DNA of 64,000 nucleotides, from NCBI RefSeq assembly GCF_029203285.1, contig NZ_CP115669.1, forward strand, positions 2,852,001-2,916,000. Reading direction: 5' to 3'. The DNA is from Pseudomonas sp. PSE14. Lineage in GTDB: Bacteria; Pseudomonadota; Gammaproteobacteria; Pseudomonadales; Pseudomonadaceae. Each line of letters begins with the position of its first letter. Position 1 is the first letter of the stretch. Below, one piece after another: positions 1 through 64,000 of this stretch. A program made the translations under genes and the position numbers. Under the pieces are notes generated by a model. That model saw only the letters and a program-made list of their open reading frames with translations. It searched no databases and was not told where the DNA came from.

Positions 1-667
1 GGCCGCCGCCACCGGCAACGGCAAGAACTTCCTGCCGCGCGTCGCCGCCCTGCTGGACGTCGACCAGATCTCCGAGATCATCGAAGTGGTCAGCGCCGAC
101 ACCTACAAGCGTCCGATCTACGCCGGCAACGCCATCGCTACCGTGCATTCCTCGGCGCCGGTCAAGGTGATCAGCGTGCGTACCACGGGCTTCGACGCGG
201 TGAGCGCCGAGGGTGGGTCGGCCAGCGTGGAGACGCTCAACAGCGTGTTCGACTCGCGCACTTCGGCCTTCGTCAGCGAGGCCCTGGCCAAGTCCGACCG
301 TCCGGACCTGACCGCTGCGAAGATCGTGGTTTCCGGCGGCCGGGGCATGGGCAACGGCGACAACTTCAAATTCCTCTACAGCCTCGCTGACAAGCTCGGC
401 GCCGCTGTCGGTGCTTCTCGTGCTGCCGTTGATGCCGGCTTCGTGCCCAACGACATGCAGGTCGGCCAGACCGGCAAGATCGTCGCGCCGCAGCTGTACA
501 TCGCCGTGGGCATCTCCGGTGCCATCCAGCACCTGGCGGGCATGAAGGACTCCAAGGTGATCGTTGCGATCAACAAGGACGAAGAGGCGCCAATCTTCCA
601 GGTCGCCGACTACGGTCTGGTCGCTGACCTGTTCGAAGCCGTGCCGGAGCTGGAACAGGCCGTCTGA
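1..667 (+). CDS. etfA: Electron transfer flavoprotein alpha subunit, C-terminal part
   Basis: The reading frame is open from the first bases of the window and ends with TGA at 665-667, so the 5' part is cut off. About 221 residues are visible. They contain the FAD-binding C-terminal domain of ETF alpha: the SGGRGMG segment, the ASRAAVDAG segment, and [20 protein letters not shown] followed by [12 protein letters not shown] passes electrons from acyl-CoA and related dehydrogenases to ETF:ubiquinone oxidoreductase. The etfB partner normally lies just upstream, outside the window. The frame starts with in-frame residues before the first ATG (position 86), which is internal, so no start should be placed there. 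Confidence 0.95.
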
Positions 668-769
668 GGCCCAGCCCCATCCCTAAGTACGCCAACCGAG
701 CGGTCCGCTTCAGCCCAGGGGTGAAGGGCGGATCGCTCTGCGATTGTCATCCAGGAAAACGGAGGCACC

Positions 770-1921
770 ATGCGGACCCTCACTTTCAACACGACCCCTT
801 CGATCTGCATCGAGCGCGGCGCCGCCGGGCGCCTGGCCGAGCGCGTGCGCGCCATGAACTGCCGCTCGGTGCTGCTGGTCACCGACCCGGGCGTGCTCGC
901 CGCCGGGCTGATGCAGCCGCTGATCGACGGGTTCGCCAAGGCCGATATCCCGCTGCGCGTGTTCAGTGACGTTCAGGCCGACCCGCCGGAACATGTGATC
1001 CAGGCCGCCGTGCAGGCCGCCTTGGCTTGCTCCGCGGACTGCGTGATCGGCTTCGGCGGCGGCAGTTCCCTCGATGCGGCCAAGCTGGCGGCGCTGCTGG
1101 CGCTCAGCGGCGAGTCCCTGGCCAGTGTGTACGGCATCGAACAGACCCGTGGCCCGCGCCTGCCGCTGATCCTGGTGCCGACCACCGCCGGTACCGGTTC
1201 GGAGGTCACCGCCGTTTCCGTCGTCACCACCGCGTCGGGAGAAAAGAACGTCGTCATCTCGCCGATCCTGCTGCCGGACCTGGCGGTGCTCGACGCCAGC
1301 CTGACCCTTGGGCTGCCCACTCACGTCACCGCCGCGACCGGCATCGACGCGATGGTGCACGCCATCGAAGCCTATACCAGCCGCGAGCGCAAGAACCCGA
1401 TTTCCGATTGCCTGGCACGCGAAGCCTTGCGCCTGCTGGCGGGCAACCTCGAACGCGCGTGCAGCAACGGCGCCGATGTCGAGGCGCGGGAGAACATGCT
1501 GCTGGGGGCTTGCCTGGCGGGCATGGCCTTCGCCAACTCGCCGGTCGCCGCCGTGCACGCGCTGGCTTATCCGCTGGGGGCGCGCTTCCATGTGCCCCAC
1601 GGGCTGTCCAACTCGCTGGTGCTGGCTCCGGTGCTGCGCTTCAACCTGGACGCCGTGGCGCCGCTCTATGCCGAACTTGCGGACATCGTCCTTCCCGGCG
1701 TGCAGGGCGACGCCCATGGCAAGGCCCGCGCGCTCGCCGAGCATTTCGCCGAGCTGCCGGCGCGGCTGAACCTGCCGACCCGTCTGCGTGAAGTCGGGAT
1801 TACCGAACAGGACCTCGAGGCCCTGGCGCGGGATGCCATGAATCAGACACGCCTCCTGGGCAACAATCCGCGCGTGGTCAGCCTGGACGACGTGCGGGCG
1901 ATCTACCAGGAGGTGCTATGA
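770..1921 (+). CDS. Iron-containing alcohol dehydrogenase
   Basis: 383 aa, normal for group III Fe-ADHs. The ATG follows a good ribosome site (CGGAGG, about 4 bases upstream). The nucleotide-binding GGGSSLDAAK stretch is near residue 95. Metal-ligand segments typical of the family are visible: TGIDAMVHAIEAY near residue 193 (Asp and His) and the two His-containing segments HALAYPLG and HVPHG near residues 264-280. It should oxidise an alcohol or reduce an aldehyde with NAD(P). Its stop overlaps the start of the thioesterase gene (ATGA), so the two are translationally coupled. Substrate unknown. It is a distant paralogue of the ErcA-like protein at 53831-54994. Confidence 0.88.
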   Translation: MRTLTFNTTPSICIERGAAGRLAERVRAMNCRSVLLVTDPGVLAAGLMQPLIDGFAKADIPLRVFSDVQADPPEHVIQAAVQAALACSADCVIGFGGGSSLDAAKLAALLALSGESLASVYGIEQTRGPRLPLILVPTTAGTGSEVTAVSVVTTASGEKNVVISPILLPDLAVLDASLTLGLPTHVTAATGIDAMVHAIEAYTSRERKNPISDCLAREALRLLAGNLERACSNGADVEARENMLLGACLAGMAFANSPVAAVHALAYPLGARFHVPHGLSNSLVLAPVLRFNLDAVAPLYAELADIVLPGVQGDAHGKARALAEHFAELPARLNLPTRLREVGITEQDLEALARDAMNQTRLLGNNPRVVSLDDVRAIYQEVL

Positions 1922-2355
1922 GCGACCGCAAGCCGCGTCCGCTCCGTGGTGACTTCGTGCGTTGCTACGAGATCACCACGCGCTGGGGCGACCATGACTC
2001 CTATGGCCATGTGCAGAACGTCGTCTATTACTCGTTCTTCGACTCGGCCATCAGCCAGTTCCTGGTCGAGTGCGGCACGCTGGACATCGCCAGCAGCCCG
2101 GTCATCGGTCTGATAGTCGCATCCAACTGCACCTACTTCGCCTCGATCACCTTTCCCGACCGGGTCACCGTGGGCCTGCGCATCGCCCACCTGGGTAACA
2201 GCAGTGCGCGGTACGAACTGGGTGTGTTCCGCAATGACGAGGACGAAGCCTGCGCGCGGGGGGAAGTGGTCTACGTCTATGTCGAGCGGGACAGCCAGCG
2301 ATCAGCCAGCATCCCCGAGGCGATTCGTGGCGAGTTGATCGAACTGGCCAACTGA
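1918..2355 (+). CDS. Hotdog-fold acyl-CoA thioesterase (4HBT type)
   Basis: 145 aa. The N-terminal region contains the 4-hydroxybenzoyl-CoA thioesterase style motif TRWGDHDSYGHVQNVVYY, in which the Asp is the expected catalytic residue, followed by the hotdog beta-sheet pattern. The ribosome site (AGGAGG) lies inside the end of the upstream alcohol dehydrogenase gene and the two genes overlap by 4 bases. The pair could process an acyl-CoA and a related alcohol or aldehyde; the real substrate cannot be read from the sequence. Confidence 0.82.
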   Translation: MSDRKPRPLRGDFVRCYEITTRWGDHDSYGHVQNVVYYSFFDSAISQFLVECGTLDIASSPVIGLIVASNCTYFASITFPDRVTVGLRIAHLGNSSARYELGVFRNDEDEACARGEVVYVYVERDSQRSASIPEAIRGELIELAN

Positions 2356-2448
2356 TCGGCCCTCACCGGCTCTACAGGTCTGCGCCGGGTTCCCGGCCGC
2401 TCGCGCGGCAGCTCCTGGCTGGGTCTTTGGACATTGCCTTCGGTGTGC

Positions 2449-3735
2449 TCAGTCGGTGCAGATGTCGAGAATGGCCCGCGCCGCCGCCGTGGTGCCGCGC
2501 GAGGCTTGCATCTGCTCGCGTACGGCGGCCAGGCGTTGGCGCATTGACGGGTCGGCGAGCAGTTCGGCCAGCGCTTCGGGCAGTGCGGCGAGCGGGTCCT
2601 CGTAGCGCGGCAGGTAGCGCGCCACACCCACTTCCTCGGCGCGCCGGGCGTTGTCATGGCCGTCCCAGCAGTAGGGGATGATGACCGACGGCAGGCCGAA
2701 ATACAGCGCCTCGCAGAAGCTGTTGTTGCCGCCGTGGTGGATGAACAGCTGGCATTCGCGCAATACCGCCGGCTGCGGGAACCAGCTGTCGAGATAGACG
2801 TTGTCCGGCACCGTGTCGTAGTGCTCGCGGTAGGCACCGACGTTGATCAGGAAGCGGTAGGGCAATTGCGCCACGGCGTCGATCAGCCGGCGCATCATTG
2901 CCACGTCGGCGGCGCCGAGGCTGCCGAAGCTGACGTAGATCAGCGGGGCGTCATCGTGCCGGGGGAATTGCGGCGGGATGTAGGGCGCCTCGCTGCGTAC
3001 GCAGCCGTCGAGGTACAGGTAGCGCTCGGCCGGCAGCGGATTGGTGCGCTCGTAGCGCACCGGCGTCGGCGACAGCAGCAGGTTGAGCCAGGGCGAGTCT
3101 TCCAGGAACTGGCCGGCGGGCAGAGCGGGATGGCCGCATTCGGCGAGGAAGCGGGCGAAGCGCTCGTGGGTGGGTTTCACCGCCTGCAAATAGCGTTCGC
3201 GGAAGGTCGCGCAGGCCTGTGGGTCCTGGCTGCTGGCCCCGGACAGATAGGGCGGTACGGCCGGGTCCGGCAGTTCGGTCTCGGCGCAGGAGACCATCCG
3301 CACCCAGGGGCAGCCGGCAGCGGCGATGGCGGGGAAGGCCACCACGTTGTCCAGCACGATGGCGTCGGGTTTGAGCCGGGCGAGCAGTTGCTGCAGCGGT
3401 CGCTCCGACTCGATGGCGGTGTCGATGATGGCTTCCCAGGCCGGCGCCACGTAGCTGTCGATCTGCGCCAGCGGCGTCTGGTCGAAGTAGGGCACGTTGC
3501 GCTCGATGAAGCGCTCCCAGTAGTGCTGGTGGTCGGCGGCGGAGAGCGGCGAGTCCAGTTGCAACGGGTACTCGGCGAAACCGTACTCGGCGAAGATGCC
3601 CTGGAAGTGCGAGTGGCAGATGAACACCGGGCGCGCGCCGAGCTCGCGCAGCGCCTGGGCGATGCCGATGCAGTTCAGCGCGGCGCCGAAGCTGGCCTCG
3701 GGGAAGAAGGCGATGGTTCTTGTTCTTTGCGTCAT
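2449..3735 (-). CDS. GT-B fold glycosyltransferase, MGT/UGT-like (copy 1)
   Basis: 428 aa. The N-terminal half begins with TIAFFPEASFGAALNCIGIAQAL, the acceptor-domain start of UDP-glycosyltransferase-like proteins. The C-terminal half has YVSFGSLG and the donor-site region with PQPAVL, FIHHGGNNSFCEAL and WDGHDNARRAEE, the counterpart of the plant/macrolide UGT signature (HHGG...D/N). No signal peptide or membrane segment, so cytoplasmic. It is clearly paralogous to the protein at 8869-10173; both share YVSFGSLG, HHGGNNSF and YxWDGHDNA. It is transcribed away from the regulator/transporter cluster and follows the GntR gene (start 4754) in the same direction after a short gap, so it may be cotranscribed with it. 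Donor and acceptor are unknown. Confidence 0.85.
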   Translation of the reverse strand: MTQRTRTIAFFPEASFGAALNCIGIAQALRELGARPVFICHSHFQGIFAEYGFAEYPLQLDSPLSAADHQHYWERFIERNVPYFDQTPLAQIDSYVAPAWEAIIDTAIESERPLQQLLARLKPDAIVLDNVVAFPAIAAAGCPWVRMVSCAETELPDPAVPPYLSGASSQDPQACATFRERYLQAVKPTHERFARFLAECGHPALPAGQFLEDSPWLNLLLSPTPVRYERTNPLPAERYLYLDGCVRSEAPYIPPQFPRHDDAPLIYVSFGSLGAADVAMMRRLIDAVAQLPYRFLINVGAYREHYDTVPDNVYLDSWFPQPAVLRECQLFIHHGGNNSFCEALYFGLPSVIIPYCWDGHDNARRAEEVGVARYLPRYEDPLAALPEALAELLADPSMRQRLAAVREQMQASRGTTAAARAILDICTD

Positions 3736-3821
3736 GGGCGCATCCGGGTGTTGCTCACGGGCACTGCGTGAAACTGATACTGCATTTTTTCGCTAAAAAA
3801 AACACCGTGATCGAAAAATAG

Positions 3822-4754
3822 TTACCGGCGTGCCCCGGCGAAGGACTGCGGAATCCCGCGGTTGGCGGTCTGCGGACGCTGCGCCGCGGACAGCCGCAGG
3901 TGCAGGCGCATCAGGTCGGCGGCGACTTCCAGCTGGCCGCGCTCGATCTGCTCGATGATCCGCAGGTGCTCGCGCAAGGCCTCCTGCAGGCGGTGCACGC
4001 TGACCATCGGCAGCAGGTTAGGGAGGCGGCGCAGGCGCTGGTGTTGCAGCAGGGCGTCGCCGACGAAGCGGTTGCCGCAGCCCTGGGCGATCAGTTCGTG
4101 GAAGCCGATGTCCAGCTCGCGGAACTGCGCGACGTCGAAGCGTTCGACGGGCGCCGCCAGCAGCTCTTCCATGGCGCCGCGCATGAGCGCCAGGCGCGCC
4201 AGGTCCGGGTCGAAGCCGGGGGCGAGCAGGGCTTCGGGTTCGAGGATCAGCCGGTAGCGCAGGCTGTCTTCCAGCGCCGCGAGGTTGTTCAGCAGCGGGC
4301 GGAACGACCAGCTCTGCCCGGCGCCGCGTTCCAGCACCTGGTCCTCGCTGAGCTGCGCCAGCACCTTCTGCGCGGCGGCGCGGTTGATGTCGTAGCGGCG
4401 CATCAGCTCGCTGGCGCTGAGGCTGTTGCCCAGCCGTCCGGCCATGCGGTCGCGCAGCACCGAGGCGGCCAGGGCTTCCTCTTCGGCCTGGGGCAGGGCG
4501 GGGCCGAGCACCTGGGCGGAAGGGTCGGCGGCGAGGCGGTAGCCCTTGCCGGGCTCATGGGCCACCAGTTGCTGCTCCAGCAGCAGGTCGAGCCCCGCGC
4601 GGATCAGTGTGCGCGACACCCCGAAGGTGCGCGCCAGTTGCTGCTCGGACAGTCCGTCGCCATCGCCCAGGCCGGTGTCCTGGGCGTGCTCGATGATCCG
4701 CCGGGCCAGTTCCAGGTGGTTGGTGCGCGGTCTTTTCTCGGTGTCCTTGCTCAA
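3822..4754 (-). CDS. GntR-family transcriptional regulator (FCD type)
   Basis: 310 aa with the start proposed here. An N-terminal winged helix (ELARRIIEHAQ ... LSEQQLARTFGVSRTLIRAGLDLLLEQQLV) is followed by a second helix-turn-helix-like segment (SASELMRRYDINRAAAQKVL) and an all-helical ligand domain resembling FCD (ALMRGAMEEL ... FHELIAQGCGNRFV ... HLRIIEQIERGQLEVA). No ATG is available. TTG at 4754 is preferred over TTG at 4823 because a GGAG lies 8 bases upstream of it and the longer version adds a sequence unlike the family. It is divergent from the polyamine-type transporter operon and is the likely ligand-responsive regulator of it. Helix-turn-helix duplication is unusual for a plain FCD regulator. 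Confidence 0.82.
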   Translation of the reverse strand: MSKDTEKRPRTNHLELARRIIEHAQDTGLGDGDGLSEQQLARTFGVSRTLIRAGLDLLLEQQLVAHEPGKGYRLAADPSAQVLGPALPQAEEEALAASVLRDRMAGRLGNSLSASELMRRYDINRAAAQKVLAQLSEDQVLERGAGQSWSFRPLLNNLAALEDSLRYRLILEPEALLAPGFDPDLARLALMRGAMEELLAAPVERFDVAQFRELDIGFHELIAQGCGNRFVGDALLQHQRLRRLPNLLPMVSVHRLQEALREHLRIIEQIERGQLEVAADLMRLHLRLSAAQRPQTANRGIPQSFAGARR

Positions 4755-4850
4755 GCGGCGTTCTCCAGCGGGGCCCGTGGTAAAGGGGCGACCCCTTATG
4801 CCACAGCGAGGGTGGTCCAACAAGAATGTGGAAATGGTTGTAGGAAATTG

Positions 4851-4879
4851 TTGACTTCGCCAGTGGTTCGGTTTTTATT
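4851..4879 (+). promoter_or_regulatory. Possible sigma70 promoter of the transporter operon
   Basis: TTGACT at 4851-4856 and TTTATT at 4874-4879 are separated by 17 bases, in an AT-rich stretch of an otherwise GC-rich region. This lies 77 bases before the binding-protein start and between the divergent regulator and transporter genes. The -10 match is only four of six, so this is tentative. Confidence 0.4.
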
Positions 4880-4955
4880 TTGAAAAAAAGACATGTAGTA
4901 CGCTTTTCGTTCCGCTGCCGTCGACACAACAACAACCAATCGTCAGGTGCGCAAG

Positions 4956-6005
4956 ATGAAGCTGAAGACCATGCTCTACGCAGGGGCGACCCTCGCGCTC
5001 ACGCTGTCCGCCACCACCGCCAGCGCCAAGGATCTGGTGATCTCCATCTGGGACGGCTACATGGCCCCGGACAACCTGGAGAAATTCCAGAAGGCCACCG
5101 GCCTCGAAGCCGACAAATCCCTCCACGCCACCAACGAAGAGATCATGGGCAAGCTCATGGCCTCCGGCGGCGAAGGCTACGACGTGGTGTTCGTTTCCTC
5201 GCCCTTCGCCGAGATCCTGCACAAGCAGGGCCTGCTCGCCGAGATCGATCCGGCCAAGGTGCCGAACCTCAAGAATCTCTACCCCGAAGCGCAGAAGCTC
5301 GAATACGACCCGGGCAACCACTTCTCCGTGCCCTACACCTGGGGCACCACCGGCATCTGCTACCGCTCCGACAAGGTCAGCCCGGCGCCGACCAGCTGGA
5401 GCGACCTGCTCAAGCCGTCCGACGCCCTCAAGGGCAAGACCACCATGCTCGCCACCGACCGCTGGCTGCTGGGCGCCGGCTTCCTGGCCAACGGCTGGTC
5501 GGTGAACGACGGCAATCCGGACCAGATCAACACCGTGCGCGACCAGCTGATCGCCACCAAGAAACGCCTGCTGTCCTTCGACGACACCACCTTCTATTCC
5601 AAGCTGGCCTCGGGAGAGGCGCTGATGGCCCATGCCTGGGACGGCTGGTGCAACTACGGCACCCAGGCCAACGAGGCGATCAAGTTCGTCGTGCCCAAGG
5701 AAGGCTCCGACCTCTGGGTGGACACCATGGTCGTGCTGAAGAGCTCGAAGAATCCCGACGCCGCCTACCGCTTCATCAACTACATGCTGGAGCCGGCGAA
5801 CCACGCCTGGGTCGCTGAGAACATCCTCTACAAGGTGCCCAACCAGGCGGCGATGGCGACCCTGAAGCCCGATCTGCTGGCCAAGTACCCGAACCTCACC
5901 ACCACGCCGGCCGAACTGGTCAAGCAGCAGCAGTTGCGTGATGTGGGTGGCTCGACGCAGAAGGCGTACACCCGCGCCGTAACGGAAATCATGGCCGCTC
6001 AGTAA
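4956..6005 (+). CDS. Periplasmic polyamine-type ABC substrate-binding protein (PotD-like)
   Basis: 349 aa from ATG 4956, preferred over GTG 4947 because it has AGGTG upstream and gives a clean signal peptide: MKLK, a hydrophobic core, then ASA/KDL as the cleavage site. The mature protein shows the spermidine/putrescine-binding pattern: LVISIWDGYM, FQKATG, the GYDVVFVSSPFAEILHKQGLL segment, and FSVPYTWGTTGICY, the hinge-region motif of PotD/PotF proteins. It delivers the ligand to the two permeases and ATPase encoded next. The operon partners (glycosyltransferase, cupins, kinase, aldehyde dehydrogenase) make an amine or aminosugar derivative a plausible ligand, but this is inference. Confidence 0.88.
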   Translation: MKLKTMLYAGATLALTLSATTASAKDLVISIWDGYMAPDNLEKFQKATGLEADKSLHATNEEIMGKLMASGGEGYDVVFVSSPFAEILHKQGLLAEIDPAKVPNLKNLYPEAQKLEYDPGNHFSVPYTWGTTGICYRSDKVSPAPTSWSDLLKPSDALKGKTTMLATDRWLLGAGFLANGWSVNDGNPDQINTVRDQLIATKKRLLSFDDTTFYSKLASGEALMAHAWDGWCNYGTQANEAIKFVVPKEGSDLWVDTMVVLKSSKNPDAAYRFINYMLEPANHAWVAENILYKVPNQAAMATLKPDLLAKYPNLTTTPAELVKQQQLRDVGGSTQKAYTRAVTEIMAAQ

Positions 6006-6012
6006 GGCCGAT

Positions 6013-6033
6013 GGGGCGTCGCACTGGCGCCCC
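6013..6033 (+). other. Hairpin between binding-protein and permease genes
   Basis: GGGGCG and CGCCCC arms lie just after the stop codon of the binding-protein gene, with no run of T after them. Such stems often stabilise the upstream message or partly terminate, giving more binding protein than permease. This role is inferred. Confidence 0.4.
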
Positions 6034-6094
6034 GCAATTCTCTCCGGAATAACCCTGAAGCACCCCGCCTGGCGTGGGGTTGGGGGAACTACGC

Positions 6095-6967
6095 ATGACC
6101 GCTTTGTCCGCCGACCGCAAATTGTCGGCCTGGCTGCTCGCGCCCGGTCTGGGCTGGCTGGCCCTGTTCCTGCTGCTGCCGTGCCTGCTGGTGCTGCTCT
6201 ACAGCTTCCTGGAGCGCGGTGCCTATGGTGGCATCGACTACGTGTTCACCTGGGAAAACTACCGCCGCGCGGTGGACCCGCTGTACCTCGATATCCTCCT
6301 GCGCTCGGCCAAGATCGCCGGCCTCGCCACGCTGTTCGCGGTGCTCATCGGCTACCCGGCGGCCTACGCCATCACCCGCACCACGCCGCGCCGGCAGGCG
6401 GTATACCTGTTCCTGGTGATGCTGCCGTTCTGGAGCAACTACCTGATCCGCACCTACGCCTGGATCGTGCTGCTCAACCGCGAAGGCCTGCTCAACCGAC
6501 TGTTCAGCCTGCTGGGCTACAGCGGCGAGCCGATCAGCCTGCTCTACACCGACGCCACTGTGGTGCTCGGGCTGGTCTACAACTACATCCCCTTCGTCAT
6601 CCTCGCCATCTACAGCTCGCTGTCGCGCATCGACAATGAGCTCTGGGAAGCCTCGCGAGACCTCGGCGCCTCCGGCTGGACCACCTTCCGCCGGGTGATC
6701 CTGCCGCTGTCGGTACCGGGCGTGGCCGCCGGCGCGGTATTCGTCTTCGTACTCTCCATCGGCAACTTCATTACCGCCGACCTGCTGGGTGGCAAGCAGG
6801 TGCAGATGGTCGGCAACCTGATCTACGCGCAATTCCTCACCGCGCGGGACTGGCCTTTCGGCGCGGCGCTGAGCTTCTTCCTGATCGGCATCATGCTGCT
6901 GTTGCTGTTCATCCAGGCCATGGTCTCGCGCCGGGCCCAGGGCGCGGAGGGCGAACGCCATGCGTAA
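6095..6967 (+). CDS. ABC transporter permease (PotB-like)
   Basis: 290 aa. The start ATG 6095 has GGGGGA 7 bases upstream; an upstream in-frame codon at 6074 has no such site. There are six hydrophobic segments, beginning with WLLAPGLGWLALFLLLPCLLV. The cytoplasmic EAA loop, which docks on the ATPase, is ELWEASRDLGASGWTTFRRVILPLSVPG. The charged C-terminal tail is cytoplasmic. It overlaps the next permease gene by 8 bases. It forms the heterodimeric inner-membrane channel of the importer with the protein encoded at 6960-7763. Confidence 0.9.
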   Translation: MTALSADRKLSAWLLAPGLGWLALFLLLPCLLVLLYSFLERGAYGGIDYVFTWENYRRAVDPLYLDILLRSAKIAGLATLFAVLIGYPAAYAITRTTPRRQAVYLFLVMLPFWSNYLIRTYAWIVLLNREGLLNRLFSLLGYSGEPISLLYTDATVVLGLVYNYIPFVILAIYSSLSRIDNELWEASRDLGASGWTTFRRVILPLSVPGVAAGAVFVFVLSIGNFITADLLGGKQVQMVGNLIYAQFLTARDWPFGAALSFFLIGIMLLLLFIQAMVSRRAQGAEGERHA

Positions 6968-7763
6968 CTCATCCGGCATCGCCCTCGGCACACACCTGTG
7001 GCTGGTGTACGCCTTCCTCTATGTGCCGATCCTGGTGCTGATCCTGCTGTCGTTCAATGCCAGCGGCCTGCCCACCGCGTGGGGCGGCGCGTCGCTGAAG
7101 TGGTACGCCAAGCTGCTGGCCAACGCGTCGATCCAGCATGCGGCGCTGAACACGCTGATCGTCGCACTGACCTCCACCTTCATCGCCTGCGTGCTCGGTA
7201 CGCTGCTAGCCCTCGGCGTGGAGATGCGCGCGCGCAACAGCGGCAAGAAAGGCAGCAACCTCGCCGACACCCTGCTGATGGCGCCGATGATCATTCCCGA
7301 CATCGTCCTGGCCATCGCGCTGCTGAGCTTCTTCAACCTGCTGAAGATGAGCCTGGGGCTGCACTCCATCATCCTCAGTCACGTGGTGTTCAACATCGCC
7401 TTCGTCTGCGCGGTGGTGCGCACCCGGCTCAAGCACTTCGACTATTCGATCCTCGAAGCCAGCATCGACCTGGGCGCCGGCTGGTTCACCACCGCACGCC
7501 GGGTCCTGCTGCCGGCGATCTTCCCCGGCGTACTGGCGGGCGGGCTGCTGGCGTTCACCCTGTCGGTGGACGAATTCATCATCGCCTTCTTCAACTCCGG
7601 CTCGGGCAGCGCGTCCACCACGCTGCCGATGCAGATCTACTCGATGATCCGCTTCGGCGTGACCCCGGAAATCAACGCCCTCGCCACTCTGGTGATGCTG
7701 GTCAGCTTCACCGCGCTGTTCGCTTCCCAACGTCTGAACAAGGTGCCCAAAGCCCATGACTAA
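6960..7763 (+). CDS. ABC transporter permease (PotC-like)
   Basis: 267 aa, second channel subunit. Hydrophobic segments include WLVYAFLYVPILVLILLSF at the N terminus. The EAA loop is SILEASIDLGAGWFTTARRVLLPAIFPG. The segment FTLSVDEFIIAFFNSG is the usual PotC-type signature after the loop. The gene starts inside the end of the first permease gene and itself overlaps the ATPase gene by 8 bases, so the transporter genes are tightly coupled. Confidence 0.9.
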   Translation: MRNSSGIALGTHLWLVYAFLYVPILVLILLSFNASGLPTAWGGASLKWYAKLLANASIQHAALNTLIVALTSTFIACVLGTLLALGVEMRARNSGKKGSNLADTLLMAPMIIPDIVLAIALLSFFNLLKMSLGLHSIILSHVVFNIAFVCAVVRTRLKHFDYSILEASIDLGAGWFTTARRVLLPAIFPGVLAGGLLAFTLSVDEFIIAFFNSGSGSASTTLPMQIYSMIRFGVTPEINALATLVMLVSFTALFASQRLNKVPKAHD

Positions 7764-8835
7764 GTCATCCGACCTGCTCGTGCTGGACCAGGTGAGCAAA
7801 TCCTACGGCGAGGGCCTGACGGCGGTGGACCAGGTGTCCCTGGCGATCCGCGAGAACGAGTTCTTCGCGCTGCTGGGCCCGTCCGGCTGTGGCAAGACCA
7901 CGCTGATGCGGATGATCGCCGGCTTCGAGACACCGACCTCCGGCGCCATCTATCTCAACGGCCAGGACATCTCGCCGCTGCCGCCGAACAAGCGCCCGTT
8001 GAACCTGATGTTCCAGTCCTACGCGCTGTTCCCCAACATGACCGTGCGCGGCAACATCGCCTACGGCCTGGAGATGGAGAAGCTGCCCGCTGGTGAAATC
8101 CGCCAGCGTGTGGATGCGGTGCTGGACACCGCGCAGCTCGGTCCGCTCGCCAACCGCCGGCCGGACCAGCTCTCCGGTGGCCAGCGCCAGCGCGTCGCCC
8201 TGGCCCGCGCACTGGTCAAGCGTCCGCGCGTGCTGCTGCTGGACGAACCCCTCGGTGCGCTGGACAAGAAGCTGCGCGAGAAGATGCAGCTGGAACTCAA
8301 GCGCCTGCAGCACGAGAGCGGCATCACCTTCATCATGGTCACCCACGACCAGGAAGAAGCCCTGGTCATGTCCGACCGCATGGCCGTGCTGCGCGACGGC
8401 AAGGTCTGCCAGTGCGGCAGCCCCAGCGAGCTCTACGAGAACCCGGGCAGCCGCTTCGTCGCCGACTTCATCGGTGTCAGCAACCTGATCGAAGGGCGCC
8501 GCGTGGGCACCAACCGCCTGCAGGCCGGCGACCAGGTGCTCAGCATCGAGACCACCGCCGAGTCGAGCCCCGAGAGCGTGACCCTGGCGTTGCGCCCGGA
8601 ACGTCTGCGCGTGCTCACCGACGCCACGCCGACCACCGACAACCAGGTCCATGGCGAGGTGGCGGAGGTCGCTTACCACGGCCTGGACACCAACCTGCAC
8701 GTGAACACGGCGCTCTCCAGCAAGCCGCTGATCGTCCGCGTGCCGTCTTCGGACTACGACTTCTTGCGCCTTGCCGCCGGCATGCCGGTGCGCCTGGGCT
8801 GGGATGCGCGGCACGGCCGCGTGCTGACTCACTGA
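7756..8835 (+). CDS. ABC transporter ATPase (PotA-like)
   Basis: 359 aa, typical PotA length. Walker A GPSGCGKT at about residue 41, Q-loop in LMFQSYALFPNMTV, signature LSGGQRQRVALARAL near residue 138, Walker B VLLLDEPLGALD near 158, switch His in MVTHDQEEAL. The C-terminal TOBE-like regulatory domain starts near residue 240 (SVTLALRPERLRV). It powers the importer formed with the two preceding permeases. Confidence 0.92.
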   Translation: MTKSSDLLVLDQVSKSYGEGLTAVDQVSLAIRENEFFALLGPSGCGKTTLMRMIAGFETPTSGAIYLNGQDISPLPPNKRPLNLMFQSYALFPNMTVRGNIAYGLEMEKLPAGEIRQRVDAVLDTAQLGPLANRRPDQLSGGQRQRVALARALVKRPRVLLLDEPLGALDKKLREKMQLELKRLQHESGITFIMVTHDQEEALVMSDRMAVLRDGKVCQCGSPSELYENPGSRFVADFIGVSNLIEGRRVGTNRLQAGDQVLSIETTAESSPESVTLALRPERLRVLTDATPTTDNQVHGEVAEVAYHGLDTNLHVNTALSSKPLIVRVPSSDYDFLRLAAGMPVRLGWDARHGRVLTH

Positions 8836-8868
8836 TTGCTTCAAGAACAAGACTTACAGGAGAGCACC

Positions 8869-10173
8869 ATGAGTAGTGAACGCAAGGTCATCGCCTTCTT
8901 TCCCGAGGCCGCCTACGGCCCGGCCCTGAACTCCGTGGGCATCGCCCAGGCCTGCGAGGCGCTGGGGCACAAGGCGGTGTTCCTCACCGATCCGGGGATG
9001 ACCGGGGTCTATTCCGCCTACGGCTTCGAGGAGCATTACGTGAACATGTCCGAGCCGATGCCGGCCGAGGAGATGGCGCGCTACTGGTCCGACTTCATCA
9101 ATGGCCACATCCCCAACTTCCGCAAGGCGCCGATCGACCAGCTCGACAACTACGTGAAGGAATGCTGGGAGGCCATCGTCTCCACCTCCAAGTGGGCGCA
9201 GAAGGAGTTGCCGGCGATCCTCGACCGGATCAAGCCGGACCTGATCTGCGTGGACAACGTGATCCTCTTCCCGGCCATCAAGCATTACGGCAAGCCGTGG
9301 GTGCGGATCATCTCCTGCTCGGAAAACGAAGTGCATGACCCGGACATCCCGCCGTATCTGTCGGGCATGAGCGTGGAGGACAAGGACGGTCACGCGCGCT
9401 TCCAGAAACGCTTCGAAGAAGTGATCGCGCCGATCCATGCCGACTTCAACGACTTCCTCGCCCAGTGCGGCGAGCGGCCCTATCCGCTGGGCACCTTCTT
9501 CGAAGAGTCGCCCTACATGAACCTGCTGCTGTACCCGGACCCGGTGAAGTTCCAGCGCCGCCATCCGTTGCCGGCGCGGCAGTTCCACTACCTGCAGGGC
9601 TGCGTTCGCACCGACAAGCCCTACGAGATCCCGCAGTTCAAGGCGCACAACGACAAGCCGCTGCTCTATGTCAGCTTCGGCAGCCTGGGCTCGGGCGATG
9701 TCGATCTGCTCAAGCGCCTGGTCACCACCATCGGCAAGCTGCCGTACCGCGCGCTGTTCAACGTCGGCGAGCACGTGGAGAAGTACACCGACCTGCCGGA
9801 CAACGTGATCGTCTCCAACTGGTACCCGCAGCCCTCGGTGATCGCCCAGGTCGACGCGGTGATCCACCACGGCGGCAACAACAGCTTCACCGAGTGCCTG
9901 TTCTTCGGCAAACCGGCCATCGTCATGCCCTACGTGTGGGACGGCCACGACAACGCCATGCGCGCCCAGGAAAGTGGCCACGGCCTGCGCATGGACCGCT
10001 ACGAGTGGAGCGAGGAGGACCTGGCGCGCAACATCGCCCAGCTGCTGGGCGATGACCTGATGAAGGAGCGCCTGGCGCGCACCAGCGACTACATGCGCTC
10101 GCGCAAAGGGCCGGAGGACGCCGCGCGTATCCTCGACCAGCTCATGCAGGGCAAGGCGGTGAACCATGCCTGA
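8869..10173 (+). CDS. GT-B fold glycosyltransferase, MGT/UGT-like (copy 2)
   Basis: 434 aa. ATG 8869 has AGGAGAG upstream and gives MSSERKVIAFFPEAAYGPALN, which aligns with the start of the paralogue at 2449-3735. The donor site region contains YVSFGSLGSGD, WYPQPSVI, VIHHGGNNSFTECLFFGKP and WDGHDNAMRAQESGHG. Cytoplasmic, no signal peptide. It sits directly behind the PotA-like ATPase and overlaps the first cupin gene by 8 bases, so it is part of the transporter operon. This is unusual for polyamine importers. It may glycosylate the imported compound or a derivative. Confidence 0.86.
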   Translation: MSSERKVIAFFPEAAYGPALNSVGIAQACEALGHKAVFLTDPGMTGVYSAYGFEEHYVNMSEPMPAEEMARYWSDFINGHIPNFRKAPIDQLDNYVKECWEAIVSTSKWAQKELPAILDRIKPDLICVDNVILFPAIKHYGKPWVRIISCSENEVHDPDIPPYLSGMSVEDKDGHARFQKRFEEVIAPIHADFNDFLAQCGERPYPLGTFFEESPYMNLLLYPDPVKFQRRHPLPARQFHYLQGCVRTDKPYEIPQFKAHNDKPLLYVSFGSLGSGDVDLLKRLVTTIGKLPYRALFNVGEHVEKYTDLPDNVIVSNWYPQPSVIAQVDAVIHHGGNNSFTECLFFGKPAIVMPYVWDGHDNAMRAQESGHGLRMDRYEWSEEDLARNIAQLLGDDLMKERLARTSDYMRSRKGPEDAARILDQLMQGKAVNHA

Positions 10174-10531
10174 GTTCAAGGCCGACAGCAGTGCGCCGCA
10201 CATCCGCGGCGCCCGCGCATACGACGACCTGGTGGACTGGGGCGTGCAGTCCGACGCGCTGGAAGGCGTCTCGCACTCCAGCGGCCGCCTGCTGTTCAAG
10301 GGGCCGAACAACAGCCCGGAAACCGGCCTTTGGGTCTGCACCCCTGGACGCTGGCGGCTGTCGATCCCGCGCGACGAGTTGTGCCACTTCGTCGCCGGCC
10401 GCGCCACCTACCGCTCCGACGAGGGCGAGGTGATCGAGGTCGAGCCCGACACCCTGGTTCTGTTCCCGGCCGGCTGGACTGGCGAATGCACCGTGCATAC
10501 CACGTTGCGCAATCTCTACATGCTGGCGTGA
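10166..10531 (+). CDS. Cupin-domain protein, DUF861/Cupin_3 type (copy 1)
   Basis: 121 aa forming a single small beta-barrel. Typical Cupin_3 features are GLWVCTPGRWRL, the DELCHFVAGRATY turn, VIEVEPDTLVLFPAGWTG and a terminal beta strand. Only one His lies in the first cupin motif, so metal binding is uncertain. The family includes ureidoglycine aminohydrolase-like and EutQ-like proteins, but many members have no known reaction. It overlaps the glycosyltransferase gene and is the first of two tandem paralogues. Confidence 0.8.
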   Translation: MPEFKADSSAPHIRGARAYDDLVDWGVQSDALEGVSHSSGRLLFKGPNNSPETGLWVCTPGRWRLSIPRDELCHFVAGRATYRSDEGEVIEVEPDTLVLFPAGWTGECTVHTTLRNLYMLA

Positions 10532-10534
10532 TTT

Positions 10535-10624
10535 CGTAGGGCGCATAACGCCCCAAGCGGTATCCGCCGTCGATCCTGCGCCGAACCCCTCGGCGGATAA
10601 CCGCAAGCGGTTATTCGCCCTACG
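10535..10624. repeat. Intergenic inverted-repeat element (copy A)
   Basis: The ends CGTAGGGCG and CGCCCTACG are complementary. Inside lie further paired stretches (ATCCGCCG with CGGCGGAT, and GCATAAC-like with GTTAT-like sequence). A related element with the same termini is at 62246-62321. It sits between the two cupin genes, interrupting an otherwise compact operon. No coding capacity is seen. Confidence 0.7.
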
Positions 10625-10668
10625 CCTTATCCGACCGCCCAAGTGGGTGGCCATTGCTGGAGAAAGAC

Positions 10669-11013
10669 ATGAAGACCCCCGTTATCCACCGCCCGTTGCA
10701 AGTCACCGAACTCAAGGACTGGGGCGTGATCCCGACCATGCTGGAGGGTGAGTCCCACGTCAGCGGCGTGGTGCTGCACAAGGGGCCCGAAGGCCAGTCC
10801 GAATGCGGCATCTGGCACTGCACGCCGGGCAAGTGGTTCTGCCACGTCACCAGCGACGAGTTCTGCCACTTCCTCGAAGGCCGCTGCACCTATGTGCACG
10901 AGTCCGGCGAGGTAATCGAGATCGAGCCGGACACCGCGGCCTTCTTCCCCAAGGACTGGAAGGGCGTGTGCACCGTGCACGAGACCATCAAGAAGGTCTA
11001 CATGATCCGGTGA
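10669..11013 (+). CDS. Cupin-domain protein, DUF861/Cupin_3 type (copy 2)
   Basis: 114 aa. ATG 10669 has GGAGAAAGAC directly upstream and is preferred over TTG 10654. It aligns along its length with the preceding cupin: KDWGVIPTMLEGESHVSG, GIWHCTPGKWF, DEFCHFLEGRCTY, VIEIEPDTAAFFPKDWKG. The tandem pair may act as a heteromer or on two related molecules. The kinase gene follows after 4 bases. Confidence 0.82.
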   Translation: MKTPVIHRPLQVTELKDWGVIPTMLEGESHVSGVVLHKGPEGQSECGIWHCTPGKWFCHVTSDEFCHFLEGRCTYVHESGEVIEIEPDTAAFFPKDWKGVCTVHETIKKVYMIR

Positions 11014-11017
11014 TGCC

Positions 11018-12049
11018 ATGAACCTGCCCCTGGAAACCACCCGTGCCGCAGCCCGCGAGATATTTCTCGCCGGCTGCGGCCATGCTGGCCGGCCCCTGCT
11101 CGCGCTGCCGGCGGATGCCTCCGCGCGACGCTACTTCCGCCTGGAGGGGCAAGGTCTGCTGCTGATGGATTCGCCGCCCGGCGCCGAGCCGTTGGCACCC
11201 TACCTGCGGGTGGCGCAATTGCTGCGCGGCTGCGGGCTGTCGGCGCCGAAGGTGCTGGCCGCGGATGTCGAGCTGGGCCTGGCGCTGGTGGAGGACTTCG
11301 GTCACGCCACCTACACCCGGCTGCTCGCCGTCGGCCATGATGAAGCGGCGCTGTACCGCCTCGCCGTGGACGCCCTGGTGCGCCTGCATCGCGCCGGCCC
11401 CCAGGCCGCCGAAGGCGTGCCGGCCTATGACGGCCAGAAGCTGGGCGAGGAGGCGGCGCTGTTCATCGACTGGTACGCGCCGCTGCTGGCGGGGGAGCGC
11501 AACACCGCGCGACTGCGCGAGGCCTACCTCGACACCTTCGCCAGGGTTTGTCGTGACGTCGCCATGCGCCGCGAGGTGCTGGTGCTGCGGGACTACCACG
11601 TCGACAACCTGATGCTGCTGGCCGACCGCGAAGGCGTCGCCGCCTGCGGCCTGCTGGATTTCCAGGATGCCCTCTGCGGCTCACCGGCCTATGACCTGAT
11701 GTCCCTGCTCGAAGACGCCCGTCGCGACGTGTCTGAAACGCTGCGCGTGTCCTTGCTGGCCCGCTACCTGAGCCAGCGCCCGGAAGTCGATGGCCGCCGC
11801 TTCATGGCCGACTACCAGGCATTGGCCGCGCAGCGCCACGCCAAGGTGCTGGGCATCTTCGTGCGCCTGGCCCGGCGGGACGGCAAGAGTGGCTACCTGA
11901 AGCACCTGCCGCGCGTGCTCGGGCTGTTCCGGCGAGCGCTGGACAGCGAGCCCCTGCACCCCTTGCGCGACCTGCTCGATGCCGAACTCCCTTCCTGGCG
12001 CCAGCCGCTGCCCGGCGAATTGCTCGCCGAACGTCTGGCCACCCACTGA
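11018..12049 (+). CDS. Aminoglycoside-phosphotransferase-fold kinase, AmgK-like
   Basis: 343 aa. The N-lobe has the DASARRYFRL nucleotide-loop pattern and LALVEDFGHATYTRLL; the C-lobe has VLRDYHVDNLMLL and LLDFQDALCGSPAYDLMSLLEDARRD, the catalytic and DFQD metal motifs of the AmgK/cell-wall sugar kinase group of the APH fold. The His that usually precedes the catalytic RD motif is Leu here, while Asp and Asn are kept. It may phosphorylate a sugar or amino alcohol linked to the glycosyltransferase step. It begins 4 bases after the cupin stop and is followed by the aldehyde dehydrogenase gene. Confidence 0.8.
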   Translation: MNLPLETTRAAAREIFLAGCGHAGRPLLALPADASARRYFRLEGQGLLLMDSPPGAEPLAPYLRVAQLLRGCGLSAPKVLAADVELGLALVEDFGHATYTRLLAVGHDEAALYRLAVDALVRLHRAGPQAAEGVPAYDGQKLGEEAALFIDWYAPLLAGERNTARLREAYLDTFARVCRDVAMRREVLVLRDYHVDNLMLLADREGVAACGLLDFQDALCGSPAYDLMSLLEDARRDVSETLRVSLLARYLSQRPEVDGRRFMADYQALAAQRHAKVLGIFVRLARRDGKSGYLKHLPRVLGLFRRALDSEPLHPLRDLLDAELPSWRQPLPGELLAERLATH

Positions 12050-12066
12050 ATCTTGCGGAGCATTCC

Positions 12067-13581
12067 ATGACCGAATTCCACAGCGCTTTCCATCCCGATT
12101 CGCCCCTGCGCTTCATCGGCCCGCACTACCAGCGCGCCGCGACGCATCGCCTGCGCGACATCATCAATCCCGCCGACCTGACCACGGTCGGCCGCATTGC
12201 CCTGTGCGATGGCGAGGACGTGGATGCCGCCATCGACGCCGCCAACGCCGCCCAGCGCGAGTGGAAGCGCGTGGATGCGAAGTCCCGCGCGGCGATCCTC
12301 CATCAGTTGGCCAACGCCATCGAAACCGACCAGGCCACCCAGCGCGAAGTGGCGCGGCTGATGACCCTGGAAATGGGCAAGCCATTCCCGGAGGCCATGG
12401 GCGAGCTGGCCAACTGCGCGCCGATCTTCCGTTACTACGCCGAGATGGCGCGCGACGAGGCTGGCAAGGTGGCCGGTACCACTCAGCTCGGCTCGTTCCA
12501 GCATGTGCGCTACGAGCCCTATGGCGTGAGCGTGCACATCATGCCGTTCAACTTCCCCATCCTGCTGATGTGCTGGACTCTGGCGGCCTCGCTGGCGGCG
12601 GGCAACGCCTGCATCGTCAAGCCGGCGGAAAGCACCACACTGTGCACCCTGAAATTCATGGAGCACTTCAAGGTGCTGCCGGCGGGCATGGTCAGTTGCG
12701 TGCCGGGCGATGCCAGCACCGCGCAGCGCCTGGTGCAGTCCGAGCGCACCCACGCCGTGGCCTTCACCGGCAGCGTCGCCGCCGGCAAGGCAGTGGCGGT
12801 GGCCTGTGCCGAGCGGATGAAGCCTGCAGTGATCGAGGCGGGCGGCAGCGACCCGATGATCATCTCCCGCCACGCGCCGCTGGAAGTGGCGGCGGCCGGC
12901 GCGGTGACCGCTGCCTTCCACCTGACGGGGCAGATCTGCACCTCGGCCGAGCGCTTCTTCGTGGTGGACGAGATTCACGACCAGTTCGTCGCGCGCTTCG
13001 CCGAACGCACCCGCGCACTGCGCATCGGCCATGGGCTGGAACGCTCGGAGATCGGTCCGCTGGTGAGCGAAGCGGCCCGCGCCAAGGTCATCCGCCTGGT
13101 GGACGACGCCGTGGCCAAGGGCGCCACGTTGGTCTGCGGCGGGCGAATTCCGCCGCAATTCCCGGTGGGCTGGTACTTTGAGCCGACCATCCTCACCGAC
13201 GTCACCCCGGCCATGGCGATCTTCCACGAGGAGTGCTTCGGCCCAGTGGCGGCCATCTGCAAGGTGAAGGACTTCGACGAGGCCGTGCGCCTGGCCAACG
13301 ATTCGCCGTTCGGCCTGGGCGCTTCGCTATTCTCCACCGACCTGGCCGAGGCCATGGAAGCGGCGGACCGCCTGGAAGCCGGCATGGTCTGGGTGAACAA
13401 CCCGCTGATCGACAACGACGCCTTGCCCTTCGGCGGCTGGAAGATGTCCGGCATGGGCCGCGAACTGGGCCGCCAGGGCCTGGATGCGTTCCGCCGCTCG
13501 AAGATGGTGATCATCGACCACCAGCCGCAGATTCACTCCTGGTGGTACCCCTACGGGGATGAGGTGTTCTACCAGGGCTGA
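12067..13581 (+). CDS. NAD(P)-dependent aldehyde dehydrogenase
   Basis: 504 aa. Start ATG 12067 has GCGGAG upstream. The Rossmann and catalytic domains show VHIMPFNFPILLMCW, the FTGSVAAGKAV cofactor segment, the catalytic Glu in VIEAGGSDP (about residue 256), the nucleophilic Cys in TGQICTSAERF (about residue 291), and the PFGGWKMSGMGRELG oligomerisation-site motif. It resembles succinate-semialdehyde or aminobutyraldehyde-type enzymes. As the last gene of the transporter operon it would turn an aldehyde from the imported compound into a carboxylic acid. Exact substrate unknown. Confidence 0.87.
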   Translation: MTEFHSAFHPDSPLRFIGPHYQRAATHRLRDIINPADLTTVGRIALCDGEDVDAAIDAANAAQREWKRVDAKSRAAILHQLANAIETDQATQREVARLMTLEMGKPFPEAMGELANCAPIFRYYAEMARDEAGKVAGTTQLGSFQHVRYEPYGVSVHIMPFNFPILLMCWTLAASLAAGNACIVKPAESTTLCTLKFMEHFKVLPAGMVSCVPGDASTAQRLVQSERTHAVAFTGSVAAGKAVAVACAERMKPAVIEAGGSDPMIISRHAPLEVAAAGAVTAAFHLTGQICTSAERFFVVDEIHDQFVARFAERTRALRIGHGLERSEIGPLVSEAARAKVIRLVDDAVAKGATLVCGGRIPPQFPVGWYFEPTILTDVTPAMAIFHEECFGPVAAICKVKDFDEAVRLANDSPFGLGASLFSTDLAEAMEAADRLEAGMVWVNNPLIDNDALPFGGWKMSGMGRELGRQGLDAFRRSKMVIIDHQPQIHSWWYPYGDEVFYQG

Positions 13582-13589
13582 AATGAGGC

Positions 13590-14180
13590 TCAGGCGCGGC
13601 CCAGTCTTTCCAGGAGTCGCGTCTTTACCTCGGGCCACTCGCTGTCGATGATGCTGAAGCGCACCGAGTTGCGCTTGCGGCCGTCGGGCATGATGCGCTC
13701 GTGGCGGACGATGCCCTCCTGCACTGCACCCAGGCGCAGGATGGCGGCGCGGGATTTTTCGTTCAGCTCGTCGGTGGTGAACTGCACGCGCACACAATCG
13801 AGTTCCTCGAAAGCGTAAGTGAGTAACAGCAGCTTGGCCTCGGTATTGATCGGCGTGCGCTGCGCCGACAGGGCGAGCCAGGTGTGGCCGATCTCCAGCT
13901 TGCGGTTGATACGGTCGACCTTCCAGAAGCGGGTGCTGCCGACGATCTTCCCTGTGCGACGGTCGAGGATGGCGAAGGGCAGGACGGTGCCTTCCTCCAG
14001 GCCTTTTTCGGCCTTGGCAAGGTAGCTTCCCACGGTGTCCGGGCCAGGCACCACGGTGACTTTAAGGTTCCACAATTCGCCATCGGCGGCGGCCGCGAGC
14101 AGGGCGTCGGCGTGCTCGGCGCGCAGGGGGATGAGTTCGACATGATTGCCGGGCAGGTGCGGGCAGGCGAGGGCGGGCAT
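13590..14180 (-). CDS. GNAT acetyltransferase, RimJ/RimL type
   Basis: 196 aa. It has the start NHVELIPLRAEHADALLAAAADGELWNL, then PFAILDRRTGKIVGSTRFW, EIGHTWLALSAQRTPINTEAKLLLL (acetyl-CoA binding region) and RAAILRLGAVQEGIVRHERI, all typical of ribosomal-protein-type N-acetyltransferases. The substrate is not evident. Its stop codon is 8 bases past the end of the aldehyde dehydrogenase gene, convergent, without a clear terminator between. Confidence 0.85.
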   Translation of the reverse strand: MPALACPHLPGNHVELIPLRAEHADALLAAAADGELWNLKVTVVPGPDTVGSYLAKAEKGLEEGTVLPFAILDRRTGKIVGSTRFWKVDRINRKLEIGHTWLALSAQRTPINTEAKLLLLTYAFEELDCVRVQFTTDELNEKSRAAILRLGAVQEGIVRHERIMPDGRKRNSVRFSIIDSEWPEVKTRLLERLGRA

Positions 14181-14452
14181 GCTGTTGAGCTCTGGGCGGA
14201 ACGAGCCTGAAGCCTACCGGAAACGGCGTGCGTTTCGAAGGAGCGGGTCTTGCCCACACAAGTACATGCCGCGGATTGAAACCTTGCAGGTGACTGTCTT
14301 GGACGGGCGCCAGATCCATGGGAGTCATTCCTGACAGCTTGGTGCCATGTCAGGATTTCGCGAACGTAGTGAGCTCCTGCGAGAGCCGATCCCTACGTAG
14401 GAACGGACTCCCGCCGCGATGGCAGCCGCAGGCCGCCGCCCAAGGCCCGCCC

Positions 14453-15127
14453 TCAGATATGCCAGATCTGCAGGTCCTTGATCACGCAGACCGAAGCATC
14501 GGTGGCCAGCGTAGTGTCGGTGAAATCTACCTGGTTGTAGACGCCGCCATGGAAATCGAAGGTCTGCGCTGCCCAACTGGCGTCCAGCGGCATTGAGGGC
14601 ACGCTGGAGGTGCGGCCGTTGCAACTGGCCTGCACGCTGAGCATCAGGCTGGACGTGGCCAGGATCAGGATGTCGAAGTCCGAACCCAGCGGCACGTTGT
14701 CCAGCACCGTGCTGTTCACCGGGGTGGTCTGGTTGAAGTTCTGGCGAAAGCCCATGGTCAGCTTGCCCTTCTGCCAGAACACCTTTAGCAGCGGGCTGTC
14801 GTCGTTCTTCACGTGCATCTGGGCCACCACCACCTTCTGCGCCGAATTCACCTGGGTCACCTTCATCAACTGATGGTTCACATGCTCGGTAGCGCCTGTC
14901 AGGCTCCAGTAGATGGGCTCCTTCCATTCGCAGCGAGTCCGGTGGACGCTCTTGCTCGCCGCTCCCTTGGTCGGCGCAGTGAGCTGCAGGCTGCCGTCCG
15001 GTAGCCGGGTGACCAGCTCCGGATACTGCTCTAGAGCCACGGGACCGGGAACTTCAATAGCCAGCGTGTCGGTAGGTGTCTTTCCCACTGGCAGCGCGAT
15101 ATTGAGGTTGTCGATATTCACGTTCAT
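14453..15127 (-). CDS. Alginate-lyase-like protein, PL7 family fold
   Basis: 224 aa. The PL7 (Alginate_lyase2) landmarks are all present in order but diverged: RTRCEWKE corresponds to the RSELRE active-site strand, VVVAQMHVKNDD to the QIH strand, and FHGGVYNQVDF to the YxKxGxYxQ strand. The ribosome site is strong (GGAAGGAG). No signal peptide is visible, so it appears cytoplasmic or non-classically exported, as for some short Pseudomonas PL7 proteins. Expected activity is beta-elimination of alginate or a related polyuronate. Replacement of Ile by Met in QIH and other changes leave the activity open. Confidence 0.7.
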   Translation of the reverse strand: MNVNIDNLNIALPVGKTPTDTLAIEVPGPVALEQYPELVTRLPDGSLQLTAPTKGAASKSVHRTRCEWKEPIYWSLTGATEHVNHQLMKVTQVNSAQKVVVAQMHVKNDDSPLLKVFWQKGKLTMGFRQNFNQTTPVNSTVLDNVPLGSDFDILILATSSLMLSVQASCNGRTSSVPSMPLDASWAAQTFDFHGGVYNQVDFTDTTLATDASVCVIKDLQIWHI

Positions 15128-15286
15128 ACCGGCACTCCTTCCTTCGTCGGGGGTGCTGGCTTTGACCGGACTTCGCCCTGCCGTGTCGATTTTTCGGCCG
15201 AGCGGTCATGGTGGCTCTCGGCCCCTGTGAACGCCTTGCGTTACAACCTGGGAAAGGCTGGCACAGGAAAGCCTTCAGTAGTGGCT

Positions 15287-15466
15287 TCAGCGGCCCGGCA
15301 GCATCGGGGTGAGGTGCAGGATGTTCAGCAGGTGCGGGACACGCAGCGGGTAGCAGGCCTGCAGGCGCACGCGAGCTTCGGAGAGGGTCATGTGACGGGA
15401 GAACGAGCGGAGAACGGTCTTGCCCAGGCAGTGACCGTCCTGAAAATGTACGAGGAATTCATTCAT
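15287..15466 (-). CDS. Small hypothetical protein
   Basis: 59 aa from ATG 15466 (MNEFLVHFQDGHCLG...), with a helical middle (MTLSEARVRLQACYPL) and a short hydrophobic end. Unlike most overlapping frames it has a balanced composition. No convincing ribosome site and no recognised family. The frame continues upstream to another ATG at 15556, but that part looks non-coding. Function unknown. Confidence 0.4.
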   Translation of the reverse strand: MNEFLVHFQDGHCLGKTVLRSFSRHMTLSEARVRLQACYPLRVPHLLNILHLTPMLPGR

Positions 15467-15610
15467 GGCGAAGCGACAGCGGAGAAACACGCACAAAGTG
15501 GCGCACAGGCCACGAATGATAGCGGCTCCCGCTGTCCTGGCGTTGCCATAAATCATCCTTTACCGGGCTGCGCAGACAACTGATCCGACGACCGGCGGGT
15601 CGCAAGGCGG

Positions 15611-16024
15611 TCAACGTTCTGTGGCGTAGTCCAGGCGCATACCGAAGGCATGCATGAAGAACGCTGACAGCTGCAGTTCCAGCGTCTGCGCGTTGAGCGA
15701 TGCCAGGTGCGAAGGTTGCCGCCGGGTACGCCGGCTGACGGCAGTGAATTCCTCATGGACGATGCCCTGCGTCAGCGGGTCGGCGATGAGGCGATAACAA
15801 CTGTCCGGCAGGTCCTCGCGCTGCCTGGCGAGCAGGCTGAGTTCGGGGTGGCCATCGGCATTGGTGATCAGCTCCACGCTACAGCGCAGGCCTCGGTCGC
15901 GGGCGAAGCGTGAGGCTTCTTCGAATGCGGGCAGGGCCTTCTGCAGGACCTGGATTTCGAAGGCGAGGAAGAACTGATCGTCGAAATCGACTTCCGGGGT
16001 GTTCCGGGTTGCCTGGTTATGCAT
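15611..16024 (-). CDS. Hypothetical protein, 137 aa
   Basis: ATG 16024 has AGGAGAGG upstream at good distance, so it is preferred over an ATG at 16111. The protein is acidic and soluble (VDFDDQFFLAFEIQVLQKALPAFEEASRFARD...), with a central beta pattern (RCSVELITNADGHPELSLLA, CYRLIADPLTQGIVHEEFTAV). No signal peptide or known motif was recognised. It is monocistronic, between two hypothetical regions. Function unknown. Confidence 0.65.
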   Translation of the reverse strand: MHNQATRNTPEVDFDDQFFLAFEIQVLQKALPAFEEASRFARDRGLRCSVELITNADGHPELSLLARQREDLPDSCYRLIADPLTQGIVHEEFTAVSRRTRRQPSHLASLNAQTLELQLSAFFMHAFGMRLDYATER

Positions 16025-16358
16025 CGCCGGCCTCTCCTGTGTCGATGAATCAATGAAACCCGCTGCGAGCGTCGGGATCGCGTGGGTTTCGTCATCGCGG
16101 CATTGCAGCAACTACAACGCACACATCAGTCAGCCGGCAATGCCATTCTCCTGAACGAAAAGCCATCTCACTTAAGCGCCGGCGCACTGTCAATGAGCAA
16201 TCCCGCATAAGGGCGGAGACGGAAATAGCCAAGCGCTCTGCCGTATGGCGTGGCGCGGGCCAGGAGCAGGAACGACGGATTATGCGAGGGGTGTAAAGCT
16301 GACGTTACACCTCATCACCGCCCACCTGGACTTCGGACGGGCGGCTAAGGCATGGTCG
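16025..16358. other. Intergenic region
   Basis: 334 bases between the 137-aa hypothetical gene and the end of the acyl-CoA dehydrogenase gene. It probably holds the promoter of the leftward hypothetical gene. I see no convincing ORF, hairpin terminator or repeat in it. Confidence 0.5.
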
Positions 16359-18152
16359 TCAGAATGCGAAATCATCCATGGCCAGGGCGGCATCACTGCC
16401 GTCGATGATGCTCTGCGCCAGTCCCGGTGCGCGGGTCAGGACATGCCCGGCGTAGAACTGCGCGGTGCGCAGCTTGGCGCGGTAGAAGGTGGCGTCTCCG
16501 CTGCCGGTGGCCAGGTGCTGCTGGGCGATCCGCGCGGCGCGTGCCAACTGCCAACCGCCGGCAACGATGCCGAACAGCTCCAGCAACGGTACGGAGCCGA
16601 GCGCAACCAGGCGCACCTGGTGGTCGTAGTGATTGACGACGAAGGTCACGGCGTCATCCAGGGCATTGACGGCCAGGAACAGGTGGTGCCGGATGCCTGC
16701 CAGTTGCGCGTCCTCGTCCGGCAGGCCGCGTTGGGTATCGCGTATCGCCGTGATCAGCGCGGCCGCCGCTTCGCCCCGGTCGCGAGCGATCTTGCGACCG
16801 ATCAGATCGATGGCCTGGATGCCAGTGGTACCTTCATAGATCGGGGTGATCCGCGCGTCGCGCAGGTGCTGGGCGGCGCCGGTCTCCTCGATGAAGCCCA
16901 TGCCACCGTGGACCTGTACGCCCAGGGAGGCAATGTCCACGGCGTTTTCCGTGCACCAGCCCTTGATCACCGGGATCATCAGCTCAACGAAGGCCTGTTT
17001 CCTGCGGCGCACAGCGACAGTGGGATGGCCGTGGGCCTGGTCCATGGCCAGCGCCACTTCGCAGGCCAGGGCGCGCATGGCCTCGATGCGCGAACGCATC
17101 GACATCAGCATGCGGCGCACGTCCGGGTGGCGCAGGATGGCCACCTTTTCTCGGCTGGAACTGCCGGTTTCGACGCCCTGGATGCGCTGGCGGGCGTAGC
17201 TCACCGCGCGCTGGTAGGCGCGCTCGGCCAATCCGATGCCTTCGATGCCGACCGAGAAGCGGGCAGCGTTCATCATGATAAACATGTATTCCAGGCCACG
17301 GTTCTCTTCGCCTACCAGCCAGCCGGTGGCGCCGCCGTGGTCACCGAAGGCCAGCACGGCGGTAGGGCTGCCGTGGATGCCGAGCTTGTGTTCGATGGAC
17401 ACGCAGCGCACGTCGTTGTGCTCGCCCAGGCTGCCATCGGGGTTCAGCAATACCTTGGGCACCACGAACAGCGAGATGCCTTTCACGCCCTCCGGCGCGC
17501 CGGGTACGCGGGCCAGCACCAGGTGAACGATGTTGTCGGTGAGGTCGTGCTCGCCGTAGGTGATGAAGATCTTCTGCCCGAACAGCTTGTAGGTGCCATT
17601 GCCACGCGGCTCGGCGCGGCTGCGCACGGCGGCGAGGTCGGAGCCGGCCTGGGGCTCGGTGAGGTTCATGGTGCCGGTCCATTCGCCGCTCACCAGCTTG
17701 GGTAGCCAGGTGCGCTTGAGCTCGTCGGAGCCCCGCAGTTCGATGGCTTCGATGGCACCGCGCGTGAGCATCGGGCAGAGGCCGAAGGCCAGGTTGGCGG
17801 CGTTCCACATCTCCTCAACCAGCGTCGAGATCAGCCTTGGCGCGCCCTGGCCACCGAAGTCGGCGGGGCCGGAGAGCGCGTTCCAGCCATTGGCGGCGAA
17901 CTGTTCGTAGGCCGTGCGCCAGCCCGGGGCGGTGCTCACCTGGCCGTCCTGCCAGCGTGCGCCGTGGCGGTCGCCGACGACGTTCAGCGGCGACAGCACG
18001 CCCTGGGCGAAGCGTCCGGCTTCGTTGAGGATGGCCGCCGCCAGTTCGGCGTTCATGTCCTGCTGTCCGGGCAGCTCGGCCAGTGCGTCCAGCAGGTGCA
18101 GCTCGCGCAGGATGAACTGCATGTCGCGCAGGGGGGCGATGTATTCACTCAT
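16359..18152 (-). CDS. Acyl-CoA dehydrogenase, long DmdC-like type
   Basis: 597 aa, the length of the FadE5/DmdC-like subgroup with an extra N-terminal helix region and a C-terminal acetyl-CoA-dehydrogenase-like extension. It shows MNLTEPQAGSDLAAVRSRA (substrate/FAD loop), KIFITYGEHD, VHGGMGFIEETGAAQHLRDARI and YEGTTGIQA, where the Glu is the expected catalytic base (about residue 430). The ribosome site AGGAG lies 7 bases before ATG 18152. It oxidises an acyl-CoA and passes electrons to ETF. The chain-length preference cannot be read. Monocistronic; upstream is a 234-base gap divergent from an ABC ATPase gene. Confidence 0.9.
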   Translation of the reverse strand: MSEYIAPLRDMQFILRELHLLDALAELPGQQDMNAELAAAILNEAGRFAQGVLSPLNVVGDRHGARWQDGQVSTAPGWRTAYEQFAANGWNALSGPADFGGQGAPRLISTLVEEMWNAANLAFGLCPMLTRGAIEAIELRGSDELKRTWLPKLVSGEWTGTMNLTEPQAGSDLAAVRSRAEPRGNGTYKLFGQKIFITYGEHDLTDNIVHLVLARVPGAPEGVKGISLFVVPKVLLNPDGSLGEHNDVRCVSIEHKLGIHGSPTAVLAFGDHGGATGWLVGEENRGLEYMFIMMNAARFSVGIEGIGLAERAYQRAVSYARQRIQGVETGSSSREKVAILRHPDVRRMLMSMRSRIEAMRALACEVALAMDQAHGHPTVAVRRRKQAFVELMIPVIKGWCTENAVDIASLGVQVHGGMGFIEETGAAQHLRDARITPIYEGTTGIQAIDLIGRKIARDRGEAAAALITAIRDTQRGLPDEDAQLAGIRHHLFLAVNALDDAVTFVVNHYDHQVRLVALGSVPLLELFGIVAGGWQLARAARIAQQHLATGSGDATFYRAKLRTAQFYAGHVLTRAPGLAQSIIDGSDAALAMDDFAF

Positions 18153-18386
18153 TTCGGAACTCCTGTGCAGCCTGCTGTGCGGTCGGGAGGCGTCGGTCCA
18201 CGCTCAGGCGGATACCGGGGAATCCAGCACCTCCTGCATCGAGCGGGAGGCATTTGGGGGGCGCTAAAGAATGGACCTGCGCAGGAGGGCGGAAGTTTTC
18301 ACCATCGGCGCGGAACTATGTCAGGGCGGGCGTTTCCGGGGGAGCATGGCTCGTGGTAGAACTGGCGCCCCGCTGATCGTTGACGA

Positions 18387-19169
18387 ATGCCCCGCATGAT
18401 CGAATTCAAGAATGTCACCGCCTACCAGCAGCAGACCCGTGTGCTGGATGGTTTTTCCCTGCACATTGGCGAAGGCGAGAAAGTCGCCATCCTAGGCCCC
18501 AACGGCGCCGGCAAGAGCACGCTGCTCAAACTGATCAGCCGCGAGCTCTACCCGGTGGATCGCGAGGGCAGTTCGCTGTCGTTGTTCGGCCTGCAGAACG
18601 TCACCCTCTGGGACCTGCGCAGCCGCATCGGTTTCGTCTCCCAGGACCTGCAGGAAGACTACACACCCTTCACCCAGGCGCTGGACGTGGTGATTTCCGG
18701 CTTCTTCGGCGCCATCGGCAGCCACGGTCACCTGCAGCCCACGCCGGAGCAGGTCGAGAAGGCGCGCGAGCTGCTCTCCACCGTGGAGATGGATGGCTAC
18801 GCCGATCGCATGTTCCAGCGCCTCTCCACCGGGCAGAAGCGTCGCCTGCTGCTGGCCCGCGCCCTGGTGCACGAACCCCGCGCGCTGATCCTCGACGAGC
18901 CGGCCAACGGCCTGGACATGGGCGCCAGCCTGCAGATGCTCAAGCTGCTGCGGCGCTTCTGTGGCGAAGAGCACGCCATGATCATCACCACCCACCATAT
19001 CGACGAGATCATCCCGGAGATCGAGCGGGTGGTGCTGATCGCCCAGGGCCAGGTGGTCGCCGACGGGCCCAAGGCGGAGATCCTCACCAGTGAACACCTG
19101 TCCGCGCTGTACCACGTGCCGCTGAAAGTCACCGAGCAGGATGGCTGGTACCGCTGCTGGCATGCGTGA
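18387..19169 (+). CDS. Stand-alone ABC ATPase (YlmA/ModF-like)
   Basis: 260 aa (or 257 from ATG 18396). Walker A GPNGAGKST near residue 38, FVSQDLQEDYTPF Q-loop, LSTGQKRRLLLARALV signature (Thr in place of the common Gly), Walker B ALILDEPANGLD, switch His in ITTHHIDEI. Neither start has a clear ribosome site. No permease or binding protein is adjacent, so its transport partner is unknown, or it may have a non-transport role. Confidence 0.8.
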   Translation: MPRMIEFKNVTAYQQQTRVLDGFSLHIGEGEKVAILGPNGAGKSTLLKLISRELYPVDREGSSLSLFGLQNVTLWDLRSRIGFVSQDLQEDYTPFTQALDVVISGFFGAIGSHGHLQPTPEQVEKARELLSTVEMDGYADRMFQRLSTGQKRRLLLARALVHEPRALILDEPANGLDMGASLQMLKLLRRFCGEEHAMIITTHHIDEIIPEIERVVLIAQGQVVADGPKAEILTSEHLSALYHVPLKVTEQDGWYRCWHA

Positions 19170-19214
19170 AAAGGAGCGGGCCTCTTCCGTGGTTGGCTTC
19201 GTGTCGCGCCATAC

Positions 19215-19287
19215 GGTTCGCGAGCAAGCTCGCTCCTACAGTCAGGCACCGTCACGCTTTTCGTAGGAGCGAGCTTGCTCGCGAACC
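19215..19287. repeat. REP doublet (REPIN-like), copy 1
   Basis: Two inverted copies of a palindromic unit: GGTTCGCGAGCAAGCTCGC at 19215 onward, and TAGGAGCGAGCTTGCTCGCG at 19265 onward, separated by about 20 bases. The same unit recurs at 23801-23870 and 60307-60380. It lies downstream of the ABC ATPase and DUF971 genes. Confidence 0.85.
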
Positions 19288-19345
19288 CGAGATGGAACCG
19301 GATTAACCGGCGGAATCGCGAGCCGGTATTGCACCGGACTAAGCG

Positions 19346-19630
19346 TTATCGAGCTCCCAGACCGCGCAGGTACTCCCACGGGTAGATACCCCGGTCGTGG
19401 CCGTCATCGAACACCAGCTGCACGCCGTAGCCTTGCAGGTTCAGCTCCTGCAGGACGACGCTCGCCGGGACCAGATCGATCCGTCCCTGCAGCCGCGCCG
19501 CCCGGCATTGCGAGCAGGGACAGGCGCCGCGCAGGCGGGTGAAGGCGATGCACTGTTCGACACCATCGTTCCAGCGGATGCGCAATTCACCGTCGGTGCT
19601 GGAACGGTGCAGCGTGACGGGCGTGTTCAT
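19346..19630 (-). CDS. DUF971 protein
   Basis: 94 aa. This is the small DUF971 / gamma-butyrobetaine-hydroxylase N-terminal-like domain: ELRIRWNDGVEQCIAF, the Cys cluster in RGACPCSQCRA, and GYGVQLVFDDGHDRGIYPWEYLR. The Cys-x-Cys-x2-Cys arrangement could bind metal (Zn or Fe-S). Its start overlaps the HEAT-repeat gene's stop (ATGA), so it is the last gene of the minus-strand ABC importer operon. In other genomes DUF971 proteins accompany Fe-S or metal factors; its role here is unknown. Confidence 0.85.
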   Translation of the reverse strand: MNTPVTLHRSSTDGELRIRWNDGVEQCIAFTRLRGACPCSQCRAARLQGRIDLVPASVVLQELNLQGYGVQLVFDDGHDRGIYPWEYLRGLGAR

Positions 19631-20598
19631 GCCGATTGTCCCAATTGAGTCAGGGCGATGCGCACGGCCTTGCGGACTTCCGGATCACTGTCGTGCTCGG
19701 CATTGCGCAGCGCGTCGATGGCGTCGCCGCTGCCCAGCTCGCCCAGGGCCAGCGCGGCCTCCTTGCGCAGGTTGCTGATGCCGTGGCCAAGTACGACCTT
19801 CAGGCCTTCCAACGCCGGCAGATAGCGCAGCCTGCCCAGCGAACGGGCGGCGCGCAGGCGCACCTGCCAGAAGTCATCTTCCAGGGCACGCACCAGCGCA
19901 TCGCCGGCTTCGGGTTGAGCCAGTTTGCCGAGGGTGCCGGCGGCTTCTTCGCGCACCTGCCAGGCCGGATCGGCCAGCGCCGCCTGCAAGGCGGGCAGCA
20001 CGCTGGCGTCGATGGCCAGGCCGAGCGCGCCGGCGGCGGCGCGGCGGACTTCGGCGTCCGGGTCGTCGCGGGTCAGGCGCGCCAGGTGCGGCAGGGCGTT
20101 GGTGCGCTTGAGCCAGCCGAGGATGCCCACGGCTTCGCGGCGTACGCCGGCGTCGGTGTCTACCAGTGCGTTGAGCGCAGGCTCGGCAGCCTCTTCCAGG
20201 CGCAGCTCGCGCAGGGCCCGCAAGGCGCTACGGCGCACGAAGATATCGGCGTGAGTTGCCCAGGGAAGCAGGCGCACGCCAGCTTCGGCGGTCTTCAGCT
20301 CGCTCAGGCTCTGGGCGGCGGCTGCGCGAACGTCGTCGTCGCTGTCGGCCAGGGCCTGGCAGAGGGCGTCCACCACCTCGGGTTCCTCCCAGGCTTCCAG
20401 CAGGCGTGCGGCTTCGGCGCGGACGTTGGCGGCTTCGTCACCGGTCAGGGCCGCGGCGAGCCAGGGCAGGCCATCGGGATCTTCCAGGTCGGCCAGTTCG
20501 ATCAGGGCGATGCGGCGCACGCCGGCGTCGGCATCCTGCAGGCGCGGTTGCAGGTCGAGGATGTCGGGGTTGTCGGTGCTCAAGTTGAAGGCAGTCAT
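19627..20598 (-). CDS. HEAT-repeat protein
   Basis: 323 aa made almost wholly of roughly 30-residue HEAT-like (PBS-lyase type) repeats, e.g. DPDGLPWLAAALTGDEAANV, DEEVRRAA-like repeats and DPEVRKAVRIALTQLG at the end. Such proteins are scaffolds for binding partners. ATGA overlaps on both sides (ABC ATPase upstream, DUF971 downstream) indicate translational coupling. It may hold together components encoded in this operon. No enzyme residues are evident. Confidence 0.88.
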   Translation of the reverse strand: MTAFNLSTDNPDILDLQPRLQDADAGVRRIALIELADLEDPDGLPWLAAALTGDEAANVRAEAARLLEAWEEPEVVDALCQALADSDDDVRAAAAQSLSELKTAEAGVRLLPWATHADIFVRRSALRALRELRLEEAAEPALNALVDTDAGVRREAVGILGWLKRTNALPHLARLTRDDPDAEVRRAAAGALGLAIDASVLPALQAALADPAWQVREEAAGTLGKLAQPEAGDALVRALEDDFWQVRLRAARSLGRLRYLPALEGLKVVLGHGISNLRKEAALALGELGSGDAIDALRNAEHDSDPEVRKAVRIALTQLGQSA

Positions 20599-21443
20599 AT
20601 GGCGAATCGCGGTATCCGTTGAGGAGTGGGCAGGCCCAGGGGCGTCAGGCGCGGCAGCTGGCGGCCGTCTTCGTGGCGCAGCAGTTCCAGGCAGTGGCGC
20701 TTGAGCCGGGAGAATTCAGGCGTGGTGAGCAGGTCGGCGTGGCGCGGGCGCGGGAAGTCGAGGCGGATGTCCTCGAGGATGCGTCCGGGCCGCGGGCTCA
20801 TCACCAGGATGCGGTCGGCGAGGAACAGCGCCTCGTCGATGTCGTGGGTGATGAACAGCACGCTGGTGCGCAGGCGCGTCCAGATGTCCAGCAGCAGTTC
20901 CTGCATCATCATCCGTGTCTGCGCGTCGAGGGCGCCGAAGGGTTCGTCCATCAGCAGCAGGCGCGGCTGGTTGATCAGCACGCGGGCAATTTCCACGCGC
21001 TGCTGCATGCCGCCGGAGAGCTGCGCTGGCCAACGATCGGCAAAGCCATTCAGGCCGACCAGCTGGAGCATTTCATCGGCCTGCCTATGGCGCTCGGCGC
21101 GGGGAACGCCGCGCATCTTCAGGCCGAAGGCGACGTTGTCGCGCACCCGCCGCCAGGGCAGCAGGGTGTGGTGCTGAAACACCATGCCACGCTCCGGCGA
21201 GGGGCCGGCGACGGTGCGGCCGTCCACTTCCAGCTTTCCGGCGCTGGGCGCCAGGTGCCCGGCCAGTGCGCCGAGCAGGGTGGACTTGCCGCAGCCGGAG
21301 GGGCCGAGCACGCAGACGAACTCGCCCGGCTCCATCGCGAAACTGAGTGATTGCACGGCCTCGAAGGCGTCACGACCGCTGCCCAGGTGGATCGACAGGC
21401 CATCGACGCGCACGCGCCCCGGCGCGCTGGCGGGCAAGGTCAT
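20595..21443 (-). CDS. ABC transporter ATPase (nitrate/sulfonate/taurine type)
   Basis: 282 aa. ATG 21443 overlaps the permease stop by 4 bases. Walker A GPSGCGKST near residue 45, Q-loop VFQHHTLLPW, signature LSGGMQQRVEIARVL, Walker B LLLMDEPFGALD, switch ITHDIDEAL. Closest in pattern to SsuB/TauB/NrtD ATPases. A reading frame open further upstream in the same frame is an overlap with the permease gene and is not part of it. Confidence 0.9.
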   Translation of the reverse strand: MTLPASAPGRVRVDGLSIHLGSGRDAFEAVQSLSFAMEPGEFVCVLGPSGCGKSTLLGALAGHLAPSAGKLEVDGRTVAGPSPERGMVFQHHTLLPWRRVRDNVAFGLKMRGVPRAERHRQADEMLQLVGLNGFADRWPAQLSGGMQQRVEIARVLINQPRLLLMDEPFGALDAQTRMMMQELLLDIWTRLRTSVLFITHDIDEALFLADRILVMSPRPGRILEDIRLDFPRPRHADLLTTPEFSRLKRHCLELLRHEDGRQLPRLTPLGLPTPQRIPRFAI

Positions 21444-22228
21444 GGCTTGCCTCCGGCCTGGCGCTGCCAGGGTGTGACGAAGGCGCCCAGTTGGCGCACC
21501 AGCAGGCTGCTGGCCATGCCGAGCACGCCGATCAGCAGCATGCCGACAACGATGTCGGGGTAGTTCTGCAAGGTGTAGGACTCCCAGGTGTAGTAGCCGA
21601 TGCCCCATTGTCCGGAGATCATCTCGGCGGTCACCAGGCAGAACCACGAGGTGCCCATGCCGATGGCCAGCCCCGTGATGATGCTTGGCGTCGCGCTCGG
21701 CAATACCACTTCGCGCAGCAGCGCGAGACGGCTCGCTCCCAGGCTGCGGGCGGAGGCGAGCAGGCGCGGGTCGACCGCCTCCACGCCGTGGATGGTGTTG
21801 AGCAGGATGGGGAACAGCGCGCCGGTGAAGGTGATGAAGATCATCGACAGCTCGGAGCTGGGGAACATCAGGATCGCCAGCGGGATCCACGCCACCGCCG
21901 GGATCGGCCGTAGCACCTCCAGAGGCGGCAGCAGGCTGTCGCGGGCCCAGCGGCCACGGCCGATGATCAGCCCCAGGAGGATGCCGGCGACGGCGGCCAG
22001 CAGGTAACCGGCGAGCACCCGCAGCAGGCTGCTGCCCAGGTGGCGGCCGAGCTTGCTCGATTGCGCGAGGTTCCATGCCGCGTCCAGCACGTCGCGCGGG
22101 CCGGGTACGTTGGCGAAGGTGACGACGCCGAGGTTCACGTGGCGCGCACTGAGCACCTGCCACAGCGCCAGGCACACCAGCAGCGAGGCCAGGCGCAGAC
22201 TCCAGCGGGTGAGGGTGGGTGTGTTCAT
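21440..22228 (-). CDS. ABC transporter permease (SsuC/TauC type)
   Basis: 262 aa with about six membrane segments, starting LASLLVCLALWQVLSARHV. The cytoplasmic loop EAVDPRLLASARSLGASRLALLREVVLPSATPSI has the EAA-type Gly. The N-terminal Trp and the pattern ELSMIFITFTGALFPILLNT are typical for sulfonate/taurine importers. The ribosome site is AGGAG. It follows the binding-protein gene by about 50 bases. Confidence 0.9.
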   Translation of the reverse strand: MNTPTLTRWSLRLASLLVCLALWQVLSARHVNLGVVTFANVPGPRDVLDAAWNLAQSSKLGRHLGSSLLRVLAGYLLAAVAGILLGLIIGRGRWARDSLLPPLEVLRPIPAVAWIPLAILMFPSSELSMIFITFTGALFPILLNTIHGVEAVDPRLLASARSLGASRLALLREVVLPSATPSIITGLAIGMGTSWFCLVTAEMISGQWGIGYYTWESYTLQNYPDIVVGMLLIGVLGMASSLLVRQLGAFVTPWQRQAGGKP

Positions 22229-22279
22229 CTGCGTATCTCCTGCAGCCCCGGCGGGTGGGCGTCGGGGCTGGTCTTCAGG

Positions 22280-23686
22280 TCAGCGGCTGGCCACGGCCTG
22301 CTGGCTGGCGCCGGCGAAGTCGGCCACCTCGCCTCCGTGCTGGCGGGCGAAGGCGTCGGCCTGCTCGCGCAGCAGGAAGGCATCCAGCGCGCCGTCCTTG
22401 CCGCGCACGAACCAGGCCTGCCCGGCGAGCAGCTTGATGCCACTGTCGCTGGCCTGTGCATACACCGCGCGGATGTCCTTGCCTTGCTTCTTCAGTTCGG
22501 CGAGTTGGCCCAGCGCTTCCTTGGCAGAGGCATAACTGCGCACCTTCGGCTCACCACGAACCCAGATCTGCGCGACCTTGCGGGTGTCGGTGATCGGCTT
22601 GTGGGTCAGCGCATCGTTGCCCAGCAGCGGCTGCTGCGCGTAGTTCTGCAGCGCCTGGTCGTAGTCGGCACCGGCAGCCTTGAAGGCGGCGCGGATGTAG
22701 CGGTCGTCGACGAACTGCTCGACGTTCAGGCCGCGGTCGGCCTTCTTCAGCAGCTTCAGGGTGTCGATGGCGGTGGCCACGGCCTGGCGGTATTCCGGCT
22801 TCCAGGTCAGGTCGCGGGTCTGCAGGCCGAGCGGGCCGTGGAACAGGTAGTTCACCTCGGCGGGGATGCCGGCGACCTTCTCGATCAGCTCGCTGTATTT
22901 CTCCGGGTCTTTGGCCAGCAGCTGGTTGGCCTCGTAAGTGGCGCGCAGGTACGCCTCGACGATTTCCGGATACTTCTGCGCGTAGTCAGCTTCCACCAGC
23001 GCCCCATGGAAGGTCGGCGCCTTGGCTTGCGAGCCGTCGTAGATCTTGCGGGCGATGCCACGGCTTTCGAACAGCTCGGCGAAGGGCACGAAGTCGGCGT
23101 GGGCGGCGATCTTGTTGGCCTGCAGGGCGGAGCCGGCGACTTCCGGCGGCTGCGCGATGATGGTGACGTCCTTCTCCGGGTCCCAGCCCTGGGCGGCGAT
23201 GGCACGCAGCAGCAGGCCATGGGCGGTGGAGGCGAAGGGCACGGAGATGGTCTGGCCCTTGAGCTCGGCGAGCGACTGCACCTTGGACGAGGCGGGCACC
23301 ACGATGCCGTTGCCACTGCCCTCGATGCTGCCCGAAAGCACGCTGATGAACAGGCTGCGCTTGCCGGCGGCCTCGTGGGCGACGCCGTTGAGCGAGCCGG
23401 GGAAATCGGCCATGGCGCCGAAGTCGAGCTTGCCGGCGAGCATCTCGTTGGTCAGCGGGGCGCCGCTGGTGAAGTTCTTCCACTGCACGTCGTACTGCGC
23501 GTCCTTGTACGGGCCGTCGTGGGGCAGGTACTTGTCGAGCAGGCCGAGTTCGCGGATCAGCAGGCCGCCGGCGGCGCAGTTGATGGTGGTGTCCTGGGTG
23601 CCGATGGCGACGCGGATGGTCTCCGAATGGGCGGAAAGACTGGCGATGGCGAGCGCAAGGCCTGCCAGGGTGGTGCGCAAGGTCAT
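22280..23686 (-). CDS. ABC substrate-binding protein fused to a NosL-like C-terminal domain
   Basis: 468 aa, far longer than SsuA/TauA (about 320). A Sec signal peptide (MTLRTTLAGLALAIASLSAHS) precedes a NitT/TauT-type binding domain (IRVAIGTQDT, GLLDKYLP, AGKLDFGAMADFPGS, STAHGLLLRAIAAQGW, FGRARDATA-type end). From about residue 390 to the end there is a different domain: ASDSGIKLLAGQAWFVRGK, DALDAFLLREQADAFARQHGG and EVADF. It matches the end of NosL, the copper lipoprotein of nitrous oxide reductase maturation (AWYVxGs...FxxxxeAxaFaxxhGG). This fusion is unusual. The ligand could be an oxidised sulfur or metal-linked molecule; not determinable here. Confidence 0.8.
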   Translation of the reverse strand: MTLRTTLAGLALAIASLSAHSETIRVAIGTQDTTINCAAGGLLIRELGLLDKYLPHDGPYKDAQYDVQWKNFTSGAPLTNEMLAGKLDFGAMADFPGSLNGVAHEAAGKRSLFISVLSGSIEGSGNGIVVPASSKVQSLAELKGQTISVPFASTAHGLLLRAIAAQGWDPEKDVTIIAQPPEVAGSALQANKIAAHADFVPFAELFESRGIARKIYDGSQAKAPTFHGALVEADYAQKYPEIVEAYLRATYEANQLLAKDPEKYSELIEKVAGIPAEVNYLFHGPLGLQTRDLTWKPEYRQAVATAIDTLKLLKKADRGLNVEQFVDDRYIRAAFKAAGADYDQALQNYAQQPLLGNDALTHKPITDTRKVAQIWVRGEPKVRSYASAKEALGQLAELKKQGKDIRAVYAQASDSGIKLLAGQAWFVRGKDGALDAFLLREQADAFARQHGGEVADFAGASQQAVASR

Positions 23687-23800
23687 GGGTGTTCCCCTCG
23701 AATCATGAGTGTTGGAATCGTCTCCGCCGCAGGCGTTGCGGTGGGAAACGAGGGGCGGTGCATCAGGCGTCCGGTCGTTGGCCGGTTGCTTTTTTCTTTT

Positions 23801-23870
23801 CGTAGGAGCGAGCTTGCTCGCGAATGAAGGTCCGCTGCGGGAGCTGTTCGCGAGCGAGCTCGCTCCTACA
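23801..23870. repeat. REP doublet (REPIN-like), copy 2
   Basis: Inverted pair: TAGGAGCGAGCTTGCTCGCG at the left end and TTCGCGAGCGAGCTCGCTCC at the right, spaced by about 22 bases. It lies between the binding-protein and ferredoxin genes, inside the presumed operon, and may act on message stability. Same family as 19215-19287 and 60307-60380. Confidence 0.85.
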
Positions 23871-23891
23871 GGGAAACTTCGTTGCGGAAAC

Positions 23892-24137
23892 TCAACGCAG
23901 CAGGTACGGAATCTCCACCTTCACCGCGCCGGTCGGGCAGTCTTTCTCGCAGGGCATGCAGTACCAGCATTCGTCGAAGGCCATGTAGGCCTTCTGGGTG
24001 GCGGGGTTGATCGCCAGCAGGTCCATCGGGCAGACCTCGACGCAGACGGTGCAGCCCTTGTCGGCGATGCACTTGTCCTCGTCCACCGTCACCGGGGCGC
24101 TGGAGCGGAAGAAGATTTCCTGGGGTTGGTAGGCCAT
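23892..24137 (-). CDS. 4Fe-4S ferredoxin, AprB-like, partner of the flavoprotein
   Basis: 81 aa with two Cys clusters: C-x5-C-x2-C-x3-CP in DKCIADKGCTVCVEVCPMD and C-x2-C-x2-C-x3-CP in ECWYCMPCEKDCPTGAV. The widened spacing in the first cluster is like the electron-entry subunit of adenylylsulfate reductase (AprB). It would carry electrons to or from the flavoprotein encoded just upstream (24391-26142). Ribosome site GAGGA is a little far from ATG 24137. Confidence 0.85.
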   Translation of the reverse strand: MAYQPQEIFFRSSAPVTVDEDKCIADKGCTVCVEVCPMDLLAINPATQKAYMAFDECWYCMPCEKDCPTGAVKVEIPYLLR

Positions 24138-24225
24138 TGCACGCGGTCCTCATCGTGTTGCTTTGCCGGCCGCCGTGGCGGCGGGCTGGTTGTTCAGGTC
24201 GTGGGTTCGGCGCGGTGGCTCGTGA

Positions 24226-24353
24226 CCCTCTCCCCAGCCCTCTCCCTGAAGGGAGAGGGGACTGTTCGGAGTGGTGGATGTTTCCGTGCTCGCCGGCTGA
24301 CTCCGATATCGCCGCTGGCGCCGGACAGCTCCCTCTACCGCTTGCGGGAGAGG
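24226..24353. repeat. GC-rich inverted repeats between flavoprotein and ferredoxin genes
   Basis: CCCTCTCCCT and AGGGAGAGGG form a stem with 3-base loop at 24238-24259, and a second related stem CTCCCTCTACCG..CGGGAGAGG lies at 24329-24353. These stems are common dispersed intergenic elements in pseudomonads. They occupy the gap between two genes that otherwise look cotranscribed, so could affect relative expression. Confidence 0.6.
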
Positions 24354-24390
24354 GCGGGGGGCGAGGGGCTCTTCGGTCCGCCGAAAACTC

Positions 24391-26142
24391 TCAAGCCGCC
24401 TCACTCTTCACCCGCAGCCGCTCATACGCCTGCTGCTCATCCTCATCCAGCGAGATCACATAAGGCTCGATGGGCTTCTTGAAGCTGGTCATCTCGCCGT
24501 CCTCACCCTTCTTCAGGTGGGCATGGCAGAACCACTCGGCATCGTTGCGCAGCGGGTAGTCCACACGGTGGTGGTACAGGCCCCAGCGGCTCTCGGTGCG
24601 GAACAGCGAGGCACGGGCGGCCATTTCGGCGCAGTCGCGGATCACGCTGACTTCCATGGCGCGCATCAACTCGTGCGGGTTGTTCGCCTTGAGCTGGTCG
24701 AGGTCGCGGGCGATTTCGGCGAAGCGCTGCAGGCCGATCTCCATCTTCTTCGTCACCTTGGGCGGCTGCAGGTAGTCGTTGACCATCCGGCGCAGCTTGT
24801 ACTCCACCTGAGCCGGCGGCAGGCCGTGTTCGCGCTTGAGCGGAGCGAAGACGCGTTCGCGCTCGCGCTCGACCTGGGCGGAGTCGACCTCGGTGAACTC
24901 GCGGCCGGCCACGTACTGCGCGGCATTGCTGCCGGCGAACCAGCCGTAGGTGAAGGCGCCGAGCATGTAGTTGTGCGGCACGGCGGCCATGTCGCCGGCC
25001 GAGTAAAGGCCTTTGACGCTGGTCTCGGCCTTCTCGTTGACCCACACGCCCGAGGCGGAATGGCCGGAGCAGAAACCGATCTCGGAGATATGCATCTCCA
25101 CCATCTGCTGGCGGTAGTCGGTGCCGCGATTGGCATGGAACTGGCCACGGCTGGGGCGCTCGTTGCTGTGGAGGATTTCCTCGATGGTCTGGATGGTCTC
25201 CTCGGCCAGGTGGTCCAGCTTGAGGAACACCGGGCCGTTGCCGCCTTCGAGTTCCTGGTGGAACTCCCACATCATCTGGCCGCTCCAGTAGTCGCATTCG
25301 ATGAAGCGCTCGCCCTTGGAGTTGGCGGTGTAGCCGCCCAGCGGGCCGGTAACGTAGGCGCAGGCCGGACCGTTGTAGTCCTTGATCAGCGGGTTGATCT
25401 GGAAACACTCCAGGTTCGCAAGCTCCGCCCCGGCGTGGTAGGCCATGGCATAGCCATCGCCGGCGTTGGTGGGGTTCTCGTAGGTGCCCATCAGGTAGCC
25501 GGAAGAGGGCAGGCCCAGGCGGCCGGCGGCGCCGCAGGCGAGGACCACGGCCTTGGCGCGGATCACCTGGAACTGCGCGGTGCGGCAATCGAAGCCGAGC
25601 AGGCCGTTGACTGCGCCTTCGGCATCGGTGAGCAGGCGGGTGACCACCAGGCGGTTGGTGATCTCGATGCGCGCGCGTTTGAGCTGGCGGTACAGCACCT
25701 TCTTGATGTCGTGGCCCTCGGGCATGGGCAGCACGTAGGCACCCATGTGGTGGACCTTCTTCACCGCGTAGTCGCCGACCTCGTCCTTCTCGAACTTCAC
25801 GCCCCAGCGGTCCAGCTGCTGCAGGGTCTCGAAGCTGTGGGTGGCGTAGGCATAGACCGCCGCCTGGTTGACGATGCCGTCGTTGGCGACGGTGATTTCC
25901 TTGGTGTACTGCTCGGGCGTAGCGTGGCCGGGAATGATGGCGTTGTTCAGGCCGTCCATGCCCATGCTGATGGCGCCGCTGCGTTTCACGTTGGCCTTGT
26001 CCACCAGCAGCACGCGCAGCTCGCGGTTGGCTTCCTTGGCCTTGATCGCGGCCATTGGGCCGGCGGTGCCGCCGCCGATCACCACGATGTCGTAGGCGAG
26101 TTGCTTGTCCTCGGGAACCTGGGAGAGGTCGAACTGGCTCAT
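24391..26142 (-). CDS. FAD-dependent fumarate-reductase/AprA-like flavoprotein subunit
   Basis: 583 aa. ATG 26142 overlaps the GntR gene by 4 bases. N-terminal FAD Rossmann motif DIVVIGGGTAGPMAAIKA, then RSGAISMGMDGLNNAII, HMGAYVLPMPEGHDIKKVLYRQL, ACGAAGRLGLPSSGY, GLYSAGDMAAVPHNYM-LGAFTYGWFAG. The C-terminal helical domain (LQRFAEIARDLDQLKANNPHELMRAMEV) is typical of the fumarate reductase/succinate dehydrogenase/adenylylsulfate reductase alpha group. Together with the AprB-like ferredoxin it makes an AprAB-like pair, in a context of a sulfonate-type importer rather than of dissimilatory sulfate genes. Substrate unknown; a reduced or oxidised sulfur compound is a guess. Confidence 0.82.
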   Translation of the reverse strand: MSQFDLSQVPEDKQLAYDIVVIGGGTAGPMAAIKAKEANRELRVLLVDKANVKRSGAISMGMDGLNNAIIPGHATPEQYTKEITVANDGIVNQAAVYAYATHSFETLQQLDRWGVKFEKDEVGDYAVKKVHHMGAYVLPMPEGHDIKKVLYRQLKRARIEITNRLVVTRLLTDAEGAVNGLLGFDCRTAQFQVIRAKAVVLACGAAGRLGLPSSGYLMGTYENPTNAGDGYAMAYHAGAELANLECFQINPLIKDYNGPACAYVTGPLGGYTANSKGERFIECDYWSGQMMWEFHQELEGGNGPVFLKLDHLAEETIQTIEEILHSNERPSRGQFHANRGTDYRQQMVEMHISEIGFCSGHSASGVWVNEKAETSVKGLYSAGDMAAVPHNYMLGAFTYGWFAGSNAAQYVAGREFTEVDSAQVERERERVFAPLKREHGLPPAQVEYKLRRMVNDYLQPPKVTKKMEIGLQRFAEIARDLDQLKANNPHELMRAMEVSVIRDCAEMAARASLFRTESRWGLYHHRVDYPLRNDAEWFCHAHLKKGEDGEMTSFKKPIEPYVISLDEDEQQAYERLRVKSEAA

Positions 26143-26888
26143 TGATGCTGTCCCTTGTGGCGGTCGATACGCAGGCGGTACTGGAAGGCATCGCCGCGGT
26201 AGTAGAGGTGTTCGTAGTCCAGCGGCGTGCCGTCGGCGGTGTGGGTCAGGCGCTCGATGCGCATCACCGGCGAGCCTTCTTCCACTTCCAGCGCGCCAGC
26301 CAGTTCCGCGTCGGCGAGGATGGCGTCGATGGCGAGGTCGGCATGGCCCAGGGGCAGGGCGCAGTCGTTTTCCAGGATCAGGAAGATGTCGCGGCTGACC
26401 AGGTCGGCCTTCTCCAGGCGCTTGCCCACGGCCTCGGGGAGGTAGGTGATTTCCAGCGACACCAGCTCGCGGTTGACCAGGCGGGCGCGCTTGATCTGCA
26501 CCACGTTCGCGCCCTCGGTCACCTGCAGGCGCGTGGCGACCTGGGCGTCGGCGGGGATGACTTTGAAGCTGCGCAGACGGTTGATCACTTCGTAGCCGCG
26601 CTGGCTCATGGATTCGCCCAGGCCCTGCAGGGTGCTGACGTTCTGGAAGGCCTTGGGCTTGGCAACGAAGGTGCCCTTGCCGTGGATCTTGAAGATCAAG
26701 CCTTCCTTCTGCAGGTCGCCCAGCGCCTGGCGCACGGTGATGCGGCTGACCTCGAAGGCCTTGCCCAGCTCGGCCTCGGAGGGCATGCGGCTGAGCGGCG
26801 GATAGGTGCCGTCGAGGATGCGGGTACGCAGCAGCTCCTTGAGCTGGCTGTAGAGCGGAACGGGGGAGAGCGGGAGTAATTCGGCCAT
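26139..26888 (-). CDS. GntR-family regulator with UTRA domain
   Basis: 249 aa. Winged helix at residues 8-75 (PLYSQLKELLRTRILDGTYPPLSRMPSEAELGKAFEVSRITVRQALGDLQKEGLI) and a UTRA ligand domain (ANVVQIKRARLVNRELVSLEITYLP, FLILENDCALPLGHADLAIDAILAD, TPLDYEHLYYRGDAFQYRL). Its gene is the first of the minus-strand unit and overlaps the flavoprotein start by 4 bases, so it likely controls this unit including itself. Palindromes directly upstream (26893-26906 and 26961-26974) are candidate operators. Confidence 0.9.
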   Translation of the reverse strand: MAELLPLSPVPLYSQLKELLRTRILDGTYPPLSRMPSEAELGKAFEVSRITVRQALGDLQKEGLIFKIHGKGTFVAKPKAFQNVSTLQGLGESMSQRGYEVINRLRSFKVIPADAQVATRLQVTEGANVVQIKRARLVNRELVSLEITYLPEAVGKRLEKADLVSRDIFLILENDCALPLGHADLAIDAILADAELAGALEVEEGSPVMRIERLTHTADGTPLDYEHLYYRGDAFQYRLRIDRHKGQHQ

Positions 26889-26892
26889 AGCT

Positions 26893-26906
26893 CATAACTT
26901 GTTATG
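26893..26906. promoter_or_regulatory. Candidate GntR operator palindrome
   Basis: CATAAC and GTTATG arms flank a TT spacer, starting 5 bases before the GntR/UTRA start codon. This size and AT-rich symmetric form fit a GntR-type operator for autoregulation. Binding is inferred only. Confidence 0.45.
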
Positions 26907-26960
26907 ACGAGTTGAGTGACTATAGATGGAATAACCGCGAAAGATGAAGGAACCAATTTG

Positions 26961-26974
26961 CATATCGTTATATG
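26961..26974. promoter_or_regulatory. Second palindrome upstream of the GntR gene
   Basis: CATAT and ATATG arms with a CGTT spacer, the same total length as the 26893 site, 68 bases further upstream. It lies in an AT-rich stretch that may contain the promoters for the leftward GntR unit and the rightward mqo gene. Confidence 0.4.
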
Positions 26975-27277
26975 GAAGGGCAACGATTAGTTGACTGCAA
27001 TGGTTGGTGAAGCCGCCCTGTTTCTATAGAATGCGCAAACGTTTCAGCAGACCATGCATCCCTCCCACAACAAAAGCCAAAGCCGAAGGCTTTGCGTGTC
27101 TCTCTGCGCAGGACGTGTCTCCCGCTCCATCGAACCGGTCCCAGAAGCCGGCGGAGGAGGGAGGTGAGCCCTGTTTCCATCCCGTCGTACTGTCGCCCTG
27201 GCTTCCCATGAAGTCCGGGCCTTCACGCTGCATGACGCCGGTGGGGCAGGCCAAGCCCTAACGACGAGATTCATCCC

Positions 27278-28912
27278 ATGATCAAGAAAGTGAGCGGGGC
27301 GCTGCTCGGCCTCGCCCTGGCAGTGAATTGCGCGCCGGCCTTCGCGGCCGAATCCAAGAAGGTCGATGTGCTGCTGATTGGCGGCGGCATCATGAGCACC
27401 ACCCTGGGCGTCTGGCTCAACGAGCTGGAACCGGGCTGGTCGATGGAGATGGTCGAGCGCCTGGACGGCGTCGCCCTGGAAAGCTCCAACGGCTGGAACA
27501 ACGCCGGTACCGGCCACTCCGCGCTGGCCGAGCTGAACTACACGCCGGAAGACAAGGACGGCAAGGTCAGCATCGCCAAGGCCATCGAAATCAACGAATC
27601 CTTCCAGGTTTCCCGCCAGTTCTGGGCCTGGCAGGTGAAGAACGGCGTGCTGAAGAATCCCCGTTCCTTCATCAACTCCACGCCGCACATGAGCTTCGTC
27701 TGGGGCGACGACAACGTCGCCTTCCTCAGGAAGCGCCATGAAGCGCTGCAGGCCAGCCCGCTGTTCCGCGGCATGCAGTACTCCGAGGACCCGGCGCAGA
27801 TCGCCAGGTGGGTGCCGCTGATGATGCAGGGCCGCGACCCCGCGCAGAAGGTCGCCGCCACCTGGTCGCCGCTGGGCACCGACGTCAACTTCGGCGAGAT
27901 CACCCGCCAGTTCGCCGGCTACCTGCAGGGCAAGCCGAACTTCGCGATGAAGCTGTCCAGCGAGGTGGAGAACATCACCCGCAACGACGACGGCACCTGG
28001 CGCGTCGAGTACAAGAACCTCAAGGACGGCAGCGTTACCGAGACCGACGCCAGGTTCGTCTTCATCGGCGCCGGCGGCGGTGCGCTGCGCCTGCTGCAGA
28101 AATCCGGCATCGAAGAGGCCAAGGACTACGCCGGTTTCCCGGTGGGCGGCTCCTTCCTGGTCACCGAGAACCCGGCCATTGCCCAGCAGCACCTGGCCAA
28201 GGCCTACGGCAAGGCGTCGGTCGGCGCACCGCCCATGTCCGTGCCGCACCTGGATACCCGCGTGCTCGACGGCAAGCGCGTGATCCTGTTCGGCCCCTTC
28301 GCCACCTTCTCCACCAAGTTCCTCAAGGAGGGTTCCTACCTGGACCTGCTGGCCAGCACCAACGTGCACAACGTCTGGCCGATGACCCGCGTGGGCATCG
28401 ACGAGTACCCGCTGGTGGAATACCTCGCCGGCCAGTTGATGCTCTCCGACGAGGACCGCCTTGCCGCGCTGCGCGAGTACTTCCCGCAAGCCAAGGCCGA
28501 AGACTGGCGCCTGTGGCAGGCGGGCCAGCGCGTGCAGATCATCAAGCGTGACGCCGAGAAAGGCGGCGTGCTGAAGCTCGGCACCGAGATCGTCTCCTCC
28601 GCGGACGGCAGCATCGCCGGCCTGCTCGGCGCTTCGCCGGGCGCCTCCACCGCCGCGCCGATCATGCTCAGCGTGCTGGAGAAGGTGTTCAAGGACAAGG
28701 TCGCCACCCCCGAATGGCAGGCGAAGATCCACCAGATCGTTCCCAGCTACGGCACCAAGCTGAACGACAGCCCGGAGAAGACCCAGCAGGAATGGGCCTA
28801 CACCAGCGAAGTCCTGCAACTGGACCCGCCGCCGGCCATCGACCCGGCTCTCGCCGTGCAGCCCGCCGCTGCAGCACCGGCCGAGAAGGCCGCCAACGAC
28901 ATGGCGCTCTGA
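27278..28912 (+). CDS. mqo: Malate:quinone oxidoreductase with an N-terminal signal-like extension
   Basis: 544 aa. Mqo features: [48 protein letters not shown], the [20 protein letters not shown] segment, and the conserved C-terminal part around [16 protein letters not shown]. It oxidises malate to oxaloacetate and reduces ubiquinone at the inner membrane. Unusually, the first 24 residues ([23 protein letters not shown]) look like a cleavable Sec signal, and the C terminus is Ala/Pro-rich. Standard bacterial Mqo is a peripheral enzyme on the cytoplasmic side. Ribosome site weak (CGACGAG). Confidence 0.9.
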
Positions 28913-28940
28913 ACGACGATCCGTCGTCTCCTCGATACGC

Positions 28941-28963
28941 AAGGCCCGCCAATGGCGGGCCTT
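28941..28963. terminator. Bidirectional-looking terminator hairpin after mqo
   Basis: AAGGCCCGCC and GGCGGGCCTT are perfect arms with a 3-base loop (AAT), followed on the plus strand by a T-containing stretch. It lies 29 bases past the mqo stop and between it and the converging MocR gene. Confidence 0.75.
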
Positions 28964-28975
28964 GTGCTTTGTGGC

Positions 28976-30460
28976 TCAGACCCGTTTTTCGAGGCATCGC
29001 GCCAGGCCATCGACCGCACGCTCGAGTTCATCGGGCGTGTAGGCGGCGAAGCCCATGAGGAAGCCCGGCTGCGGCGCCCGGGCAACGTACAGGCCGCTCA
29101 GGCCCAGCAGTTCGATACGCGCGCTGCGCGCGGCGGCGATGACGACGTCTTCCTCCAGCGCGGTGGACAGCAGGCAGGGCATCTGCAGGCCGCCCGCAGG
29201 CACGCGGGGCTGCACAAGCCCGCCGAGTCGCCGCTCCAGCAGCTCGGCCAGCAGGGCCAGGCGTTCGGCGTAGAGGCCGCGCATGTGGCGCACGTAGGCG
29301 CCGAAGTGCCCGCCGCTGATGAAGCGCGCCAGGGTCAACTGCGCGATGGAGGCGGTGTGGCCATCCTGCAGGGAGCGGGCGATGGTCATGGGCTCCACCA
29401 GTGCGGGCGGCAGCACCAGGTAGCCGACACGCAGCCCCGGGAACAGGGACTTGGTGAAGGTTCCGATGTAGAGCGTACGGTCATGGGCGTCCAGGCCCTG
29501 GACACAGGCGGTCGGCTTGCCGGCGTAGTGGAATTCGCTGTCGTAGTCGTCCTCGATGATCCACGCCTGCGCTCGCTCGGCCCACTCGATCAATGCCAGC
29601 CGGCGCTCCAGCGAGAGCGTCGCGCCGGTGGGAAACTGGTGCGATGGCGTCAGGTATACCGCCCTGGCGGAGTGAGGCTGGGCGAGTAGCCGGTCGACCT
29701 CGATGCCATGCTCGTCGACCGGAATGGCCTGGCAGTCGAGCCCCGCGGCGACGAATGCCTTGCGCGCGCCGTAATACACCGGGTCCTCGACGAATATCCG
29801 CTCGCCCGCGTCCAGCAGGACGCTGGCGCACAGCCCCAGGGCCTGCTGAGAGCTGGTCAGCACCAGCACCTGTTCCGCCGTGGTGCGCGCGCCACGCTCA
29901 AGGTTCACATAGTCGGCGATCGCGCGCCGCAGTGGTTCGGCGCCCTGTGGATCGCCGTGCATCAGAGCCCTGGCGCCGAACTCCTTCAGCACCTGGCGCT
30001 GCAGGCGCTCCCAGGTCGGCAGCGGGAAGGTGCGCGTTTCCGGTACGCCCGGCGCGAATGGGCGCGGCGCGAGCTGCTCGCGGACACCACCGTGATGGAG
30101 CATTGCCTGGCCTCGCAGGCTGAGCCGTGCCGTGCCCGCGCTGGCCTGGCGCGGCCGCCTGGGGGCGCGCCGGCCGGGGGAAAGGCGGGTGGCTTCGGCG
30201 ACGAAGCTGCCGCTGCCGACCCGGCGCTCGATGAAGCCCTCGGCGTGCAGATGGCTGTAGGCCGATTCGATGGTGTCGCGGGAAACGCCGAGGGAACTGG
30301 CCAACTGGCGCGAGGCGGGCAGCGGCGTTCCCGCCGTGAGCGCACCGTCGAGGATCAGTTGGCGAATGGCGCGCTGGATCCGTGCGTGCAGCGGCAGCGC
30401 CAGCAGTTCCGGAAGGACCAGCCGCGCCTTGACCGATTCGAGTAGGGAGTTCCTGAACAA
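28976..30460 (-). CDS. MocR-family regulator (GntR HTH + aminotransferase-like domain), copy 1
   Basis: 494 aa. N-terminal winged helix (PLHARIQRAIRQLILDGALTAGTPLPASRQLASSLGVSRDTIESAYSHL) and a class I aminotransferase-like domain with VLTSSQQALGLCA, EDPVYYGAR, IIEDDYDSEFHYAG and the PLP Lys in YIGTFTKSLFPGLRVGYL. Members sense pyridoxal phosphate derivatives or amino compounds. The start is TTG 30460 without a good ribosome site, so the true start is uncertain. It is divergent from an acetyltransferase gene (start 30630), its probable target. Confidence 0.88.
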   Translation of the reverse strand: MFRNSLLESVKARLVLPELLALPLHARIQRAIRQLILDGALTAGTPLPASRQLASSLGVSRDTIESAYSHLHAEGFIERRVGSGSFVAEATRLSPGRRAPRRPRQASAGTARLSLRGQAMLHHGGVREQLAPRPFAPGVPETRTFPLPTWERLQRQVLKEFGARALMHGDPQGAEPLRRAIADYVNLERGARTTAEQVLVLTSSQQALGLCASVLLDAGERIFVEDPVYYGARKAFVAAGLDCQAIPVDEHGIEVDRLLAQPHSARAVYLTPSHQFPTGATLSLERRLALIEWAERAQAWIIEDDYDSEFHYAGKPTACVQGLDAHDRTLYIGTFTKSLFPGLRVGYLVLPPALVEPMTIARSLQDGHTASIAQLTLARFISGGHFGAYVRHMRGLYAERLALLAELLERRLGGLVQPRVPAGGLQMPCLLSTALEEDVVIAAARSARIELLGLSGLYVARAPQPGFLMGFAAYTPDELERAVDGLARCLEKRV

Positions 30461-30629
30461 TTGGTCTGCTCGTTATTCATCTATTGGCAGGGCTATCCAT
30501 TCCATTAGGGCGCTATAAATCAGTCCCGGTCAAGCCGAAGGGCTCTGGCCCGGGCGATGTGAGCGGCAGCCGGCCGCACGTCGCGAATACAGGAAGGGAC
30601 AGTTCCCGCAGTAGGGAAGGAGAGGTGAC

Positions 30630-31100
30630 ATGACCGCCATACAACAGCTCATATCCATTCGCCCGGTGGTGCAGGAGGACTTCGAGACGTGGTCCGAGTA
30701 TTGGGGCAAGTACCAGGAGTTCTACGCCGTGAACCTGGGCGAGGAGACGACCCGGACCACCTGGGCGCGCTTCTTCGATACCGCCGAACCGGTGCACTGC
30801 GCCGTGGCCACCGACGGCAAGCGGCTCTTCGGGTTCGTCAATTTCGTCTTCCATCGCTCGACCTGGGGGCGCAACGACTTCTGCTATCTGGAAGATCTCT
30901 ACGTTTCGCCGAGCGTGCGTGGGCAGAAGATCGGCAAGAAGCTCATCGAATACGTGCAGTGCCAGGCCCGCGAGCGGCAGTGCGAGCGGCTGTACTGGCA
31001 CACTCAGGAAACCAATCATACGGCGCAGCGCCTGTATGACTGGATCGCCGAGCGACCTGGGGTGATCGAGTATCGGATGGCGCTGGACAGCGGGCGCTGA
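30630..31100 (+). CDS. GNAT acetyltransferase
   Basis: 156 aa with the GNAT core LEDLYVSPSVRGQKIGKKLIEYVQ (acetyl-CoA pyrophosphate loop RGQKIGK) and LYWHTQETNHTAQRLYDWIAERPGVIEY at the C-terminal catalytic part. Good ribosome site GGAAGGAGAGG. Divergent from the MocR gene, a pairing often seen where the regulator controls an amine- or amino-acid-modifying enzyme. Substrate unknown. Confidence 0.87.
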   Translation: MTAIQQLISIRPVVQEDFETWSEYWGKYQEFYAVNLGEETTRTTWARFFDTAEPVHCAVATDGKRLFGFVNFVFHRSTWGRNDFCYLEDLYVSPSVRGQKIGKKLIEYVQCQARERQCERLYWHTQETNHTAQRLYDWIAERPGVIEYRMALDSGR

Positions 31101-31360
31101 CGGCCAGGGCGGCGGTGCAAGGCGCCGCTGCCCTGCGGGCTCAGATCGACGCAGCCCAGCGTTGCGACCCGTCCGGCGCCTGTCGAACATCGCGGCCAGC
31201 TTGGGCCTGAACCACCGCTGAACGAGGAGGGGGCGCTCAAGGCCGCACCATCCGGCACTCATAGCTTTTTACCGCACCGGCCGATCGATAACTCCAATGG
31301 ATCGGTCATAGCGCTGTCGCTCATTTGATCTATCTTCTGATGGGTTAAGCGAATCCATAG

Positions 31361-33580
<2,220 letters not shown>

Positions 33581-33611
33581 TCCTCGGTAAAAGCAACTCT
33601 TTGGTAAAACC

Positions 33612-33650
33612 AACGCCCCGCGAGCGCTATCCGGCTCGCGGGGCGTTTTG
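33612..33650 (+). terminator. Rho-independent terminator of katG
   Basis: AACGCCCCGCGAG pairs with CTCGCGGGGCGTT across a short loop, followed by TTGTTTT. It lies 31 bases after the katG stop. Confidence 0.85.
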
Positions 33651-33686
33651 TTTTCTACCTCGGCTATCAGCTCGCAGCATGCAAAA

Positions 33687-34256
33687 TCAGCGCGGGTTGT
33701 ACTCCACCTGCACCATTTCCCGCGTTCCGGCCGCCACGTCGTAGATGTGGTAGTTGTTCATCATCCGCCCGTACAGGTGCAGGCTGACGGCGCGCGGGCG
33801 TTCGGCGGGGACACCGGTGATGTGGATGTGGTCGGGGTTGGGCACGAAGCTGGTGACCGAGCCCGGCGGCAGCAGGATGACGCCGCCGCGTACCAGTTCG
33901 ATGCCGTCGTCGCGGCTGCGGTCGGGCGACACGCACACGTAACTGCGTTCTTCCAGTACGCCTTCGACGATACCGACCACGCCCCAGCTGCCGTGGTCGT
34001 GCACCGGCGTCCATTGTCCCGATGACCAGACCAGCGCAAAGAGCGACAGGCCGGCATCCTCGGCGCAGTAGATGAGGTTGCGCGAGTAGTGCGCAGGATC
34101 TGCCCGGTAGTGCTCGGGTTCGAGGAAGTCCACCGCGTGGTCGATCAGCTCCATCATCGACGGGGCGAGCGCCATGACGCACTGGCACGGCTCGGATTCG
34201 GCGTGGCTGAGTTCGACGGCGTGTTCGATGAAGCGCGAGAGGATGGGGTGTGTCAT
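33687..34256 (-). CDS. Cysteine-dioxygenase-type cupin protein
   Basis: 189 aa from ATG 34256 (GGAGA 8-9 bases upstream); an ATG at 34376 adds a sequence unlike the family. The cupin metal site is in FALVWSSGQWTPVHDHGSWGVVGIVEG (His-x-His), with a further His in NPDHIHITGV and Arg in the later strand. It resembles the cysteine dioxygenase / 3-mercaptopropionate dioxygenase family, which oxidises thiols to sulfinates with iron and oxygen. Neighbouring genes (katG, ycaC hydrolase) fit a thiol or oxidative-stress setting. Exact substrate unknown. Confidence 0.82.
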   Translation of the reverse strand: MTHPILSRFIEHAVELSHAESEPCQCVMALAPSMMELIDHAVDFLEPEHYRADPAHYSRNLIYCAEDAGLSLFALVWSSGQWTPVHDHGSWGVVGIVEGVLEERSYVCVSPDRSRDDGIELVRGGVILLPPGSVTSFVPNPDHIHITGVPAERPRAVSLHLYGRMMNNYHIYDVAAGTREMVQVEYNPR

Positions 34257-34393
34257 TGGGCCGGCTCTCCGGAAGGTTCTGCGCAGTACCTGGACTGAAC
34301 CTTCGGCCCGAGAGGCGACCACGCTCCCGATGAGGAAGAAAATCCCCAGTCGTAACCACTCTAGCTGGCTTTCCATCGCGGCGCCGGAGCACG

Positions 34394-34427
34394 CAAAAAG
34401 GCCGGCACCTCGCTGGAGGTACCGGCC
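34394..34427 (-). terminator. Rho-independent terminator of ycaC copy 1
   Basis: On the minus strand GGCCGGTACCTC pairs with GAGGTGCCGGCC and is followed by TTTTT. It lies right after the stop of the gene at 34448-35077. Confidence 0.85.
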
Positions 34428-34447
34428 CGTGGGGCTTGCGCGTTGCC

Positions 34448-35077
34448 TTACTTGGCGCCGCTCAGGAGGTTGTAGCTGGTGATCAGGTTGCGGTAGTCCG
34501 GGATGTGGTTGGAGAACAGCGCGGCCAGGCCTTCGATGTCGTTGCGCCAGTCGCGGTGCAGTTCACAGGCCACGCCGAACCAGGTCATCAGTTGCGCGCC
34601 GGCGGCTTCCATGCGGCGCCAGGCGGCGTCGCGGGTCATTTCGTTGAAGGTGCCGGAGGCATCGGCCACCACGAAGACGTCGAAACCTTCGGCCAGGGCG
34701 GACAGCGCCGGGAAGGCTACGCAGACCTCGGTCACCACGCCGGCGATGATCAGTTGCTTCTTGCCGGTGGCCTTGATCGCCTTGACGAAGTCTTCGTTGT
34801 CCCAGGCGTTGATCTGGCCAGGGCGGGCGATGTAGGGCGCGTCCGGGAACATTTCCTTCAGCTCCGGCACCAGCGGGCCGTTGGGGCCGGTTTCGAAGCT
34901 GGTGGTGAGGATGGTCGGCAACTTGAAGTACTTGGCCAGGTCGGCCAGGGCCAGGACGTTGTTCTTGAACTTGTCCGGTTCGATGTCGCGTACCAGCGAG
35001 AGCAGACCAGCCTGGTGATCGACCAGCAGGACGGCGGCGTTGTCTTTGTCCAGACGGTTGTAGGTGGTGTTGGTCAT
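34448..35077 (-). CDS. ycaC: Isochorismatase-family cysteine hydrolase, YcaC-like, copy 1
   Basis: 209 aa. Catalytic triad segments: VLLVDHQAGLLSLV (Asp), KQLIIAGVV (Lys), VTEVCVAFPALSAL (Cys near residue 118). The whole sequence is close to the protein at 40915-41541, with only scattered differences and high DNA identity over about 600 bases. The two copies are in opposite orientation. YcaC-type proteins form large rings; the natural substrate is unsettled. The gene is divergent from a LysR gene (35226) with a candidate operator between. Confidence 0.9.
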   Translation of the reverse strand: MTNTTYNRLDKDNAAVLLVDHQAGLLSLVRDIEPDKFKNNVLALADLAKYFKLPTILTTSFETGPNGPLVPELKEMFPDAPYIARPGQINAWDNEDFVKAIKATGKKQLIIAGVVTEVCVAFPALSALAEGFDVFVVADASGTFNEMTRDAAWRRMEAAGAQLMTWFGVACELHRDWRNDIEGLAALFSNHIPDYRNLITSYNLLSGAK

Positions 35078-35178
35078 GTTGAAATCCTCGATTTGCTTTC
35101 AGTGGGTGCCCGGCGTACCGGAGTCTCGCTGCAGTGCGTCACTGCATGGGGAAAAGATTAAAATCGACACCCTTGGTG

Positions 35179-35206
35179 CGCTAGATTGCAAAAATCATCT
35201 CTAGCG
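35179..35206. promoter_or_regulatory. Candidate LysR operator between ycaC and lysR genes
   Basis: CGCTAGA and TCTAGCG arms are separated by 14 AT-rich bases. The site lies between divergent ycaC (start 35077) and LysR (start 35226) genes, ending about 20 bases before the LysR start, as expected for autoregulation. Confidence 0.45.
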
Positions 35207-35225
35207 TTCTATTTAAGGAACGGAA

Positions 35226-36131
35226 ATGGAAGACCTGAACTCCCTGTACTACTTCACCCAGGTGGTGGAGCACGGCGGTTTCGCCTCGGCCGGGCGTGCG
35301 CTGGACATGCCCAAGTCGAAGCTCAGCCGGCGCATCGCGGAGCTGGAGGAGCGCCTCGGCGTGCGCCTGCTGCAGCGCACCAGCCGGCACTGCTCGCTGA
35401 CCGAGATCGGACAGGCCTACTACCAGCGCTGCCTGGCCATGCGGGTGGAGGCGGAGGGCGCGGCGGAGGTGATCGAGCGCAACCGCAGCGAGCCACGCGG
35501 GCTGGTGCGCCTGGCCTGCCCGACGACGCTGCTGAACTCCTGGGTGGGGCCGATGCTGTCGCGCTACATGCTCAAGTACCCGGCGGTGGAGCTGTTCATC
35601 GAGAGCACCAACCGGCGTGTCGACCTGCTCCACGAAGGGTTCGACGTGGCCCTGCGGGTACGCTTCCCGCCGCTGGAGAACACCGACATGGTGATGAAGG
35701 TGCTGGCCAACAGCACCCAGTGCCTGGTAGGACACCCGGACCTGCTGGCCCGGTTGCCGGCGGACTTCCGTCCCGAGGACCTCGGCACTCTGCCGAGCCT
35801 GCACTGGGGCGGCTCGCAGCGCGAATACCAGTGGGAACTGTTCAATCCCGAGGGGGAACGGCTGGTGATCCCGCACCGGCCGCGCATGGTCACCGACGAT
35901 CTGCTGGCCCTGCGCAACAGCGTGGTGGCGGGCGTGGGCATCGCGCACCTGCCGCGGGTGGCGGTGCGCGAGGACCTGGCCTGCGGCGCGCTGGTGGAGC
36001 CGTTGCCCGGCTGGATGCCCCGTTGCGGCATCGTCCATGCGATCTTCCCGTCACGGCGCGGCCTGTTGCCCTCGGTGCGTACGCTGATCGACTTCCTGGC
36101 CGAGGAGTTCGCCCGCAGCGATATGGCCTGA
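35226..36131 (+). CDS. LysR-family transcriptional regulator, copy 1
   Basis: 301 aa. Winged helix at residues 1-65 (MEDLNSLYYFTQVVEHGGFASAGRALDMPKSKLSRRIAELEERLGVRLLQR), followed by the LysR effector domain (RGLVRLACPTTLL ... VLANSTQCLVGHPDLL ... PLPGWMPRC). It ends shortly before the MocR gene, convergent. It is paralogous to the regulator at 44665-45573; both are next to ycaC/pirin modules. It likely controls the divergent ycaC copy. Confidence 0.9.
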   Translation: MEDLNSLYYFTQVVEHGGFASAGRALDMPKSKLSRRIAELEERLGVRLLQRTSRHCSLTEIGQAYYQRCLAMRVEAEGAAEVIERNRSEPRGLVRLACPTTLLNSWVGPMLSRYMLKYPAVELFIESTNRRVDLLHEGFDVALRVRFPPLENTDMVMKVLANSTQCLVGHPDLLARLPADFRPEDLGTLPSLHWGGSQREYQWELFNPEGERLVIPHRPRMVTDDLLALRNSVVAGVGIAHLPRVAVREDLACGALVEPLPGWMPRCGIVHAIFPSRRGLLPSVRTLIDFLAEEFARSDMA

Positions 36132-36138
36132 GTGCCGG

Positions 36139-37638
36139 TCAGTTTCTCAAGGCGCGCCCCAGTACCTCGGCGGCTGCGTGGATGGAGGCTTCGTCGTAGG
36201 GCGCGAAGCCCATCACCAGCCCCGGCGCGCGGGGCCTGGCGCTGTAGGGCGTGAGCGGCAGCAGGTCGATGCCGGCGGCGCTGATTCGGGCGTAGGCGGC
36301 GGCTTCGTCGTCCAGCTCTAGTTCGACGGCGATGTCCAGGCCGGCGCGGATTTCCGGCACCCGGATCAAGCCGCGCCAGTGTCGCTCGGCGGCCTCGGCG
36401 AAGGCTTCCGCCCGCGAGGCATAGAGCTTGCGCATGCGGCGTACGTGCCGGTCGAAATGGCCCTCACTGATGAAGTCGGCGAGCACTGCCTGGCCCAGGC
36501 TGTTGGCGTGCCGGGCGGTGAGGGCGGCGGCGCGGGTGAAGCTTTCCACCAGTTGCGGCGGTAGCACCAGGTAGGCCAGTCGGATCGCCGGGAACAGCAG
36601 TTTGCTGAAGGTGCCGGCGAGGATCACCGAGTGGCTCGCTCCCGGCATCGAGCGCAGCGCCGGGATCGGTTTGGCGATGAAGCGGTACTCGCTGTCGTAG
36701 TCGTCCTCGAACACATAGGCATTGCGCTGGCTGGCCCAGCGCAGCAGGGCGAGTCGGCGCGCCGGGGACATCTCGCCGCCCAATGGCGCCTGCCGCGACG
36801 GCGTGACGTAGGCCAGGCGAGCGTCGGCAGCCAGGCGGATGCCGTCCTCCACCCGCAGGCCGTCGTGGTCCACCGGTACGTCCACCCGCGCAACGCCGGA
36901 GACTTCCATCAGTTGCCGCGCGCCGGGATATCCCGGGTCCTCCATCCAGACCTTTTCCCCCGGCGGCACCAGCAGCCGCAGGCACAGGTCCAGCCCTTGC
37001 TGCACGCTGCCGAGAATGACGATGCAGTCGGCGCCCACCTGCACGCCGCGGGCAATGGCCAAGTAGTTGGCGACCGCCTCGCGCAGCGCCGGCAAGCCAG
37101 CCGGGTCCGCGTCCAGCAGGGCCGGTAGCTTGGAGCTGCGCAACTGGTGCAGGTGCAGCTTGCGCCACAGGTCCACCGGGAAGGCGCCGACATCGCCCCG
37201 ATGGGGGAAGAACGGCCGCAGCCCCGGCGTGACGCTGCGCCGGGCGAAGATCGGCTTGATCGCATTCAGCCGCTCTATCCATGGCGTGTCCGGCGGCGGG
37301 ACAGGCAGTTCGGCAGTGGGGGTGATCTTGCGCCGGACATAGCCGCTGCCGAGGGTTGCATCCGGCAGCACCTCACTGACCTGGGTACCACTGCCGGTGC
37401 GCGCTTGCAGATAGCCCTCGGACAGCAGTTGCTGGTAGGCCGCCTGCGCCGTGCCCCGGGCGACCTTGTAGTGCTCCGCCAGCGCGCGGGTGCTGGGCAA
37501 GGTGCTGCCGCCGGGCAGGCGCCCGCTGAGGATGGCCTCGCGCAGCGCCTCGTACAGCCAGCGTTGCAGGGTGACGCCCGGCTCCGGGGCGCCGAGGGGA
37601 AGGGAAACGATCAGGGGAGCGTTCTTGTTGGCGGGCAT
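36139..37638 (-). CDS. MocR-family regulator, copy 2
   Basis: 499 aa. N-terminal HTH (LQRWLYEALREAILSGRLPGGSTLPSTRALAEHYKVARGTAQAAYQQLLSEGYL) and aminotransferase-like domain with VLILGSVQQGLDLC-type segment, EDPGYPGAR, FEDDYDSEYRFIAKP and the PLP Lys in ILAGTFSKLLFPAIRLAYL. It is divergent from the NADH dehydrogenase gene, and direct repeats at 37655-37686 lie between, typical of MocR targets. Confidence 0.88.
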   Translation of the reverse strand: MPANKNAPLIVSLPLGAPEPGVTLQRWLYEALREAILSGRLPGGSTLPSTRALAEHYKVARGTAQAAYQQLLSEGYLQARTGSGTQVSEVLPDATLGSGYVRRKITPTAELPVPPPDTPWIERLNAIKPIFARRSVTPGLRPFFPHRGDVGAFPVDLWRKLHLHQLRSSKLPALLDADPAGLPALREAVANYLAIARGVQVGADCIVILGSVQQGLDLCLRLLVPPGEKVWMEDPGYPGARQLMEVSGVARVDVPVDHDGLRVEDGIRLAADARLAYVTPSRQAPLGGEMSPARRLALLRWASQRNAYVFEDDYDSEYRFIAKPIPALRSMPGASHSVILAGTFSKLLFPAIRLAYLVLPPQLVESFTRAAALTARHANSLGQAVLADFISEGHFDRHVRRMRKLYASRAEAFAEAAERHWRGLIRVPEIRAGLDIAVELELDDEAAAYARISAAGIDLLPLTPYSARPRAPGLVMGFAPYDEASIHAAAEVLGRALRN

Positions 37639-37654
37639 GACCGGTCTCTCGAAG

Positions 37655-37686
37655 TGGACCAGTCATTTTAGAGGGAATTGGATCAA
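37655..37686. promoter_or_regulatory. Candidate MocR direct repeats
   Basis: TGGACCAG at 37655 and TGGATCAA at 37679 are direct repeats with a 24-base period, in the divergent gap between the MocR gene and the NADH dehydrogenase gene. MocR-type regulators often bind direct repeats. Not tested. Confidence 0.4.
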
Positions 37687-37777
37687 TACGCTGGCCACGC
37701 TCGCCCGCACAATGCGTCCCGTAGTCCGGCATCAGGCCGGTGAGTCCCCTCCCCACGACCTCTTTCTGGAGCACATC

Positions 37778-38980
37778 ATGAAACAACAGATTCTGATCAT
37801 CGGTGCCGGATTCGGCGGCCTCTGGAGTGCCCTCAGCGCAGTGCGCCTGCTCGACCAGCAGCGCGCGGACGTAGCGGTCACGCTGCTCGCGCCGCAGGCC
37901 GAACTGCGCATCCGCCCGCGCTTCTACGAACACAATGTCGCCGGCACCACCGCGCCGCTGGGTGAGCTGTTCCAGGCGGTCGGCGTGAACTTCGTCCAGG
38001 GCAGCGCCACCGGCATCGATAGTCACGCACAGCGCGTCCGCTACAGCAGCGTCAACGGTCAGGTGGGCGAGCTGGCATACGACCGCCTGGTGCTGGCGGC
38101 CGGCAGCGAAGTGGCGCGCCCGGCGGCCGCCGGCATCGAGCGTCACACCTTCGACGTGGACAGCCTGGAGTCGGCGCTGAAGCTGGAAGAACACCTGCAT
38201 GCGCTGGCCAGCCTGCCGGAAAGCCCGGCACGCAATACCGTGGTGGTGGTGGGCGGTGGCTTCACCGGCATCGAGACCGCCACCGAAATGCCCGGCCGGC
38301 TGCGGGCGATCCTCGGTGAGGACGCTGCGGTGAACGTCATCATCGTCGATCCGGGCCAGCGCATCGGCGCCGCCATGGGCGACTCGATCGCCGAGATCAT
38401 TGCCCACGCCAGCGAGACCCTTGGCGTGTCCTGGCGCCTGGGCGCCCCGGTGAGCTCGGTGGACGAGCACGGCGTGACCCTGGCCAATGGCGAGCGCATC
38501 GAGACCCGCACGGTGATCTGGGCCGCCGGGGTGAAGGCTTCGCCGCTGACCGCGCAGATTGATGCACCGCGCGATCCCCGTGGCCGCCTGCACGTCGACC
38601 GCAATCTCAAGGTACTGGGCCAGGAGCGGATCTACGCCACCGGCGATACCGCCTACGCCGCGACGGACGACCTGGGCAACTACGCGCTGATGACCTGCCA
38701 GCACGCCATCTCCCTGGGCCGCTCGGCGGGCAACAACGCTGCCGCCGACCTGCTGGGCGTCGCACCGATTCCCTACAGCCAGCCCAAGTACGTCACCTGC
38801 CTGGACCTGGGCGGTTGGGGCGCGGTGTACACCGAGGGCTGGGACCGCCAGATCAAGCTGACGGGGGAGGAGGGCAAGCAGCTCAAGACCCAGATCAACA
38901 CCCAGTGGATCTACCCGCCGGCGGCCGATCGCGCGGTTGCGCTGGCTGCAGCCGACCCGCTGATCCCTGTGGTGGCGTGA
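37778..38980 (+). CDS. Type II NADH dehydrogenase-like flavoprotein
   Basis: 400 aa from ATG 37778. Two dinucleotide-binding motifs: ILIIGAGFGGLW at residues 4-15 (FAD) and VVVVGGGFTGIETATEM near residue 155 (NAD). Also RFYEHNVAGTTAPLGELFQ, GDTAYAATDDLGNYALMTCQHAISLGRSAGNNAAADL near the C-terminal half, and GWDRQIKLTGEEGK. Ndh-type enzymes pass electrons from NADH to quinone without proton pumping. No membrane helix is seen. Monocistronic, with a terminator after it. Confidence 0.85.
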   Translation: MKQQILIIGAGFGGLWSALSAVRLLDQQRADVAVTLLAPQAELRIRPRFYEHNVAGTTAPLGELFQAVGVNFVQGSATGIDSHAQRVRYSSVNGQVGELAYDRLVLAAGSEVARPAAAGIERHTFDVDSLESALKLEEHLHALASLPESPARNTVVVVGGGFTGIETATEMPGRLRAILGEDAAVNVIIVDPGQRIGAAMGDSIAEIIAHASETLGVSWRLGAPVSSVDEHGVTLANGERIETRTVIWAAGVKASPLTAQIDAPRDPRGRLHVDRNLKVLGQERIYATGDTAYAATDDLGNYALMTCQHAISLGRSAGNNAAADLLGVAPIPYSQPKYVTCLDLGGWGAVYTEGWDRQIKLTGEEGKQLKTQINTQWIYPPAADRAVALAAADPLIPVVA

Positions 38981-39003
38981 CCGGACACTGGTGAGCAAGG
39001 CTG

Positions 39004-39038
39004 AGAGCCGCACGTGAACAACGTGCGGCTCTTTTGTT
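39004..39038 (+). terminator. Rho-independent terminator of the NADH dehydrogenase gene
   Basis: AGAGCCGCACGT pairs with ACGTGCGGCTCT across a short loop and is followed by TTTTG and TTT. It lies 23 bases after the stop codon. Confidence 0.88.
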
Positions 39039-39184
39039 TCCGGCATCGGCAGCGGCGGCGCTTTTACCACCAATCAGGGTGGTTTCAGTGTTCCAGGAAT
39101 GGAACTGTGAGGGCCACTTCGTGGATCTAGCGGGAGCGTCGTTGCGCAACTACCGTTACTGCCGTCAGTTGCGGGAGGTGCGCA

Positions 39185-40051
39185 ATGAAGAAAATTCTCG
39201 GTGTCTATTCCAGCCCCAGGCCCCATTGGGTGGGTGACGGATTTCCGGTCCGCACGCTGTTTTCCTACGACAGCCTTGGCAAGCACATCAGCCCCTTCCT
39301 GCTGCTCGACTTCGCCGGCCCGCAGGACTTCCCGCCGACCACCGCGCGCCGGGGCGTAGGGCAGCATCCCCATCGCGGTTTCGAGACGGTCACCATCGTC
39401 TACAAGGGCGAACTGGAGCACCGCGACTCCACCGGAGCCGGTGGGCGTATCGGCCCTGGCGACGTGCAATGGATGACGGCGGCCGCGGGCATCCTCCACG
39501 AGGAGTTCCACTCCGAAGCCTTCGGCCGCAGCGGCGGCACCCTGGAAATGGTGCAGCTGTGGGTCAACCTGCCGGCGCGGGACAAGATGTCGGCGCCGCG
39601 TTACCAGACCCTGCTCGACAGCGCCATTCCCGTCATCGAACTGGCCAATGGCGCCGGCACGCTGCGCCTGATCGCAGGGCAGTTCGACGGCCGGCAGGGG
39701 CCCGCGCAGACCTTCACGCCGATCGATGTCTGGGACCTGCGGATCAAGCAGGGCATGCCGGTCAGCCTGCCCGTGGTGCCGGGACGCACTGCGGCCCTGG
39801 TGGTCCTGCACGGCACGCTGCTGGTGAACGGCAGCGAAGTCGTGCGCGAGGCGCAGACGGTGTTGTTCGAACGGGCAGGGGAGGAGGTGGTGCTGGAGGC
39901 GAACGGCGAGGCGCATGTGTTGCTGCTGGCCGGTGAGCCCATTGACGAGCCGATCGTCGGCTACGGCCCCTTCGTGATGAACAGTGAAAGCGAGATAGGT
40001 CAGGCGATTCAGGACTTCGAGAGTGGTCGGTTCGGCCAGCTGAACGACTGA
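39185..40051 (+). CDS. Pirin-family protein, copy 1
   Basis: 288 aa with the pirin metal-site motifs HPHRGFETVTIVYKGELEHRDS and HEEFHSE, and the second cupin domain from about residue 165. Pirins are Fe-dependent bicupins with quercetinase-like or redox-sensing roles. It starts a rightward group of isochorismatase, YcaC, OsmC, second pirin and OprD-type genes, although promoters within the group are possible. Confidence 0.88.
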   Translation: MKKILGVYSSPRPHWVGDGFPVRTLFSYDSLGKHISPFLLLDFAGPQDFPPTTARRGVGQHPHRGFETVTIVYKGELEHRDSTGAGGRIGPGDVQWMTAAAGILHEEFHSEAFGRSGGTLEMVQLWVNLPARDKMSAPRYQTLLDSAIPVIELANGAGTLRLIAGQFDGRQGPAQTFTPIDVWDLRIKQGMPVSLPVVPGRTAALVVLHGTLLVNGSEVVREAQTVLFERAGEEVVLEANGEAHVLLLAGEPIDEPIVGYGPFVMNSESEIGQAIQDFESGRFGQLND

Positions 40052-40171
40052 CGGTCACGGTGTCGATCAGGTGCGTATCTAACCTGATAAATCCCCCGCA
40101 CTGGAATGTGGGGCCTGCGGTTCAGCCGCCGGGGCCTGGACGGCCTTGATCCTGCGCAAGTGGAGAGGACC

Positions 40172-40858
40172 ATGAGCAATTTTGCACAAGTCGCCAACTT
40201 CAACGGCCAGATTCCCAAGATCGATCCCAATAACGCCGCGATGCTGTTGATTGACCATCAGAGTGGTCTGTTCCAGACGGTCAAGGACATGCCGATGACC
40301 ACGCTGCGGGCCAATGCCATCACCCTGGCGAAGATCGCCACGCTCGCCAAGATCCCGGTCATTACCACCGCCTCCGTGCCGCAAGGCCCCAACGGCCCGC
40401 TGATCCCGGAAATCCACGAGGCCGCGCCGCATGCCCAGTACGTGGCGCGCAAGGGTGAGATCAACGCCTGGGACAACGCGGACTTCGTCGCCGCGGTGGA
40501 AAAAACCGGCCGCAAGCAACTGATCATCGCCGGCACCATCACCAGCGTGTGCATGGCCTTCCCCAGCATCAGCGCGGTCAACGCCGGTTACCAGGTCTTT
40601 GCGGTCATCGATGCGTCCGGCACCTATTCGAAGATGGCCCAGGAAATCACCCTGGCCCGCGTGGTCCAGGCCGGCGTGGTGCCAATGGATACCGCCGCGG
40701 TGTGTTCCGAAGTTCAGCAGACCTGGAACCGCGCGGATGCCGCCCAATGGGCAGAGGCGTATAGCGCCGTGTTCCCACACTACCAATTGCTGATCGAGAG
40801 CTACACCAAGGCACAGCAGGTCGTGGCCAATCACGAAGTGCTGGACTCGCAACGCTGA
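40172..40858 (+). CDS. Isochorismatase-family hydrolase
   Basis: 228 aa from ATG 40172 with GGAGAGG upstream. Catalytic elements: [15 protein letters not shown] (Asp), [23 protein letters not shown] (Lys and Cys). Related to but distinct from the adjacent YcaC-like protein, with a longer C terminus. Sits between the pirin and ycaC genes. Substrate unknown. Confidence 0.88.
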
Positions 40859-40914
40859 ATCCCCCTTGCCCAGCGAACCACGCTGGGCATTCAACCTGAG
40901 AACGAGGAAACGCC

Positions 40915-41541
40915 ATGAGCAAGCCCTACGTCCGTCTCGACAAGACCCAGGCCGCCGTATTGCTGGTCGATCACCAGACCGGTCTGCTTTCGCTGGTTCG
41001 GGATATCGAGCCGGACAAGTTCAAGAACAACGTCCTGGCCCTGGCTGACCTGGCCAAGTACTTCAAGCTGCCGACCATCCTCACCACCAGTTTCGAAAAC
41101 GGCCCCAACGGCCCGCTGGTGCCGGAGCTCAAGGAAATGTTCCCGGATGCTCCCTACATCGCCCGTCCGGGCAACATCAACGCCTGGGACAACGAAGACT
41201 TCGTCAAGGCGGTCAAGGCCACCGGCAAGAAGCAGCTGATCATTGCCGGCGTGGTGACCGAAGTGTGTGTGGCCTTCCCGGCACTCTCGGCGCTGGCCGA
41301 AGACTTCGATGTGTTTGTCGTGGCGGACGCTTCCGGCACCTTCAATGAAGTCACCCGCGATGCCGCCTGGCGCCGCATGGAAGCCGCCGGCGCCCAGCTG
41401 ATGACCTGGTTCGGCGTGGCCTGCGAGCTGCACCGAGACTGGCGCAACGACATCGAGGGTCTGGCCGCGCTGTTCTCCGCGCACATTCCGGACTACCGCA
41501 ACCTGATCACCAGCTACAGCCTGCTGACCGCAGCGAAGTGA
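40915..41541 (+). CDS. ycaC: Isochorismatase-family cysteine hydrolase, YcaC-like, copy 2
   Basis: 208 aa, nearly the same as the protein at 34448-35077: LLVDHQTGLLSLV, GKKQLIIAGVVTEVCVAFPALSAL, and the end FSAHIPDYRNLITSYSLL. The plus-strand copy lies inverted relative to copy 1 and has long stretches of identical bases. It follows the isochorismatase gene in the pirin group. Confidence 0.9.
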   Translation: MSKPYVRLDKTQAAVLLVDHQTGLLSLVRDIEPDKFKNNVLALADLAKYFKLPTILTTSFENGPNGPLVPELKEMFPDAPYIARPGNINAWDNEDFVKAVKATGKKQLIIAGVVTEVCVAFPALSALAEDFDVFVVADASGTFNEVTRDAAWRRMEAAGAQLMTWFGVACELHRDWRNDIEGLAALFSAHIPDYRNLITSYSLLTAAK

Positions 41542-41548
41542 TCCAACC

Positions 41549-41582
41549 GCGAGGAGCCATGCCTGAGTGCATGGCTCCTCGC
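41549..41582 (+). other. Perfect hairpin after ycaC copy 2
   Basis: GCGAGGAGCCATGC and GCATGGCTCCTCGC form a 14-base perfect stem with a 6-base loop. No T-run follows, so it may be an mRNA-stabilising or partial-termination stem rather than a full terminator. Confidence 0.7.
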
Positions 41583-41619
41583 CCGGCCTGACAGGCCCTA
41601 TCGAATTGGGAATTTCTCC

Positions 41620-42018
41620 ATGGCAGAACCGACAGTCCGTGCGTCCTTTGCAGGCGCGGCATTCCAGGTGAAATTGAGTGCCGGCGAGCATGAGTGGCTC
41701 GGCGATGTTCCCGCCGGGTTGGGCGGTGGCGACACCGGCCCTTCGCCTCACCAGCTCCTGCTGTCCGCCCTGGGCGCCTGCACGTCCATCACGGTGGCCA
41801 TGTATGCGCAGCGCAAGGGCCTGCCGCTGGAGTCCATCGATGTGGATTTGAAGGTGCTGCAGGAGCGGCCAGGGCACACGGAGATCGGGCGCGACATTCG
41901 CCTGGCCGGTGCGCTGACTGAGGAGCAGCGCACGCGCTTGCTGGAGATTGCCAATGCCTGCCCGATTCACAAGGTGCTGAGTGGTGAAATTGTCATCACC
42001 AGCCAGTTGGTCGAGTGA
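41620..42018 (+). CDS. OsmC-family peroxide/redox protein
   Basis: 132 aa. The conserved Cys lies in LLSALGACTSITVAMYAQRK and the second in ANACPIHKVLSGEI. OsmC proteins reduce organic hydroperoxides through two Cys. It shares the setting with pirins and YcaC and supports the redox-stress flavour of the group. Weak ribosome site. Confidence 0.87.
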   Translation: MAEPTVRASFAGAAFQVKLSAGEHEWLGDVPAGLGGGDTGPSPHQLLLSALGACTSITVAMYAQRKGLPLESIDVDLKVLQERPGHTEIGRDIRLAGALTEEQRTRLLEIANACPIHKVLSGEIVITSQLVE

Positions 42019-42076
42019 GGTCAGTGCAGCCGACAGTCCTGGTCGTGAGTATCCCGGTGGCTGGGGAGATCTGATG

Positions 42077-43018
42077 ATGAGTACACACGAAACCCAATGC
42101 GAGCTGTCATCTTCCGCCGATTGCCCGATGAATAACGGCGTTCGGGCGATTCAGCGGGTCGTTTCGCGCACTGCCGAGGTCGGCGGTGGCATTCCCGTCA
42201 GTCGGCTGCTGCCTTCCCGGCAGCGACGCATGGTCGGGGCCTGGTGCTTCCTGGACCATGCCGGGCCGGCTGTCTTCACCTCCGGAAGTGGGCTGCGGGT
42301 CGGGCCGCATCCGCATATCGGCCTGCAGACCTTCACCTGGATGATCGCCGGTGAAGTGCTCCATCGCGACAGCTTGGGCAATGTCCAGGTGATCCGCCCG
42401 GCTCAGGTGAACCTTATGACCGCGGGTCATGGCATTACCCATACCGAAGAATCTCTGCCGGGCGAGGCGCAGCTGCATGCGGTGCAGTTGTGGATCGCCC
42501 TGCCGGCCGCCGAGCGTGACCGGCCGCCGATGTTCGACCACTACGCGCAATTGCCCCAATGGCAGGCGGACGGCTTCGAGCTGACGCTGCTGGCCGGGAG
42601 TTTCGGGCAATACACCGCGCCCACCCGTACCTTCTCGCCGCTGGTGGGGCTCGACCTGGCCGCGAAGAATTCGGCAGGGACCCGGCTGGCCCTGGAACAG
42701 CGTCACGAATATGGTGTCCTGCCGCTGACCGGCGAGTGGAGTATCAATGGCGAGGTCTTTGCCGCCAACGAGTTCGCCTATCTCGGTCGCGGCCTGACGT
42801 CGCTTGATCTTGAGGCATCGGCCGGCGCCCGTGCCGTGCTGCTCGGTGGCGAACCCTTTGCCGAGGAGATCTTCCTCTGGTGGAACTTCGTCGGGCACAG
42901 TAAGGCGGAGATCGCCCAGGCCCAGCGCGAATGGGAGGAGGGTAGTGCCCGATTCGGCGAGGTGGCGGAGTTCGACGGGCCTCGCCTGGTTGCTCCTCCG
43001 CTTCCCTGGCGTGCCTGA
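42077..43018 (+). CDS. Pirin-family protein, copy 2
   Basis: 313 aa from ATG 42077 (ATG 42074 is also possible, GGGGAG upstream). Bicupin with GPHPHIGLQTFTWMIAGEVLHRDS (metal site) and HGITHTEES. The N terminus has a short extension of about 20 residues (MSTHETQCELSSSADCP...) not seen in the first pirin, and the C terminus ends with an extra tail. Next gene is the OprD-family porin, 11 bases on. Confidence 0.87.
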   Translation: MSTHETQCELSSSADCPMNNGVRAIQRVVSRTAEVGGGIPVSRLLPSRQRRMVGAWCFLDHAGPAVFTSGSGLRVGPHPHIGLQTFTWMIAGEVLHRDSLGNVQVIRPAQVNLMTAGHGITHTEESLPGEAQLHAVQLWIALPAAERDRPPMFDHYAQLPQWQADGFELTLLAGSFGQYTAPTRTFSPLVGLDLAAKNSAGTRLALEQRHEYGVLPLTGEWSINGEVFAANEFAYLGRGLTSLDLEASAGARAVLLGGEPFAEEIFLWWNFVGHSKAEIAQAQREWEEGSARFGEVAEFDGPRLVAPPLPWRA

Positions 43019-43029
43019 GGATGGCGGCC

Positions 43030-44454
43030 ATGAAGACCCCGCTTGTCGAGCGAGGCGTGCTGTTGTGCCCATTGGGGATCGGCCTGCTGCTGGCGTTACC
43101 CGCCCAGGCCGACAACTCCCTGGGACAGAAGGACAACATCTTCACCGGCGTCAACGACCGGCAGGCCGTCGAGCTGACCATCCCGCCGGGGCTGGTGGAA
43201 GGTTCGCGGCTGGATGGCCTGGTGAGGAATTACTATTTGCAGCGCGACAACCATTCCGACCTGGTCACCAGCAATCCCACCGAGTGGGCGCAAGGCTTCC
43301 TGCTCTCCTTCAGGTCCGGCTTCACCGACACGCCGATTGGCGTCGGGGTCGATGCCCACGGCTTCCTGGGGCTCAAGCTGGACGGCGGTGGCGGCAGCGG
43401 CGGTGCCGGCCTGCTGCCCCTGGACTCATCCCGCAAGCCCGAGGACGAGTTCTCCAGCGCGGGAGCCGCGCTCAAACTCAGGTACCTCGACACCCTGGTG
43501 AAGGCCGGCGATCAACTGGTTGAAAACCCGCTGGTGGCCAGCGGAACGAGCCGCCTGTTTCCCCAGGCCTATCGTGGCGTCACGCTGAAGAACCATGGCC
43601 TGCAGGACCTCTGGCTGGACGCGGGTTTCGTGGAGTCCACGCGTTTGCGCAATCAGAGCGGCCACAGCCACCTGGTCACCGCCTACGGCGCGCGGAACAA
43701 GGCCGGCGTGCTGGCGGATCGCGAAAGCCCCCACGTGGGGTGGGCGGGCGCCATTTACAGCGGCCCCTGGGGCGTGCAGCTCTCGACCTATGCCGGGCAG
43801 CTCACGGATATCTGGAATCAGTACTACCTGGGCATCTCCGATGCCATCCCGGTCACTGACAAGCTGGTGCTCAAGCCTTACCTGCACTACTTCAAGACGC
43901 GAGACGAGGGCAGCAGCCAGTTGGGGACGATCGACAACGACACCTACAGCGCCGGGCTCGCTGCGACCGCCTATGGGCAGACCGTGACCCTTGGGCTGCA
44001 GAAGGTCGATGGCCGGACGCCCTTCGACTACCTGACGCAGAATGACCGGATCTTCCTTTACCTGAGCAACTCCCAGCAGTTCGCCGACTTCAACGGCCCG
44101 GGAGAAAAATCCTGGCGGGTGCAGTACGAAACGCCCTTGGCTTTCCTGGGCGCGCCGACGCTGCAATTCATCGCGGCCTATACGCGGGGTGAGGCGGACC
44201 TGACCCGCGTCGATCCCAACAGCACCGGCTATGGCTACATCTACAACCCGGACGGCAAGAACGCCAAGCACTGGGAACGCGACCTGGCCTTCAAGTACCA
44301 AGTGCCTTCCGGAGCGGCGAAGGACCTGTCGCTGACCGTGCGCTGGGCCGCCCATCGCGAAGGTGACGGCTATACCGCGCCGGGCAACACCCGAGGCAAC
44401 TCCAGCGCCGATGAGTACCGCCTGATCGTCGATTACCCGGTCAGCCTGTTCTGA
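43030..44454 (+). CDS. OprD-family outer-membrane porin
   Basis: 474 aa from ATG 43030 (GAGGA upstream) with a signal peptide (VLLCPLGIGLLLALPAQA, cleavage before DNSLG). The mature chain has the OprD start pattern (LTIPPGLVEGSRLDGLVRNYYLQRD), the family central strands (RSGFTDTPIGVGVDAHGFLGLKLDGG, LKNHGLQDLWLDAGFVE, DIWNQYYLGISDAI) and the C-terminal barrel strands ending in DYPVSLF. These porins take up small organic anions or amino acids. The gene cluster (pirin, hydrolase, OpdJ-like porin, LysR) is like one known in P. aeruginosa PAO1. Confidence 0.88.
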   Translation: MKTPLVERGVLLCPLGIGLLLALPAQADNSLGQKDNIFTGVNDRQAVELTIPPGLVEGSRLDGLVRNYYLQRDNHSDLVTSNPTEWAQGFLLSFRSGFTDTPIGVGVDAHGFLGLKLDGGGGSGGAGLLPLDSSRKPEDEFSSAGAALKLRYLDTLVKAGDQLVENPLVASGTSRLFPQAYRGVTLKNHGLQDLWLDAGFVESTRLRNQSGHSHLVTAYGARNKAGVLADRESPHVGWAGAIYSGPWGVQLSTYAGQLTDIWNQYYLGISDAIPVTDKLVLKPYLHYFKTRDEGSSQLGTIDNDTYSAGLAATAYGQTVTLGLQKVDGRTPFDYLTQNDRIFLYLSNSQQFADFNGPGEKSWRVQYETPLAFLGAPTLQFIAAYTRGEADLTRVDPNSTGYGYIYNPDGKNAKHWERDLAFKYQVPSGAAKDLSLTVRWAAHREGDGYTAPGNTRGNSSADEYRLIVDYPVSLF

Positions 44455-44664
44455 GATGGCGTATCGGCTGTTTTTCCCGTCTTGCGATCCCGAAGCTCCG
44501 GTAGCCGAAGCGCACTGGGCCCTCGCACTGAATGCCTGATCAGTTTCCGCAGGCCGATTGGCAATCCCTGGGCAGCGTTTGCCCGGCGGACTCCTGTTGC
44601 CGCCGTCCCGAGGGCGGGGCGTCACCGTTCATGAGCAGGTTCGAAATGTTGTTGGCGAGTGTCC

Positions 44665-45573
44665 ATGTTTGATCTGAACGACCTGTTCCTCTACGCCAAG
44701 GTGGTCGAGCACGGTGGCTTCGCACCCGCCGGGCGGATGCTGGGGCTGCCCAAGTCGCGCTTGAGCCGACGGGTTTCACGGCTGGAAGAGCGCCTGGGCG
44801 TACGCCTGATCCAGCGTTCGACCCGGCACTTCGCGGTCACTGAAATCGGCCAGGAGTATTACCAGCACTGCGTGGCGATGATGGAGCAGGCCCTCGCCGC
44901 CGAGGACACCATCGAACGCAGCCGGGCCGAGCCACGCGGCATGGTCCGGGTGGCCTGCACGACAGCGCTGCTGGATGCGCGAGTTGCCACTATGTTGGCG
45001 CGGTTCATGGCCGAATGCCCGGTAGTGGAATTGCTGGTGAAGAGTTTCAATCGCCGTGTCGATGTCATCAGCGAAGGCTTCGACCTGGTCCTGAGCGTCC
45101 GTCATCAGCCACTGGAAAGCAGCGAACTGATCATGCGCAAGCTGGCACAGTGCCAATACCGCCTGGTGGCGGCACCCAGCGTGCTTTCCAGCGCGGGCCC
45201 GGCGCTGGGGCCGGCGGATCTGGTCGAGCTGCCCAGTCTCTGCTGGGGGCCGAATGTCCAGGATTATGTCTGGGAACTGGACGGGCCGAACGGCGCCTCG
45301 GCGTCCATCCACCTGCGTCCACGCATCGTGTCCGACGACGTGTCCGTGCTGCGCGAAGGTGCGCTGGCGGGGGTAGGGGTGGTGCTGCTTCCGGAGGAGG
45401 TGGTGCGCGGGGACCTGGCCAGCGGCAGGCTGGTCAATGTACTGGACGACTGGGCGCCGAAAATGGGCGACGTGGTCGCGATCTTCCCCTCCCGGCGAGG
45501 CCTCATGCCCGCGGTGCGCAAGCTGATCGACTTTCTTGCCGAGGCATTTGAAGAGGAGCCGGTGGCTTCCTGA
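44665..45573 (+). CDS. LysR-family transcriptional regulator, copy 2
   Basis: 302 aa from ATG 44665 (GTG 44659 is an alternative). HTH in MFDLNDLFLYAKVVEHGGFAPAGRMLGLPKSRLSRRVSRLEERLGVRLIQR, close to copy 1 at 35226-36131, and effector domain with MVRVACTTALLDARVATML, LVAAPSVLSSAG, VLPEEVVRGDL-type end. It is the last gene of the rightward pirin/ycaC/porin group and probably controls it. Confidence 0.88.
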   Translation: MFDLNDLFLYAKVVEHGGFAPAGRMLGLPKSRLSRRVSRLEERLGVRLIQRSTRHFAVTEIGQEYYQHCVAMMEQALAAEDTIERSRAEPRGMVRVACTTALLDARVATMLARFMAECPVVELLVKSFNRRVDVISEGFDLVLSVRHQPLESSELIMRKLAQCQYRLVAAPSVLSSAGPALGPADLVELPSLCWGPNVQDYVWELDGPNGASASIHLRPRIVSDDVSVLREGALAGVGVVLLPEEVVRGDLASGRLVNVLDDWAPKMGDVVAIFPSRRGLMPAVRKLIDFLAEAFEEEPVAS

Positions 45574-45596
45574 ACAACCTGCTGGTTTCATTCAGG

Positions 45597-46568
45597 CTAT
45601 TCAGGCGCCGTAGCCGCCTCTGCACGCAGAGCGGCTTGCTGAAGCTGCTCTTCCAGCGCGGCAATCCTGATGGCCTGTTCTCTTGCCTGTTGTTGTGACA
45701 GGCGAAGCTCATCGGTCAGTTCCTGGTTTCGCTCCTCGATCTCGATGCGCTGCCCGTCGAGCCGAGCCTTGTCCTGCCGGAGCACTTCGGAGGCCAGCGT
45801 TTCCCGCATGAGTTGCTGGTGCTTGGCGTCCTGCTCACTGCGCAACAACCGCGCCTCGGTAAGCAGCCGCTCGTTGTCGCGATTGAGCTGGGTCAGCTGG
45901 TCCTGGCGCACGATCATCGACTGCTGCAGTTGCCGGAGCTCGACACCGAGCTGCTGGACCTGCGCTTCGTGCTGTCGCTGTTCCTGCTCCCGCTGCTCCT
46001 TGGCTGCCTGGCGGAAGTGATCCAGCGCCAGACGGGCATGATTGTGTTTCTCCTCGAGCGAAAGAATCTGCGCATCCCGCTCCCGCAGGCGGGTCTCCAG
46101 GTCGCTGCCCAACTGGCGAAGCCGGGCGTTGGCCAGGTCAGCCTGGTGCTTCTGTTCCTGAGCGGCCTGGAGCTGGCTGCGAGCGTCCTGCAGCTGGGCC
46201 TCCATGGCTTGCACGGAGTCCTTCAACAGGTCGATCTGCGCCTGGGCGTTGCGCACCTGCTGCTGGTAGTCCAGGCGTTCGCGGGAGAGGGCAGCCCGGT
46301 CTTCCGCGACGGACTGCCGAGCCTCCTGCTGCAACTGGCCGGCCAGTTGCGTCACCAGTTCGGTCAGGTTGTCGCTGAGCGAACGAGGCTGCCCGCTACG
46401 AGGCGCAGTTTCCGCTTCGATTTCCTTCAGATAACGATGGATCGTGGACTTCGACCCCGTGTTGCCCAGCTCGACGCGCAAGGCATCGATGCTCGGATTT
46501 TCTCCGCGCGCCAGTATGGCTGAGCGTGCCCTCTGTACCAGAGCCTTGGTGATTCCGCCGCGCGCCAT
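45597..46568 (-). CDS. KfrA-like DNA-binding protein with long coiled coil
   Basis: 323 aa from ATG 46568 (GGAG just upstream; ATG 46628 is unlikely). N-terminal HTH of the KfrA/plasmid-replication-region type (ITKALVQRARSAILARGENPSIDALRVELGNTGSKSTIHRYLKEIEAE), then about 230 residues of almost pure heptad-like helix, rich in Gln, Arg, Glu and Leu. KfrA of plasmid RK2 is an autoregulator and nucleoid-like protein that supports plasmid stability. It is divergent from a tyrosine recombinase gene, and the pair stands about 1.3 kb from dif. Role at the terminus is inferred. Confidence 0.88.
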   Translation of the reverse strand: MARGGITKALVQRARSAILARGENPSIDALRVELGNTGSKSTIHRYLKEIEAETAPRSGQPRSLSDNLTELVTQLAGQLQQEARQSVAEDRAALSRERLDYQQQVRNAQAQIDLLKDSVQAMEAQLQDARSQLQAAQEQKHQADLANARLRQLGSDLETRLRERDAQILSLEEKHNHARLALDHFRQAAKEQREQEQRQHEAQVQQLGVELRQLQQSMIVRQDQLTQLNRDNERLLTEARLLRSEQDAKHQQLMRETLASEVLRQDKARLDGQRIEIEERNQELTDELRLSQQQAREQAIRIAALEEQLQQAALRAEAATAPE

Positions 46569-46602
46569 GGGGTCTCCGACGATTTCGTAATGTGGTACGT
46601 AA

Positions 46603-46616
46603 TATGTAAATACATA
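46603..46616. promoter_or_regulatory. Candidate KfrA operator palindrome
   Basis: TATGTA and TACATA arms with a 2-base AA spacer, in an AT-rich stretch between the divergent kfrA-like and recombinase genes. Position and symmetry suit an autoregulatory operator. Confidence 0.45.
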
Positions 46617-46748
46617 GCATTTTATCAAGAATATTCAATATTTGTGCTGAGTAAACTGAGCCTGGATAATCGCGAATTATCACGTGTGATGGCCGAAGCG
46701 AGCGTCAATGGCGCCAAGGATCGGTACAGATAAAGGAGGAGGGCGGTG

Positions 46749-47675
46749 ATGCCCCAGGGGTTGGAGCGGTATATAGAAGCGGCCACGCGCAGCAATACGC
46801 GGCGAAGCTACCAGGCCGCCATCGAGCACTTCGAAGTCAGTTGGGGAGGCTTCCTGCCGACGACCAGCGACACCATTGCCCGCTACCTGGCCGACCATGC
46901 CGGGGTGCTCAGCGCCAACACGCTCAAGGCCCGGCTGGCGGCGCTGGCACAATGGCATGTCAGCCAGGGCTTTCCCGATCCCACCAAAGCACCGATCGTG
47001 CGCAAGGTACTGAAGGGAATCCGCGTGCTACATCCAAGGCCGGAGAAGCAGGCTCAACCGTTGCAGCTGCAGGAACTGGAGCTGTGCGTTCAGTACCTGG
47101 AGCAATCCGCCTTGTCAGCTCACCAGGCGGGCGATGCGCCACGGCGCCGGCGCTGCCTGCGTGACCGGGCACTGATTCTCATGGGCTTCTGGCGGGCGTT
47201 CCGCAGCGAAGAGCTTTGCCGGTTGCAGATCGAACACATCGAGGTCACGCCAGGAAAAGGTATGACGATCTATCTGCCGTGGAGCAAGACCGATCGGGAA
47301 AACCTCGGCCAGACCTTTCATACGCCGGCATTGGCCCGTTTGTGCCCGGTACAGGCTTACCAGGACTGGATAGCCGAGCTTGGTGAACAGCAAGGGCCGG
47401 TTTTCCGAAGCATTGATCGCTGGGGACACGCGAGCGAAGGTCCGCTGCATCCAAACAGCGTCATTCCGATCCTGCGCGCAGCATTACGTGAATGCGGCAT
47501 TCCTGCAGAACGTTACAGCAGTCATTCACTAAGGCGTGGTTTCGCGACCTGGGCAACTCGCAGCGGTTGGGATCAGAAGACGCTGATGAGTTACGTGGGC
47601 TGGCGAGATCCGAAATCGGCGCTGCGCTATGTTGATCCAGCAGGTTCGTTGCCAGGCCAGTTCGCAATAACCTGA
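46749..47675 (+). CDS. Tyrosine site-specific recombinase
   Basis: 308 aa from ATG 46749, with a strong AAAGGAGGAGG upstream. N-terminal SAM-like DNA-binding domain (residues about 8-85) and a catalytic domain with Arg in GFWRAFRSEELCRL, Lys in PWSKTDRE, SHSLRRGFATW (His and Arg), GWRDPKSALRYVD with Trp in the His/Trp site and nucleophile Tyr. All expected residues appear present. It is much shorter than phage integrases with arm-binding domains. It is divergent from the kfrA-like gene and ends about 200 bases before dif. Possibly a second recombinase working near dif; XerC and XerD are expected elsewhere. Confidence 0.9.
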   Translation: MPQGLERYIEAATRSNTRRSYQAAIEHFEVSWGGFLPTTSDTIARYLADHAGVLSANTLKARLAALAQWHVSQGFPDPTKAPIVRKVLKGIRVLHPRPEKQAQPLQLQELELCVQYLEQSALSAHQAGDAPRRRRCLRDRALILMGFWRAFRSEELCRLQIEHIEVTPGKGMTIYLPWSKTDRENLGQTFHTPALARLCPVQAYQDWIAELGEQQGPVFRSIDRWGHASEGPLHPNSVIPILRAALRECGIPAERYSSHSLRRGFATWATRSGWDQKTLMSYVGWRDPKSALRYVDPAGSLPGQFAIT

Positions 47676-47877
47676 GCCGAATGCAAATAGCGTCGGGCGT
47701 TGCGGGTGACATAACGGAAGTCGGCGGCGATTGAAGTGAATCGGGTACCAGGTTTAATCCGGGGCAAGCTCGGCAGTCGATAAGGCGGCCTGCAAGTTAA
47801 GGAACGAGATCCAGTGGAATGGGCCAGGTTCCTGGCGTGAAATCCATAGGGGGAAGCCTCGCATCGGCCAATCCTTA

Positions 47878-47905
47878 GATTCGCATAATGTATATTATGT
47901 TAAAT
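47878..47905 (+). other. dif: dif site (chromosome dimer resolution)
   Basis: 28 bases: left XerC arm GATTCGCATAA, centre TGTATA, and right XerD arm TTATGTTAAAT. The pattern is the known gammaproteobacterial dif consensus, with the Pseudomonas-type start GATTCG. XerC and XerD act there on dimers at cell division. This places the window at the replication terminus. Its location beside a recombinase gene and a truncated gene supports past Xer-mediated events. Confidence 0.9.
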
Positions 47906-48041
47906 TGCATATTGCGTAATCGGCGCGTGGACCGATCCAGGTAATGCACTCACCTTCGGTGATGATCGTGGCGTCCTCGATGATCGAGTGCGTCCGTCCT
48001 TCATGTTTGCTACGTGGACGGTGCTGCCAGAGGTGTTTCAT
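47895..48041 (-). pseudogene. hutI: Truncated 5' fragment of imidazolonepropionase (hutI)
   Basis: ATG 48041 with GGGAAG upstream starts a 48-residue frame: MKHLWQH, then SIIEDATIITEGECITWIGPRAD. This is the N terminus of HutI (usual form MxxLWQH...DGRYSxIEDAAIVT...IxWIGPRAEL). After IGPRAD homology stops and the frame runs into the right arm of dif, ending with TAA inside it. About 350 residues are missing and no histidine degradation genes are near. The frame continues upstream of the ATG into non-family sequence. It looks like a relic left by a rearrangement at dif. Confidence 0.75.
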
Positions 48042-48153
48042 TGCAGTCTTCCCGACGCAGTTAAACGCCGCCGGGTTTGCCAGCAGCTCCGTTATGTGGC
48101 GTGAGCGCTGTCGCGCAGCACAAAGCTCATACTCTCTCTTGACGCCCCAGCCA

Positions 48154-48182
48154 CCCGGATGGAGATCAGTTCTCCGTCCGGG
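48154..48182 (-). terminator. Hairpin after the small secreted-protein gene
   Basis: CCCGGA..GGAGA pairs with TCTCC..TCCGGG across a short loop, ending 14 bases past the stop of the 97-aa gene. No T-run is seen, so it may be a weak terminator. Confidence 0.5.
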
Positions 48183-48196
48183 CCCCTCCAATCAGA

Positions 48197-48490
48197 TCAG
48201 GCAACGCTGGAGTCCTGTTGCCCCACCAGATGCTTGCCCAGCGGAGTCTTGCCGAAACCATCTGCGGCCAAAGTCTGCTGTGCCGGCTCTTCCGGGCTCA
48301 GGTGCGTGCCCAGAGGCGTTCTGCTGAAGCCATCTTCTGCAAGTTGCGGTGCTCCACTCTTGCCAGCCATGGGCGCCAGCTGGAAGCAGACGTTGCCGTC
48401 CGCGCAACTTTTCTCGGCAGCGTTCACGTGTATGGCAACACCGGACAGGACGAAGGCGATGGCGGTCAGGCAGGTTTTCAGGTTGTTCAT
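48197..48490 (-). CDS. Small secreted protein with two DGFxxTPLGxHL repeats
   Basis: 97 aa. Signal peptide MNNLKTCLTAIAFVLSGVAIHVNA, cleavage before AEKSC. Mature part has two Cys (KSCADGNVCFQL) and a repeat: QLAEDGFSRTPLGTHLSPEE and, 23 residues later, TLAADGFGKTPLGKHL. Ribosome site GAGGA at 8 bases. No known family recognised. The duplicated acidic/glycine motif suggests a binding or self-associating segment. It lies in the orphan-gene zone beside dif. Confidence 0.75.
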   Translation of the reverse strand: MNNLKTCLTAIAFVLSGVAIHVNAAEKSCADGNVCFQLAPMAGKSGAPQLAEDGFSRTPLGTHLSPEEPAQQTLAADGFGKTPLGKHLVGQQDSSVA

Positions 48491-48835
48491 GGCATTGATC
48501 CTCGAGCATGGAAGGGAAATCAGGACAGGATCGAAGGCAGCCGGGAGCTGTGCTCCGTGGCGTACGCCGATCTCCTGATGGGGCCCATTGAATGCCGTCG
48601 AGGTATCTCTAGAGTGTCGAAAAGAAGTGCCGCCATGTGCTCAGGTGTCAGAGCAACCTAACGACACAATGGAATACAAAGCCTTGTCCCGGATGTACTC
48701 GCGCCATGCGCAACGGTCTCGGCTACGCTGCCTACTCCTGCATGTGGACGTAGATGGCTCGGGCTGTACGTCCCCTTTTCATTGGGGATTCAACCGGTGA
48801 ACGCAACACCTTTCGCCCCGAACTGACCAGTCAAT
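48491..48835. other. Intergenic region
   Basis: 345 bases between two leftward genes. It contains the promoter of the small secreted-protein gene in its left part. A 70-codon rightward frame at 48588-48800 has no family support and is not taken as a gene. Confidence 0.5.
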
Positions 48836-49567
48836 TCATGTGTACCGAAGGTTGGTGATATCGATGGAAACCAACAATTGTTCTTCGATCGCCTGGCCGC
48901 GCTCATCTCGTCGATAGGCGCGCCGTTTGCCAGGAATGCGCAGCCCATCGGCTTCTATATAATCGTGAACATACTGGGCAGCAGGCAGCGTTCCGCTGAT
49001 GTCGACGGAATAGTCGTGCCGCCGCAACAGGAAGTCCTCGCCGAAATAGAAGTCCTGCGTCGAGGAGTGCGTAGCCACGTTCTCCGGGAAATACACCCTT
49101 AACCGACGCCAGTGTTGGCCACCCTCCTCCCATGGAGAAAGCTCTTCCACCTTGACACCTGGAAGGGTGAACAGGAATGGCATGGTGAGATAGGACCAGA
49201 GCGCATAGCCGTTGAAATACGCTCGATGAAGCGGGTCCCACGGCGTCGTTTCGCCGTGCCCGAGGAATGACTCCCGGGGGTTCCACCGTTCCGCCACTAC
49301 GTCACCATTGGTGTTCTCGATGGCGATGCGATTGGGCGTGTAAGCCGTACGTTGATTCGGTGCCCCGAATGGCATGACCGAGGCTCGCTGCTCATGCAGC
49401 CAGACAGCCATCTCCCTCGCGGTGCTGTCCTGGGTCAGCCCCTTCATACCCCACAACGAGCCGCCAGTCACAATGCTGGCGCGTACTGTACTGAGCTCAT
49501 TCCAGCGATCCAGCCCGCCGTGGGCGGATACCACGCGATCCAGCAGATCGCAGTTTTCATCGTTCAT
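48836..49567 (-). CDS. Hypothetical protein, 243 aa
   Basis: Starts MNDENCDLLDRVVSAHGGLDRWNELSTV, a pattern seen at the start of outer-membrane lipoprotein carrier-like or LolA-like beta proteins (AHGGxxxW). Mid-section repeats of aromatic beta strands (FLFTLPGVKVEELSPWEEG, WRRLRVYFPENV, QDFYFGEDFLLRRHDYSV, YVHDYIEADGLRIPGKRRAYRRD) suggest a beta-rich fold. No signal peptide. Function unknown. Confidence 0.75.
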   Translation of the reverse strand: MNDENCDLLDRVVSAHGGLDRWNELSTVRASIVTGGSLWGMKGLTQDSTAREMAVWLHEQRASVMPFGAPNQRTAYTPNRIAIENTNGDVVAERWNPRESFLGHGETTPWDPLHRAYFNGYALWSYLTMPFLFTLPGVKVEELSPWEEGGQHWRRLRVYFPENVATHSSTQDFYFGEDFLLRRHDYSVDISGTLPAAQYVHDYIEADGLRIPGKRRAYRRDERGQAIEEQLLVSIDITNLRYT

Positions 49568-49903
49568 CGAGGCAGCCCTCTAGGATTTGGGTCGAACCAA
49601 TCCGGCGTCACCTACGATGCTGTTCAGCAGAGTGTGACTCTCCAGGTTGGGTGGAACTGGAGAGCAGAATGCAGCGCCTTGGCAATATCTTAAATGACGT
49701 ATAGGGGCGTGATTCAGGACATTTCAGGATCGAACATGCACCGTACGGCGATCTGCTGATGGACGAATTAGCGTATACGTGTGGTCGCCGGAGTTGAATG
49801 CTGCGGGCAATTCGTACGCCGGGATGGCGGCGCTTGAGCTGCTGAGTTCGCGGATCAGGTGGTCGGTGTTCTGATCAACGGACTTCCTTGCTCTGCTCTC
49901 GTC
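49568..49903. other. Intergenic region
   Basis: 336 bases with no supported gene, repeat or hairpin. It probably holds the promoter of the 243-aa hypothetical gene. Its base composition looks less GC-rich than flanking genes, in keeping with the acquired-looking zone. Confidence 0.4.
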
Positions 49904-50788
49904 TCACTCAAAAAGATGTTGTGCATGCATCGCCACGGCTTTCGCTGAAATCAGCTCGTTGCGCTCACTGGTCCAGGCTCTCTGATAAAGTTCGCGGACA
50001 ACATCCAGCCAGTGCGCGCTACCGTCCCCGTCGGTCCCCACAAAGATGGCCCCACCATGGGCACGATATTCATCACGGGTGGTCGATGCGACTCGAGCGA
50101 ACTGCATCGCACGGGTTACCAGTGATCCGTGATCCACGGATGGACAGGTTCCGTTGATCGCAGCGGGAGCCTCGACGAACTGGGCGGAATGCACCGTCAC
50201 ACCGTCCCTGAACAGGAGGCACAGCATTTGATTGCCATGCCCGCCTGCGGATTTGGCGGGCTCCGGTATGAATCCCGAGACGGGAAAGACGCCGGTCGAG
50301 GCCATGATGATGGTTTCGGCCACGGCGTTGACACAAGCGCGCATGTTGCTCGCTCCTGCGTCTTTACAGGCCGTCACCGTCCACCGGGATAGCTGATAGA
50401 TCGAGGGGTTGAGCATGTAGGTCTTAACGCGCACCCCAGTGTCGTAGTAATCGCAGCGTTGTACGGGAAAACCTTCCCAGCGAGGAAAGTCGATGACGGC
50501 AGCATCACAGCGACGAGGCTTGCCGCCTATCCTTGTGCTGAAGATCTTGCGCGCCTCCTCCAGCCCCACCCTATCCCCAGCGCTATTGGTGATAGCGGTT
50601 GAGGGGGGTATCGGTACGGTACTCGCTGACGCTGGATGAAGGTCGTTCGGTGGGGAGACTTCGTCCGCTGGTGCCGGATTCTCAACCGGGCTGGGCTGGT
50701 CAGGCTTCCGATCGTCGCGATTCCACTCACTGGCCACGGCAGGTGCGGTGAACAGGCTGACGCTGAGCAACAGCAGTAGCGCTTTCAT
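49904..50788 (-). CDS. Hypothetical secreted protein, 294 aa
   Basis: Strong ribosome site AAGGAGG. Signal peptide MKALLLLLSVSLFTAPAVAS, then a Pro/Asp/Ser-rich linker (about residues 22-65) and a globular domain with Cys pairs (RRCDAAVIDFPRWEGFPVQRCDYY, CKDAGASNMRACVNA, LCLLFRD, GTCPSVDHG), probably disulfide-bonded in the periplasm. No catalytic motif or family recognised. Confidence 0.75.
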   Translation of the reverse strand: MKALLLLLSVSLFTAPAVASEWNRDDRKPDQPSPVENPAPADEVSPPNDLHPASASTVPIPPSTAITNSAGDRVGLEEARKIFSTRIGGKPRRCDAAVIDFPRWEGFPVQRCDYYDTGVRVKTYMLNPSIYQLSRWTVTACKDAGASNMRACVNAVAETIIMASTGVFPVSGFIPEPAKSAGGHGNQMLCLLFRDGVTVHSAQFVEAPAAINGTCPSVDHGSLVTRAMQFARVASTTRDEYRAHGGAIFVGTDGDGSAHWLDVVRELYQRAWTSERNELISAKAVAMHAQHLFE

Positions 50789-51036
50789 CCCGACCTCCTT
50801 GCGGCAGCAAGCGCTCCATGCCGGAGCGTCGTCTGCAGCAATACCGCAACTCTAGTTTCATCCACATCGCGCTGTGGAATAACCGATCTGTGGTCGTACG
50901 AGTCGGCGGAGAGTCTCGTGCCCTACCCCTGCGTTTGGCGCCCTCCTCCTCAGCCTTCGAGATCACCGTGGCGAAAGCGTTTGCGCACTCTCGATCGCAA
51001 GGACGGCTCGAAATGCCGCCTCGGCCACGTCCTGGA

Positions 51037-51915
51037 TCACCCCGCTGCGACCTCTTTCAGCAACGCGGCGGCCGCCAGCTTGCCCAGGGCGTTGCCCGCG
51101 AGTGGGCTGTCGCCGGTGAGCAGTTTCCGGTCCTGGTAGGTTGCACCCGAGATGTCCTTGTTGATGATCTCAAGGCCCAGCGCCTTCAGTTCTTCCCCGA
51201 ATTTCCAGGTCAGATGGCCGGGCATGTAACCGATGTCTGGGGTCTTCGCGTCCAGATCATCGGGAAACGCGCAGATCTTGTAGCCGTTGTAGATGCAGGT
51301 GTCCCGGCTTTCACCGATGCCTGCTGCGAGCAGAGCTGCGGGGCCATGACAAAGAGAGATCACGAATTTGTCGTTGGCCGTAGCCCACTGAAGGACCTCT
51401 TTCACGTCTTCGCTCTTGGGCAGACCGATCAAGGCGCCGTGCCCGCCAGGAATGAACACACCGATATAGTCGGAGTCTTCGCCCAGCTTCTGCTCGATCA
51501 CATCGGCCAGCTTGAGTGGAGTCTTGAACTGATCGCGATATTTGGCGTACTGCCCTTTCACCTCGGCATCTTCGGAGGGCATGGCCCAGTACTCGAATTT
51601 GACCGGGTTTCCGGACAGGGTGGCGATATCGAAGGCAAACCCGGCCTTGTCCAGGTGGTACATGGGCAACAAGGTCTCTACGGGGTGGTTTCCCGTCGAA
51701 AACAGGGTGCCGTTGTCCGTCAGCAAATAGCGCTCATCGGCCCCGATCATCAGGACCTTCCAACGCCCGCCGCGATAGGGATTCGGATAGTCGGCGTCAC
51801 TGAGGTCGGATCTGGGGGACGTGAACTGGCTGAGCGAGTACGGCGAAGGGAAAAAAGCGTTGTCCTCGGCCAGGTCAGGGGTCGGGCGCTTGTCGTCAGT
51901 CGGTACGGTAGCCAT
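51037..51915 (-). CDS. hchA: Hsp31-type protein deglycase / glyoxalase III
   Basis: 292 aa, DJ-1/PfpI superfamily. Characteristic are the N-terminal part ([30 protein letters not shown]), [17 protein letters not shown] with conserved Glu, [15 protein letters not shown], the nucleophilic Cys in [15 protein letters not shown] and [14 protein letters not shown]. HchA converts methylglyoxal to lactate or repairs glycated proteins and acts as a holdase under stress. Monocistronic between hypotheticals and the alcohol-oxidation block. Confidence 0.93.
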
Positions 51916-52149
51916 GGTTTTCTCCGTCGATCGGGTCGATTACTGGAGCAATGCTAGGGAGGCGTAACACCGCCAGACAATGAGGGATTTCCCTCAACGG
52001 TCCATGCGGAGCACGCGAGCCTTACGTTGACCTGAGCTGCGCTGGGTGAGTCTAGTCGAGCAGACGTTGCGTCATCCGTCCCCTGACTGACGGGAACTTC
52101 AGCCCTGGGCCGCCCCGATACCAGACGGCAGGTGCTGTGCGCCCTCCCC

Positions 52150-53847
52150 CTACCCTTGCACCAACGAACTCAGCACCGCCCGCAGCTTTCCGGGGCGTAC
52201 CGGCTTGTTCAGCAGCGGGATGTCCAGCCGTTGCAGGGCGCGGCGGCACTCGTCGCTGCGGTCGGCGGTGATCATCACCGCGGGAATGCTGATCGCGTAT
52301 TTTTCGCGCAGCGCCTTCACGACTTCGCAGCCGGTGAGGCCGTAGTCCAGGTGGTAGTCGGCGACGATGATGTCCGGCGCCTTGGAATCGAGCGCTGTCA
52401 CGGCGGTTTCGAAGTCCGTCGCCGTGAGGACCTCGCAGCCCCATTGGCCCAGCAGCGCGGACATGCTGTAGAGGATGGCCTCTTCGTTGTCGATCACCAG
52501 GAGGCGTCTTCCCGGCAGTGGGTCGCCGATACCGGGGCGCGGTGTGCTGGAGGCGGGTTGGTGGATCGGCAGATCGCCAGCCAGGGGGATTTCGATGGCG
52601 AACAGCGAGCCACGCCCCAGGGTCGAGCGCACCTGGACGCTACAGCCCAGCAGGCCGGCAATGCGGTCGACGATGGCCAGACCCAGGCCGACGCCCTGTC
52701 GCTCGGCGGCGCGGCCGACATCGAGCTGGTTGAACTCGCGGAAGATCGCCTGCAGTTGATCGGCAGGAATCCCCCGGCCGGTGTCCCAGACCTCCAGGCG
52801 CACGCTGTCACCGCGACGGCGGGCCGCCAACAGTACGCCGCCGTGCTGGGTATAGCGGCAGGCGTTACTGAGGAAGTTACGCAGGATGCGCGAAACCAGG
52901 TGGGCGTCGGTGCGTACCCGCAGGTCGGGGATGCGCGCGCGCAGTTGCAGGCCGGAGGCGCGGGCCACACTGTCGAACTCCGAGGCCAGCGGGCCGAGCA
53001 GCTCGCCGAGGTTCAGCGATTCCGGCTCGGCGCGGATCGCGCTCTGGTCCAGGCGGGAGATTTCCAGCAGGTCGCTGAGCAGGTTCTCCGCTCCTTCCAG
53101 TGCCTGATGGGTACGCTCCACCAACTGCCGCTCGGATGCTGGCAACTGCCGCTCGCGCAGGGTCGAGAGCAACAGCCGCGCGGCGTTCAGGGGTTGCAGC
53201 AGGTCATGGCTGGCCGCCGCCAGGTACTTGTCCTTGGACAGGTTGGCCGACTCGGCGGCGTCACGGGCTTCGCGCAGCTGCTGGTTGAGTGTCTCCAGTT
53301 CGCGGGTGCGGGCGGTGACGCGCTGCTCCAATTCCTCGTTGAGGCTCTGCAGGCGCTGCTGGGCCTGGACGCGCTCGGTGATGTCGGCGACGAAGCCTTC
53401 CACCAGGCCTTCTTCGTCCGGCTTGAGCAGCAGGTTCATCAGCACGTCGACGTGGCTGCCGTCGCGCCGCAGCAGACGCGTCTCGTAGCCGAACAGGCCG
53501 CCACGCTCCTGCAACAGGTCGCGGATGCGGCGCATCTCCGCCTCGCCGCCGGCGAAGAGCTGGCTGGCCATGTCCTGGGGGCTCCACAGCACCTGCTGCG
53601 GGTCGTCGTAGCCGAGCATGTGCGCCAGGGCCGGGTTGGCGGCCCGCAGTCCCTGGCTCAGGCTGGCCTGGAAGATGCCGTGGACAGCGTTCTCGAACAG
53701 CCATTTATAGCGGTTGCGCTCGGTTTCCAGCTCGTCCAGGCGCGCCACCAGCTCGGGGTAGTGGCTCTTGCGCGCGGAGTGGCTGCCCAGTCCGAGCAGC
53801 CCGGCCAGGGCCTGTTGTTGCTGTTGCTCGTCAGAGGGCCTCGCCAT
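52150..53847 (-). CDS. Hybrid sensor histidine kinase (PAS-HisKA-HATPase-REC)
   Basis: 565 aa from ATG 53847 (GAGGT upstream), overlapping the ercA stop by 17 bases. Order of domains: PAS (about 45-160, LFENAVHGIFQ ... GFVADITERVQAQ), coiled coil (RLQSLNEELEQRVTARTRELETLNQQL), HisKA with the phospho-His in LAAASHDLLQPL, HATPase with FLSNACRY, DTGRGIP and GVGLGLAIV, and a receiver with Asp in IIVADYHLDYGL and Lys in LLNKPV. No membrane segment, so a soluble sensor. Position beside ercA is that of the ErcS-type kinase controlling ethanol oxidation in P. aeruginosa. Confidence 0.88.
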   Translation of the reverse strand: MARPSDEQQQQQALAGLLGLGSHSARKSHYPELVARLDELETERNRYKWLFENAVHGIFQASLSQGLRAANPALAHMLGYDDPQQVLWSPQDMASQLFAGGEAEMRRIRDLLQERGGLFGYETRLLRRDGSHVDVLMNLLLKPDEEGLVEGFVADITERVQAQQRLQSLNEELEQRVTARTRELETLNQQLREARDAAESANLSKDKYLAAASHDLLQPLNAARLLLSTLRERQLPASERQLVERTHQALEGAENLLSDLLEISRLDQSAIRAEPESLNLGELLGPLASEFDSVARASGLQLRARIPDLRVRTDAHLVSRILRNFLSNACRYTQHGGVLLAARRRGDSVRLEVWDTGRGIPADQLQAIFREFNQLDVGRAAERQGVGLGLAIVDRIAGLLGCSVQVRSTLGRGSLFAIEIPLAGDLPIHQPASSTPRPGIGDPLPGRRLLVIDNEEAILYSMSALLGQWGCEVLTATDFETAVTALDSKAPDIIVADYHLDYGLTGCEVVKALREKYAISIPAVMITADRSDECRRALQRLDIPLLNKPVRPGKLRAVLSSLVQG

Positions 53848-54994
53848 ACACCACCTCGACGTCGCGCTGGCTGGATTCGCGAGGGTTGGTGAGGATGCAC
53901 GGGTCCTGCATCGCATGGCGCGAGAGGAAGGGAATGTCCGAACTGCCGACGCCGTGCAGGCCGAGGCTCTCGTGGAAGCCCACGGCGTTCTTCAGGGCGA
54001 TCAGGTGTTCTACCAGGCGTTGGCGTACCTGGGCGTGGTTGAGACCACGGCAGTCGATGCCGAAGGTCTCGGCGATCACCTTGAAGCGCTCGGGCGCCGC
54101 GCTGTAGTTGAAGGCCACCACGTGCTCCACCAGCACGGCGTTGCACAGGCCGTGAGGTAGGTCGAGATAGCCGCCCAGGCTGTGGGACATGGCGTGCACC
54201 GCGCCGAGGATCGCGTTGGAGAACGCCAGCCCCGCCTGCATGCTGCCCAGCATGATCTTCTCGCGCAGGGCGATGTCCGAGGGGTTGGCGATCATCTGCA
54301 CCAGGTTGCCGTTGATCAGCCGCATGGCCTCCAGTGCGTGGGGGTCGGTGAGCGGGCCGTGGCCGGTGGAAACGAAGGCCTCGATGGCGTGCACCAGGGC
54401 GTCGATGCCGGTGCAGGCGGAGAGGAACGGGTCCATGGTCAGGGTGGTTTCCGGGTCGATCAGCGACACGTCGGGCACCACGGCCTTGCTGACGATGGAG
54501 AACTTCATCCGCTCATCCTGGTTGGAGATGATCACGAACTGTGAGACGTCCGCCGAGGTGCCGGCGGTGGTCGGGATCAGGATCAGCGGCGGGCTGGGCA
54601 CGCGCAGGGTATCCACACCCTCGAATTCAAGGATGTTGCGGCCGTGGGCGGCGACGATGCCGATGCCCTTGGCGCAGTCCATGGGGCTGCCGCCGCCCAC
54701 CGCGACGATGACGTTGCAGCCCTGGCTACGATAGAAGTCGGCGCCGCGCATCACCTCTTCCACGCGCGGGTTGGGCGAAACGTCGGTGTAGCGGCAGAAG
54801 GGAATGTCCTGGGCGGCCAGGCTGGCTTCGATGTCGGCGACCCAGCCGGCGGCGAGTACACCGGGGTCCGACACCACCAGCACCTTGCGGGCGCCGAAGG
54901 TTTTCACGTAATTGGCGACATTGTGCCGGCATCCGGCACCGAAAATGATCTCTGGCGAGACGAATTTGCGCAGCTGGCTGAGCTCGTGGGACAT
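53831..54994 (-). CDS. ercA: Iron-containing alcohol dehydrogenase, ErcA
   Basis: 387 aa, the usual ErcA length. Fe-ADH motifs: VAVGGGSPMDCAKGIG (cofactor), TGIDALVHAIEAFVST and HAMSHSLGGYLDLPHGLCNAVL (metal ligands). It is placed between pqqH and the hybrid kinase, the order known for P. aeruginosa pqqH-ercA-ercS, where ErcA has a regulatory role in ethanol growth. ATG 54994 has a weak ribosome site. Confidence 0.9.
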   Translation of the reverse strand: MSHELSQLRKFVSPEIIFGAGCRHNVANYVKTFGARKVLVVSDPGVLAAGWVADIEASLAAQDIPFCRYTDVSPNPRVEEVMRGADFYRSQGCNVIVAVGGGSPMDCAKGIGIVAAHGRNILEFEGVDTLRVPSPPLILIPTTAGTSADVSQFVIISNQDERMKFSIVSKAVVPDVSLIDPETTLTMDPFLSACTGIDALVHAIEAFVSTGHGPLTDPHALEAMRLINGNLVQMIANPSDIALREKIMLGSMQAGLAFSNAILGAVHAMSHSLGGYLDLPHGLCNAVLVEHVVAFNYSAAPERFKVIAETFGIDCRGLNHAQVRQRLVEHLIALKNAVGFHESLGLHGVGSSDIPFLSRHAMQDPCILTNPRESSQRDVEVVYGEAL

Positions 54995-55079
54995 CGGGGG
55001 CTCTGTCGTTATTGTTATGGGATGTTTCCGGCAGCCTACTGCATCCGTCAGGTATTGCAATGCGACCTTGGCAGACGCT

Positions 55080-56873
55080 TCAGACAGCCAGCAGCGCCTG
55101 GTAGAAACGCCACTCCGCCTCCAGCGCATGGGCGAGATTGGCGCCCTGGCGGAAACCATGGCGCTCGCCGGCATAGCGGTGCACCTCCACCGGTACGCCG
55201 CGTTGGCGCAGGGACTCGACCATGGCGTCGGTCTGCGCCGGCACTACCACGGCGTCCAGCTCACCCTGGAAGAAGATCACCGGCGCGTGGATATGCCCGG
55301 CCAGCAGCACCGGCGTGCGCTCGCGGTAGCGTTCGGCGTCCTGCTGCGGGTCGCCGATCAGCCAGTCGAGGTAATCCGCCTCGAACTTGTGGGTCACCCG
55401 GGCCAGCGCCTGCGGATCGCTGACGCCATACAGGCTGGCGCCGCCGCGCAGACCCGTGAGGCGCGCCAGAGCCATCAGCGCGCTGTAGCCACCGGCACTG
55501 GCGCCGCGCACGAAGACCCGTTGGCGGTCGATGCGTCCGGCCTTGGCGAGGAAATCCAGCGCTGCGCCGATGTCCTCCACTTCCACCTGCCCCCAGCCCA
55601 GGCGCAGGCGCTCGCGATAGGCGCGGCCATAACCGGCGCTGCCGCGATAGTTGAGGTCCGCCACGGCGAAGCCGCGACGGGTCCAGAACTGGATGCGCCC
55701 GTCGAACACCGGGTAGCTGGCCGAGGTCGGGCCGCCGTGCAGGAACACCACCAGGGGCGGTGCTTCTACGTCGCCGTAGGGTGGGTAGAAGAAGCCATGG
55801 CCACACTCGTCCTCACCCACCGGATAGTGGAAGGTTTCACCACGGGACAGCTCGGCCTCGGCCAGCGGCTGCTCACCGCCGGCCAGTACCTGGGTGGCGC
55901 CGTCTACCCGGCGGATGGCCAATAGCGTCGGCAGGCGATCCGGCGCGGCGGCGATGCAGTAGAAGTGCCGCTCATCCGCCGCAAGGGAGCGGAAGCGGCT
56001 GTACTCCGGTGCGAGCCGGCGTTCGCCACCGTGCCCGTCATAAAGCACCAGCACACCGCATCCGTCTTCGTAACGGGTTGCCAGCAGGCTGCCGTCCGCC
56101 AGCGGCAGGAAGGTGCGCCCGCCCAGTTGCCAGGGCGCGCTGGCGTGGTCCGCAGCCGCAGCCTGCCAGCCGCCGGGGCCTTCGTGGTACGGCTGCCAAT
56201 AGCCGGCGCGGTCGCTCAGCCAGTGCAGCCGGCCATCGTCGGCGAAGCGCGGCTGCTGGATGGATTCGTGCCGGGTCTGCCCGGCCAGGCAGCGTTGTTC
56301 GCCGGCGAAGGACTCGACCAGGCGGGTGCGTGTCCAGGGTTGTTCGGGACGGTCCCACTCCACCCAGGCGATTCGTTCGGCACTGCCGTCGGCCACGGGC
56401 GAGGCATAGAAATCCGCGCCTGTGGCGATCACCCGCCGCCGGCCATCGGCATCCAGGCGGACGATGCAGTGCTGCACCCCGCCGCTACCGCCCTCCTCCT
56501 CCACCGCCAGCAGCGCGTTCCAGGCGGCAACGTAGTACAGGTCACCGTAGCGGCAGTCGTCGCGATGGGTGATCGCGCGGGGTTCGCCGCCCAGGCGCAG
56601 CCAGCGCACCTGCTGGTCGCCCTCTTCCACCCAGGCCACGCCGTCGGTCGTGGCGCAGCAGGAACCGCCGCCGTACTCGTAGACGCGGCTGCGCACCGAC
56701 GCGCCGGGGGGAGTCAGTTCGCGGGTCTGCCCTTCACGGCGCAGGAACAGCCGGCAGCGTGCGCTGGCGGGGTCGAAGGCGGCCCACAACAGACCGCCAT
56801 GGGCAACGTGCAGCTCGGCGAAGTCCCCGGCGGCGGCTACCGCGCGTTCGGCGCTCCAGTCGTCGCGGCCCAC
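55080..56873 (-). CDS. pqqH: S9 prolyl-oligopeptidase-like peptidase, PqqH
   Basis: 597 aa. An N-terminal beta-propeller (many WxxW-type strands such as LFLRREGQTRELTPPG) precedes an alpha/beta hydrolase catalytic domain with GASAGGYSALMAL (Ser), FFQGELDAVV (Asp) and YAGERHGFRQ (His). No ATG is in reach. GTG 56873, three bases after the pqqE stop and with AAGG upstream, is the proposed start; the open frame further upstream overlaps pqqE. It stands where P. aeruginosa pqqH lies and is thought to help free or process PQQ precursor peptide. Confidence 0.85.
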   Translation of the reverse strand: MGRDDWSAERAVAAAGDFAELHVAHGGLLWAAFDPASARCRLFLRREGQTRELTPPGASVRSRVYEYGGGSCCATTDGVAWVEEGDQQVRWLRLGGEPRAITHRDDCRYGDLYYVAAWNALLAVEEEGGSGGVQHCIVRLDADGRRRVIATGADFYASPVADGSAERIAWVEWDRPEQPWTRTRLVESFAGEQRCLAGQTRHESIQQPRFADDGRLHWLSDRAGYWQPYHEGPGGWQAAAADHASAPWQLGGRTFLPLADGSLLATRYEDGCGVLVLYDGHGGERRLAPEYSRFRSLAADERHFYCIAAAPDRLPTLLAIRRVDGATQVLAGGEQPLAEAELSRGETFHYPVGEDECGHGFFYPPYGDVEAPPLVVFLHGGPTSASYPVFDGRIQFWTRRGFAVADLNYRGSAGYGRAYRERLRLGWGQVEVEDIGAALDFLAKAGRIDRQRVFVRGASAGGYSALMALARLTGLRGGASLYGVSDPQALARVTHKFEADYLDWLIGDPQQDAERYRERTPVLLAGHIHAPVIFFQGELDAVVVPAQTDAMVESLRQRGVPVEVHRYAGERHGFRQGANLAHALEAEWRFYQALLAV

Positions 56874-56875
56874 GC

Positions 56876-58024
56876 TCAGGCCTTGCAGATCAACTGCGAG
56901 GCGCGCTCGTTGCGCCAGGTCAGCTGGTCCAGGGCCAACGGCGCCTCCTCGGCCTCGCGGCGGGCGTCGAGGATGATGCCGTGGTGGGCCGACTTGGCGC
57001 ACACCGGGTCGGTCGCCTCGGCATCGCCGGTGAGCATGAAGGCCTGGCAGCGGCAGCCGCCGAAGTCACGCTCCTTCTCGTCGCAGGAGCGGCACGGCTC
57101 CGGCATCCAGGCATCGCCGCGGAAGCGGTTGAAGCCGAAGGACTCGTACCAGATGTGCTGCAGGCTGTGCTCGCGCACGTTGGGGAACTTCACCGGCAAC
57201 TGCCGCGCGCTGTGGCACGGGAGCGCGGTGCCGTCCGGGGTGACGTCGAGGAACACGCTGCCCCAGCCGCCCATGCAGGCCTTGGGGCGCTCCTCGTAGT
57301 AGTCCGGCACCACGAAGATCAGCTTGCACGGGTTGCCTTCGGCGGCCAGGCGCTCGCGGTACTCGGCGGTGATGCGCTCGGCGCGCTTTAGCTGCTCGCG
57401 GGTCGGCAGCAGCCCGGCGCGGTTCAGTTCGGCCCAGCCGTAGAACTGGCAGGTGGCGAGTTCGACGTAATCGGCCTCCAGTTCGATGCACAGCTCGATG
57501 ATGCGATCGATGCTGTCGATGTTGTGCCGGTGGGTGACGAAGTTGAGCACCATCGGATAACCGTGGGCTTTCACCGCGCGGGCCATGGCTAGCTTCTGGG
57601 CGAAGGCCTTGCGCGAGCCGGCGAGCAGGTTGTTCACCTCCTCGTCGGCGGCCTGGAAGCTGATCTGGATATGGTCCAGCCCGGCGTCTGCGAACTCCTT
57701 CAGGCGCTGCTCGTTGAGCCCGATGCCGGAAGTGATCAGGTTGGTATAGAAGCCGAGCTCGCGCGCGGCAGCGATCAGCTCGGCGAGGTCCTGGCGCACC
57801 AAGGGTTCGCCGCCGGAAAAACCCAGTTGCGCCGCGCCCATTTCGCGGGCCTGGCGGAACACCTCGATCCACTGTGCGGTGGAAAGCTCCTCGCCACCCT
57901 TGGCGAAGTCCAGTGGGTTGGAGCAGTACGGACACTGCAACGGGCAGCGGTAGGTCAGCTCGGCCAGCAGCCAGAGCGGCGGGCCCACCGGCGCCTCAGC
58001 GCAGTTCGATCCAGAATTGCGCAT
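56876..58024 (-). CDS. pqqE: PQQ biosynthesis radical SAM enzyme
   Basis: 382 aa. ATG 58024 with GAGG upstream overlaps pqqD by 29 bases. Radical-SAM cluster [12 protein letters not shown] near residue 25, GGEPL motif, and Cys-rich SPASM-type C terminus ([47 protein letters not shown]) for extra Fe-S clusters. PqqE makes the Glu-Tyr carbon-carbon bond in PqqA, presented by PqqD. Confidence 0.95.
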
Positions 58025-58274
58025 GGGCCACCTCGAGGAATGCCAGGATGTCTTCGTCGATGCCCGGCACGCCGGGGAAATCGGAACGCAGGCCGTCGAT
58101 GATGCCGGCGACGTCGGATTGACCGTCGACACGGCCGAGGATCGCCCCGGCGCTGTCGTTGAGCTTCACCATCCCCTCAGGATAGAGCAGCACGTGGCAG
58201 CCCTGGGCCGGTTCGAATTGCAGGCGGAAGCCCCGGCGCAGCACCGGTACGCTGTCCAGCGAAGGCAGACTCAT
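57996..58274 (-). CDS. pqqD: PQQ peptide chaperone
   Basis: 92 aa from ATG 58274, which overlaps the pqqC stop (ATGA); a frame start at 58295 is less likely. Winged-helix RRE fold: [51 protein letters not shown]. PqqD binds PqqA and hands it to PqqE. Confidence 0.95.
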
Positions 58275-59023
58275 CACAGCAACCCCCTGTGCCATACGCG
58301 CTCGGTCGTCACCGTGTGGTACGGCGGGCGCTCCAGTTCATAGGCCATGCTCATCGCGTCGAGCATGCTCCAGAGCACGTCGAGCTTGAATTGCAGGATT
58401 TCCAGCATGCGCTCCTGGGCCTCGCGGGTGCGGTAGTGCTCCAGGGTGATGCGCAGGCCGTGCTCCACGTCGCGACGCGCCTGGGACAGGCGCTTGCGGA
58501 AGTAGTCGTAGCCGGTGGCGTCGATCCAGGGGTAGTGCTGCGGCCAGCTGTCCAGGCGCGACTGGTGGATCTGCGGGGCGAACAGCTCGGTCAGCGAACT
58601 GCTGGCCGCTTCCTGCCAACTGGCGCGGCGGGCGAAGTTGACGTAGGCGTCCACCGCGAAGCGCACGCCGGGCAGCACCAGTTCCTGGGACAGCACCTGC
58701 TCGCGGTCCAGCCCCACGGATTCGGCCAGGCGCAGCCAGGCCTCGATGCCGCCCTCCTCGCCCGGCGCGCCGTCATGGTCGAGGATGCGCTGCAGCCACT
58801 CGCGGCGCACGTCGCGGTCCGGGCAGTTGGCGAGGATCGCCGCGTCCTTCAGCGGAATGTTCACCTGGTAGTAGAAGCGGTTGGCCACCCAGCCCTGGAT
58901 CTGCTCGCGGCTGGCGCGGCCTTCGTACATGGCCACGTGGTACGGGTGGAATATGTGGTAGCAGGCGCCCTTGGCGCGCAGCGCCTGCTCGAATTCGGCG
59001 GGGCTCATGGCTTCGCGGGGCAT
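58274..59023 (-). CDS. pqqC: Pyrroloquinoline-quinone synthase
   Basis: 249 aa from ATG 59023. All-helical oxidase carrying [52 protein letters not shown] and [19 protein letters not shown]. It performs the last cofactor-free oxidation and ring closure to PQQ. Starts 11 bases after pqqB. Confidence 0.96.
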
Positions 59024-59034
59024 CGCGGCTCCCC

Positions 59035-59949
59035 TCACAGTTGTATGCCCATGCCATCGAACGCCACCTCGATGCCGTGCGCGTCCAGTTCGGCGCGTTC
59101 GGGCGAGGCGATGTCGAGGATGGGATTGGTGTTGTTGATGTGGATGAGCACCTTGCGCGGTCCGTCGATGCCGTCGAGCACCTCGATCATGCCGCCGTGG
59201 CCGCTCTGGGCCAGGTGGCCCATCTCGCTGCCGAGCTTGTCGCCCACTTCGCAGACGCGCATTTCGTCGTCGCGCCACAGGGTGCCGTCCACCAGCAGGC
59301 AGTCGGCGCGGCGCATCCACGCCAGCAGGCCATCGTCCACCTGGCCCAGGCCGGGCGCGTAGAACAGCTTGCCGCCAGTGGAGAGGTCTTCGACGAACAG
59401 GCCGATGTTGTCGCCCGGATGCGGGTTGCCCCGGTGCGGCGAATACGGCGGCGCACTGCTGCGCAGGGCGATGGCGGTGAAACGCAGGCCTGGGCAGGCA
59501 GGAATGCTGAAGGGTTCGGCGTTCAGTTCGATCAGCTTGTGCTTCAACCCGCCGTTCCAGTGCGACAGCATGGGGAACAGCGGGAAGCCCGTGGACAGGT
59601 CCTGGTGGACCATCTCCGTGCACCACACCTCGTGCGGGCAACCCTCGCGCAGGCTGAGCAGGCCGGTGGTGTGGTCGATCTGGCTGTCCAGCAGGACGAT
59701 GGCGGCAATCGCCGAATCACGCAGGCGCCGCGCCGGCTGCAGCGCCGGGAAGGACGCCAGCTGGGCGCGGATGTCGGGGGAGGCGTTGCAGAGAATCCAG
59801 TTCTCGCCATCGTCGGACAGCGCGATGGACGACTGGGTGCGTGGCTGTGCGATCACGCTGCCGTCGCGTACGCCGCGACAGTTGCGGCAATTGCAGTTCC
59901 ACTGGGGAAAACCGCCGCCGGCGGCCGACCCGAGAATTCGGATGTGCAT
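59035..59949 (-). CDS. pqqB: PQQ biosynthesis metallo-hydrolase-like protein
   Basis: 304 aa, normal PqqB length. Metallo-beta-lactamase-type fold: [18 protein letters not shown], the [14 protein letters not shown] metal region, [11 protein letters not shown]. It is thought to hydroxylate or oxidise the excised Glu-Tyr precursor. The gene is about 47 bases after pqqA, with a hairpin between. Confidence 0.96.
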
Positions 59950-59969
59950 GACAGTGCCCCGTGGGCAGG

Positions 59970-59989
59970 GGCCCCGGCGGACCGGGGCC
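59970..59989 (-). terminator. Hairpin between pqqA and pqqB
   Basis: GGCCCCGG and CCGGGGCC form a perfect 8-base stem with a 4-base loop, directly after the pqqA stop. There is no T-run. It may hold back transcription of downstream genes or stabilise the abundant pqqA message. Confidence 0.6.
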
Positions 59990-59996
59990 GAGTGGA

Positions 59997-60068
59997 TCAG
60001 CGGTTGGCGAAGTACAGGGTCACTTCAAAGCCAAGGCGCAGGTCGGTGAAGCTAGGCTTGGTCCACAT
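59997..60068 (-). CDS. pqqA: PQQ precursor peptide
   Basis: 23 aa, [20 protein letters not shown] followed by ANR. The Glu and Tyr of EVTLY are the ones joined to build PQQ. The start has AGAGGA upstream at good distance. Too short for automatic gene calling but unmistakable in sequence and location before pqqB. Confidence 0.97.
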
Positions 60069-60180
60069 GGGTCTGTCCTCTTGTTGTAGGGATGTCGTAC
60101 TGGCATCGCACCGGTTGTTCCGGTAGATCGAGTTAAACACCGGGGGCAGAGAGGCCGAATGATACTTTCGAAGGAGATTC

Positions 60181-60200
60181 CCCCCTGATTTGGTAGTGAG
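60181..60200. promoter_or_regulatory. ATTTGGTAGT box upstream of pqqA
   Basis: Contains GATTTGGTAGTGAG, about 115-130 bases before the pqqA start. A near copy (CATTTGGTAGTAGA) appears twice upstream of exaC. It may be a binding site for the response regulator that controls the alcohol-oxidation genes; the assignment is inference. Confidence 0.5.
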
Positions 60201-60306
60201 TGCGCGCCTTGCGGCGTAGGGCGTACAACCGTTCGCGGTGGTACGCCGTTAAACCTTAGTTCGCCGTTGGCGCCTTGGTCGACTTCGGAGTGGCCTGAAG
60301 GTCGGC

Positions 60307-60380
60307 GGTTCGCGAGCAAGCTCGCTCCTACAGAAAAGCACCGGGCCCGCTTTTCGTAGGAGCGAGCTTGCTCGCGAACA
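60307..60380. repeat. REP doublet (REPIN-like), copy 3
   Basis: GGTTCGCGAGCAAGCTCGC at left and TAGGAGCGAGCTTGCTCGCG at right in opposite orientation, about 22 bases apart. Sequence nearly identical to the copy at 19215-19287. Confidence 0.87.
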
Positions 60381-60527
60381 GAGAGGCATCCGGAAAAAAG
60401 AAAACGCGACCGGAGTCGCGTTCGACGAAGACCGTCGCCCGAGGAAGTGGGCACGGAAGCGGACGGCCGCCCGAACGGGCGCGTCGAGACAAGGGATGCC
60501 CGGCCGGCGGGCACACCGGAGGTGGGA

Positions 60528-60562
60528 ACCGGCGAGCCCGATGGGGGAAGGCTCGCCGGCTT
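60528..60562 (-). terminator. Terminator hairpin after exaC
   Basis: ACCGGCGAGCC and GGCTCGCCGG pair across an 11-base loop, just after the exaC stop on the minus strand. No clean T-run, so intrinsic strength is uncertain. Confidence 0.6.
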
Positions 60563-60583
60563 GCTACTCGGATCAGCCGGGGA

Positions 60584-62104
<1,521 letters not shown>

Positions 62105-62209
62105 GGAAAAGCTCTCCTGTCGGGTCCCAGCCTGAATCGGCCGGGTCATGGAGCGATCTTAGGCAGCGCCCTTCCCGGCCCGGAATGCACCCATGGGAGT
62201 GGTGGGTTA

Positions 62210-62225
62210 CTCATTTGGTAGTAGA
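62210..62225. promoter_or_regulatory. CATTTGGTAGTAGA box 1 upstream of exaC
   Basis: CTCATTTGGTAGTAGA, about 106 bases before the exaC start. The same 16 bases recur at 62326-62341 and a close variant precedes pqqA. Confidence 0.5.
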
Positions 62226-62245
62226 GGCGGCGAGCGTCGCAGGTT

Positions 62246-62321
62246 GTAGGGCGCATAACCCGGAACGGGTTATCCGCCGACGCAACCACGGCGGATAACG
62301 CTGTCGCGTTATGCGCCCTAC
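62246..62321. repeat. Intergenic inverted-repeat element (copy B)
   Basis: 14-base perfect inverted ends GTAGGGCGCATAAC and GTTATGCGCCCTAC, with inner complementary parts (TATCCGCCG with CGGCGGATA). It is the same family as 10535-10624. It lies between the two TTTGGTAGTA boxes upstream of exaC. Confidence 0.8.
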
Positions 62322-62325
62322 GGTG

Positions 62326-62341
62326 CTCATTTGGTAGTAGA
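62326..62341. promoter_or_regulatory. CATTTGGTAGTAGA box 2 upstream of exaC
   Basis: CTCATTTGGTAGTAGA again, 116 bases from box 1, in the same orientation. Between the two boxes lies the inverted-repeat element. Confidence 0.45.
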
Positions 62342-62359
62342 TGTGGAGCGTGGGCTCTT

Positions 62360-62383
62360 CGTAGGAGCGGACTTTGTCCGCGA
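62360..62383. repeat. Single degenerate REP unit
   Basis: CGTAGGAGCGGACTTTGTCC then GCGA: a half REP-like stem (GCGGACTTTGTCCGC) related to the doublets elsewhere in this window. Confidence 0.55.
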
Positions 62384-62444
62384 TGCTTTCTGGTTGGGTG
62401 TTTCTGCGCCGCTTCGGTGTGTGCTGAAAGTCCTTGTTTCGCCC

Positions 62445-62660
62445 CCTCGGGCGAGTCACTTCTTCCAAACGCCGAAGAAGTAACCAAGAAGGCTTGCCCC
62501 TGCATCCGGGTCCCGCTTCGCGGGACTCCCCTCGTTCCATCGAAGTTTCAGGGGCCCGCCGCGAAGGGCCGCCCATGGCCCATCGCGGCTCTCGCGGCAT
62601 CCATGCCGCTTAACCCCTGAAACTCCGATTCCACTCGGCCTCCTGAAGGGGCAGTCCGGA
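62445..62660. repeat. Repetitive-looking intergenic sequence
   Basis: Starting near GGGCGAGTCACTTCTTCCAA and including AACGCCGAAGAAGTAACCAAG and a CCCGCTTCGCGGGA stem, this resembles a dispersed non-coding repeat often seen between Pseudomonas genes. Frames crossing it look non-coding. Judgement from recall of the pattern. Confidence 0.4.
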
Positions 62661-62743
62661 GCGTGCGGATGTTTTTCTGGAAGTCTCATAAGAGCCAGGG
62701 CAATGCGGCGGACCGGCTCGCGTAGGAGCACATCCCTAGCCCG

Positions 62744-62775
62744 CAAAAACAAAAGGCCGGCTCAACGGCCGGCCC
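62744..62775 (-). terminator. Rho-independent terminator of exaA
   Basis: On the minus strand GGCCGGCCG and GGCCGGC-type arms form a stem followed by TTTTGTTTTT. It lies 21 bases after the exaA stop. Confidence 0.85.
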
Positions 62776-62796
62776 CCTGCTCACCTCACAGCAACC

Positions 62797-64000
62797 TCAC
62801 TTTTTCGCCACCAGGTCTTTCGGCAGCTTGAAGGTCCAGATCATCCCGCCCTGGTCCAGGTCCTTGATCCGCTTGGCCACCTCGCCACCCCACAGCGGTA
62901 CCGCACCACCCCAGCCGGAGAGCACAGTCACGTACTGCTCGCCATCCATCTCCCAGGTGATCGGCGAGGCGATCACGCCCGAGCCGGTGTTGAACTCGTA
63001 GAGTTTCTTGCCGGTCTTGGCGTCGAAGGCCATCAGGAAGCCCTCGGGGTTGCCGGTGAATACCAGGTTGCCGTGAGTTGCCAGCACCCCACCCCACAGC
63101 GGCGCGTAGTTCTCGTAGCGCCATACCTGCTTGCCGGTCTTGGGATCGATGGCGCGCAGCACGCCGATGTACTTCTCGTTCAGCGGCTTGATGGTGAAGC
63201 CCGCGCCCAGGTACGCCGCACCCTTCTTGTAGGCGATGTTCTCGTTCCACATGTCCATGCCCCACTCGTTGGAGGGCACGTAGAACAGGCCGGTGTCCTG
63301 GCTGTAGGCCATGGGCATCCAGTTCTTGCCGCCGAGGAAGGAAGGCGAGACGAACACCGAGGAGCCCTTCTCGGTCCCCTGCCCCGGCGCGCCCGGACGG
63401 TGGGCGTCGTCGTAGATCGGCCGGCCGTCCTTGTCCAGGCCCTTGGCCCAGGTCACCTTGTCGACGAAGGGGAAGCCGCGGATGAACTTGCCGTTGGTGC
63501 GGTCCAGCACGTAGAAGAAGCCGTTGCGGTCGGCGGTGGCGGCGGCCTGCACGGTCTTGCCGCCGTCCTGGTAGTCAAAGGACACCAGCTCGTTCACGCC
63601 GTCGAAGTCCCAGCCGTCGTGCGGGGTGGTCTGGAAGTGCCACTTGATCGAGCCGTCCTCCGGGTTCAGCGCCAGGCGCGAGGAGGAGAACAGGTTGTCG
63701 CCCGGACGCAGGTGCGAGTTCCACGGCGAAGGGTTGCCGGTGCCGATGAACAGCGAGTCGGTGCTCGGATCGTAGTAGCCGCCCAGCCAGGGCGCGGCGC
63801 CGCCGGTCTTCCACAGGTCGCCCGGCCAGGTCTTGCCCGCTTCGCCGCCGGAGATGCCGTTCTCGATGGCCTTGCCGTCCTTGTAGACGTAGCCCATATG
63901 GCCTTCCACGGTCGGGCGGCTCCACAGCAGCTCGCCGTTGGTGGGGTTGTAGGCCTCGATCTTGCCGACCACGCCGAACTCGCCGCCGGCCACGCCGGTG
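62797..64000 (-). CDS. exaA: PQQ-dependent (quinoprotein) ethanol dehydrogenase, C-terminal part
   Basis: About 400 residues; the gene begins beyond the window end. Propeller features of the quinoprotein alcohol dehydrogenases: [15 protein letters not shown], where the Asp is the usual catalytic base, [38 protein letters not shown]-type [20 protein letters not shown], and the end [17 protein letters not shown]. Soluble periplasmic enzyme that oxidises ethanol and other short alcohols, using PQQ from the downstream cluster. No C-terminal haem domain is present, matching the ExaA type. Confidence 0.9.

Follow-up and report, generated by a model that had tools for sequence, protein, structure and literature searches.

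The XerCD/dif system of Pseudomonas aeruginosa and the resolution module of the Tn4651 group are the described systems closest to the locus analysed here, a 64-kb stretch of chromosomal DNA hereafter called the window. In P. aeruginosa, as described in the available part of PMC6199493, FtsK is directed by the octamer GGGNAGGG (KOPS), and the termini of segregation and replication are separable. The sequences that flank dif are highly variable across Proteobacteria, according to the accessible portion of PMC2731167. The resolvase of the Tn4651 group consists of a tyrosine recombinase, TnpS, and a divergently encoded helper, TnpT, and the rst site with its two pairs of inverted repeats lies between tnpS and tnpT (PMC7157771, available sections). 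The window holds a counterpart of each: a dif site, which is ordinary and expected, and beside it a gene pair with an intervening core, which we regard as of more import than dif itself.

RESULTS

A single dif site at the KOPS switch

The original prediction held that a 28-base sequence in the window matches dif in both Xer arms and in the 6-base centre (Table 1). This was confirmed, as all 28 bases are identical to the Pseudomonas aeruginosa PAO1 row in the table of PMC2731167, in the part of that source available. At up to 3 mismatches, the sequence had one match in the 64-kb window, where none of 100 dinucleotide shuffles gave any, and a single match in the whole genome (one contig of 5,977,163 bases). 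The predicted uniqueness of the 28 bases was thus verified, and a second dif of equal standing was found nowhere in the genome at this threshold.

Table 1. Features of the dif locus and of the neighbouring module (window coordinates)
Feature	Position	Strand	Details
dif	47878..47905	+	28 bases, GATTCGCATAATGTATATTATGTTAAAT; genome 2,899,878-2,899,905
dif, XerC-side 11-base arm	47878..47888	+	Arm split as in PMC2731167 (available part)
dif, 6-base centre	47889..47894	+	Split as in PMC2731167 (available part)
dif, XerD-side 11-base arm	47895..47905	+	Arm split as in PMC2731167 (available part)
TnpS-like tyrosine recombinase	46746..47675	+	309 aa, intact; PF00589, E 8.1e-14
TnpT-like helper, KfrA_N domain	45597..46568	-	PF11740, E 2.9e-27
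rst-like inverted-repeat core	46664..46681		GGATAAT-CGCGA-ATTATC; predicted from sequence
Second conserved motif near helper gene	46596..46616		TACGTAATATGTAAATACATA; from alignments

Eighty stretches of 20 kb were analysed for strand signals, 40 of them covering a continuous 800 kb around dif and the other 40 sampled from the rest of the genome. Within the 800 kb, KOPS octamers left of dif occurred 72 times on the + strand and 8 times on the - strand, and those right of dif occurred 10 times on the + strand and 73 times on the - strand. The best single switch fell between -2,507 and +3,043 of dif, with 145 of the 163 octamers in agreement and 18 in disagreement, so the reversal expected at dif was located within -2.5 to +3.0 kb of it. 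GC skew in 20-kb blocks was for the most part positive up to 2.92 Mb and negative beyond it, and its cumulative maximum over the 800 kb, a noisier signal than KOPS, lay at dif +18,346. The skew flip that had been predicted at dif was therefore recovered as a cumulative maximum 18 kb away, and no flip was visible inside the 64-kb window alone. This offset is typical by the distances given in the available part of PMC6199493, where PAO1-UW has its switch no more than 15 kb from dif and the average distance is 13 kb. Uniqueness, KOPS reversal and skew were the tests named together with the original prediction, and their outcome supports the identity of the site, which is almost certainly the chromosomal dif.

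The genome search revealed two XerC/D-type genes (Phage_int_SAM_1 domain, frames of 306 and 300 aa) and one FtsK_gamma gene, and gave no match for MatP. We demonstrate for this dif its sequence, its uniqueness and its location where the signposts switch, along with XerC/D-type and FtsK genes in the genome; binding and recombination would take place there if the established mechanism applies. In that mechanism, homologous recombination would leave sister chromosomes joined as a dimer, and septal FtsK would move the DNA along GGGNAGGG, which points at dif from both arms. FtsK would then activate XerC/XerD, by which two dif copies would be recombined to yield monomers.

Segregation ends at dif, which is also the place of the KOPS and skew switch, and the expected meeting point of the replication forks is opposite the origin. 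As the contig begins within dnaA, the opposite point is at about 2,988,582, which puts it 88.7 kb to the right of dif and 72.6 kb outside the window. The offset amounts to 1.5% of the chromosome, which counts as symmetric by the 5% rule in the available part of PMC6199493. In the three stretches examined for an origin, no match to the DnaA-box pattern was found; the first 20 kb of the contig contain 5 KOPS, all on the - strand. The window had been said to span the replication terminus, and this is right for dif and the KOPS switch, both of which lie inside, and not for the point opposite dnaA, which lies outside. Given the distance of that point from dif, "replication terminus" is a loose term and "segregation terminus" is the better one. 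As expected, segregation ends and both chromosome arms converge at dif here.

dif and its surroundings in relatives

Of 25 genomes from the genus, 24 contain the dif consensus at up to 2 mismatches; its 22-base core, at the same threshold, was present in 209 of 248 genomes of the family. A set of 83 different sites with 30-base flanks (first dif base counted as 1) revealed conserved C at -17, A at -6 and T at -5, as well as A at 30, purine at 32, T at 33, purine at 34 and T at 35; the other 52 positions outside dif were weakly or not conserved. In Pseudomonadaceae, the conservation of dif seems to extend beyond the 28-mer itself (window 47848-47935). In 11 of 48 dif matches, from P. frederiksbergensis, P. 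fluorescens and relatives, the XerC arm carries CGTGTAAT instead of CGCATAAT; loci with this variant include L342, L346-L349, L352, L361 and L364.

Any similarity of at least 150 bases to the window was seen in 5 of 20 dif stretches of relatives. In one of these relatives (G019), the similarity stops 38 bases after dif begins, and to the right of that point no other match of at least 150 bases was found within 10 kb on either side of its dif. The breakpoint at dif is therefore real. Another relative (G022) has the segment 4.3-11.2 kb to the right of dif in inverted orientation, on the opposite side. The ORFs right of dif at 48197, 48836 and 49904 (-) matched no Pfam family at E 0.001, and within 47001-51000 the G+C content drops to 0.58-0.59 right of dif. 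Of the proposal that dif explains orphan genes and breakpoints nearby, the breakpoint itself was substantiated by G019, and dif as its cause was not.

A TnpT-rst-TnpS-like module beside dif

The module (45597-47675 in all) consists of two divergent genes that flank an inverted-repeat core, and its recombinase gene stops 202 bp before dif. The recombinase shares 63-64% identity with the pWW0 and pCAR1 integrases and, by eye against the family motif, has the expected R, H-x-x-R, W and Y residues. The helper shares 60-62% identity with its plasmid counterparts across about 245-263 aa, its C-terminal part remaining unaligned. Its likely start codon is the ATG at 46568; in the ORF list the frame opens at a TTG at 46628. 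The motif TACGTAATATGTAAATACATA is a possible helper-binding site. A second rst-like core was absent, at up to 3 mismatches, from the 1.6 Mb scanned of 5.98 Mb. The plasmid records call the two genes only "site-specific integrase" and "DNA-binding protein"; we take them to be tnpS and tnpT from their layout. Judged by arrangement, the module is laid out like TnpT-rst-TnpS, with a putative role in resolution. Tn3-family tnpA products have about 1000 aa; no such gene was found in the window, where the longest complete ORF has 834 aa, and we do not class the module here as a Tn4651-group transposon.

A divergent helper accompanied the recombinase at 72 of 80 loci of named genomes and at 17 of 20 further loci. 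Core-like sites were present at 120 of 135 loci (some genomes being repeated) and comprised 53 different sequences. In these 53 cores, arm symmetry exceeded all 2000 shuffles at pairs 0 and 2 and 98.6% of them at pair -1, and was unremarkable against shuffles at pairs -2, 1, 3, 4, 5, 6 and 7, the cores having been chosen by a degenerate pattern that itself favours symmetry and related sequences having been included uncorrected. The dN/dS values of both genes against L132 and G019 were 0.07-0.085, which indicates purifying selection on both. Around the pair at 81 loci, we found an AhpF-like reductase 54 times, a peroxiredoxin 52 times and an Ada-like gene 44 times. Neighbours common to 44-54 of 81 loci point to stable chromosomal inheritance there; the pair of the window sits outside this context.

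Closeness of the module to dif across genomes

Distances were compared in 27 chromosome-scale genomes, our own included, each with dif and the recombinase (identity of 55% or more, about 250 aa) together on a single contig of at least 4.6 Mb; they come from the matches listed, which are not exhaustive. Measured between midpoints, with ten genome lengths rounded, the nearest recombinase copy lay within 260 kb of dif in 25 of these 27 genomes and within 100 kb in 17. Uniform placement, the only standard against which the 25 of 27 was judged, predicts 3.3 and 1.3 genomes, respectively, and 20,000 random draws gave a maximum of 12. Seventeen of the 27 genomes fall into nine gene contexts when grouped by shared neighbours in the stretches analysed, and nine is the better count, the genomes being related; differing contexts could also be explained by turnover of neighbours.

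With all copies counted, 29 of 37 lay within 260 kb of dif and 8 beyond. The distant nearest copies are those of G145 (1.1 Mb) and G292 (2.7 Mb), and distant second copies occur in G177, G187, G144 and G192; the dif of G084 has 3 mismatches in its core. The clade to which the pWW0 and pCAR1 genes belong likewise has copies near dif, in G012, G192 and G187. The set leaves out genomes with recombinase and dif on different or short contigs, among further cases: G183 (46% identity, 7 kb from dif), G100 (a 165-aa fragment 2.3 Mb from dif), G191 (copy on a second contig) and further fragments in G084, G177 and G187. Also left out are G269, G130 and G137, family members with a single contig each, in which the recombinase is present at 62% identity or more and the dif core is absent at up to 3 mismatches, likely because dif has diverged.

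In the high-identity group, the recombinase is aimed at dif, on either arm, in 26 of 27 copies within 500 kb; outside that group it is so in 6 of 20. The figure is no more than suggestive, since the genomes share ancestry and an inversion around the origin-terminus axis preserves orientation. Recombinases that are less similar (29-36% identity) and have a KfrA_N gene nearby also lie near dif, at 71 kb (G017), 97 kb (G021) and about 36 kb (G012). In the open-access literature, subscription journals being mostly outside the search, we found no report of a TnpT-rst-TnpS-type module near dif; PMC8453159 mentions TnpS, TnpT and dif once each.

DISCUSSION

It is hardly credible that a dif-using mobile element (filamentous phage or IMEX) left the 28 bases behind as its attachment site and that the recombinase next to them is its integrase. 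The exact 25-base dif core does occur in 90 IMG/VR stretches, and the tyrosine recombinase 202 bp from dif partly matches 2 of 80 viral loci (L316, 52% over 97 aa; L280, 27% over 163 columns), but the site is the sole dif in the genome and sits exactly at the KOPS switch. The DNA matches to the 80 viral loci are confined to dif, 901 bases around dif have no match in 50,697 phage records, and both results led us to discard a phage remnant. The recombinase, moreover, has its own candidate core site apart from dif. Flanks of up to 10 kb at 80 related recombinase loci contained no dif-like core (22-mer, at most 4 mismatches), in a search run without a positive control; an exact-core search found dif in 20 of 20 stretches of relatives, themselves chosen around dif. 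A role as dif-using integrase was rejected on this count of none in 80 and on G022, where the recombinase is 90% identical and the pair and dif are on different contigs. Another reading, in which the helper organises the terminus through many sites as MatP does elsewhere, we consider highly improbable. A coiled-coil-type KfrA_N DNA-binding protein beside dif, in a genome where MatP was not found, would suit such an organiser; TACRTANNAYGTA, however, has 2 matches in the 800 kb around dif and none in 40 sampled blocks, and a longer composite motif occurs once, at the pair itself. The helper motif is thus not spread over the terminus, and a MatP-like organiser was dismissed.

Most of our expectation goes to the pair as a remnant or passenger of Tn4651-type elements, its closeness to dif reflecting insertion preference or tolerance and not dimer resolution, and we regard this as fairly probable. 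The closest described modules are plasmid-borne and group with the dif-near copies of G012, G192 and G187, and 8 of 37 copies lie more than 260 kb from dif. Tn917, a Tn3-family element, favours the terminus in Firmicutes, which also counts for a passenger. Less easily reconciled with one are the purifying selection on both genes, the stable inheritance among neighbours common to 44-54 of 81 loci, the limit of 834 aa on complete ORFs in the window, and the finding that none of 10 long ORFs tested (22 listed) near the copies of relatives is a Tn3 transposase at E 1e-10. A bolder reading, which we hold to be unlikely, is that a domesticated TnpT-rst-TnpS module has been retained in the terminus region of many Pseudomonadaceae as a second, KOPS-independent system of dimer resolution. 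Since a dimer carries two direct copies of rst, the module would resolve dimers as a second route; it would act only where sister termini remain together at the septum, and this confinement would explain its retention near dif in different contexts. Preference for, or tolerance at, the terminus on the part of the elements is likelier than such a system, because the clustering at dif is set against uniform placement only. If the module has been repeatedly retained beside dif, Pseudomonas may have a backup of dimer resolution, and with such a backup the effects of dif or xer mutations could be masked.

Compared with XerCD/dif of PAO1, the site analysed here is alike in having the KOPS and GC-skew switch at or near it (PMC6199493, available part), and the neighbouring genes differ; dif lies 88.7 kb from the point opposite dnaA, whereas in PAO1-UW the skew switch and the replication terminus are reported to be 682 kb apart. 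Compared with the Tn4651 modules of pWW0 and pCAR1, the copy here is chromosomal, lies 202 bp from dif and has no recognised Tn3 transposase nearby, but it shares with them the divergent helper and tyrosine recombinase, at 60-64% identity, and the inverted-repeat core and helper-side motif in the gap between the genes.
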